NCBI GenBank assembly: GCA_024653205.1
Contig: JANLFO010000002.1
Span: 149,590 to 183,247 of the forward strand
DNA length: 33,658 nt
Direction of reading: 5' to 3'
DNA from: Clostridia bacterium
GTDB taxonomy: Bacteria; Bacillota; DSM-521; Neomoorellales; SLTJ01
The notes under the pieces are model-generated. The model did not search any database. It was given only the letters and a program-made list of their open reading frames with translations, and had not been told where the DNA came from. Shown in pieces: positions 1 to 33,658 of the stretch; position 1 is the stretch's first letter; every line of letters begins with the position of its first letter. The translations under genes and the position numbers were made by a program.

Positions 1-579
1 TGCGCCGCCGGAACCGGCTCCTTCCTGGACCAGCAGGCCGCCCGCCTGAACATACCCATCGAGGAATTCGGGGCCCTGGCCCTCAAGTCCAAGTCGCCGG
101 TGCGCATTGCCGGCCGCTGCACGGTGTTTGCCGAGTCGGACATGATCCACAAGCAGCAGATGGGGCACAATCTGGAGGACATTATTGCCGGCCTGTGCGA
201 GGCCCTGGTGCGGAACTACCTTAACAACGTGGGCAAAGGCAAGGAAATCCGGCCCCCGGTGGTCTTCCAGGGCGGGGTGGCGGCCAATCTGGGCCTCAGG
301 GCGGCCTTTGCCAAGGCCCTCGGCATGGAGATAATCGTGCCGCCTTATTTCGGCGTCATGGGCGCCATCGGCGCCGCGCTGCTGGCGCAGGAGGCCATGA
401 AGGACCGCAAGGCCACCAGCTTCCGCGGTTTCGAGGCGGCCGAGATGGATTTCCGGGCCAGCAGCTTCGAGTGCCAGGGCTGCTCCAACTGCTGCGAGGT
501 TATCAACATCTGCCTGGGAGAAGAAGTGGTGGCCCGATGGGGCGACCGCTGCGGCAAGTGGGAGGTCATGGCCGGCTGA
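1..579 (+). CDS. Acyl-CoA dehydratase activase (BadF/BadG/BcrA/BcrD ATPase family), C-terminal part
   Basis: The gene enters from the left edge, so the start and N-terminal ATPase lobe are missing. The reading frame is open from base 1. It shows the ASKHA-type GTGSFLDQQA segment and a GGVAANLGLR segment typical of the 2-hydroxyacyl-CoA dehydratase activator family. Cysteines at codon 1 (CAAGTG) and codon 40 (GRCTVF) are 39 residues apart, which matches the spacing of the two cysteines that hold the [4Fe-4S] cluster at the dimer interface in this family. The tail is cysteine-rich (CQGCSNCCEV). Activases use ATP to push an electron into a partner dehydratase or reductase. The partner is not visible here, so the substrate is unknown. 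Confidence 0.85.
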   Translation, partial: CAAGTGSFLDQQAARLNIPIEEFGALALKSKSPVRIAGRCTVFAESDMIHKQQMGHNLEDIIAGLCEALVRNYLNNVGKGKEIRPPVVFQGGVAANLGLRAAFAKALGMEIIVPPYFGVMGAIGAALLAQEAMKDRKATSFRGFEAAEMDFRASSFECQGCSNCCEVINICLGEEVVARWGDRCGKWEVMAG

Positions 580-591
580 AGGCGGGGAAAA

Positions 592-621
592 TTGACGCCG
601 GAGCACGGGGTAGCCTATAAT
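592..621 (+). promoter_or_regulatory. Predicted sigma-A promoter of the Fur-family gene
   Basis: A -35 TTGACG (592-597) and a perfect -10 TATAAT (616-621) are separated by 18 nt and lie about 40 nt before the regulator start. No clear Fur- or PerR-type palindrome was seen over it. Confidence 0.7.
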
Positions 622-659
622 GGGAGCAAAGAGGCGGGAGTTCCCCGGGAGGTAGCGCT

Positions 660-1118
660 GTGCCTCAGCTGGCGTTAGAAGTAATCTGCCGGAGGCTGCA
701 CGAACACGACTACAAGGTTACTCCCCAGCGCCAGGTTATACTCGAAGTCCTGACGGAGCACCCGGAGCGGCATCTGAGCGCCGAGGAAATCTACAACATG
801 GTGAAGGAAAAGTACCCGGAAATCGGGCTGGCTACGGTATACCGCACGCTGGAGCTGCTGGCAGATCTGGACATCCTCCAGCGCATGAATTTCAACGACG
901 GCCGGCGTCGCTACGAGCTGAACGACGAGGCCGTTCACCATCACCACCATCTAATCTGCCTCAGGTGCGGCCGGGTCATGGAGTTCGAGGACGACCTTCT
1001 GGAGACCCTGGAGGAACTCATAGCCCGCAATATGGATTTCCAGGTGCTGGATCACCATCTCAAGTTCTACGGGTTCTGCGGGGACTGCCGCCGAAAGGCT
1101 GAGGGCGGCGAGGATTAG
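660..1118 (+). CDS. Fur-family metal- or peroxide-responsive transcriptional regulator
   Basis: This 152-residue protein has the usual length for Fur/PerR/Zur. The N-terminal winged helix runs to about residue 85 ([11 protein letters not shown], then the recognition helix [12 protein letters not shown]). A DGRRRYEL segment and the histidine run [12 protein letters not shown] follow. Two CxxC pairs (C100/C103 and C140/C143) form the structural zinc site of the dimerisation domain. The GTG start at 660 follows GGGAGGT at good spacing. The family represses iron, zinc or peroxide-defence genes, but the exact signal cannot be told from these motifs. It has its own promoter and is followed about 70 nt later by folE, which has no obvious role in metal control. 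Confidence 0.92.
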
Positions 1119-1188
1119 CCGGGGCCGGAGGAAGACACCAGGCCGGCCCTCACCGAGGAGAAACCGCCAAGGCTACGGTCGAGGAGCG

Positions 1189-1761
1189 ATGCCCGTGCCG
1201 GACCTAGAGAAGATCGAGCGGGGAGTACGCCTGATACTGGAAGGGCTGGGGGAGGACCTCGGGCGCGAGGGGCTGAAAAATACCCCTGGCCGCGTGGCCA
1301 GGATGTACGCGGAGATTTTCCACGGACTGGAGGACGATCCGCTCTCGGTGCTCGGAACCCTTTTCACCGAAGAAGAGCACGAAGAAATGATCCTGGTCAA
1401 GGACATTCCCCTTTACTCCATGTGCGAGCACCATCTCTTGCCCTTCTACGGTCTGGCCCACGTGGCCTATATTCCCCGCAAGGGCCGCATTACCGGTCTC
1501 AGCAAGATCGCCCGCGTGGTGGAGATACTGGCCAAGCGGCCACAGATGCAGGAGCGGCTCACCTCGCAGATAGCGGATACCTTGGTGGCGGGCCTGGAGC
1601 CGCGCGGAGTTCTGGTGGTGGTTGAGGCCGAGCACATGTGCATGACCATGCGGGGAATCAAAAAGCCCGGAGCCAAGACCGTGACCTCGGCGGTGCGCGG
1701 GCTTTTCCGGAGCAACGAGGCCACCCGTGCGGAGGCCCTTGCCCTAATCAAGGGCGGGTAG
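1189..1761 (+). CDS. folE: GTP cyclohydrolase I
   Basis: The enzyme converts GTP to 7,8-dihydroneopterin triphosphate, the first step of folate synthesis. The protein has about 190 residues. The zinc site is intact: C79 and H82 in [11 protein letters not shown], and C151 in [11 protein letters not shown]. The substrate-binding stretch [13 protein letters not shown] and the C-terminal [11 protein letters not shown] are also present. This is therefore the zinc-dependent type IA enzyme. The ATG at 1189 sits only 2 nt after GAGGAG. The in-frame GTG at 1195 has about 8 nt spacing and may be the real start, shortening the protein by two residues. surE starts 11 nt downstream, so the two probably share a transcript. 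Confidence 0.95.
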
Positions 1762-1772
1762 AGGAGAGGCGC

Positions 1773-2654
1773 ATGCTTATTCTGCTCAGTAACGACGACG
1801 GCGTCCTGGCCGAGGGCCTGCACGTGCTCAGGAGGCGCCTCGCCGCGATGGCCCAGGTTTACGTAGTGGCGCCGGACCACGAGCGCAGCGCCTGCGGCCA
1901 CAGTATCACCCTGCACCGCCCGCTGCGGGCCAGCCGGGTGTCCCTCGACGGGGTCCGGGAAACCGTCTGGGCGGTAAACGGCACGCCGGCGGACTGCGTC
2001 AAGCTGGCCCTGGAGGTGCTGCTGCCGCAGCCGCCGGATTTGGTGATTTCGGGCATAAACCTGGGTCCCAACCTGGGTACGGACGTCCTCTACTCGGGCA
2101 CGGTGTCCGCCGCCCTGGAAGGCGCAATCGAGGGAGTCCCGTCACTGGCGGTGTCTCTGGACGGGGAAGACCCGGGTCTTCTGCCTTTTGCCGCGGAGTT
2201 TACCGCCTCGCTGTGCCGGTCGCTGATGGCCTGCGGCGTGGGGCCTCACACCCTCCTGAACGTCAACCTTCCCGGCCTACCTCCGGAGCGCATAGCCGGG
2301 GTGGAGATCACCACCCTGGGGTGGCGCCGTTACGTAAACGCCGTTCACCGGCGCGAGGACCCGCGGGGCCGCCCTTACTACTGGATCGCCGGTGATATCC
2401 GGGACGACACCGAACTGGCGGGAACGGACGTAGCTGCCCTGGCGCAGGGAAAGATCAGCATCACCCCCATCCACTTTGACCTCACCGACTACCGGCTGGC
2501 GGAAGAGCTGAAAGCCCGGGGGCTGGGCGCAGAACTGGAGGGGGCCCTACCGGATCGGACGGCCCAGCATCCCGAAGAGGCGGGCCAAATCCTGCCTGGA
2601 CAGGGCACCCAGGGCCAGGGCCAGCAAGACGTAGACCGCAGCACCCAGCAGTAG
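1773..2654 (+). CDS. surE: 5'/3'-nucleotidase SurE with an extended C-terminus
   Basis: SurE is a metal-dependent nucleoside monophosphate phosphatase linked to survival in stationary phase. The N-terminal metal motif LLSNDDG (N7, D8, D9), the APDHERSACGHS segment, VNGTPADCVKL and the SGINLGPNLGTDVLYSGTV loop are all present. The ATG at 1773 follows GAGGAG and lies 11 nt after folE. A longer frame opens upstream, but those residues come from the folE region. The usual SurE end (HFDLTDYRLAEELKARG) is reached near residue 249. The frame then runs about 45 codons further, 36 of them read across the 3' end of the convergent flippase gene. The tail is low in complexity (Q, G, P rich) and is probably a lost stop rather than a domain. 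Confidence 0.9.
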   Translation: MLILLSNDDGVLAEGLHVLRRRLAAMAQVYVVAPDHERSACGHSITLHRPLRASRVSLDGVRETVWAVNGTPADCVKLALEVLLPQPPDLVISGINLGPNLGTDVLYSGTVSAALEGAIEGVPSLAVSLDGEDPGLLPFAAEFTASLCRSLMACGVGPHTLLNVNLPGLPPERIAGVEITTLGWRRYVNAVHRREDPRGRPYYWIAGDIRDDTELAGTDVAALAQGKISITPIHFDLTDYRLAEELKARGLGAELEGALPDRTAQHPEEAGQILPGQGTQGQGQQDVDRSTQQ

Positions 2655-4100
2655 GGCGGCCGCCACGGCTGCCGGGGCCGTCAGGGAAGGCGCCAGCCTC
2701 CGCCAGGCCCAGGCCGAGGCGGCAATCATCGCCGATGCCGCGGCCAGGGCCGCCACCCAGTCGGCGGGCGTGAGGCCGCTGCCGGAAAGGCGGGTTATGC
2801 TGCGGAGATTCAACGCGCAACCGACCAGGGCCGAGGCTACGACGGCTGCAGCGGCCCCGGCAATACCCCAGCCGGGCAGGACCGTCAACCAGTATATTCC
2901 CACCAGCAGTACCACTGCGCCCAAAACCGAATGACGGGTGGCCAGATCGGGTCTGCCCAATCCCTGCAGGATGCCGGTGCTGCTCTGCTGGAGGTAGACG
3001 AACACGGCACCCAGGGCCAGGAGGCGCAGGCTGTCCCCGGCGCGGGCCTCACCGAAAAGAAAATGCGCCAGGTGGTGGGGAAACAGGAGATAGGCCACGG
3101 CAAAGGGCAGGCCTCCCACCAGGGTGAGGCGCAGGGTTTCGCGGATACGGTATCTGGCCAGGCGGTCGCGGGCACCGGCGGCAGCCTCGGCCACTCCCGG
3201 CACCGCGGCGGCGGCCAGGGAGAGGGTAAATACCGTGGGCAAGGTAAGCAGGGCCATGGCCACCCCGGAAAACTGACCGTAAAGCTCGGTAGCCTGCCGC
3301 AGGCCGTAACCGCCGGCCTGCAGGCGCTGGGGTATGAGTACGGCCTCTAGGGCCAGGGTCACAGAGGCTACCACCCGGCCCAGGGTTATGGGCCAGCCCA
3401 GCTGCCAGAGCCGGTGCCAGGTGGCGGCGATGCTCAGGCCGGCCCTGGGCGGTAGGGCATTCCGCCAGGGTTTCTCTCGCGCATAGGCGGACAACAGATA
3501 GGCCAGACCCGCCGCCTCTCCCACCACCATGCCCGTCGCCAACCCGGCGGCGGCCACGGCCAGGCCGCGGGGCAGGAGCCGGGCGGCCAGGTACAGGCCC
3601 ACCGCCACCCTGGCTACCTGCTCGACCATCAGGGCCTGGGCCGGCCGGTCCAGCCGGCCCAGGCCCTGGAACAGGCCTCTAAAGGCGGAGGCAACCGGGA
3701 CCACCATCAGGGCCGGAACCGCCGCCGATAGTATTACCTGGGTTCGGGGATCGGGCAGAACGGTTTGGGAAAGAACCGGGACAAGCCGGCCAACCGCGAG
3801 CACGGAGGCGACGCCCGCAAGGGTCAGGACGGCGGCGGTGACGGCGAAAGCGCGACGAATCTGGCCGTAGTCCCCGCGGGGCCTGGCCTCGGCGGTGACC
3901 CGGGCCAGGGCCAGGGGCAGGCCGGCGGTGGTGATAACCAGCACCAGGCCGTAGACGGGAAAGACCATCTGGTACAGCCCCATGCCTTCCGCGCCTATAA
4001 GGCGAACCGCCATGGCACGGTAGGCGAAGCCCAAGATGCGGCTGAACAGGTTGGCCGCGAACAGCGCGGCCACACCACCGGCCAGGGAAGAGCGCGCCAA
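2547..4100 (-). CDS. SpoVB-like lipid/polysaccharide flippase (MATE/MOP superfamily)
   Basis: This 517-residue integral membrane protein carries about 12-14 hydrophobic segments. It opens with the family signature SLAGGVAALFAANLFSRILG and continues with EGMGLYQMVFPVYGLVLVIT and GLPLALARVTAE. These are typical of stage V sporulation protein B and related exporters that flip lipid-linked sugars, such as lipid II or spore cortex precursors, across the membrane. The start is TTG at 4100-4098, preceded by GGGGTGAG. The last 108 nt overlap the convergent surE frame. SpoVB itself, a YtgP-type paralogue or another polysaccharide flippase are all possible, so no gene symbol is given. Confidence 0.85.
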   Translation of the reverse strand: MARSSLAGGVAALFAANLFSRILGFAYRAMAVRLIGAEGMGLYQMVFPVYGLVLVITTAGLPLALARVTAEARPRGDYGQIRRAFAVTAAVLTLAGVASVLAVGRLVPVLSQTVLPDPRTQVILSAAVPALMVVPVASAFRGLFQGLGRLDRPAQALMVEQVARVAVGLYLAARLLPRGLAVAAAGLATGMVVGEAAGLAYLLSAYAREKPWRNALPPRAGLSIAATWHRLWQLGWPITLGRVVASVTLALEAVLIPQRLQAGGYGLRQATELYGQFSGVAMALLTLPTVFTLSLAAAAVPGVAEAAAGARDRLARYRIRETLRLTLVGGLPFAVAYLLFPHHLAHFLFGEARAGDSLRLLALGAVFVYLQQSSTGILQGLGRPDLATRHSVLGAVVLLVGIYWLTVLPGWGIAGAAAAVVASALVGCALNLRSITRLSGSGLTPADWVAALAAASAMIAASAWAWRRLAPSLTAPAAVAAALLLGAAVYVLLALALGALSRQDLARLFGMLGRPIR

Positions 4101-4251
4101 ACCTACTCACCCCTAGTTTATATGCGGCGGCCGGGGGTATTAAGAAAGGGCAGGATGAAAAATATTAGGGGCCAAAAAGGGGTTTTCCGCGGCGCCGATT
4201 AAAGTTATACTTAGGTAGTGCGGGCAGAACTCTCTGGTTAGGAGGAGTAGC

Positions 4252-6306
4252 ATGCAAGTATATCCCAGCGCAAAGATCAGAAACGTCGCCCTGATCGCTC
4301 ACGGCGGCGCGGGCAAGACCTCCCTGGCCGAGGCCATGCTGTTCAGCAGCGGGGCGACCAAACGGTTGGGCAGGGTGGACGAGGGTACCACCACCACCGA
4401 TTATCTTCCCGAGGAAATCAAGCGCAAGGTGACCACCACCCTGGCGCTGGCTCCCTGCCAGTGGCGGGGTTATAAGATAAACGTCCTGGATACGCCGGGT
4501 TACGCCGACTTCATCGGCGAGGTAAAGAGCGCCCTCCGGGTGGCCGACGTGGGCCTGGTAGTGGTCTGCGCCGTAGCCGGCGTAGAAGTTCAGACCGAGG
4601 TGGTCTGGGAGTTCGCCGCCAGGCAGGGACTGCCGAGGCTCGCCTTCATCAACAAGATGGAGCGGGAAAATGCCAGCTTCTACCGCGTACTGGAGCAGAT
4701 GCAGAAGGCCTTTACCGATGCCGCCGTAGTGCCCCTTCTCCTTCCCATCGGGGCGGCAGAAACCTTTAAGGGCGTGGTGGACGTACTGGAAAAGAAGGCC
4801 TACTACTACCGCAACGGTAAGGCCGAGCCCGGGGAGATCCCGGGGGAGGTAGCGGAGGCGCTGGACTCCCACCGGGAGAAGCTGATCGAGGCGGCGGCGG
4901 AGAACGACGACGAGTTGCTGGCCCGCTATCTGGAAGGCGAGGAACTGTCGCTGGAAGAGATCAAATCCGGCCTGCAGAAGGGCGTACTGGCGGCAAAGGT
5001 GGTGCCGGTCCTCTGCGGCTCCGCCCTGCAGAACATGGGTGTAGACCTGTTGCTGGACCAGATCCTGGCCTTGGCGCCCTCGCCGCTGGCCCGGGCCGAG
5101 GCCACGGAGGAGGAGCTGGCCGGCAAACCCCTGGCGGCCCTGGTATTCAAGACCCTCACCGACCCCTACGTCGGCCGGCTGAACCTGTTCCGGGTCTACC
5201 AGGGCGTATTCCGTCCGGACAGCGTGGTCTTCAATGCCAACAAGGAAGCCGAAGAGCGGGTCGGCCAGGTCTTCACCCTCTGCGGCAAGAACCAGGACCC
5301 GGTGGACGAGGTGCGGCCGGGAGACCTGGCGGCGGTAGCCAAGCTCCAGACTACCGCTACCGGCGATACCCTCACCGTGAAGGCCAGTCCGCAGAAGCTG
5401 GAGGGCATTGAGTTCCCCGAGCCCACCCTGCCGGTGGCGGTGGCGCCCAAGAGCAAGGGGGACGAAGATAAGCTCAGCAACGCCCTGGCCCGGCTCATGG
5501 ACGAAGACACTACCCTCCGGCTGGAAAAGAACACGGAAACCAAGCAGATCATCCTTACCGGCATGGGCGAGATGCACCTCGACATTACCGTAGAACGGCT
5601 GCAGCGGAAGTTCGGGGTAGGGGTAACCCTGGAGGCGCCCAAGGTGCCCTACCGGGAAACCATCCGGGCGGCGGTGAACCGCATCGAGGGCAAGCACAAG
5701 AAGCAAACCGGCGGTCACGGCCAGTACGGGCACGTCTTTATCGACATGGCCCCCTTGCCGGAGCAGGAATTCGAGTTCAACGAGACCATCTTCGGCGGCG
5801 CGGTGCCCAAGCAGTACATCCCGGCGGTGGAGAAGGGTATCCGCGAGGCCATGCAGGAGGGCATCCTGGCGGGCTATCCGGTGACCAATCTCAAGGTCAC
5901 CCTGGTGGACGGCTCCTACCACCCCGTAGACTCCTCGGAAATGGCCTTCAAGATCGCCGCCAGCCTGGCCTTCAAGAAGGCCATGGAGCAGGCCAAGCCG
6001 GTGCTGCTGGAGCCCATCATGATGGTGGAAGTACGGGTGCCCGAGGAGTTTATGGGCGACATCATCGGAGACCTGAACAGCAAGCGGGGACGCATCCTGG
6101 GGATGGAGGCGGACGGCAAGCACCAGGTCATCCGCGCCATGGCACCCCTGGCAGAGATGTACCGCTATGCCATCGATCTCAAGTCCATCACCCAGGGCCG
6201 CGGCTCCTTCAAGATGCAGTTCGACCACTACGAGGAGGTACCGGCGGGCATAGCGGATAAGATAATCGAGCAGGCCCGCGCGGCCCGCCAGAGCGAGGAG
6301 AAATAG
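4252..6306 (+). CDS. Elongation factor G-like GTPase (second EF-G type)
   Basis: The protein has 684 residues with EF-G domain order: G domain (about 1-270), domain II, domain III (TLRLEKNTETKQIILTGMGE), domain IV (about 470-590) and domain V. The P loop is AHGGAGKTS (16-24) instead of AHIDAGKTT. The G3 motif is DTPGYADF (80-87), so the catalytic histidine of EF-G is Tyr84. G4 is NKME (134-137). These changes match the EF-G-2-like group that coexists with normal FusA, and no str operon genes (rpsL, rpsG, tuf) are nearby. It probably binds ribosomes, with a role that is not clear for the group. The ATG follows AGGAGGAG (4240-4247). TATACT at 4206-4211 is a possible -10. The codon-aligned minus-strand open frame opposite is a GC-rich shadow. 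Confidence 0.9.
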   Translation: MQVYPSAKIRNVALIAHGGAGKTSLAEAMLFSSGATKRLGRVDEGTTTTDYLPEEIKRKVTTTLALAPCQWRGYKINVLDTPGYADFIGEVKSALRVADVGLVVVCAVAGVEVQTEVVWEFAARQGLPRLAFINKMERENASFYRVLEQMQKAFTDAAVVPLLLPIGAAETFKGVVDVLEKKAYYYRNGKAEPGEIPGEVAEALDSHREKLIEAAAENDDELLARYLEGEELSLEEIKSGLQKGVLAAKVVPVLCGSALQNMGVDLLLDQILALAPSPLARAEATEEELAGKPLAALVFKTLTDPYVGRLNLFRVYQGVFRPDSVVFNANKEAEERVGQVFTLCGKNQDPVDEVRPGDLAAVAKLQTTATGDTLTVKASPQKLEGIEFPEPTLPVAVAPKSKGDEDKLSNALARLMDEDTTLRLEKNTETKQIILTGMGEMHLDITVERLQRKFGVGVTLEAPKVPYRETIRAAVNRIEGKHKKQTGGHGQYGHVFIDMAPLPEQEFEFNETIFGGAVPKQYIPAVEKGIREAMQEGILAGYPVTNLKVTLVDGSYHPVDSSEMAFKIAASLAFKKAMEQAKPVLLEPIMMVEVRVPEEFMGDIIGDLNSKRGRILGMEADGKHQVIRAMAPLAEMYRYAIDLKSITQGRGSFKMQFDHYEEVPAGIADKIIEQARAARQSEEK

Positions 6307-6460
6307 GGGCGGTACGCCGGAGGAAGCTGGCCTAACCGGGCCGAGGCCGATGACCTCCGCCGGCGCCGGCCCGGACCGATTGGGGCGAGAGTAGGGCTTT
6401 TAAGGGCTTTGCAGGTCGGCCTGCCGGCGCCCGGTCGGGTAAAATCGGCGCGTATCGGGC

Positions 6461-6489
6461 TTGTGTGGGATAAGCAACGATGGTATAAT
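6461..6489 (+). promoter_or_regulatory. Predicted promoter of tRNA-Trp
   Basis: TTGTGT (6461-6466) and a perfect TATAAT (6484-6489) lie 17 nt apart and 11 nt before the tRNA. Confidence 0.65.
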
Positions 6490-6500
6490 CAATTCGGTGC

Positions 6501-6576
6501 AGGGGCGTAGCTCAACTGGCAGAGTAGCGGACTCCAAATCCGTTGGTTGCGGGTTCAAGTCCTGCCGCCCCTGCCA
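6501..6576 (+). tRNA. tRNA-Trp (anticodon CCA)
   Basis: A full cloverleaf can be drawn. The acceptor AGGGGCG pairs with CGCCCCT (6566-6572), with discriminator G6573 and an encoded CCA (6574-6576). The anticodon stem GCGGA/TCCGT closes the loop CTCCAAA with CCA at 6534-6536. The T arm is GCGGG-TTCAAGT-CCTGC. It borders the accessory island, so its 3' end is a plausible integration target, although no second copy of that end was seen at the far side. Confidence 0.97.
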
Positions 6577-6950
6577 TTTTTTATGAATGGACGCTTTGCG
6601 GCTGTGGGTGTTCAGGCGTTCAAGAGATACTTTGTAGACCGCAAGCCCGTTGTTGACGAGAAAGCCTCCTGCCGGCCAGAAGCCGAAGGGAGGTTTGATT
6701 TTAGAAACTGCTCCCCCCGCATGGCAGGAAACACCGCAGGAAGAGTCTATCTTTGAGGAAGCCGGCCCACGGTGCTCCTAGAGGTCTCTCGACAGCGTAA
6801 GACCGTCCTACAACCTGTCCGCTTGAGCAGGATTTTGCCCACTGAAGAGCCAAGTCGTACTTCGCTAGGACATACTAGTTAAGCGTTGAGAAATATTCCT
6901 GCTCTATGCCTTGCGTGCAGAAAGCGTTGACTCTGGGGAGGTATAGCAAG
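6577..6950. other. Gene-poor stretch between tRNA-Trp and hicB
   Basis: No convincing gene was found. A 69-codon plus frame (6547-6756) begins inside the tRNA and is probably not translated. Its tail could be a remnant of an older mobile or accessory gene, but it has no recognisable motif. No good -35/-10 pair for hicB was found. GGGGAGGT at 6935-6942 is the hicB ribosome site. Confidence 0.4.
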
Positions 6951-7178
6951 ATGCTTTATCGATACAAAGTCATCTTGGAGTGGGATGAAGAAGGAAGGGG
7001 ATATGTTGTCTCCGTTCCCGCCTTGCCTGGGTGTTTCACGCAAGGAGACACCGTTGAGGAGGCCCTAGAAAGGGCCAAAGAGGCTATAGCCGGCCACCTT
7101 GCGGCCTTGGCCCAGGAGGGCTTGCCTTTACCCAGCAAAGATGTTGAAATAGCCGAAGTACAGGTAGAGATAGCTTAA
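6951..7178 (+). CDS. hicB: HicB-family antitoxin (short form)
   Basis: This 75-residue protein shows the partial RNase H-like HicB fold: YKVILEWDEEGRGYVVSVPALPG, then the helix TVEEALERAKEAIAGHLAAL. It ends shortly after the fold, so it lacks the extra DNA-binding domain of longer HicB proteins. The ATG at 6951 is preferred over an upstream in-frame ATG at 6906 because GGGGAGGT lies 8 nt before it and the family signature starts right after. HicB binds and inhibits the mRNA-cleaving HicA toxin. The stop (TAA 7176-7178) overlaps an ATG at 7178 that would be the natural hicA start, but that ATG is out of frame with the hicA body. Confidence 0.88.
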   Translation: MLYRYKVILEWDEEGRGYVVSVPALPGCFTQGDTVEEALERAKEAIAGHLAALAQEGLPLPSKDVEIAEVQVEIA

Positions 7179-7407
7179 TGAGAGGCTGCCCAGGGTCACA
7201 GGCAAGGAAGCCGTTGCTGCCTTAAGGAAGGCTGGCTTTGTCGTGGTAAGGGTGCAGGGAAGCCACTACCACTTGCGCCGGTCGGGCTCTGGGCAGCTGG
7301 TTACGGTTCCCGTGCATACCGGCGAAATCTTGAGGCCCAAACTGCTCAGGAGCATCCTGGACCAGGCGGGGCTATCGGTTGACGAGTTTAGAGAACTTCT
7401 CGGCTAG
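7174..7407 (+). pseudogene. hicA: HicA-family mRNA interferase toxin with no usable start (likely 1-nt deletion)
   Basis: Read in frame from 7183, the sequence encodes a complete HicA: RLPRVTGKEAVAALRKAGF, then the catalytic-histidine segment GSHYHLRR (HicA double-stranded-RNA-binding-like fold), then VPVHTGEILRPKLLRSIL and DQAGLSVDEFRELLG. The stop is TAG at 7405-7407. The frame is open only from 7174 and contains no ATG, GTG or TTG before the GTG at 7243, which is 20 codons into the conserved body. An ATG at 7178 overlaps the hicB stop as expected for this module, but it is one base out of frame (two bases lie between it and AGG 7183 where three are needed). The likely explanations are an inactivating single-base deletion, a rare start such as CTG at 7186, or a sequencing error. 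Confidence 0.8.
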
Positions 7408-7449
7408 CCGCTTCATTGGCCGAGCTTCTGCCTGGACTTGCCATCGTAA

Positions 7450-7490
7450 GCAAGCCTCCCAAGGGCCATCCTAAGGGAGGTTGCGTTTTC
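7450..7490 (+). terminator. Rho-independent terminator after hicBA
   Basis: The stem GCAA(G)CCTCCC / GGGAGGTTGC (7450-7460 with 7475-7484) has one bulged G and a 14-nt loop, and is followed by GTTTTC. It lies 43 nt after the hicA stop. Confidence 0.75.
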
Positions 7491-7735
7491 TATGTGCCGG
7501 TCACTAGGGCTAGTAAGACTCTCACCGTATGGCAGGAGATTCCGCACGATCCACTCCGCGTATCCGTGCAGGGTCGGGCCATGTGCCGCCCGCCGAACAT
7601 GGCATCGGCTGGCAACTTGCCACTGTCCATGGGATGGACCTCCCAGGAAGGATTTCCCGGTCCAGACGGAGAACTATTCTTGTACTAACTATTATTATGG
7701 ATTAAGGCTACCGATCCTGACTGTTAGCAGCCGAT
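7491..7735. other. Non-coding gap before hsdM
   Basis: Two overlapping open frames (7416-7688 and 7492-7737) have no recognised motif and no ribosome site, and one covers the terminator, so neither is called. The last 60 nt are AT-richer (ACTAACTATTATTATGGATTA), which fits a promoter zone for the RM operon, but no clear -35/-10 pair can be fixed. Confidence 0.35.
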
Positions 7736-7750
7736 AGAGGTGAAGGAGGC

Positions 7751-9328
7751 GTGGCCAGGAAGCCAGAAAGCGATACGTCTGCGAACCTCGGATTCGAGGC
7801 CCAGTTGTGGAAGGCCGCCGATGCCCTGCGTAACAACATGGACGCCGCCGAGTACAAGCACGTGGTGCTCGGCCTCATTTTCCTCAAGTACATCTCCGAC
7901 GCCTTCGAGGAGCATTACGCCAAGCTCCAGACGGAGCCCTACGCCGACCCTGAGGACCCCGACGAGTACCGCGCCGTCAACATTTTCTGGGTGCCGCTTG
8001 AAGCCCGCTGGTCTCATCTAAAGGCCAACGCCAAACAGCCTAACATCGGTCAACTGGTGGACGAAGCAATGATTGCCATCGAGCGGGACAATCCCTCGCT
8101 CAAGGGAGTGCTTCCCAAGGAGTACGCCCGACCGAACCTCGACAAGATGCGCCTGGGCCAGTTGATCGACCTGATTAGCAGCATCGGCCTGGGAGGCAGT
8201 GAGAACCGCTCGAAGGACATTCTGGGGCGTGTCTATGAGTACTTCCTCCAGCAGTTCGCCAGCGCGGAGGGCAAGAAGGGCGGCCAGTTTTACACCCCCC
8301 GCTGTGTAGTAGAGTTACTCGTCGAAATGATTGCTCCTTATAAAGGCCGGGTTTACGACCCCTGCTGCGGCTCCGGCGGCATGTTCGTGCAGTCGGCTAA
8401 ATTCATTGAGGCCCATGCTACAGGCAACGGCAACGGTGGCCGCGCCAGGAGGCAGATCAGCATATACGGCCAGGAATCCAACTACACCACTTGGCGGCTC
8501 TGCAAGATGAACTTGGCCATCCGCGGCATTGACGGCCACATCGCCCACGGCGACAGTTTTCACAACGACCAGTTCCCGGACCTCAAAGCCGACTACATCC
8601 TCGCCAATCCGCCTTTCAACGACAGCGACTGGCGGGGAGAACTGTTGCGCGAGGACAAACGCTGGAAGTTCGGCATCCCGCCCGTATCGAACGCGAATTT
8701 CGCGTGGGTACAGCACTTTGTATATCACCTTGCGCCGAATGGGATTGCCGGGTTCGTACTTGCTAACGGCTCCATGTCCTCCAACCAGTCCGGCGAGGGA
8801 GAAATCCGCAAGAACATCATTGAGGCCGATCTGGTGGACTGTATGGTGGCCCTGCCAGGCCAGCTCTTTTACTCCACGCAGATCCCCGCCTGCCTATGGT
8901 TTATCGCCCGCAACAAGAAGGGCGGCACAGGGCTTTCGGGCAGGCCCCTGCGCGACCGCTCTGGGCAGGTACTCTTCATTGACGCCCGCAAGCTTGGCGT
9001 CATGGTGGACCGCGTACACCGCGAACTGACCCCCGAGGACATCCGCAAGATTGCCGACACCTACCACAACTGGCGCGGGGACGGCGACGGAGAATACCGG
9101 GACGTACCGGGCTTCTGCAAGGCGGCGACGCTGAAGGAGATTCGTGAAAACGGCTACGTGCTTACTCCAGGGCGCTACGTCGGGGTTGAACAAGCCGAGG
9201 ACGACGGCGAGCCTTTCGAGGAGAAGATGGCGCGGCTGGTGGCCGAACTGTGCCGGCAGCGGGAAGAAGCCGCTAAACTCGACGCGGCCATTAGGCGCAA
9301 TCTGAAGGAGTTGGGGTTTGGTGAGTGA
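7751..9328 (+). CDS. hsdM: Type I restriction-modification DNA methyltransferase subunit HsdM
   Basis: This 525-residue N6-adenine methyltransferase acts in the M2S complex. The N-terminal helical HsdM domain ([29 protein letters not shown]) covers about 15-150. The linker [16 protein letters not shown] (178-193) leads to the AdoMet motif DPCCGSGG (203-210). The catalytic motif IV is NPPF (286-289). The GTG at 7751 lies 1 nt after GGAGG, but AGAGGTGA (7736-7743) gives a proper 7-nt spacing. Its stop overlaps the region of the hsdS start, so the two are translated together. It protects host DNA at the site chosen by HsdS. Confidence 0.96.
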
Positions 9329-9338
9329 GGGGCGTAAG

Positions 9339-10640
9339 ATGCGCTGGGGCGATCTCGCCACCCTGAAATATGGCAAGAGGCTTCGAGGCTACGAGAATGT
9401 TGAGGCCCATTACCGAGTCTATGGTACCGACGGGCCAATAGGTTGGCACCATGAGCCGCTGTGTAATCATCCGACCGTAATTGTCGGCCGTAAGGGAGCT
9501 TACCGTGGCATTCACTATTCACCTGAGCCCTGCTTCGTGATTGATACAGCTTTCTACCTTGAGCCTCGTGTAGAGTTTGATATGCGTTGGGCTTATTATG
9601 AATTGTTGAACCGCGACATCAATAGCATGGATAGTGGTTCGGCAATCCCTTCTACCAGCAGAGAAGCTTTCTACCAACTACCTGTCGCGGTCCCAAGTAT
9701 CGAAGAGCAACGCGCCATCGCCCACATACTTGGCACGTTGGACGACAAGATCGAGCTTAACCGGCGCATGAACGAAACGCTAGAGGCAATAGCGCGCGCC
9801 ATCTTCAAGTCGTGGTTCTTAGACTTTGACCCGGTAATTGACAATGCGCTCAAGGTAGGTAATACAATCCCGAGCGAACTGGAGGAGAAAGCCGCCCGCC
9901 GGCGCGAAGTTCTCGCCCGCACCCGAGCCGAGGGCCACCCCGCCGGGTTACCGGAGCCCCTGGCAAAGCTGTTCCCCGATGAGTTCGAGGAGAGAGAGTT
10001 GGGGTGGATACCAAAGGGGTGGAGGGTTGGTACACTCCGAGAGGTTGTCAACCTTGTAAAGGACGGAGTAAACCCGCTGGATACGCCGGATGCAGAGTTC
10101 TTGCATTTCAGCATTCCTGCGTTCGACGAAGGCGTAATGCCAAAGCGAGAACGCGGTGAAGCAATTAAGAGTTTCAAGTTCCGGGTACCCGCCGGAGCTG
10201 TTCTACTATCCAAGCTAAATCCCGAGATTAAGCGCGTTTGGCTGGTGGATATAAGCGATAATGACCGCGCTATCTGTTCAACTGAGTTTCTTGTTCTTCT
10301 TGCACAACCGCCGTTTACCAAGTCTTTTGTCTACTGCTTGGTTCAGTCGTCTAACTTCCGACGTGAGCTTGAAGGTTTAGTAACTGGTACATCTAAGAGT
10401 CATCAACGCGCACAGCCCGAAGCCGTACTTAGTATAGCTACGGTCCTACCAGAGCGTCCGTTGCTCGCAGCATTCGAAAGAATAGTGGCACCCATGCTGG
10501 AGACAACCCTGATAAAGAAGCGCGAATCCTATACCCTCGCCGCCCTGCGTGATACGCTACTACCCAAGCTTATCTCCGGTGAACTGCGGGTATCGTCGCG
10601 GATTATTAGGGACTTTGAGGTGCTTCCGAAGCAGGTATGA
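9339..10640 (+). CDS. hsdS: Type I restriction-modification specificity subunit HsdS
   Basis: HsdS carries two target-recognition domains, each reading one half of a split DNA site, and bridges HsdM and HsdR. TRD1 covers about 1-115 (MRWGDLATLKYGKRL, then SGSAIPSTSREAFYQLPVAV). The first conserved helix is EEQRAIAHILGTLDDKIELN. TRD2 starts near WIPKGWRVGTLREVV and ends with the second helix and LRDTLLPKLISGELRV. The length of about 433 residues is normal. ATG 9339 has GAGGGG before it; TTG 9318 and GTG 9321 are in-frame alternatives that overlap hsdM. The gene is AT-richer than hsdM and hsdR by eye, most strongly in TRD2, which suggests exchange of specificity modules. Confidence 0.94.
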   Translation: MRWGDLATLKYGKRLRGYENVEAHYRVYGTDGPIGWHHEPLCNHPTVIVGRKGAYRGIHYSPEPCFVIDTAFYLEPRVEFDMRWAYYELLNRDINSMDSGSAIPSTSREAFYQLPVAVPSIEEQRAIAHILGTLDDKIELNRRMNETLEAIARAIFKSWFLDFDPVIDNALKVGNTIPSELEEKAARRREVLARTRAEGHPAGLPEPLAKLFPDEFEERELGWIPKGWRVGTLREVVNLVKDGVNPLDTPDAEFLHFSIPAFDEGVMPKRERGEAIKSFKFRVPAGAVLLSKLNPEIKRVWLVDISDNDRAICSTEFLVLLAQPPFTKSFVYCLVQSSNFRRELEGLVTGTSKSHQRAQPEAVLSIATVLPERPLLAAFERIVAPMLETTLIKKRESYTLAALRDTLLPKLISGELRVSSRIIRDFEVLPKQV

Positions 10641-10771
10641 TTTTCCGGCGATTGAAACCTTGTCTCTCAGGTGCTTCCAGGTTTGAGGGGGAGGGGGAAA
10701 TCGAGGAGGATTACGTGAGTTAGGCCGCGAGCAGTTGCCGAGTTTTGTTTCGGAAGCACCGGGACTTTGAG
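10609..10771. repeat. Composite repeats around the hsdS / OLD-gene junction
   Basis: GGGACTTTGAG occurs at 10609-10619 (end of hsdS) and again at 10761-10771 (just before the OLD gene). GGTGCTTCCGAA (10619-10630) has a perfect 12-nt inverted copy TTCGGAAGCACC (10749-10760). A third partial copy, GGTGCTTCC, lies at 10670-10678. Together they frame the 148-nt gap between the two genes. They could be an operator, a hairpin in the transcript, or a scar left when the gene was inserted. Confidence 0.75.
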
Positions 10772-10788
10772 AAGGAGGGTACGATTAC

Positions 10789-12494
10789 ATGTTGACCAGT
10801 CTCCAATGCAAGAACTTTCGTTGTCTCGAGGATGTTGACGTCCCGCTTGGGCCACTGACCGCTATTGTTGGGCCAAACGGTTCTGGAAAGACTGCAATTC
10901 TCCGGGCCATAGATATGGTGTTTGGCGAGGTCTGGCCGTCCATGCGGAGTTTTCGGATTCCCCAGGATTTCTACGCATTCGACACATCACGGGGAATAGA
11001 GATAATCGTCTGGTTCGACCCTCCATATGTTCACGAGGATGACTTCGATAACAGGCACCAGGTTAACGCTGTCCGATTATCCTGCAAGCCGTACCAGAGA
11101 TCTGGTAAGTGGGGGACCGCAGGAGACTTGCACGTCGACCTTGAGCCTCTAAACGCTGAAGGGGACGTGCCCCTTATTCCCGTAACGCCCCGACGCAAGG
11201 GTGTAAAGCCTCAATTTCGCCCCTTACCAGTTGGGACTGCACTTCGTGAACAGAACCGTGTCCTGTTTGTTGATCATAGACGTAGCGTTCTCCAGCACTT
11301 GCCGACTGTTAGGGGGTCCATCCTGGCCAAGCTCTTAGAGCCAGCGCGTCGTGAGTTCACAGCAGAAGCTGACTTTCGGAAAGCCTATGAAACTGCGATG
11401 GAGTGCCTTAGAACCGAACAGGTTCGTGAGTTAGAGAAGCGCATTCAAGATACCGCTAAGCGCATGCTAGGGTTTCTTGGCAGGGGCGTTGCCAAGTCAA
11501 TCGAAATCGGGTTTGGGTTCGCAGATCCTTCAAATCCTTTCAATTCGCTGAGACTTCAATACAGGGAGGGCGACCTTGAGGTTCCAGCTGAAGAACTTGG
11601 GCTTGGAATTCAAAGTGCAATTGTAGTGGGGCTGTTCGATGCTTTTCGCCAGCTTGGTGGTGAATTTCAGACAATCGTTATAGAAGAACCGGAAATGTAC
11701 TTACATCCACAGGCACAACGTTATTTCTACCGATTGCTCAGAGAGATGGTCGAAGCTTCACAATGCCAAGTGATCTACTCGACACACTCGCCTATTTTTG
11801 CGGACGTTAACTTATATGAGACACTTCGTCTTGTCCGTAAGGATCCTGGCCAGTCATCGAGCGTTACGTATGTCTCAGTGGAAAACTATGAACGTTTGGC
11901 TAAGGAAAGGGAACGCCAAAAACTGGCAGGACAGTTCAACCCAGCAAGAAATGAGGTTTTCTTCGCCAAGAAGGCACTACTTGTTGAAGGGCCTGCTGAT
12001 CGTAGCGCAGTCCTAATAGTAGCTGAGCGGATGAATCTAGACATCGATGCCGAGGGTATTACTGTTATAGACTGTGGCGGCAAGAATGGTATTCCACTAG
12101 TTGCTAGTGTTTGTACCGATTTGGGAATACCCTTCTTGGTCCTACATGACGAGGACATTTGGCCGGAAGATAAGGGTCAAGATCCGGCTAGGCAAGCCAA
12201 GGAGAACGAGGTCGCTCAAGCAGAGAATGCGCGGATACTAGAAGCAGCTGGTGGACAGGACCGAGTATTGCTAATCAAACCATCATTGGAGGCGGCCCTA
12301 AATATTGGAAGAAATGCTAAGGATAAGCCTCAGAAGGTAGTAGAGAGAGTTCGTAGTATGAACTTGGATGAAATTCCGAAGGAACTAGTTGCCGTGGTCA
12401 ATATGCTATTTGAGAGCAATACATGTGAAAGTACGGAAGTGATTTCTCCTGGTGAAGTCCAGACTCGAGTAGCCAATGGTGGGTGGGGATTAAG

Positions 12495-12498
<4 letters not shown>
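10789..12498 (+). CDS. OLD-family ATP-dependent nuclease (ABC/AAA ATPase plus TOPRIM) within the type I RM operon
   Basis: The protein has 569 residues. The N-terminal ABC-type ATPase has Walker A GPNGSGKT (28-35), a split insert, the signature-like region [14 protein letters not shown], Walker [13 protein letters not shown] (acidic E299/E300) and the switch STHSPIF. The C-terminal TOPRIM domain has LLVEGPADR (E400), CGGKNGIP, and HDED (D454, D456) as the metal-binding acidic pair, then PSLEAAL. This is the layout of OLD nucleases and of GajA of the Gabija defence system. No UvrD-type GajB partner is present. The ATG follows GAAGGAGGGT. Its TGA stop overlaps the hsdR GTG (GTGA), so it is coupled to hsdR. 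Base use is AT-richer than hsdM and hsdR. It is probably an anti-phage nuclease; its partner and target are unknown. Confidence 0.9.
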
Positions 12499-15650
<3,152 letters not shown>

Positions 15651-15832
15651 TTCTCCCCACCAAAGCGGGTTCTTGCCCTTAGCAGCAGGATTCCGATGAG
15701 TTTCCGCAGAAAGGGACCGGCGGAGGGGCTGGATCTGTCTGTTTACGGATAATGTCCCTCGAGCGCCCGCCAGGTCGTGGTATACTTATGTGCAGAGCGT
15801 TTGAAGAAGGTCTCTGAGAAGGGTGAAGCCTC

Positions 15833-17812
15833 TTGAGTTCCCGGGTTCTGCGGGTAGCAAAGCGCGTTCTGGTAGGACTGGTGATCCTGGCGGTCGTGCT
15901 GTCGCTTGTGGTGGCTGCGGGCCGCTACCGCTCGGAGCAGGCAAATCGTACGGTGCAGGTGGCGCTGGACTTCGGACAGGTAAGCCTTTTGAGCCGCGCC
16001 TTGGGGGTTCCCCGGGCGGAGTTGCTGGCAAGCCTGCGGGAGGCCGGGGCAGGGGCGATCCTGGTAAAGGAGCCCTTAGTATCGGAACTGGACGGGGAAC
16101 TACTGTGGGGGATTTACCCCGTCTGGCTCCGGCTGGGCCGGGAGTTGGCGGCCGCGCCCTACCTGGAGCCCGAAGCAGCAGCCCAACTGCGGCCGGATTA
16201 CTCCTACCTGGTCTTTGACGCTCCCCGCGTGGCCGAGGAAGTGGCCGCGCAGCTGGGGCGCAGGCTTCCCGGCGGCTCGGTACGCCTCTTGCCGGCAGGG
16301 GAGTTTTCTCTGGTGGAGCTTTCATGGACCAAGTCGGACCTCTCCGCGCTCAAGGTGGGCATAGGTCTCGCCGGTTTCCCCTGGGAGGAAGTAGAACGGG
16401 CCGGCGTAAAGGTGATACCGCAGCTGCGGCCCTGGCCGGCGGCGGATGCGGCCTCCGTCCGCGCCACCCTGGAAGAACTGTACCCACATAGGGATGATCT
16501 TTCTGCCCTTGCCTTCGACGGAGACCGGGTTCCCGGTTACCCGCGCTTTGTGTCCGACCTGGGCCGGGGGGTCCAGGAGCTGGACGTGCCGGTGGCCATT
16601 ATCGAGTTCACCCAGCAGCAGGGACTGGCCTCCCTGGTGAAGCTCACCGGAAAACGGGCCGTCCGCCTGCACAGCATCCGGGCCGAGGAGGCCGAGACCC
16701 TTTCGCCGGCGCAGGCCGTGGCCCGGTTCGGCCTGGCCGCAGGAGAGCGTAACGTGCGCATCCTGGTGGTGCGCTTTGCCTTGGCGGCAGAGGGGGGTAT
16801 GGCATCCTCCGACGCCGCGGCCTCGGCAAGAAGGTATCTGGAGTTTCTCAAAGAGGGCCTGGCGGCGCAGGGCCTTGCCCCGGGCGATCCGCGTCCCTTT
16901 ACCCCCTTCCCGCTGCCGGGGGCGCTCTTCGGCCTCATCGGCCTGGGAGCCTGGGCGGCGGCGGTACTGCTCCTGCGCGAGCTGGGTCTTAGAGGCCGGA
17001 TGCTGATCGGCCTCTCTGCTCTCGGCCTTGCCGGCTACCTGCTGCTCCTCCGCGCCGACTCTGTCCTCGCGCGGCAGGCGGCGGCGGCCGTGGCCGCCAT
17101 CTCCTTCCCGACCCTGGGCGTCCTGCTCTGGCGCCGCGAGGAACCGTGCTCGGTCCCGCAGGCGCTCGGCCGTTTCGCCGTAACGGCTGCGCTTTCCCTG
17201 GTCGGTGCCGCCCTGGTGGTGGGGCTGCTGGGCGAGGTGGGGTTCATGCTCGCCGTGGACCAGTTCCTGGGGACCAAGGTGGCCCACCTCGCGCCCCCGG
17301 TACTCGTGGCGGCGGCGCTCTGGGGGCCGGGGAGCCGGGAAGAACTCCGGCGGCGCCTGGCCTCGCCGGTCAGCTGGCTGGCCCTAGTGGCGCTGGTGGT
17401 GCTGGCGCTGGCGGGATACGTTTACCTGATGCGCACCGGAAACGAGGGCACGGCCTTCGTTTCCTCCTGGGAGAGAGCCTTGCGCCAGTACCTGGACCAA
17501 CTGTTGCTGGTGCGGCCGCGCACCAAGGAATTCCTTCTGGGGCATCCCCTGCTGCTTCTCAGCTATCGACTGGGTCGGCCGCGGCGGTACTGGCTGCTGT
17601 GGGCGGCCGGGAGCATCGGGCAGGCCTCGGTGGTCAACACCTTCGCCCACGTGCACACGCCCCTCGCGGTGAGCCTTCTGCGCACGGCGCACGGGCTCTG
17701 GCTGGGGGCCATAGCAGGGTTGATCCTGATCTGCCTCCTCGAAGGCTACAGGAGGCACCGGGCCCGCAGGGGAGGAACCGAGGGCGGTATTTGTACCCCG
17801 GAAAAGCCATAG
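15833..17812 (+). CDS. DUF5693 family membrane protein
   Basis: The protein has 659 residues. One N-terminal membrane segment (about 11-30) is followed by an outside or soluble domain of about 320 residues, then roughly eight hydrophobic segments from about 355 to 640. The conserved end of the family is visible: PRTKEFLLGHPLLLL and SVVNTFAHVHTPLAVSLLRT. The TTG start at 15833 follows AAGGGTGA (15819-15826). The family is found in Firmicutes near envelope genes, and the next gene here, 25 nt away, is D-Ala-D-Ala ligase. A role in cell-wall or surface-polymer assembly is inferred from that neighbourhood. No catalytic motif is recognised. TATACT at 15781-15786 may be a -10, without a clear -35. 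Confidence 0.8.
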   Translation: MSSRVLRVAKRVLVGLVILAVVLSLVVAAGRYRSEQANRTVQVALDFGQVSLLSRALGVPRAELLASLREAGAGAILVKEPLVSELDGELLWGIYPVWLRLGRELAAAPYLEPEAAAQLRPDYSYLVFDAPRVAEEVAAQLGRRLPGGSVRLLPAGEFSLVELSWTKSDLSALKVGIGLAGFPWEEVERAGVKVIPQLRPWPAADAASVRATLEELYPHRDDLSALAFDGDRVPGYPRFVSDLGRGVQELDVPVAIIEFTQQQGLASLVKLTGKRAVRLHSIRAEEAETLSPAQAVARFGLAAGERNVRILVVRFALAAEGGMASSDAAASARRYLEFLKEGLAAQGLAPGDPRPFTPFPLPGALFGLIGLGAWAAAVLLLRELGLRGRMLIGLSALGLAGYLLLLRADSVLARQAAAAVAAISFPTLGVLLWRREEPCSVPQALGRFAVTAALSLVGAALVVGLLGEVGFMLAVDQFLGTKVAHLAPPVLVAAALWGPGSREELRRRLASPVSWLALVALVVLALAGYVYLMRTGNEGTAFVSSWERALRQYLDQLLLVRPRTKEFLLGHPLLLLSYRLGRPRRYWLLWAAGSIGQASVVNTFAHVHTPLAVSLLRTAHGLWLGAIAGLILICLLEGYRRHRARRGGTEGGICTPEKP

Positions 17813-17837
17813 GAATGATCTGGGGAGGGCGCGAAGC

Positions 17838-18794
17838 GTGGGAAACGGTTTGCGGGTGGCGGTACTGCTGGGAGGACGCTCCTCCGAGCGCGAGGTCTCC
17901 CTGCGCAGCGGGGAGGCGGTCTACCGGGCCCTGCTGCAGAAGGGCTACACGGCCTGGAAGATAGACGCCGGGGGAGACTTCATAAGGGAGTTGCTGCAAG
18001 ACCGGCCGGACGTGGTCTTCATCGCCCTTCACGGCCGCTTCGGCGAAGACGGAACCGTGCAGGGGCTGCTCGAGCTCTTGGACCTTCCCTACACCGGTTC
18101 CGGGGTGCTGGCCAGCGCCCTGGCCATGGACAAGATCATGACCAAGCGCGTGCTGCTGCAGGCCGGCCTGCCTACGGCCGCCTTCCGGGTAGTTCGCGCG
18201 GATGAACTGGAGCCGGGACGGGTAGCGGAACTGGCGGCCGAACTGCTGGTACAATTCAGGGGTCGCCTGGTGGTGAAGGTACCCGAGGGGGGCTCGAGCA
18301 TCGGGGTGTACTGGGCGGGCACGGTTGAAGAAACCGCGACGGCCCTGCTCCACGGCCTGGCCGAGGGCCCCGAGGTGCTGGTGGAGAAACACCTGCCGGG
18401 GGTGGAACTCACCGCACCGGTGCTCGGCAACCGGCAGCCGCGCGTGCTGCCTCTAATCGAGATCCTGCCGGCCAAGGGGTGCTACGACTACGAGGCCAAG
18501 TACACGCCGGGCGGGAGCCGGCACATCATCCCCCCCCGGGTGGAGCCCGCGCTGCAGAGGGAGGTAGAGGAACTGGCCCTGGCCGCCTACCGGCTCCTGG
18601 GCTGCGCCGGGTGCGCCCGCATAGATTTCAAGCTCGATGAAACCGGCCGGCCCATGATCCTGGAGGTTAACACCGTGCCCGGGTTTACGGAGACCAGCCT
18701 GGTGCCGGACTCCGCCCGGGCGGCGGGAATTGAATTTCCCGATCTGGTGGCCGAGTTGGTGGAGCTGGCCCTGGAAAGAAGAGCGCAAAGATAA
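17838..18794 (+). CDS. ddl: D-alanine--D-alanine ligase
   Basis: The enzyme joins two D-alanines with ATP for the peptidoglycan stem peptide. The protein has 318 residues, the usual length. The N-terminal GGRSSEREVSLRSG (about 12-25), ALHGRFGEDGTVQGLLE, the Ser-containing loop PEGGSSIGV, the ATP-grasp strand EVLVEKHLPGVELT and the metal-binding end ARIDFKLDETGRPMILEVNT PG region are all present. The GTG start at 17838 has GGGGAGG 9 nt upstream. It lies 25 nt after the DUF5693 gene, with which it probably shares a transcript. Confidence 0.96.
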   Translation: MGNGLRVAVLLGGRSSEREVSLRSGEAVYRALLQKGYTAWKIDAGGDFIRELLQDRPDVVFIALHGRFGEDGTVQGLLELLDLPYTGSGVLASALAMDKIMTKRVLLQAGLPTAAFRVVRADELEPGRVAELAAELLVQFRGRLVVKVPEGGSSIGVYWAGTVEETATALLHGLAEGPEVLVEKHLPGVELTAPVLGNRQPRVLPLIEILPAKGCYDYEAKYTPGGSRHIIPPRVEPALQREVEELALAAYRLLGCAGCARIDFKLDETGRPMILEVNTVPGFTETSLVPDSARAAGIEFPDLVAELVELALERRAQR

Positions 18795-18870
18795 TCAAGG
18801 CGGGGCCGGGAAAACTAGGTTTGGAGGCGGCCCCGGCTCCGGAGGCCGCCTTAGACCGGGAGGAGTTGCC

Positions 18871-20628
18871 TTGCAAGGAGCGGAGCGCTTGTCGGAAAGG
18901 CTGGGGGCCATAGACGGGCGGGCCTACAAGGCCTACCAGAGTCTGGCCGGGGCCTACGCCTTTCCGGATTTCGAGCTTTTCATCGACCACGTTCAGGGCG
19001 ACCCCTTTGCCGGCCCTTCCCGGGTGCGGGTGAGGCTGGGCAGGGACAAGCACCGGCTGCCACCCCACCTGCTGGACGGCCGGGAGCGGAGGGTTGCCAC
19101 TGCGGATTTCCTGGCCCGGCAGGTCGCCGCGGCAATCAGGAAGCTGGCCAAAGGGCACCGGGGTACGGGACACAGCGGGCTCATAGCCATAGACGAGGGC
19201 GGGCAGGAGGTCCTGGAACGGACGGCGGTGGCCATAGACGAGGAATGGCTTGAGGCGAGGCTTTTCCTGGGTCTTCCTGCGGCCGGGCGCACGGTTCTGG
19301 CCCGCGAGGCCAGGGCCATGTTTTTCGAGGAGCTTCCGGCTATAGTGCGGGGCTCGCTCCTGTATTCTGCCCTCGACGGCCAGGCCCTGGCCGAACACGT
19401 GGCGCTCTACGAGGACCAGGAGTACATCCGCCGCGAGTTGCCCCACCTGGGCCTGGTGGCCTTCGTGGGCGAGGGGGCTGTTCTCCCCCGGCGGTCGGGT
19501 ATCAGCGATGCCCCCATGCCGCGGGAGAAGGCGGTGCCCTTCGCGCCCCCGCCCGGCCTGACGGTGGAGTTCCAAACGCCCAACCACGGCCGGGTGCGGG
19601 GCATGGGAATCCCGGCGGGAGTCACCCTGATCGTGGGTGGCGGCTACCACGGCAAGTCTACCCTGCTCCGCGCCCTGGAAAGGGGCGTCTATAACCACAT
19701 TCCCGGCGACGGCCGCGAGTGGGTCGTTACCGTGGCCGAGGCGGTAAAGATCCGCGCCGAGGACGGCCGGCGGGTGGAGAAGGTGGACATCAGCCCCTTC
19801 ATCCGCAACCTCCCCTTCGGGCAGGACACCCGGCGCTTCAGCACCGAAGAAGCCAGCGGCAGCACCTCGCAGGCGGCCAACATCATGGAGGCTCTGGAAC
19901 TGGGGGCGAAACTCCTGCTCATCGACGAGGACACCAGCGCCACCAACTTCATGATCCGGGACGAGCGCATGCAGCGGCTGGTGGTCAAAGAGAAGGAGCC
20001 GATCACTCCTTTCCTGGACAAGGTGCGCCAGCTATACCGGGAACGGGGCGTTTCCAGCATCCTGGTCGTCGGGGGCTCCGGAGACTACCTGGACGTGGCC
20101 GATACCGTAATCATGATGGACGAATACCGGCCTCGGGACGTCACCGCACGGGCAAGAGAAGTCGTGCGGGAATATCCGACCCGACGACAGCCCGAAGGCG
20201 GGGCCGGCTTCGGCTCGGTGCCGGCGCGAATCCCTCTGCCGGAAGGCTTCCATCCCCTGCGCCACGGAAAGGTAAAGGTAGAGGCCAAGGGTCTGCACAG
20301 CATCCGTTTCGGAGAGGAGACCGTGCTCCTCCAGTACGTGGAGCAACTGGTGGACCCCGCCCAGACGCGGGCCATCGCCGCCGCCATGCTTTATCTCGCG
20401 CAGAAATACGCCGGCCGGCTCACCCTGGCCCAGGCCGTGGCCCGGGTAATGGCGGACGTGGACCGGTACGGCCTGGAGGTGCTCTCCTCTCGCCGGAACG
20501 GCCCTCCGGGTGACCTGGCCCGGCCCCGGCCCTTCGAACTGGCCGCAGCCGTGAACCGGCTCCGCTCGCTGCGGGTGGCGGTCGCGGACGGGGAGGGGAG
20601 AAGGAAGGAGGCGGCCGGTGGCGAATAG
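18871..20628 (+). CDS. Predicted ATPase of the ABC class (COG3044)
   Basis: The protein has about 585 residues. After a 250-residue N-terminal region typical of the family (YQSLAGAYAFPDFELFIDHV, QGDPFAGPSRVRV) comes an unusual P loop, GGGYHGKST (256-264). The signature-like STEEASGSTSQAANIMEAL follows, then Walker B LLLIDEDTSATNFMIRD (D352, E353) and a switch-like VVGGSGDYLDVADTVIMM. The TTG at 18871 is chosen because GGGAGGAG lies 5 nt before it and the family N-terminus begins there. The open frame runs further upstream through the end of ddl. No membrane segment is visible, so it is not a transporter subunit by itself. The cellular role of this family is not known to me. Confidence 0.85.
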   Translation: MQGAERLSERLGAIDGRAYKAYQSLAGAYAFPDFELFIDHVQGDPFAGPSRVRVRLGRDKHRLPPHLLDGRERRVATADFLARQVAAAIRKLAKGHRGTGHSGLIAIDEGGQEVLERTAVAIDEEWLEARLFLGLPAAGRTVLAREARAMFFEELPAIVRGSLLYSALDGQALAEHVALYEDQEYIRRELPHLGLVAFVGEGAVLPRRSGISDAPMPREKAVPFAPPPGLTVEFQTPNHGRVRGMGIPAGVTLIVGGGYHGKSTLLRALERGVYNHIPGDGREWVVTVAEAVKIRAEDGRRVEKVDISPFIRNLPFGQDTRRFSTEEASGSTSQAANIMEALELGAKLLLIDEDTSATNFMIRDERMQRLVVKEKEPITPFLDKVRQLYRERGVSSILVVGGSGDYLDVADTVIMMDEYRPRDVTARAREVVREYPTRRQPEGGAGFGSVPARIPLPEGFHPLRHGKVKVEAKGLHSIRFGEETVLLQYVEQLVDPAQTRAIAAAMLYLAQKYAGRLTLAQAVARVMADVDRYGLEVLSSRRNGPPGDLARPRPFELAAAVNRLRSLRVAVADGEGRRKEAAGGE

Positions 20629-20689
20629 TTAGGGGTGGCCGGCGGACGCCGGGAGGCGCAGGGGCGAGGTCGGAGCGCGGCCGACAGGC

Positions 20690-21178
20690 CTAACGCCAGA
20701 GGGCCAGTTGCTCCCTTAGGGCGGGGATTTCCTCCTCGGTGAACACCGGCACGCCCCGGCGCAGCAGGGCGGCGGTGGTAACGCCCGGCCCGGGGCGGAG
20801 AATGCCGCGGAAGGTGCCGTCGTAGACGCAGGTCTTGCCGCAGGAAGGGCTGCGCTCCTTCATTATCGCCGCGCCGGGTCTGAAGATGCGGACCATCCGC
20901 AGAGTGCGGTCGGCCGCAGTGAGAAAGGCGCCGGTCAGATCCTGGCCGGCGGCGTTGACCACCCGGGCGCAGCCGTCCAGCACCTGGTGCCCGTCGCCCC
21001 CGGCTATTTCGGCCGGAGGCCTCGGCACGGGCAGACGGGCGAGCAGCTCGGGGCATAGGGGAAGACAGCGCAAACCTGCAGTTTCCGCCAGGGCCCGCAC
21101 TTCCGGGGAGGGGCGGGCGCGACCGTCGTAGCGGCAGGGGTAGCCCAGCAGGCAGGCGCTGACGATCAGTGTAGTCAC
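20690..21178 (-). CDS. DUF523 domain protein
   Basis: This small protein of 162 residues has the conserved cysteine motifs of the family: SACLLGYPCRYDG near the start, CLPLCPE, and the KERSPSCG segment in the second half. The cysteines suggest metal or cluster binding, but the function is not established. The GTG at 21178-21176 is chosen because GAGGGC precedes it at 7 nt and the family signature TTLIVSACLLG follows. The frame stays open 28 codons further upstream without family likeness. It converges with the COG3044 gene (61 nt between stops) and diverges from the membrane-protein gene at 21275. Confidence 0.85.
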   Translation of the reverse strand: MTTLIVSACLLGYPCRYDGRARPSPEVRALAETAGLRCLPLCPELLARLPVPRPPAEIAGGDGHQVLDGCARVVNAAGQDLTGAFLTAADRTLRMVRIFRPGAAIMKERSPSCGKTCVYDGTFRGILRPGPGVTTAALLRRGVPVFTEEEIPALREQLALWR

Positions 21179-21222
21179 GATTTTGCCCTCGCTTGGTTCT
21201 TGACTGTGGAAAAGTGGAAAAG

Positions 21223-21234
21223 CTTGTGCACAAG
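21223..21234. promoter_or_regulatory. Perfect 12-bp palindrome between divergent genes
   Basis: CTTGTGCACAAG is fully self-complementary and lies in the 96-nt gap between the divergent DUF523 and membrane-protein genes. It is a possible operator. No protein is known to bind it. Confidence 0.3.
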
Positions 21235-21274
21235 GGCGGGGCAGCATCCAATTATTGACCAAAGGTGACCGGAT

Positions 21275-21742
21275 ATGACGTTATTTTCCAGTCAGCGAAG
21301 ACCACGCCCCGTGCGTGCCGGACTGATCACCATGCTTATTATAGCCATAGGTTGGGCGGCGGGGGAAGCGGCAGTTCTTCCCTATTGGCCGCAAGGAGAA
21401 CGGGTGCTGGGAACCGTGGGCTGGGTGGTAGCGGTCTTTGCCGGCTGCTCGGTGGCGCAGGCGAAGGCACGCGGGATCCGCTTTTCCTACCCGGCCGAGC
21501 GGGTAGCCCTGGCGGCAATGGGCCTGGCGGCGGCGGGAGAACTGGCCGCAGCCGGGATAGGGTGGGGTTCAGGCCCGGATTGGGCAGACTCGTTGTTGCG
21601 GGCGGGTCTCGCTGTCCTGGCGATGGCGGCTGCGGTGAGAGTGGCGGGAATGGCGGTAAAGGCGAGGAGGACGAGCAGGTATGAAGCTTACGCCCAACGC
21701 ACTTACTATATTGGAGAAGCGCTACTTAAGGAGAGAGAATAA
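21275..21742 (+). CDS. Small hypothetical membrane protein overlapping nrdJ
   Basis: This 155-residue protein has about four hydrophobic stretches (LITMLIIAIGWAAGEAAVL, VLGTVGWVVAVFAGCSVA, VALAAMGLAAAGELAAAGI, and a fourth near 110-127) and a short basic end. The ATG at 21275 follows AAGGTGA at 6 nt, which supports translation. Its last 62 nt overlap the nrdJ start in another frame, so the two genes are probably translationally coupled. I do not recognise the family. An upstream partner of nrdJ could be expected to serve B12 supply or regulation, but nothing in the sequence shows that. Confidence 0.6.
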   Translation: MTLFSSQRRPRPVRAGLITMLIIAIGWAAGEAAVLPYWPQGERVLGTVGWVVAVFAGCSVAQAKARGIRFSYPAERVALAAMGLAAAGELAAAGIGWGSGPDWADSLLRAGLAVLAMAAAVRVAGMAVKARRTSRYEAYAQRTYYIGEALLKERE

Positions 21743-24700
21743 CCGGCTGGTGGAAACGCCCGAGGAGATGTTCCGGAGGGTAGCCCGGGCGGTGGCGGCC
21801 GCCGAGCGCATATTCCGGCCGGACATTGGCGAAGCAGAACTGGCCGCGATCGAAGACAAGTTCTACACGCTGATGACCGAACTCGACTTCCTGCCCAACA
21901 GCCCCACCCTCATGAACGCCGGTAGGGAACTGGGGCAGCTTTCCGCCTGCTTTGTCCTCCCGGTAGGGGATAGCATGGAAGAGATTTTTACCGCGCTCAA
22001 GGACGCCGCCCTCATACATAAGTCCGGCGGCGGCACGGGCTTCAGCTTCTCCCGGCTGCGCCCCAAGAACAGCCCGGTGCGCAGCACCGGCGGGGTGGCA
22101 TCGGGCCCGGTTTCCTTCATGAAGGTCTTCAACGCCGCCACCGAGGCCATAAAGCAGGGGGGCACGCGCCGCGGTGCCAACATGGGCATGCTGCGGGTGG
22201 ACCACCCGGACGTTCTGGAGTTCATTCGAAGCAAGCGGGATAACCGGGAACTGACCAACTTTAACATCTCGGTTGCCCTCACCGGGGAATTCATGCAGGC
22301 GCTGGAAAACGACGACTACTACGAGCTCAAGTTCAACGGGCGGGTATACGACCGGCTGAAAGCCCGTGAGGTGTTCGACCTCATCGTTGAGCATGCCTGG
22401 GCCAACGGCGAGCCGGGCATAGTGTTCCTGGACCGGCTGAACGAGGGCAACCCCACCCCCGAACTGGGCGAGATCGAGGCCACCAACCCCTGCGTGACCG
22501 GGGATACGTGGGTAACCACCAGTGAAGGCCCCCGCCAGGTGTGCGAGCTGGTGGGCCGTCCCTTTGAGGCGGTGGTTAATGGGGCAGCTTACCGCTCGGG
22601 CAGGGAAGGCTTTTTCCGCACGGCGGTAAAACCGGTCGTGAGGCTACGTACCCGGGAAGGTTATAGCCTGCGCCTGACCTCAGACCACCGGCTCTTGCGC
22701 GTAGTTGACCGCACCCGCTACCGTATCAGTTACGAGTGGGTACCGGTCAAGGAGCTGAAGCCCGGCGACCAGATACTCCTGCATAACCACCGGTCCCTGG
22801 CGGGCTGGCCCGGCGAACTTACCGAGGGCGAAGGGTACCTACTCGGCCTCCTGGTGGGGGACGGGGTACTGAAAGAGGACACCGCCGTTCTTTCGGTTTG
22901 GGCAAGAGAACAGGCAGTGCCCGGCTTGACCTCAGAGAGTGGCGCGGGCTCAATTATGGAACTGGCCTTGAGCTATGCTGTGAACCTGCCTCACCGTTCC
23001 GGCTTTCGCGGCTGGTTTCCGATTTCCGGGCGCAGTGAATTCCGCCTTAAATCCGCGCCTCTGAAGACGCTGGCCGAGCGCATGGGCCTGCGCCCGGGCA
23101 AGAAGACGGTTACCCGGGAAATAGAACGCGCCTCATCCGAGGGTTACCGGGGTTTCTTGCGTGGCCTCTTCGACAGCGACGGCTCGGTGCAGGGAAGTCA
23201 GGAAAAAGGCGCTAGTATTCGTCTTGCTCAAAGCAACCTTGAGCTTCTCAAGGCCGTCCAGCGTATGCTCCTTCGCCTGGGGATTGTGAGCACCGTATAT
23301 GAGGAACGACGTCCGGTCGGCGCAAGACCCATGCCGGATGGCAAGGGAGGCAAGCGCGATTATGACGCAAAGGCCCAGCATGAACTGGTTATCTCAGGGG
23401 ATAACCTGGCTGCCTTTGCGGCACGCATCGGCTTTGGCGACCGGGAAAAGGCGGAGAAACTCACCCGGCTTCTCGGTGCCTACCGGCGCAAAATGAACCG
23501 GGAAAAGTTCCTGGCTACGGTCTTATCCGTGGAGGAGGAGGGAGTAGAGGAAGTATACGATGTCCGAATCCCCGGCGTCAACGCTTTCGACGCCAATGGA
23601 ATCTATGCCCACAACTGCGGGGAGCAGCCGCTTCTGCCCTACGAGGCCTGCAACCTGGGCTCGGTGAATCTGGCCCAGATGGTGGAAGACGGGCGCATCG
23701 TGTGGGATCGACTCAAAGAGGTGGTAGCCTGGTCGGTGCGGTTCCTGGACAACGTCATCGAGGTCAACCGCTACCCTCTCCCGACCATCGAGCAACTGGC
23801 CCGGGGCAACCGCAAGATAGGGCTGGGCGTAATGGGATGGGCGGACATGCTCTTCCGTTTGGGCGTGCCCTACGACAGCGAGCAGGCGGTGGAACTTGCC
23901 CGCAAGGTAATGGGGTATATACAGGAGGTAGCGGTGACAACCTCACGTCAACTGGCCGAAGAGCGGGGGGACTTTCCCAACCTGGAACGAAGCATCTACC
24001 GGGGCCAGAGGAGGCGCAACGCCACCTGCACCACCATCGCACCCACCGGCACCATCAGCATGATCGCCGGCACCACCTCGGGAATAGAGCCGGTATTCTC
24101 CCTGGTCTACACCAAGAATGTGCTGGAAGGTGAGCAGCTGCTGGAGATCAATCCGGTATTCGAAGAGTACGTGCGCGGTGCGTTCGAGCCGGCCAAGGCG
24201 GAAAGCATCTTCCGAGAGGTGGCGCGGACCGGCTCCTGTCAGCACATCGGGGATATTCCGCCGGACGTGCGCCGGGTATTCGTAACCGCCCTGGAAATAG
24301 CGCCGGTATGGCATATCCGCATGCAGGCGGCCTTCCAGGAGTATACGGACAACGCCGTGAGCAAGACGGTTAATTTCCCCTACACCGCCACCCAGAAGGA
24401 CGTAGAAGAAGTGTTCCTCCTGGCCTACCGGCTGGGCTGCAAGGGCGTAACCGTATACCGCTCGGGCAGCCGCGAAGAGGAAGTGCTGGTGCGGGGCCAG
24501 GGCGAAGCCAAACCAGGCGGGAAGAAGACCTATCCTCGCCCCCGGCCCAAGCGCACCCTCGGCGTAACCGAGCAGGTCAAGACCGGATGCGGGAAGATGT
24601 ACATTACGGTCAACTTCGATCAGGAGGGCATAATCGAGACTTTCATCACCACCGGCTCTACCGGAGGGTGTCAGGGATTCGCCGAAGGGGTGAGCCGGCT

Positions 24701-25073
24701 GGTTTCCCTGGCCCTGCGGGCCAACATCGCCCCGGAGGCCATTATCGACCAGCTCACCTCGGTCAGTTGCCCCAACTTTCTCCGGCGCCGGGCCAAAGAC
24801 CCCGGCCTGGTGGGCAAGTCCTGTCCGGACATCATCGGCCGCATTCTGGCCCACGAACTGGCGCGTACCGGGGGGGAGAAGCTGGAACAGGCGCTGCGGG
24901 AGGCGCTGGAAGAAACCGTCGTGGCCGCCGAGGACCCGGATAACGGCTGCCGGCCGGCCCCGGTGGACGAACTGGAACTCATTCGTCGCGGCATCTGCCC
25001 GGAGTGCGGTGCGCGGTTGCAGTACAGCGAGGGCTGCCTCGTTTGCCGCTGCGGGTTCAGTCGCTGCGAGTAA
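21681..25073 (+). CDS. nrdJ: Adenosylcobalamin-dependent (class II) ribonucleotide reductase, intein-containing precursor
   Basis: The enzyme reduces ribonucleotides to deoxyribonucleotides with a B12-derived thiyl radical and needs no oxygen. The precursor has 1,130 residues; removal of the intein (271-645) leaves about 755. Visible parts are QLSACFVLPVGDS (first redox cysteine), KSGGGTGFSFSRLRPK and GGTRRGANMGML. The catalytic-loop motif NP|CGEQPLLPYEACNLGSV is split by the intein. Downstream are NRKIGLGVMGWADMLF and APTGTISMIAGTTSGIEP. The C-terminal part carries a TSCPD domain (TGSTGGCQGFAEGVSRLV, TSVSCPNF) and a final zinc-ribbon-like CPECGARL...CRCGFSRC. The ATG at 21681 has GAGGAGG about 10 nt before it and overlaps the preceding gene. 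Splicing is required for activity. Confidence 0.96.
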   Translation: MKLTPNALTILEKRYLRRENNRLVETPEEMFRRVARAVAAAERIFRPDIGEAELAAIEDKFYTLMTELDFLPNSPTLMNAGRELGQLSACFVLPVGDSMEEIFTALKDAALIHKSGGGTGFSFSRLRPKNSPVRSTGGVASGPVSFMKVFNAATEAIKQGGTRRGANMGMLRVDHPDVLEFIRSKRDNRELTNFNISVALTGEFMQALENDDYYELKFNGRVYDRLKAREVFDLIVEHAWANGEPGIVFLDRLNEGNPTPELGEIEATNPCVTGDTWVTTSEGPRQVCELVGRPFEAVVNGAAYRSGREGFFRTAVKPVVRLRTREGYSLRLTSDHRLLRVVDRTRYRISYEWVPVKELKPGDQILLHNHRSLAGWPGELTEGEGYLLGLLVGDGVLKEDTAVLSVWAREQAVPGLTSESGAGSIMELALSYAVNLPHRSGFRGWFPISGRSEFRLKSAPLKTLAERMGLRPGKKTVTREIERASSEGYRGFLRGLFDSDGSVQGSQEKGASIRLAQSNLELLKAVQRMLLRLGIVSTVYEERRPVGARPMPDGKGGKRDYDAKAQHELVISGDNLAAFAARIGFGDREKAEKLTRLLGAYRRKMNREKFLATVLSVEEEGVEEVYDVRIPGVNAFDANGIYAHNCGEQPLLPYEACNLGSVNLAQMVEDGRIVWDRLKEVVAWSVRFLDNVIEVNRYPLPTIEQLARGNRKIGLGVMGWADMLFRLGVPYDSEQAVELARKVMGYIQEVAVTTSRQLAEERGDFPNLERSIYRGQRRRNATCTTIAPTGTISMIAGTTSGIEPVFSLVYTKNVLEGEQLLEINPVFEEYVRGAFEPAKAESIFREVARTGSCQHIGDIPPDVRRVFVTALEIAPVWHIRMQAAFQEYTDNAVSKTVNFPYTATQKDVEEVFLLAYRLGCKGVTVYRSGSREEEVLVRGQGEAKPGGKKTYPRPRPKRTLGVTEQVKTGCGKMYITVNFDQEGIIETFITTGSTGGCQGFAEGVSRLVSLALRANIAPEAIIDQLTSVSCPNFLRRRAKDPGLVGKSCPDIIGRILAHELARTGGEKLEQALREALEETVVAAEDPDNGCRPAPVDELELIRRGICPECGARLQYSEGCLVCRCGFSRCE
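22491..23615 (+). mobile_element. Intein with LAGLIDADG homing endonuclease, inserted at the NrdJ active site
   Basis: The 375-residue insert begins with Cys1 (CVTGDTWVTTSEG, codon 271) and ends ...GIYAHN before Cys+1 (codon 646). Removing it restores the family motif NPCGEQPL. Splicing blocks are present: A (CVTGDTWV), B (LTSDHRLLRV, the TxxH motif), F (VYDVRIPGVNAFDANGIYA) and G (HN|C). Two dodecapeptides, LLGLLVGDG (near 387) and LRGLFDSDG (near 492), mark a two-motif homing endonuclease, both with the catalytic aspartate. The element therefore looks able to splice and possibly to home. The extein cysteine at the junction is the expected thiyl-radical residue. Confidence 0.95.
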
Positions 25074-25098
25074 TCCTGGCGGGCGAGGTGAGGGGCGG

Positions 25099-25965
25099 TT
25101 GCGGTTCGGTCCTGCCGGAGCTTCTCCCCTTTTTTACGCTCAGGGAGGCAAGAGCAGTCTTGAGGTTCCGGCCTGGCTGCACCGGCTGGGCCTGGAGGCT
25201 TTCGAGTACCAGTGCGGCCGCGGGGTAAACATAAAGGAAGACACCGCCCGGGCTCTGGGCCGGGAGGCAGGACGCTACGGCCTGGCCCTGAGTCTGCACG
25301 CTCCCTACTACATCAACCTGGCCGCCGAAGGCCCCGGCAGGGAGAATACCCGCCGGCACCTGCTGCGGGCGGTGGAGGCGGCCGCCTGGATGGGAGCGAC
25401 CAAGGTGGTGTTCCACCCCGGCGCAGCAGGGACGGACCGCAGGCGCTCTCTGGAACTGGCCCAACGCCTGCTGGAGGAGGTCGTGGCAGAAATAGATCGG
25501 CCGGAGTTTGACGGCGTACTCCTGGCCCCCGAGACCACCGGCAAGGCCGGCCAACTGGGCTCCCTGGCGGAGGTTCTGGCCCTCTGCCGGGGGCGGACCC
25601 GGGTTGTACCCACCCTGGACTTCGCTCACCTCTATGCCCGGGACGGGGGGCGGCCGGCCAGCGAGGAGGATTTCGCCCGCGTCCTGGAAGCGGTGGCCGA
25701 GAGCCTGGGAGCACAGGTCCTGCACGACCTGCACCTGCACTTCAGCCCCATCGAGTTTACCCGGGCGGGTGAGAGGCGACACGGCAATCTCCTGGACCCC
25801 GGTCTGGGTCCGGACTTCGTGCCCCTGGCCAGGGCCCTTTGTGCCGCCGGAGCGGACGGCACCTTGATCTGCGAATCTGCCGACCGCCAGGCGGAGGACG
25901 CGCTGGCCTACCAGGAAGCGTGGCGCCGAATAGCAGAAGGAGGTAAGGGAAATTGTCCCCGGTGA
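25099..25965 (+). CDS. TIM-barrel protein of the AP endonuclease family 2 (Nfo / sugar phosphate isomerase-like)
   Basis: The protein has 288 residues. The barrel motifs are RFGPAG, GLEAFEYQCGRG, SLHAPYYINLAA (metal His), TKVVFHPGA (His), LLAPETTGK (Glu), PTLDFAHLYAR (Asp, His), HDLHLHFSPIEF (His) and LICES (Glu), which together give the pattern of metal-binding residues of Nfo-type enzymes. It may be an endonuclease IV-like DNA repair enzyme or a sugar epimerase; Nfo-like repair is favoured by the HAPYYINLA motif. TTG 25099 is chosen because GAGGTGA lies 7 nt before it and RFGPAG is the usual N-terminus. Open sequence further upstream overlaps nrdJ. Its stop overlaps the 5' part of gltX by 13 nt. 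Confidence 0.8.
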   Translation: MRFGPAGASPLFYAQGGKSSLEVPAWLHRLGLEAFEYQCGRGVNIKEDTARALGREAGRYGLALSLHAPYYINLAAEGPGRENTRRHLLRAVEAAAWMGATKVVFHPGAAGTDRRRSLELAQRLLEEVVAEIDRPEFDGVLLAPETTGKAGQLGSLAEVLALCRGRTRVVPTLDFAHLYARDGGRPASEEDFARVLEAVAESLGAQVLHDLHLHFSPIEFTRAGERRHGNLLDPGLGPDFVPLARALCAAGADGTLICESADRQAEDALAYQEAWRRIAEGGKGNCPR

Positions 25966-27434
25966 GGGTTCGTTTTGCTCCCAGTCCCACCGGAAGTCTT
26001 CACGTGGGAGGCGCCCGGACGGCGCTTTTTAACTGGCTTTTTGCCCGCCATCACGGCGGAGCCTTTGTATTGCGCATCGATGACACCGATACCGACCGCT
26101 CCTCGGAATCGGCCCTGGAGCAGATACTTTCCTCCCTGCGCTGGCTGGGCCTGGATTGGGACGAGGGGCCGGATGTCGGCGGTCCCTACGGCCCCTACCG
26201 GCAGACGGAGAGGCTGGCCCTCTACCGGGAGGCGGCCGAGAAACTGCTGGATGAGGGTCGGGCCTACAGGTGCTACTGCACCCCGGAGGAGCTGGCCGCC
26301 CAGAGGGAGGAGGCCCGCCGCCAGGGCCGCCCTACCACCTACGACGGCCGCTGCGCCCGCCTGAGCCGGGCGAAGCAGCTCGAGCTGGAGGCGCAGGGTA
26401 GGAGGCCGGCAATAAGGCTGAAGGCCGACCGGCGGGAGCCGGTAGTGCTGCACGACCGGGTAAGGGGCGAGGTTGTCTTCCAGCCCGAGGTGCTGGAAGA
26501 CCTGGTCATCGTTAAGAGCAACGGCTATCCTACCTACAACTTCGCCTGCGTGGTGGACGACCACCAGATGGCGATCACCCACGTCATCCGGGCCGAGGAA
26601 CACCTTTCCAATACCCCCAAGCAGGTGCTGGTATATGAGGCCCTGGGTTACCCCCTCCCGGAGTTTGCCCACGTGCCCATGATCCTGGCTCCCGACCGCA
26701 GCAAGCTGAGCAAGCGGCACGGCGCCACTTCGGTAGAGGAATACCGCGAAGAGGGCTTCCTGCCCGAGGCCCTGGTGAACTACCTGGCGCTGCTGGGCTG
26801 GTCGCCGGGCGGGGAGGAGGAGTTTCTGACCTCGCAGGAAATGATCGACCGCTTCTCGCTGGAAAGGGTCTCCAAGAACCCGGCCATATACGATCAGAAA
26901 AAGATCGCCTGGATGAACGGCCACTACCTTACCCGCGCCGATCTGGATCGGGTGGCGCGTCTGGCCCTGCCCTTCTTCGTGGAAATGGGACTGGTGGCAC
27001 CGGGGAACGAGCAAAAGGAATGGGAGCGGGTGCGCGAGGTGGTAGGCCTGGTTCGGGACCGGGTGAAGACCCTCAAGGAGGTGGCCGAGGCCGGCACCTA
27101 CTTCTTCCGCTCGGACTTTACCTACGAGCCGCAGGGGGTGGCCAAGCACTTTGCGGTCCCGGGGCGGGCAGATCTCCTGACCAGGGTGGGCGAGCGGCTG
27201 GCCGAACTGGAGAGGTTCGACGCCGAAAGCGTGGAGCATGCCTGCCGCAGCCTGGCAGACGAACTGGGTGTCAAGGCGGCGGCGATAATTCACTGCCTGC
27301 GCCTCGCGCTCACCGGGCGGACGATGGGCCCGGGCCTGTTCGACATCGTGGCCGCACTGGGCAAGGCGGCTACGCTGGAGCGAGTACAGCGGGCCGTGGA
27401 ATATGTTCGCTCTCTACCACAAAGCGTGAGCTAG
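25953..27434 (+). CDS. gltX: Glutamyl-tRNA synthetase
   Basis: This 493-residue class I synthetase has the HIGH-type motif APSPTGSLHVGG (9-20) and the KMSKS-type motif SKLSKRHG (250-257). It also shows the family segments LRIDDTDTDRS, RCYCTPEELAA and ADHHQMAITHVIRAEEH-like FACVVDDHQMAITHV, and a C-terminal anticodon-binding helical domain ending about RAVEYVRSLPQ. TTG 25953 is favoured by AAGGAGGT at 8 nt. A GTG at 25962 overlaps the upstream stop as GTGA and is the alternative. In Firmicutes this enzyme usually also charges tRNA-Gln with Glu, which GatCAB then amidates. tRNA-Gln lies 222 nt downstream, in keeping with that. Confidence 0.96.
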   Translation: MSPVRVRFAPSPTGSLHVGGARTALFNWLFARHHGGAFVLRIDDTDTDRSSESALEQILSSLRWLGLDWDEGPDVGGPYGPYRQTERLALYREAAEKLLDEGRAYRCYCTPEELAAQREEARRQGRPTTYDGRCARLSRAKQLELEAQGRRPAIRLKADRREPVVLHDRVRGEVVFQPEVLEDLVIVKSNGYPTYNFACVVDDHQMAITHVIRAEEHLSNTPKQVLVYEALGYPLPEFAHVPMILAPDRSKLSKRHGATSVEEYREEGFLPEALVNYLALLGWSPGGEEEFLTSQEMIDRFSLERVSKNPAIYDQKKIAWMNGHYLTRADLDRVARLALPFFVEMGLVAPGNEQKEWERVREVVGLVRDRVKTLKEVAEAGTYFFRSDFTYEPQGVAKHFAVPGRADLLTRVGERLAELERFDAESVEHACRSLADELGVKAAAIIHCLRLALTGRTMGPGLFDIVAALGKAATLERVQRAVEYVRSLPQSVS

Positions 27435-27571
27435 TGCAGGGGGGCTTCGAACCGGCTGATCCCCGCCTTTTAGAGGGCAGTGCTGGTCTTACCCGAGTAC
27501 CTAAAGCGTGCCGGGTACCCAACTGGGTGAGAGCGAGGGCAGGGGCGGGCCGGAGGCTGCGGATGGCCGAA

Positions 27572-27604
27572 GCGGCAGGGCGCCACGGATGGCGCCTCCG
27601 CCGC
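27572..27604. repeat. Long GC-rich hairpin between gltX and tRNA-Gln
   Basis: GCGGC...GGCGCCA, loop CGGA, then TGGCGCC...GCCGC forms a stem of about 13 pairs with one mismatch and a bulge. There is no T run after it, so it is not a classic terminator. It could block read-through from gltX into the tRNA promoter or shape the mRNA 3' end. The rest of 27435-27612 shows nothing recognisable. Confidence 0.5.
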
Positions 27605-27612
27605 ACTAAAGA

Positions 27613-27642
27613 TTGACGGTTTCGCAGGGGATCTGCTATAAT
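27613..27642 (+). promoter_or_regulatory. Predicted promoter of tRNA-Gln
   Basis: TTGACG (27613-27618) and TATAAT (27637-27642) are 18 nt apart and end 14 nt before the tRNA. Confidence 0.8.
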
Positions 27643-27656
27643 AGGCCTGGCACTGC

Positions 27657-27730
27657 TGCGGGATGGTGTAGCGGTAGCACGCGTGGCTCTGGACCACGTA
27701 GCCTAGGTTCGAATCCTAGTCCCGCAGCCA
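27657..27730 (+). tRNA. tRNA-Gln (anticodon CTG)
   Basis: The acceptor TGCGGGA pairs with TCCCGCA (27720-27726), including the weak U1-A72 pair typical of tRNA-Gln; the CCA is encoded (27728-27730). The anticodon stem CGTGG/CCACG (27682-27686 with 27694-27698) encloses CTCTGGA, anticodon CTG at 27689-27691. The T loop is GGTTCGAATCC. Confidence 0.96.
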
Positions 27731-27833
27731 TTTTTCTTTCCGGCACGGCACCGCGGCCGACCGGCGCTGCGCTCGCCTGCTCTGCGCCGACGCAAGCCGC
27801 TCTACTCCGCATACGGCAGGGTGAAAAGCAAAA

Positions 27834-29504
27834 ATGCTCATAGGCATTGACGTCGGGGGAACCTACACCGACGGAGCCCTGATTGCCGACGGCCGAATAG
27901 CCTACACCGTAAAGGTGCCTACCCGGCCCGACGAGCTTCTCGCGAGTCTTCTCGGCGTTCTGGACGAAGTCCTTTACCACGCCAATCCCTCCAGGATTCG
28001 CCGGATAGTCTTCAGTACCACTCTCGTGACCAACCTCCTGGCCCAGGAACAACTGGAGCCGGTAGGATTGTTGCTCTTGCCCGGACCGGGGGTCAATCCG
28101 GAACTATACGGTTTCCGCCCGCCCTTGCGCTACCTCCCCGGAGCCATCGACTACCGGGGCCGGGAAATAGTGGGCCTGGACGAGGATGCCGCCCTGAAGG
28201 CCCTGCGGGAGTTGGCGGAAGCCGGCATTGCCAAGGTGGCGGTGGTGGGGAAGTTTTCGCCGCGCAACCCGGCGCACGAGCTGGCGGTTGCCCGCCTCGC
28301 GGCTCAGCATCTTCCCGAACTGGAGGTAGAGGTGGGCCATAAGGCAGCGGGAAGGCTGAACTTTCCCCGCCGGGCGGCCACCACCCGCCTCACGCTGGCC
28401 GTGCGTTCCCGGCACCAATCCTTCCTGGATCAGGTATCCCGGGCCCTGCAGGAACGCAAGCTGGAGGCTCCCGCCTTCCTGCTGAAGGCTGACGGGGGGG
28501 CCCTGCCCCTGGAAATGGCCCGGTCCCGGCCGCTGGAGAGCGTGTTTTCCGGCCCGGCGGCCAGTGCCTTGGGCGGGCTGGCCCTGACCGGTCCTGGGGA
28601 AGACGCGGTGGTACTGGACATTGGGGGGACAACCACCGACCTGGCGCTCATCCTGGACGGTCACCCCCTGCTGGCGAGCAAGGGCATCAGGATAGAGGAT
28701 TACTACACCCAGGTGCGCTCCCTGGCCGTGCGTTCCGTTCCCCTGGGAGGGGATTCGGCGGTCCGGATCCGGGAGGGGCGCCTGCAAATAGGGCCGGAAC
28801 GGTTCGGCCCGGCCTGCTGTTTGGGCGGGCCGGCCCCCACCCTCACGGATGCCATGCGTTGCCTCGGCCTTACTGATCTCGGAGACGGCGGCCGGGCCCG
28901 GGCGGCCATGGCCGAACTGGCAAAGTCCACGGGGGTTTCTCCGGAACAGGTGGCCGGGCAGGTACTGGAGGAGGCGGTAACCGGCCTGCAGGCGGCGGTA
29001 GAGGAAATGTTTCGGTCCTGGGAGGAGGAGCCCGCCTACCGGATATGGGAGATCGTGCGCGGACGAAAGGGGCGGCCGAATAAGGTGGTGGGACTGGGCG
29101 CGGCGGCCCCGGCACTGGTGCCCCAACTGGCACAAGAGATGGGCTGCCGGGCGTTGGTGCCGCAGCATGCCGCCTCGGCCAACGCCATCGGCGCCGCCCT
29201 GGCCAGGCCCACGGTTTACATCACCCTCCACGCGGACACCGAGCGCGGCTTTTACAGCGTGGAGGAGACCGGGGTTTACTCGAAGCTGCCTCAAACCGAC
29301 CGCCTCAGCCTGGAGGACGCGTGCTCGCTGGCCCGGGAGCATCTGGACTCCGAGGCCGCCCGCATGGGAGTGAACGAGGGGGAGCCGGAAGTGCTTTACG
29401 CCGAGGGATTTAACCTGGTACGGGGCTGGCACACTACCGGCAGGATATACAGCGTGGTAATGCAGCTTGCACCCGGGCTGGTGCAGGAGCTGGCGGAGGA
29501 ATAA
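27834..29504 (+). CDS. Hydantoinase/oxoprolinase (HyuA-like) family protein
   Basis: The protein has 556 residues. It opens with the ASKHA-type phosphate loop IGIDVGGTYTDG, has RIVFSTTLVTNLLAQ (the STT.TN motif of the family), a middle VVGKFSPRNPAHE, the sugar-kinase-like SVFSGPAASALGG, and the second nucleotide loop VVLDIGGTTTDLALI. Family members open cyclic amides such as hydantoins or 5-oxoproline using ATP. It is shorter than most HyuA proteins (about 650-700 residues), and no HyuB partner follows. The ATG follows AGGGTGA at 9 nt. The next gene, a deacetylase-family amidohydrolase, starts 2 nt after its stop. Hydrolysis of a C-N bond by both is likely, but the substrate is unknown. Confidence 0.85.
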   Translation: MLIGIDVGGTYTDGALIADGRIAYTVKVPTRPDELLASLLGVLDEVLYHANPSRIRRIVFSTTLVTNLLAQEQLEPVGLLLLPGPGVNPELYGFRPPLRYLPGAIDYRGREIVGLDEDAALKALRELAEAGIAKVAVVGKFSPRNPAHELAVARLAAQHLPELEVEVGHKAAGRLNFPRRAATTRLTLAVRSRHQSFLDQVSRALQERKLEAPAFLLKADGGALPLEMARSRPLESVFSGPAASALGGLALTGPGEDAVVLDIGGTTTDLALILDGHPLLASKGIRIEDYYTQVRSLAVRSVPLGGDSAVRIREGRLQIGPERFGPACCLGGPAPTLTDAMRCLGLTDLGDGGRARAAMAELAKSTGVSPEQVAGQVLEEAVTGLQAAVEEMFRSWEEEPAYRIWEIVRGRKGRPNKVVGLGAAAPALVPQLAQEMGCRALVPQHAASANAIGAALARPTVYITLHADTERGFYSVEETGVYSKLPQTDRLSLEDACSLAREHLDSEAARMGVNEGEPEVLYAEGFNLVRGWHTTGRIYSVVMQLAPGLVQELAEE

Positions 29505-29506
29505 CC

Positions 29507-30859
29507 ATGGGGACCAATATGGGACTGGTTTTCTTCCCGGCCTTCGACTGGGCCATTTCTCCCACCCATCCGGAGAGAGAAGAAAGGCTTCTGTATACCA
29601 AGGATCAGCTTTTTGAGGAGGGCGTGCTGGACTTTCCCCAGATCCGGGAGTACAAGGCCGAGCCCGCCTCGCCCAAGGACGTCGCTCGGGCGCACTTTTG
29701 CGTTCCGGACGTGTCCGCCCAGGCTACGGAGGCGCACCTGATTGCCGCCGGCGCCACCCTGGTGCTGGCCCGGGCCCTGTGCCAGGGCGAAATCGATCGG
29801 GGTTTTGCGCTGGTAAGACCGCCCGGGCATCATGCCATGCGGGTGGCACACGGAAACCGGGGCTTTTGCAACATCAACAACGAAGCCATCATGGTGGAGT
29901 ACCTGCGTCGCCACTACGGCTTCCGGCGCCTGGCCATCGTGGATACCGACGTGCACCACGGCGACGGCACCCAGGACATCTACTACAACGATCCCGACGT
30001 GCTCTACATTTCCTTTCACCAGGACGGCCGCACCCTTTATCCCGGGTCGGGCTTTCCCGAAGAGGTGGGGGGACCGGCCGCCGGCGGTTACACCCTCAAC
30101 GTGCCGTTACCGCCGGGCACCACCGACGAGGGCATTCACTTCGTGCTGGACGAGTTCATCCTCCCGGTGCTGGAGGAATTCTCGCCGGAACTGGTAATCA
30201 ACTCGGCCGGCCAGGATAACCACTACACCGACCCCCTGGCCAACATGGCCTTTTCTGCCCAGGGCTACGCCCGCCTGAACGAGAAGCTGAAGCCCCACCT
30301 GGCGGTGCTGGAAGGCGGGTATGCCATTGAGACTGCCCTACCTTATGTCAATCTGGGCATAATCCTGGCCATGGCCGGTCTGGACTATTCCTGGGTCCGG
30401 GAGCCGGACTATCCGCGAGGCGGGCTGAGCGAGCCGGCCGGCATCCGGCCCTACCTGAAGGAGCTGGTGGAGCGCCTTTGGAGCCTGTGGCGCCGCCGTG
30501 GCAGCATTATGGACGGCAGCTTCAGGCGGGAAGGCGACTTCTACCGCCGCAGCCGCTCCATATACTACGATACGGACCAGATACGCGAATACCAGGAGGA
30601 GAGGGTGCGGCATTGTTCGGGCTGCCCGGGGTACACGCTGCTTTCTTCCCGGGCCCGGCGGCCCGGCCGGGAAGAGGTGGCGATATACGCGGTGTCCATA
30701 CCCTGGCAGGCCTGCCCGCGCTGCCAGGACGAGGCACGGGAGGAGTACGATCGTGCCGTTTCCAGCCCGGGCGCGCACCGCTACCTTTACCTGCAGGACA
30801 AACCCCGGGATACCTATCTCTGCTTTGATGCCCGGACCGGGGTAGAGACGCCCTGCTGA
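29507..30859 (+). CDS. Histone deacetylase-family zinc amidohydrolase with a four-cysteine C-terminal extension
   Basis: The core (about 1-300) has the arginase/deacetylase fold motifs: RPPGHHAM (H108, H109), the zinc loop VDTDVHHGDGTQ (D148, H150), the third zinc ligand in SAGQDNHYTDP (D237), and the catalytic tyrosine Y272 in LEGGYAIETALPY. Bacterial members include acetoin-utilisation AcuC and acetylpolyamine amidohydrolases. About 150 extra residues follow, containing CSGC (C370, C373) and CPRC (C403, C406), a likely zinc-ribbon-like module. The ATG has GGAGGA 6 nt before it, and the gene is 2 nt after the HyuA-like gene. The product is probably cytosolic; no signal peptide is seen. The substrate is unknown. 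Confidence 0.9.
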   Translation: MGTNMGLVFFPAFDWAISPTHPEREERLLYTKDQLFEEGVLDFPQIREYKAEPASPKDVARAHFCVPDVSAQATEAHLIAAGATLVLARALCQGEIDRGFALVRPPGHHAMRVAHGNRGFCNINNEAIMVEYLRRHYGFRRLAIVDTDVHHGDGTQDIYYNDPDVLYISFHQDGRTLYPGSGFPEEVGGPAAGGYTLNVPLPPGTTDEGIHFVLDEFILPVLEEFSPELVINSAGQDNHYTDPLANMAFSAQGYARLNEKLKPHLAVLEGGYAIETALPYVNLGIILAMAGLDYSWVREPDYPRGGLSEPAGIRPYLKELVERLWSLWRRRGSIMDGSFRREGDFYRRSRSIYYDTDQIREYQEERVRHCSGCPGYTLLSSRARRPGREEVAIYAVSIPWQACPRCQDEAREEYDRAVSSPGAHRYLYLQDKPRDTYLCFDARTGVETPC

Positions 30860-30931
30860 ACGGGGAGGGGGAGTGCACGGGCGGTCGGCAACCACAGTCC
30901 GATCAAGAAAGGCGCTGTGGGTTCCGAGGAC

Positions 30932-30937
30932 TATAAT
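30932..30937 (+). promoter_or_regulatory. Possible -10 box for the riboswitch transcript
   Basis: TATAAT lies 20 nt before the aptamer. No good -35 (TTGACA-like) and no clear sigma-D element was found at the right distance, so the sigma factor is uncertain. Confidence 0.4.
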
Positions 30938-30951
30938 CGAACAGGGCTGGA

Positions 30952-31055
30952 AATCGATCACGCCAACCGCTAAGGGCAAACCCGCCGAAAGACGGGGGCG
31001 CAAAGCCGCGGGCCTAAGTCCTCCGGGATATGGCAGCCGGGCTGCCGGGGAAGAT
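30952..31055 (+). promoter_or_regulatory. Cyclic di-GMP-I (GEMM-I) riboswitch aptamer
   Basis: The conserved core reads ATCACGCC..TAAGGGCAAACC, a stem CCCG...CGGG with a GAAA tetraloop, GGCGCAAAGCC, then GGGCCTAAG and the second arm GGCAGC-CGG-GCTGCC (31032-31046). These are the landmarks of the GEMM-I aptamer: the ligand-binding guanine in AGGGCAAA, the tetraloop and the receptor strand. It lies in the leader of a chemoreceptor gene, a known target class for this riboswitch. GATCAC (30956-30961) is complementary to GTGATC (31068-31073), which could compete with closing of the aptamer stem. Confidence 0.93.
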
Positions 31056-31082
31056 AACGGGCATGTTGTGATCTCTCTTGGC

Positions 31083-31110
31083 AGGCCGCCCTTCACCCGG
31101 AGGGCGGCCT
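31083..31110 (+). terminator. Hairpin in the riboswitch expression platform (terminator-like, weak T run)
   Basis: AGGCCGCCCT (31083-31092) pairs perfectly with AGGGCGGCCT (31101-31110) over an 8-nt loop. Only T-CCCGCGCTT follows, so termination would be weak or need another factor. It sits about 30 nt after the aptamer, where an expression platform is expected. Confidence 0.55.
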
Positions 31111-31153
31111 TCCCGCGCTTCGGCGTGCGCCCCCTTCTCAGAACATCTTGACC

Positions 31154-31173
31154 GGAGGGGGTGAGAGATGTAG
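31154..31173 (+). promoter_or_regulatory. Ribosome site with start-stop (ATG-TAG) in the leader
   Basis: GGAGGGGGTGAG (31154-31165) is followed at normal spacing by ATG (31168-31170), which is directly followed by TAG (31171-31173). The best ribosome site of the leader therefore opens a one-codon frame. The same stretch can pair weakly with CCCCCT at 31130-31135. Confidence 0.5.
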
Positions 31174-31230
31174 CTACGGAGTTGGTGTATTCGGACCGGC
31201 GGAGATGCGTTCTGCTGTCCAAACCCAGGG

Positions 31231-31267
31231 AAGGAGGTATAGGTCGCCTAGAGAAAAATCAGGCGAC
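31231..31267 (+). promoter_or_regulatory. Strong Shine-Dalgarno followed by a hairpin before the chemoreceptor start
   Basis: AAGGAGGT (31231-31238) has no ATG, GTG or TTG in the receptor frame at normal distance. A perfect 7-bp hairpin follows (GTCGCCT 31243-31249, loop of 11 nt, AGGCGAC 31261-31267), and the GTG at 31275 comes 7 nt after it. When folded, the distance from ribosome site to start shrinks to about 11 nt. Confidence 0.5.
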
Positions 31268-31274
31268 GACAAGA

Positions 31275-33314
31275 GTGAAAATAATCGGATTGGGAAGCAG
31301 TATCAGAACCAAGATCAGTATGGTAGTGGCGTTGATCCTTATAGCCGGGTGCGTGGCGCTATGGTACATGGCCGAGGACCAGGCCGGCAGTGCTCTGGAG
31401 GCCGAGGCGAAAGAGGCCATGCTCAAGGTGGCAAAGCAGGTCGCCGAGACCCAGGACAGCCGCGTGCAGGCCCGTATGTACGTCGTGGAATCACTTGCCA
31501 ACCGCAGCGTGATCCGCGGCCAGTTAGGCGACCGAGAGTCAACGCTTGAGGAGAAACTGCAGGTGCTTCGTGAGGAATTGGAGACGGCAAAGGAGCTGGG
31601 GTTCAAGGAATTTACTCTCGTTGACCGCGAAGGCAACGGCCACATATGCAACGGCGGAACCGTCCAGGTAGCGGACAGGGATTATTTCAAGACCGCCATA
31701 AGCGGGAAGAGCTGTGTATCCAGCACCATCATCAGCAAGGCCGATGGGTCGGTGATTTTTGCCTACAACGCACCCGTGCGTCACTATCAGACCAACGAAA
31801 TCATAGGGATATTGAGCGGGATAGTTGACGGGGCTAAGTTCAGCGAACTGGTAGGCAGCGTAACCTACGCCCAGACCGGGTACGCCTTTGCCGTGGACGG
31901 CGCGGGCAAGATGATCGCGCACCGCGATGTGGAGAGCGTGACTTCCCAGGCCAACTACCTGGAGCAAGCCAAGTCCGACCCATCCTTGGATTCACTGGCA
32001 GGCGTTATTTCGAAGATGATCGCCGGAGAGGAAGGTGCGGGAAGCTACACCTTTGAAGGCGTCGACAAGCTTTGCGCCTACGCTCCCATTGGCACTACGG
32101 GCTGGTCGGTGGCGGTAACCGCTCCCAGGGACGAAGTGCTGGCACGGGCAGGTGGACTGAAGCGCTCGATGCTGCTGATCAGCGCGATAGTGATCTTCGC
32201 CGCAGTGATGCTGGTCGTTCTTTTCATGCGAAGCATGACCGCCGGCATAACCGCAGCCGCGGCCCACCTGGGGGTCATAGCCGAGGGCGACTTTACCCGA
32301 ACAGTACCGGAACGGCACCTGCGCCTCCGCGACGAGGTAGGGAAGATGGCCCGCGCGGTGGACGAAATGCAGAACAGGATGAAGGCGCTTCTCTCAGGGA
32401 TAAAGGAGGATGCCAAGACCCTGGCCCAGAGTTCGGAGACCCTGGGCGCAGCCTCGGAGGAAATAGCCGCCTCCAGCGGCGAGGTCGCCAAAGCCATCCA
32501 GCAGGTGGCCGCAGGCGCTTCCGACCAGTCCGGGCACCTGCAGGACATATTGCGACTGGCGGAAGACATGGCTTCCAGCCTGGAGCGGGTACGCGCGGAG
32601 CTGGAGAAGGTCAGGGCCAACAGCGAGGAAAGTTCAAAGCTTGCCGACGTGGGCAAGAAGGAACTGGACCTTCTGGTCAACTCCATCCGGGCAGTGCGGG
32701 AATCGTTCAACACCGTAACCGAAAGGCTCTCCGCCTTAAGCGGGTCGGTCAACCAGATAGGCGAGATCCTGGAAGTAATCAACGGGATCGCCGACCAGAC
32801 CAACCTGCTGGCCCTCAACGCGGCCATCGAGGCGGCACGGGCCGGCGAGGCGGGCCGCGGCTTTGCCGTGGTGGCGGACGAGGTGCGGAAACTCGCCGAG
32901 CAGTCCCGGGCCTCCTCGGACAAGATCAGGGACCTGCTGACCAGCATCGGCTCGGAAACCTCGGAAGTGGTCAGAACCTCAAACGACACGGGGCAGCAGG
33001 TGGCCTCGCAGCTGGAAAAGGCGGAGAAGACCATCAAGGCCTTCGACAACATCCTGCAGGCGGTGGCGGCCATAGTGCCCATGATCGAGGCTACCTACCG
33101 CGAGGTGGACGCCACCGTAAAGGCCAAGGACACAGTGCTGGACCGGGTGCAGAGTGTGAGCGCGGTAGCGGAAGAGGCCGCGGCTTCCTCCCAGGAGATC
33201 TCCGCATCGGCCGAGGAGCTTTCCGCCTCCACCGAGGAGATCGCCTCCGGCGCTCAGGAGATCATGAGGGTGGCCAGGCGCCTGGAAGAGCAAGCGGAGC
33301 GGTTTAAGGTGTAA
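31275..33314 (+). CDS. Methyl-accepting chemotaxis protein with a dCache-type sensor
   Basis: The receptor has about 679 residues from GTG 31275. TM1 is about 14-33 ([18 protein letters not shown]). The extracellular double-Cache sensor runs to about 290 ([65 protein letters not shown]). TM2 is 299-321. A HAMP-like region and a long cytoplasmic coiled coil follow, with the signalling tip [20 protein letters not shown] (505 on) that binds CheA/CheW. The start is uncertain: the frame is open to GTG 31161, but that start has no spacing from its ribosome site, while 31275 gives the usual short cytoplasmic N-terminus. No chemotaxis operon is nearby. Expression is probably under c-di-GMP control through the riboswitch. 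Confidence 0.93.
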
Positions 33315-33350
33315 GGCGCAGCTGCGGCCGATACCCAATCCCAGCAAAAC

Positions 33351-33385
33351 CTGATCGGCTAGGCTTCCGGGGCCTAGCCGATCAG
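33351..33385 (-). terminator. Perfect 14-bp hairpin, terminator for tRNA-Glu and possibly the chemoreceptor
   Basis: CTGATCGGCTAGGC (33351-33364) pairs with GCCTAGCCGATCAG (33372-33385) over a 7-nt loop. On the minus strand it is followed by GTTTTGCT, which suits the tRNA-Glu transcript. On the plus strand only CATTTG follows, so ending of the chemoreceptor mRNA would be less efficient. Confidence 0.75.
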
Positions 33386-33444
33386 CATTTGCAGACCGTG
33401 TCAGCTCATTTTGTGTCGGCAGGCGCCAGGTGTTTTGATAGAAT

Positions 33445-33520
33445 TGGTAGCCCCAGGGGGAGTCGAACCCCCGCTACCGCCGTGAGAGGGCGGCGTCCTG
33501 AACCACTAGACCATGGGGCC
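33445..33520 (-). tRNA. tRNA-Glu (anticodon CTC)
   Basis: Read on the minus strand, the acceptor GGCCCCA pairs with TGGGGCT (with a G-U first pair), discriminator A, and encoded CCA. The anticodon stem CCGCC/GGCGG encloses CTCTCAC with anticodon CTC. The T arm is GGGGG-TTCGACT-CCCCC. Confidence 0.96.
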
Positions 33521-33539
33521 ACCCGATCGAACCGCATTT

Positions 33540-33568
33540 ATTCTAGCACGGCCCCTCGCAGCCGTCAA
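33540..33568 (-). promoter_or_regulatory. Predicted promoter of tRNA-Glu
   Basis: On the minus strand TTGACG (33568-33563) and TAGAAT (33545-33540) are 17 nt apart, about 20 nt before the tRNA. Confidence 0.8.
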
Positions 33569-33658
33569 GCCGGGGTGGCCGCTGAGTTATCCCCACTTTC
33601 CCACTGGCGGTACCGGGTGCTCCCCGTTCGTACTGTCACCTCGCCGACCAAACTAGGG

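Follow-up and report, generated by a model that had tools for sequence, protein, structure and literature searches.

The window, a DNA stretch of 33,658 nucleotides, carries two open reading frames on its forward strand, at 27834–29504 (gene 1, 556 amino acids) and 29507–30859 (gene 2, 450 amino acids), which encode a short HyuA-type protein and a protein of the histone deacetylase (HDAC) fold. Two nucleotides separate the stop codon of gene 1 from the ATG of gene 2, as a preliminary description made from the letters had it, and a GGAGG stretch read within the final codons of gene 1 lies at a suitable spacing from that ATG, so that the two genes look translationally coupled. Upstream lie a class I tRNA-synthetase gene of the Glu/Gln type (25953–27434) and tRNA-Gln (27657–27730), and downstream a c-di-GMP-I-GGC riboswitch (30966–31050) followed by a chemoreceptor gene with a dCache domain (31161–33314). 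With tRNA-Gln on one side and the riboswitch and chemoreceptor on the other, the pair forms its own two-gene unit. No HyuB gene lies near it, which bears out another point of that description, and the only PF02538 match of the genome (C4:57882–59552) is on a different contig, beside its own HyuA. Further upstream in the window, a ribonucleotide-reductase-like frame of 1,130 amino acids (21681–25073) includes an apparent in-frame intein (protein splicing) block, as read from its translation.

The features of the two genes are as follows.

27834–29504, + strand: gene 1, short HyuA-type (hydantoinase/oxoprolinase A) ASKHA ATPase, 556 amino acids (open reading frame, Pfam, profile match to CapA/ApcA/NMHase, model compared with the PDB over residues 1–556)
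27849–27872, + strand: phosphate-1 motif DVGGTYTD, residues 6–13 (D6 in 131 of 132 aligned rows)
28617–28640, + strand: phosphate-2 motif DIGGTTTD, residues 262–269 (D262 in 132 of 132 rows)
29013–29069, + strand: HyuA insert, residues 394–412, adjoining the helix that matches the partner-contact helix of CapA (profile alignment; helix N as given in the available part of PMC8453981)
29507–30859, + strand: gene 2, HDAC-fold zinc amidohydrolase, 450 amino acids (open reading frame, Pfam, PDB match, predicted model)
29828–29833, + strand: catalytic His pair H108–H109 (135 of 135 rows)
29942–29959, + strand: D146, D148, H150 and H151, charge relay and zinc ligands by homology (each in 135 of 135 rows)
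30206–30223, + strand: AGQDNH signature, residues 234–239, with zinc ligand D237 (D237 in 135 of 135 rows)
30320–30322, + strand: catalytic Tyr Y272 of LEGGY (135 of 135 rows)
30614–30724, + strand: four-cysteine cluster of the C-terminal domain, CxxC (370, 373) and CxxC (403, 406)

A short HyuA-type ATPase and an HDAC-fold partner

Gene 1 matches the Pfam families Hydant_A_N (6.3e-29) and Hydantoinase_A (1.3e-41) and reaches the cut-off of no NCBIfam model. Its predicted model (pLDDT 89.8, pTM 0.87) aligns over residues 1–556 with residues 6–618 of the 691-residue CapA chain (Z 27.2, 6.2 Å, 520 residues) and with the alpha subunit of acetophenone carboxylase (Z 29.0, 3.5 Å, 494 residues); the ASKHA reactivases 1hux and 7yyl are among the weaker structural matches. 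Residue 556, the end of the chain, aligns to CapA 618, and the CapA barrel (623–696, limits from the available part of PMC8453981) has no counterpart, so the protein is indeed shorter than usual, as first described. In the profile alignment, residues 367–391 stand opposite CapA 415–439, and the family-specific insert follows directly. Within the 132-row alignment of the family, K140, K218 and D220 are each conserved in 131 rows and D307 in 130, whereas L199, the canonical HyuA encoded in the window's genome, carries L, Q, S and G there. The nearest HyuA relatives outside the pair family (L202, L203 and L204) are 640–690 amino acids long and have KGDG and GGDS signatures in common, and no HDAC gene was seen beside them in these three loci, where frame starts were read. 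A HyuA-like protein is also reported from glycine betaine methyltransferase clusters, according to the available part of PMC9768040.

For gene 2, Hist_deacetyl (PF00850, 2.3e-69) is the only Pfam family matched. On the question of an acetylpolyamine amidohydrolase or AcuC subgroup, NCBIfam returned nothing at an E value of 0.1 and the PDB matches were of several kinds. In the predicted model (pLDDT 85.7), residues 4–331 align with the HDAC-like amidohydrolase 1zz0_A (Z 35.3, 2.6 Å, 314 residues), and the nearest folds are those of HdaH and Kdac1. The residue roles listed above are those that we presume from alignment to HDAC6 and from general knowledge of the family. At the sequence level, the AGQDNH motif distinguishes the family from six other HDACs that we aligned, four of which have AGFDxH and two HGCDSH in its place: Q236 and N238 are found in 134 of 135 family rows and in none of the six, while Q172 is common to four of them. 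Every one of the 109 long-form pairs has all four C-terminal cysteines, which probably form a metal site; the domain that holds them has no Pfam match above cut-off (best Zn_ribbon_TFIIB, E 0.11) and no noteworthy PDB sequence match, and the fold search hardly covered residues 334–450. Near the N terminus, conserved residues of about 14–26 were modelled with pLDDT below 50 and may become ordered only with the partner.

Gene 2 thus resembles HdaH, Kdac1 and the acetylpolyamine amidohydrolases in its fold and in its catalytic set of HH, DxH, D and Y, and differs from bacterial HDAC-family amidohydrolases in AGQDNH, in the four-Cys domain and in its constant HyuA companion. With the catalytic set complete and the fold nearest HdaH/Kdac1, it could be a lysine or polyamine deacylase, which the HyuA-type ATPase would regulate, recycle or load. 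Enzyme reactivation is known from other ASKHA ATPases, and the matches to 1hux and 7yyl point the same way. Abundant acyl-lysine has been reported in a syntroph, but the same acylome paper, in its available part, names a sirtuin and no such HDAC (PMC9676460). As Q236 and N238 of the active-site loop are absent from the six other HDACs aligned, we consider this deacylase role unlikely.

Pairing across bacteria and archaea

The preliminary description turned on how often the two families are adjacent in other genomes, and relatives do retain the pairing. With the HDAC alone as bait against a genome collection, a HyuA gene lies directly upstream on the same strand in 80 of 80 loci (the best 80 of 576 confirmed), which include Syntrophomonas, Desulfotruncus, Desulfovirgula, Thermincola, Methanosarcina and Methanothrix. 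In a sample of 199 genomes from the window's phylum, the subfamily HyuA occurs in 80 and the subfamily HDAC in 80, and these are the identical 80 genomes. For these counts, HyuA matches no stronger than about 1e-52, which belong to other HyuA kinds, were excluded, except for fragments at the same loci, as were generic HDAC matches below the subfamily gap (for example G002, 2.9e-57, 44%); a further genome draw that partly overlaps the phylum sample was left out. All 80 pairs are adjacent on one contig and one strand, although for G103, counted via a 180-residue HDAC fragment at a contig end and identified by adjacency, that observation is circular. The order is HyuA–HDAC in 79 of them, the exception again being G103, where the HDAC is upstream with a 149-residue frame between, and the gap is mostly below 150 nucleotides. 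An apparent gap of 788 nucleotides in G068 stems from a split HyuA match, the second piece of which ends 38 nucleotides from the HDAC. Four entries of the sample are partial (G083, G096, G135 and G138), and in-frame stops occur in the HyuA of G118 (TAG) and the HDAC of G117 (TAA).

Among 148 archaeal genomes, some of which we take to be Archaeoglobi, 44 hold the HyuA and all 44 of these also hold the HDAC, adjacent in 29 and unlinked in 15; two of the adjacent pairs have touching or overlapping ends. The HDAC search (query L121) found other, weaker HDACs in 55 further genomes, which were left out of this count, and among the archaeal HDACs, G294 has a copy with two stops and G223 a partial one. 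That both genes are retained even where they are unlinked speaks against mere hitch-hiking, and the adjacency is not chance. The HyuA and HDAC trees of 100 loci (FastTree) are congruent, with a Spearman correlation of patristic distances of 0.92, a value to which shared species history contributes and which, taken alone, does not prove interaction. Together, adjacency, unlinked co-retention and congruent trees strongly support that the two proteins act in one process, and to that extent the pathway first proposed, ring opening of a cyclic amide followed by deacylation, is partly borne out; its chemistry is not the most natural reading, as set out below.

Of 120 pairs compared, 109 carry the HyuA insert beside the helix that matches the CapA contact along with the HDAC Cys domain, and the other 11 carry neither, which speaks for the two-component reading given below. 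The split roughly follows one bacterial-type and one archaeal-type lineage, however, and may reflect few events, or a single one. No fused HyuA–HDAC protein (Rosetta stone) was found among the loci clustered, in which two clusters remained separate; the long HDAC frame of G068 (819 residues) is, by its coordinates, out of frame with its HyuA. In the HyuA tree, going by FastTree topology alone, the copies from Methanosarcina and Methanothrix fall within bacterial ones. Among the matches listed, the HDAC of the window is closer to HDACs from certain Syntrophomonadaceae and from Methanosarcina, at about 64–68%, than to those from six genomes of its own order, at 54–60%. This pattern of sequence similarity, with the position just after tRNA-Gln, hints at a horizontal gain of the window's pair.

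Genomic context and functional leads

MutS and/or MutL genes accompany the pair in 36 of the 49 bacterial loci among the best 80 of 576, in 9 of 40 phylum-sample loci and in 0 of 31 methanogen loci. The typical order is miaB–small gene–mutS–pair–mutL–miaA, where mutS and mutL were assigned by Pfam and miaA and miaB by reading frames; many syntrophs and Desulfotomaculum-like bacteria have the pair inserted between mutS and mutL. In three archaeal loci (L123, L124 and L183), an endonuclease V gene overlaps the HDAC, with the HyuA elsewhere in those genomes. These neighbours would suit a role in a nucleic-acid or nucleotide lesion or modification, the HyuA-type protein activating a base lactam and the HDAC cleaving a base amide, but the mutS/mutL context is missing from 31 of 40 phylum-sample and all 31 methanogen loci, just 3 of 146 loci have endonuclease V, and the window's pair sits between tRNA-Gln and a chemoreceptor gene without any such context. 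Such a role is therefore improbable, and we treat both contexts as leads and not as evidence for repair. Beyond mutS and mutL the neighbours vary and point to no pathway, and no constant third gene was linked to the pair in the loci clustered.

Acetyl-CoA synthase (PF03598) is encoded by 40 of the 80 pair genomes and by 22 of the 119 genomes without the pair (odds ratio 4.4, p = 4e-6, uncorrected for relatedness). Dependence on the Wood–Ljungdahl pathway is ruled out, as half of the pair genomes lack this enzyme.

Also quite improbable is that the pair is a stand-in 5-oxoprolinase, opening 5-oxoproline at the expense of ATP in place of PxpABC. PxpABC does have an ATP-using component and a metal hydrolase, with a lactam substrate (available part of PMC8453981), an outline that the pair shares, and PxpA (PF03746) is missing from the window's genome at an E value of 1e-20. 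However, neither gene 1 nor gene 2 has a PF03746 match, and PxpA and the pair are no clean complement: of the 80 genomes with the pair, 19 encode PxpA, against 44 of the 119 without the pair (odds ratio 0.53, Fisher p = 0.06, uncorrected for relatedness).

A candidate two-component amidohydrolase

What is seen directly at these loci, namely the two genes with their motifs and predicted folds, a near-absolute pairing and the absence of HyuB, can be set against the HyuA/HyuB lactamases CapAB, OplAB and N-methylhydantoinase. As in these, gene 1 has the ASKHA kinase fold with both phosphate motifs and a linked second protein carries a zinc-type site. Whereas the Hydant_A_N and Hydantoinase_A domains of the lactamase–carboxylase family are present, the C-terminal barrel and HyuB are missing and the partner is an HDAC instead. 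The preliminary description took both families to cleave C–N bonds, which does not carry over to CapAB: there, ATP serves the HyuA-type subunit solely to activate the lactam, cleavage takes place at the zinc site of the HyuB-type subunit, and CapA contacts CapB through helix 418–438 and an omega loop (available part of PMC8453981).

The ATP motifs of the HyuA and the catalytic residues of the HDAC are intact in the alignments. Gene 1 keeps the activating half and gene 2 brings a zinc-type site, and this, with the division of labour in CapAB, leads us to favour one enzyme with an exchanged hydrolytic half. By analogy, the pair would be a two-component ATP-dependent amidohydrolase in which the HDAC stands in for HyuB, a reading that we put forward tentatively, at somewhat less than even chances. 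The HyuA-type protein would bind ATP and activate the carbonyl of a small-molecule amide or lactam, probably by O-phosphorylation, and the HDAC-fold protein would take the role of the missing HyuB, its zinc-bound water cleaving the activated C–N bond. We infer that the proteins touch, that they share a single common substrate, that ATP phosphorylates that substrate, and to which class it belongs.

Adjacency and co-retention are equally expected from two successive steps of a pathway, in which the HyuA-type protein alone would open or activate a cyclic amide and the HDAC would then deacylate the product. Conserved linkage fits such a pathway just as well, and bacterial HDAC-family enzymes do deacetylate small molecules such as acetylpolyamines (available part of PMC8556138). 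The HyuA-type subunit of CapAB, on its own, has no cleaving site, however (available part of PMC8453981), and by the same comparison a HyuA without HyuB would not be expected to open a ring alone. Nor is there a linked HyuB, or a constantly linked third gene to supply or use an intermediate. A zinc hydrolase in the place of HyuB suggests a single two-component reaction, and we hold two separate steps to be rather unlikely.

If the two proteins are one enzyme, as we tentatively favour, an ATP-coupled mode is added to the HDAC fold, a large number of annotations are mistaken, and a conserved step of syntrophs, sulfate reducers and methanogens can be tested in methanogens that serve as genetic models. 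Against this reading, ordinary amide cleavage by HDACs requires no ATP. More broadly, the pair could represent a third architecture of ATP-dependent amide hydrolysis, in which a HyuA-type kinase and an HDAC-fold zinc hydrolase swapped in for HyuB are obligate partners among anaerobic bacteria and archaea and carry out a widespread housekeeping step; we give this wider proposal slightly less credence than the two-component enzyme itself, and it would entail an HDAC-fold member that acts only on an ATP-activated substrate. The pair recurs by itself, as two genes alone, at many unrelated sites, and so probably serves anaerobes for housekeeping or for clearing damage. Each of the two families is already known and it is their constant combination that is new: in agreement with the preliminary description, which did not recognise such a pathway as described, a literature search, judged by titles and abstract openings and covering few subscription papers, returned no description of it. 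The two proteins are linked as tightly as subunits of one enzyme in 80 of the 199 phylum-sample genomes and in methanogens including Methanosarcina, and the names hydantoinase and histone deacetylase are probably misleading for them.

A parallel is offered by the S-Me-THD (PF06032/PF20906) pairs, in which a HyuA of about 520 amino acids likewise lacks HyuB and has a different partner (3 of 3 loci looked at). Their HyuA is just 25–27% identical to gene 1, and gene 2 has no PF06032 match and belongs to another Pfam family; by analogy, S-Me-THD beside a short HyuA would be a precedent for a partner other than HyuB.

Follow-up and report, generated by a model that had tools for sequence, protein, structure and literature searches.

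Only very few examples are known, mainly from phage T4, of ribosome binding sites in which a hairpin bridges the Shine-Dalgarno (SD) sequence and the start codon. The hairpin shortens the gap from 27 to 11 nt in T4 gene 25 and from 22 to 5 nt in gene 38, and mutations that destabilise these hairpins lower initiation (PMC3014915). The ribosome site of E. coli thrS is also interrupted by a hairpin, which is reportedly accommodated without unfolding (PMC3936740). While the open-licence full texts in PMC yielded these T4 and thrS precedents, they held no report of the hairpin in the receptor family considered here, which lies at the start of a chemotaxis receptor gene in the window (the whole stretch of 33,658 nucleotides analysed). 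Comparison with the leaders of homologous genes indicates that positions 31231-31277 very probably constitute a split, structure-bridged ribosome binding site of the T4 gene 38/25 type.

The site, on the forward strand, opens with a strong SD, AAGGAGGT (31231..31238; anti-SD duplex -10.6 kcal/mol), followed by a 4-nt 5' linker, ATAG (31239..31242). The bridging hairpin consists of a 5' arm GTCGCCT (31243..31249), a loop of 11 nt in the window (31250..31260) and a 3' arm AGGCGAC (31261..31267); the arms are read from the sequence and the whole hairpin is given by fold prediction, with covariation as further evidence for the 5' arm. A 7-nt 3' linker, GACAAGA (31268..31274), then leads to the GTG start codon (31275..31277), placed by comparison of homologous leaders. 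The linear gap from the SD to the GTG is thus 36 nt (31239-31274), while the folded gap is 11 nt, since the linkers are 4 and 7 nt. The letters, coordinates and distances given in the initial annotation, which had noted an SD 36 nt before the start, a perfect 7-bp hairpin filling the space between them and a distance of about 11 nt upon folding, are all exactly borne out. The hairpin region has a predicted folding energy of -15.5 kcal/mol (z -2.5), and the gap alone folds with a z of -5.2. Out of 20,000 dinucleotide shuffles of the gap, 34 produced a perfect stem of 7 bp or longer. Among the 42 SD-like sites of the window (at most one mismatch) such a stem follows the AAGGAGGT site and none of the 41 others. 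The gene itself (31275..33314, forward strand; about 679 aa), identified from its reading frame and a domain search, encodes a methyl-accepting chemotaxis protein with dCache_1 (7e-30), MCPsignal (4e-43) and weakly matching HAMP domains. Elsewhere, the window carries a HicB-like antitoxin gene (6906-7178), a type I restriction-modification system (HsdM, HsdS, HsdR; 7751-15650) with an OLD-like AAA ATPase/TOPRIM gene between HsdS and HsdR (10789-12498), possibly an associated defence gene, and a ribonucleotide reductase large subunit with a TSCPD domain, split by an intein that contains a LAGLIDADG endonuclease domain (21681-25073).

Homologs were gathered by protein searches and their leaders were then inspected for SD, hairpin and start. 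The receptor relatives, the nearest of which share 48-58% identity with the window protein, belong to Moorella- and Thermanaeromonas-type genomes, Desulfofundulus, Desulfovirgula, Thermoanaerobacterales MAGs and others. A further 24 SD-hairpin-start leaders came from 21 Bacillota genomes other than that of the window, together with a paralog, giving a total of 25 leaders in 22 genomes (three genomes having two each). Every one of the further leaders has a strong SD, then a hairpin, a short linker and the start, typically in the form AAGGAGGTATAGGTCGCCCCGC...GCGGGAGCGACCGGCAGCAGTATG (L011); the hairpins often have two tiers, with the 3' side bulged and a second stem-loop in the loop region. The linear gap, 36 nt in the window and 35-57 nt (sd 6.9) in the homologs, is too long for initiation, as in the T4-type sites, while the stable hairpin reduces it to a distance in the functional range, 11 nt in the window and a median of 13 nt in the homologs. 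The sd of this folded gap, 3.9, compares with 9.3 for shuffled gaps and was matched in none of 200 shuffles; short folded gaps occur in L013, L060, L064 and L066 and long ones in L008, L009 and L087. The hairpin forms in a longer predicted context in 23 of the 25 leaders (L008 and L096 favour other folds), and the combined shuffle P for stable folding of the gaps, relatedness being ignored, is ~1e-17. Alternative pairing of the gap that would sequester the SD is appreciable only in L066, L067, L087 and L095 and negligible in the window. L087 (1501-1581, G055 contig 22) belongs to a paralogous receptor gene which has an in-frame stop and has nevertheless retained the SD-hairpin-start leader, with CGCTC/GAGCG replacing the usual lower stem.

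By these comparisons it is the structure, and not the sequence, that is conserved. When nine leaders were aligned by sequence only, the covariation score was reached by 10 of 500 shuffles. An alignment of 17 leaders to the model shows double changes in 10 of the 15 pairs, and the score is 0.216 against 0.158+-0.015 in shuffles, none of 500 reaching it, this strongest figure being based on a structure-fitted alignment that leans towards structure. No model is needed for the same-genus pair L067 (GATTGCCG/CGGCAATC) and L095 (GGTTATCC/GGGTAACC), in which all eight stem pairs are kept across three double changes plus a single one, although their loops have diverged; one more double change in the stem distinguishes L043 from L098. 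Stems with unrelated letters occupy the same position in L063 (GCTGCTCCTG/CAGGGGCAGC), L066 and L096, and these leaders, like L067, keep the layout despite their unrelated stem sequences. The covariation proposed earlier as a check on homologous leaders is hence present: the arrangement persists in all 24, where stem changes compensate one another. The conservation of the hairpin together with the compensating mutations suggests that folding sets a workable distance between SD and start.

Five homologs lack the hairpin (L014/L042, L041/L062, L045/L068, L054 and L016), and in these the SD lies 10-12 nt from the start, a distance similar to that in the folded hairpin leaders. Such spacing, along with the 24 further leaders, supports the core claim of the initial annotation, namely that the hairpin closes the distance between a remote SD and the start. 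Mapped onto the protein tree, the presence or absence of the hairpin calls for three changes, consistent with one gain and two losses, and L045 and L016, two lineages without the hairpin, fall outside; this history is tentative because the deep nodes are poorly supported. An insert may have entered the ordinary ribosome site of the receptor family on a single occasion, in an ancestor within the Bacillota, and may since have been retained by a ratchet, because a working start is left only by a foldable insert or by its clean loss. At the level of initiation, the 30S subunit would pair with AAGGAGGT while the intervening hairpin would stay folded and be carried outside the mRNA channel, so that the GTG would sit about 11 nt from the SD rather than 36. 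The ribosome would thereby accommodate the folded hairpin, and expression would be expected to fall if the hairpin failed to fold.

The element appears to be particular to this receptor family. A covariance model derived from nine homologs, with the window left out, finds the window site with an E-value of 0.003 in 33 kb and a weak 0.2 in the whole genome. Applied to 61 and 398 genomes, it gives clear matches that all fall in the receptor family, with nothing convincing outside it in the approximately 400 genomes; the notion that the same element stands at other genes was dropped, as the extra matches are due to chance, for instance within coding sequence (L102/L103, L082). A search of Rfam returned no family over 31225-31281.

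Among other explanations of the hairpin, the one that best survives is that the split site is regulated, the hairpin being an operator which a protein, sRNA or ligand binds or unfolds to switch translation of the receptor. Some 15 homologs show good conservation of the linker and of the lower stem GGTCG/CGACC, the hairpin is retained across families although its plain loss restores normal spacing, and the principle is demonstrated by ThrRS acting on E. coli thrS (PMC3936740). Against this, L063, L066, L067, L095 and L096 share the geometry and not the stem letters, so that no common sequence-specific binder fits all; nor is one needed, as the stem letters change freely while the geometry stays. 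Rfam, too, contains no matching family. A dual-site operator for CsrA was rejected, since an unpaired GGA occurs in only five of the 25 hairpins, the window not among them, and genome G016 has the hairpin and no CsrA match. An operator function is therefore considered unlikely. Some factor or condition might more generally toggle the hairpin between a folded state (start on) and an unfolded or occupied one (start off), a regulated bridge which appears doubtful to a like degree; if true, it would represent a second layer of control for the receptor family behind the c-di-GMP riboswitch.

That riboswitch, a c-di-GMP-I aptamer (30966..31050, forward strand), is best labelled in Rfam as the c-di-GMP-I-GGC variant (RF03167, 72.1 bits; also RF01051, 79 bits), a label shared with L015, L038 and L054. 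On its 3' side the sequence contains a GC-rich 9-bp hairpin, GGCCGCCCT/AGGGCGGCC (31084..31109, forward strand), which is possibly the expression platform; its T tract is not clear and the intrinsic terminator search made no call on it. Comparable hairpins are situated 3' of the aptamer in L011, L012 and L015. The aptamer of the window ends about 190 nt before the bridging hairpin, and aptamers also lie upstream in L011, L012, L013, L015, L039 and L043, as might be expected were this hairpin the expression platform or another part of the riboswitch. Most hairpin leaders, however, lack an adjacent aptamer (for example L008, L009, L010, L046, L061, L063-L067 and L095), L054 has the aptamer and no hairpin, and the genes behind the other five of the six c-di-GMP-I aptamers in this genome have ordinary SD spacing. 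Aptamer and hairpin are thus separable, many homologs carrying one without the other; the hairpin, downstream of the aptamer in the window, is not coupled to it, and its assignment to the riboswitch was rejected as very improbable.

The split-site reading also depends on where translation begins. The reading frame in the window is open upstream as far as the GTG at 31161, and the start is therefore not proven by the window alone: translation could start 5' of the hairpin, at this GTG for instance, in which case SD and hairpin would be coding and coincidental. The homologs speak against this. In 12 of the 25 leaders the stretch from SD to start holds in-frame stops, which precludes initiation upstream of the hairpin there; the gap lengths are not confined to multiples of three, occupying all three classes modulo 3, which together with the stops marks the gap as non-coding. 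In addition, the residues encoded upstream are not conserved, and the GTG at 31161 immediately adjoins a GGAGGGG of its own. An upstream start was consequently rejected as highly implausible. The homologs put the start 3' of the hairpin, in agreement with the GTG proposed as likely in the initial annotation, and measured from the conserved GSLRxKM motif, GTG 31275 lies within about one codon of the homologous ATG. No competing SD stands at normal distance in the window, the best such site reaching -2.9 kcal/mol in the anti-SD duplex against -10.6 for the upstream SD; over all leaders the means are -9.8 kcal/mol for the upstream SD and -4.5 for proximal candidates, most of which lie within the stem. 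As to an RNA thermometer, in which temperature would melt or form the hairpin and so set translation, several homologs come from genera which we take, from the organism names, to be thermophilic, but known thermometers bury the SD or the start in a stem, whereas here both lie outside a stem whose predicted pairing in the window is 0.93 at 37 C and 0.74 at 65 C; predicted pairing stays high to 65-75 C and the leader stems remain largely paired at 55-75 C, so that the temperature dependence suggested earlier finds no support and this explanation is scarcely credible.

The hairpin as a structural bridge thus compares closely with the systems described, and extends them to a family-wide chromosomal set of about 25 natural variants, with compensating mutations, stem replacements and natural deletions that restore the spacing. 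Such a set makes it testable what size of folded insert between SD and start a ribosome can tolerate, and is a warning for gene-start predictors, which at such genes would place the start wrongly or overlook the SD. As in T4 genes 25 and 38, a strong SD is too distant and the gap is shortened by a hairpin (here from 36 to 11 nt), and the arrangement is kept in close relatives and missing in more distant ones. Unlike the T4 cases, which are phage genes, the gene here encodes a bacterial chromosomal chemotaxis receptor and the arrangement is known from sequence comparison; the hairpins are longer and often two-tiered, with gaps of up to 57 nt, and they are conserved across several Bacillota families with turnover of whole stem sequences. 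The likeness to E. coli thrS is that a hairpin interrupts the ribosome site. The thrS hairpin, however, lies upstream of the SD, where as a tRNA mimic it is bound by ThrRS for autoregulation, whereas in the receptor family the hairpin separates SD from start, and nothing points to a binder.
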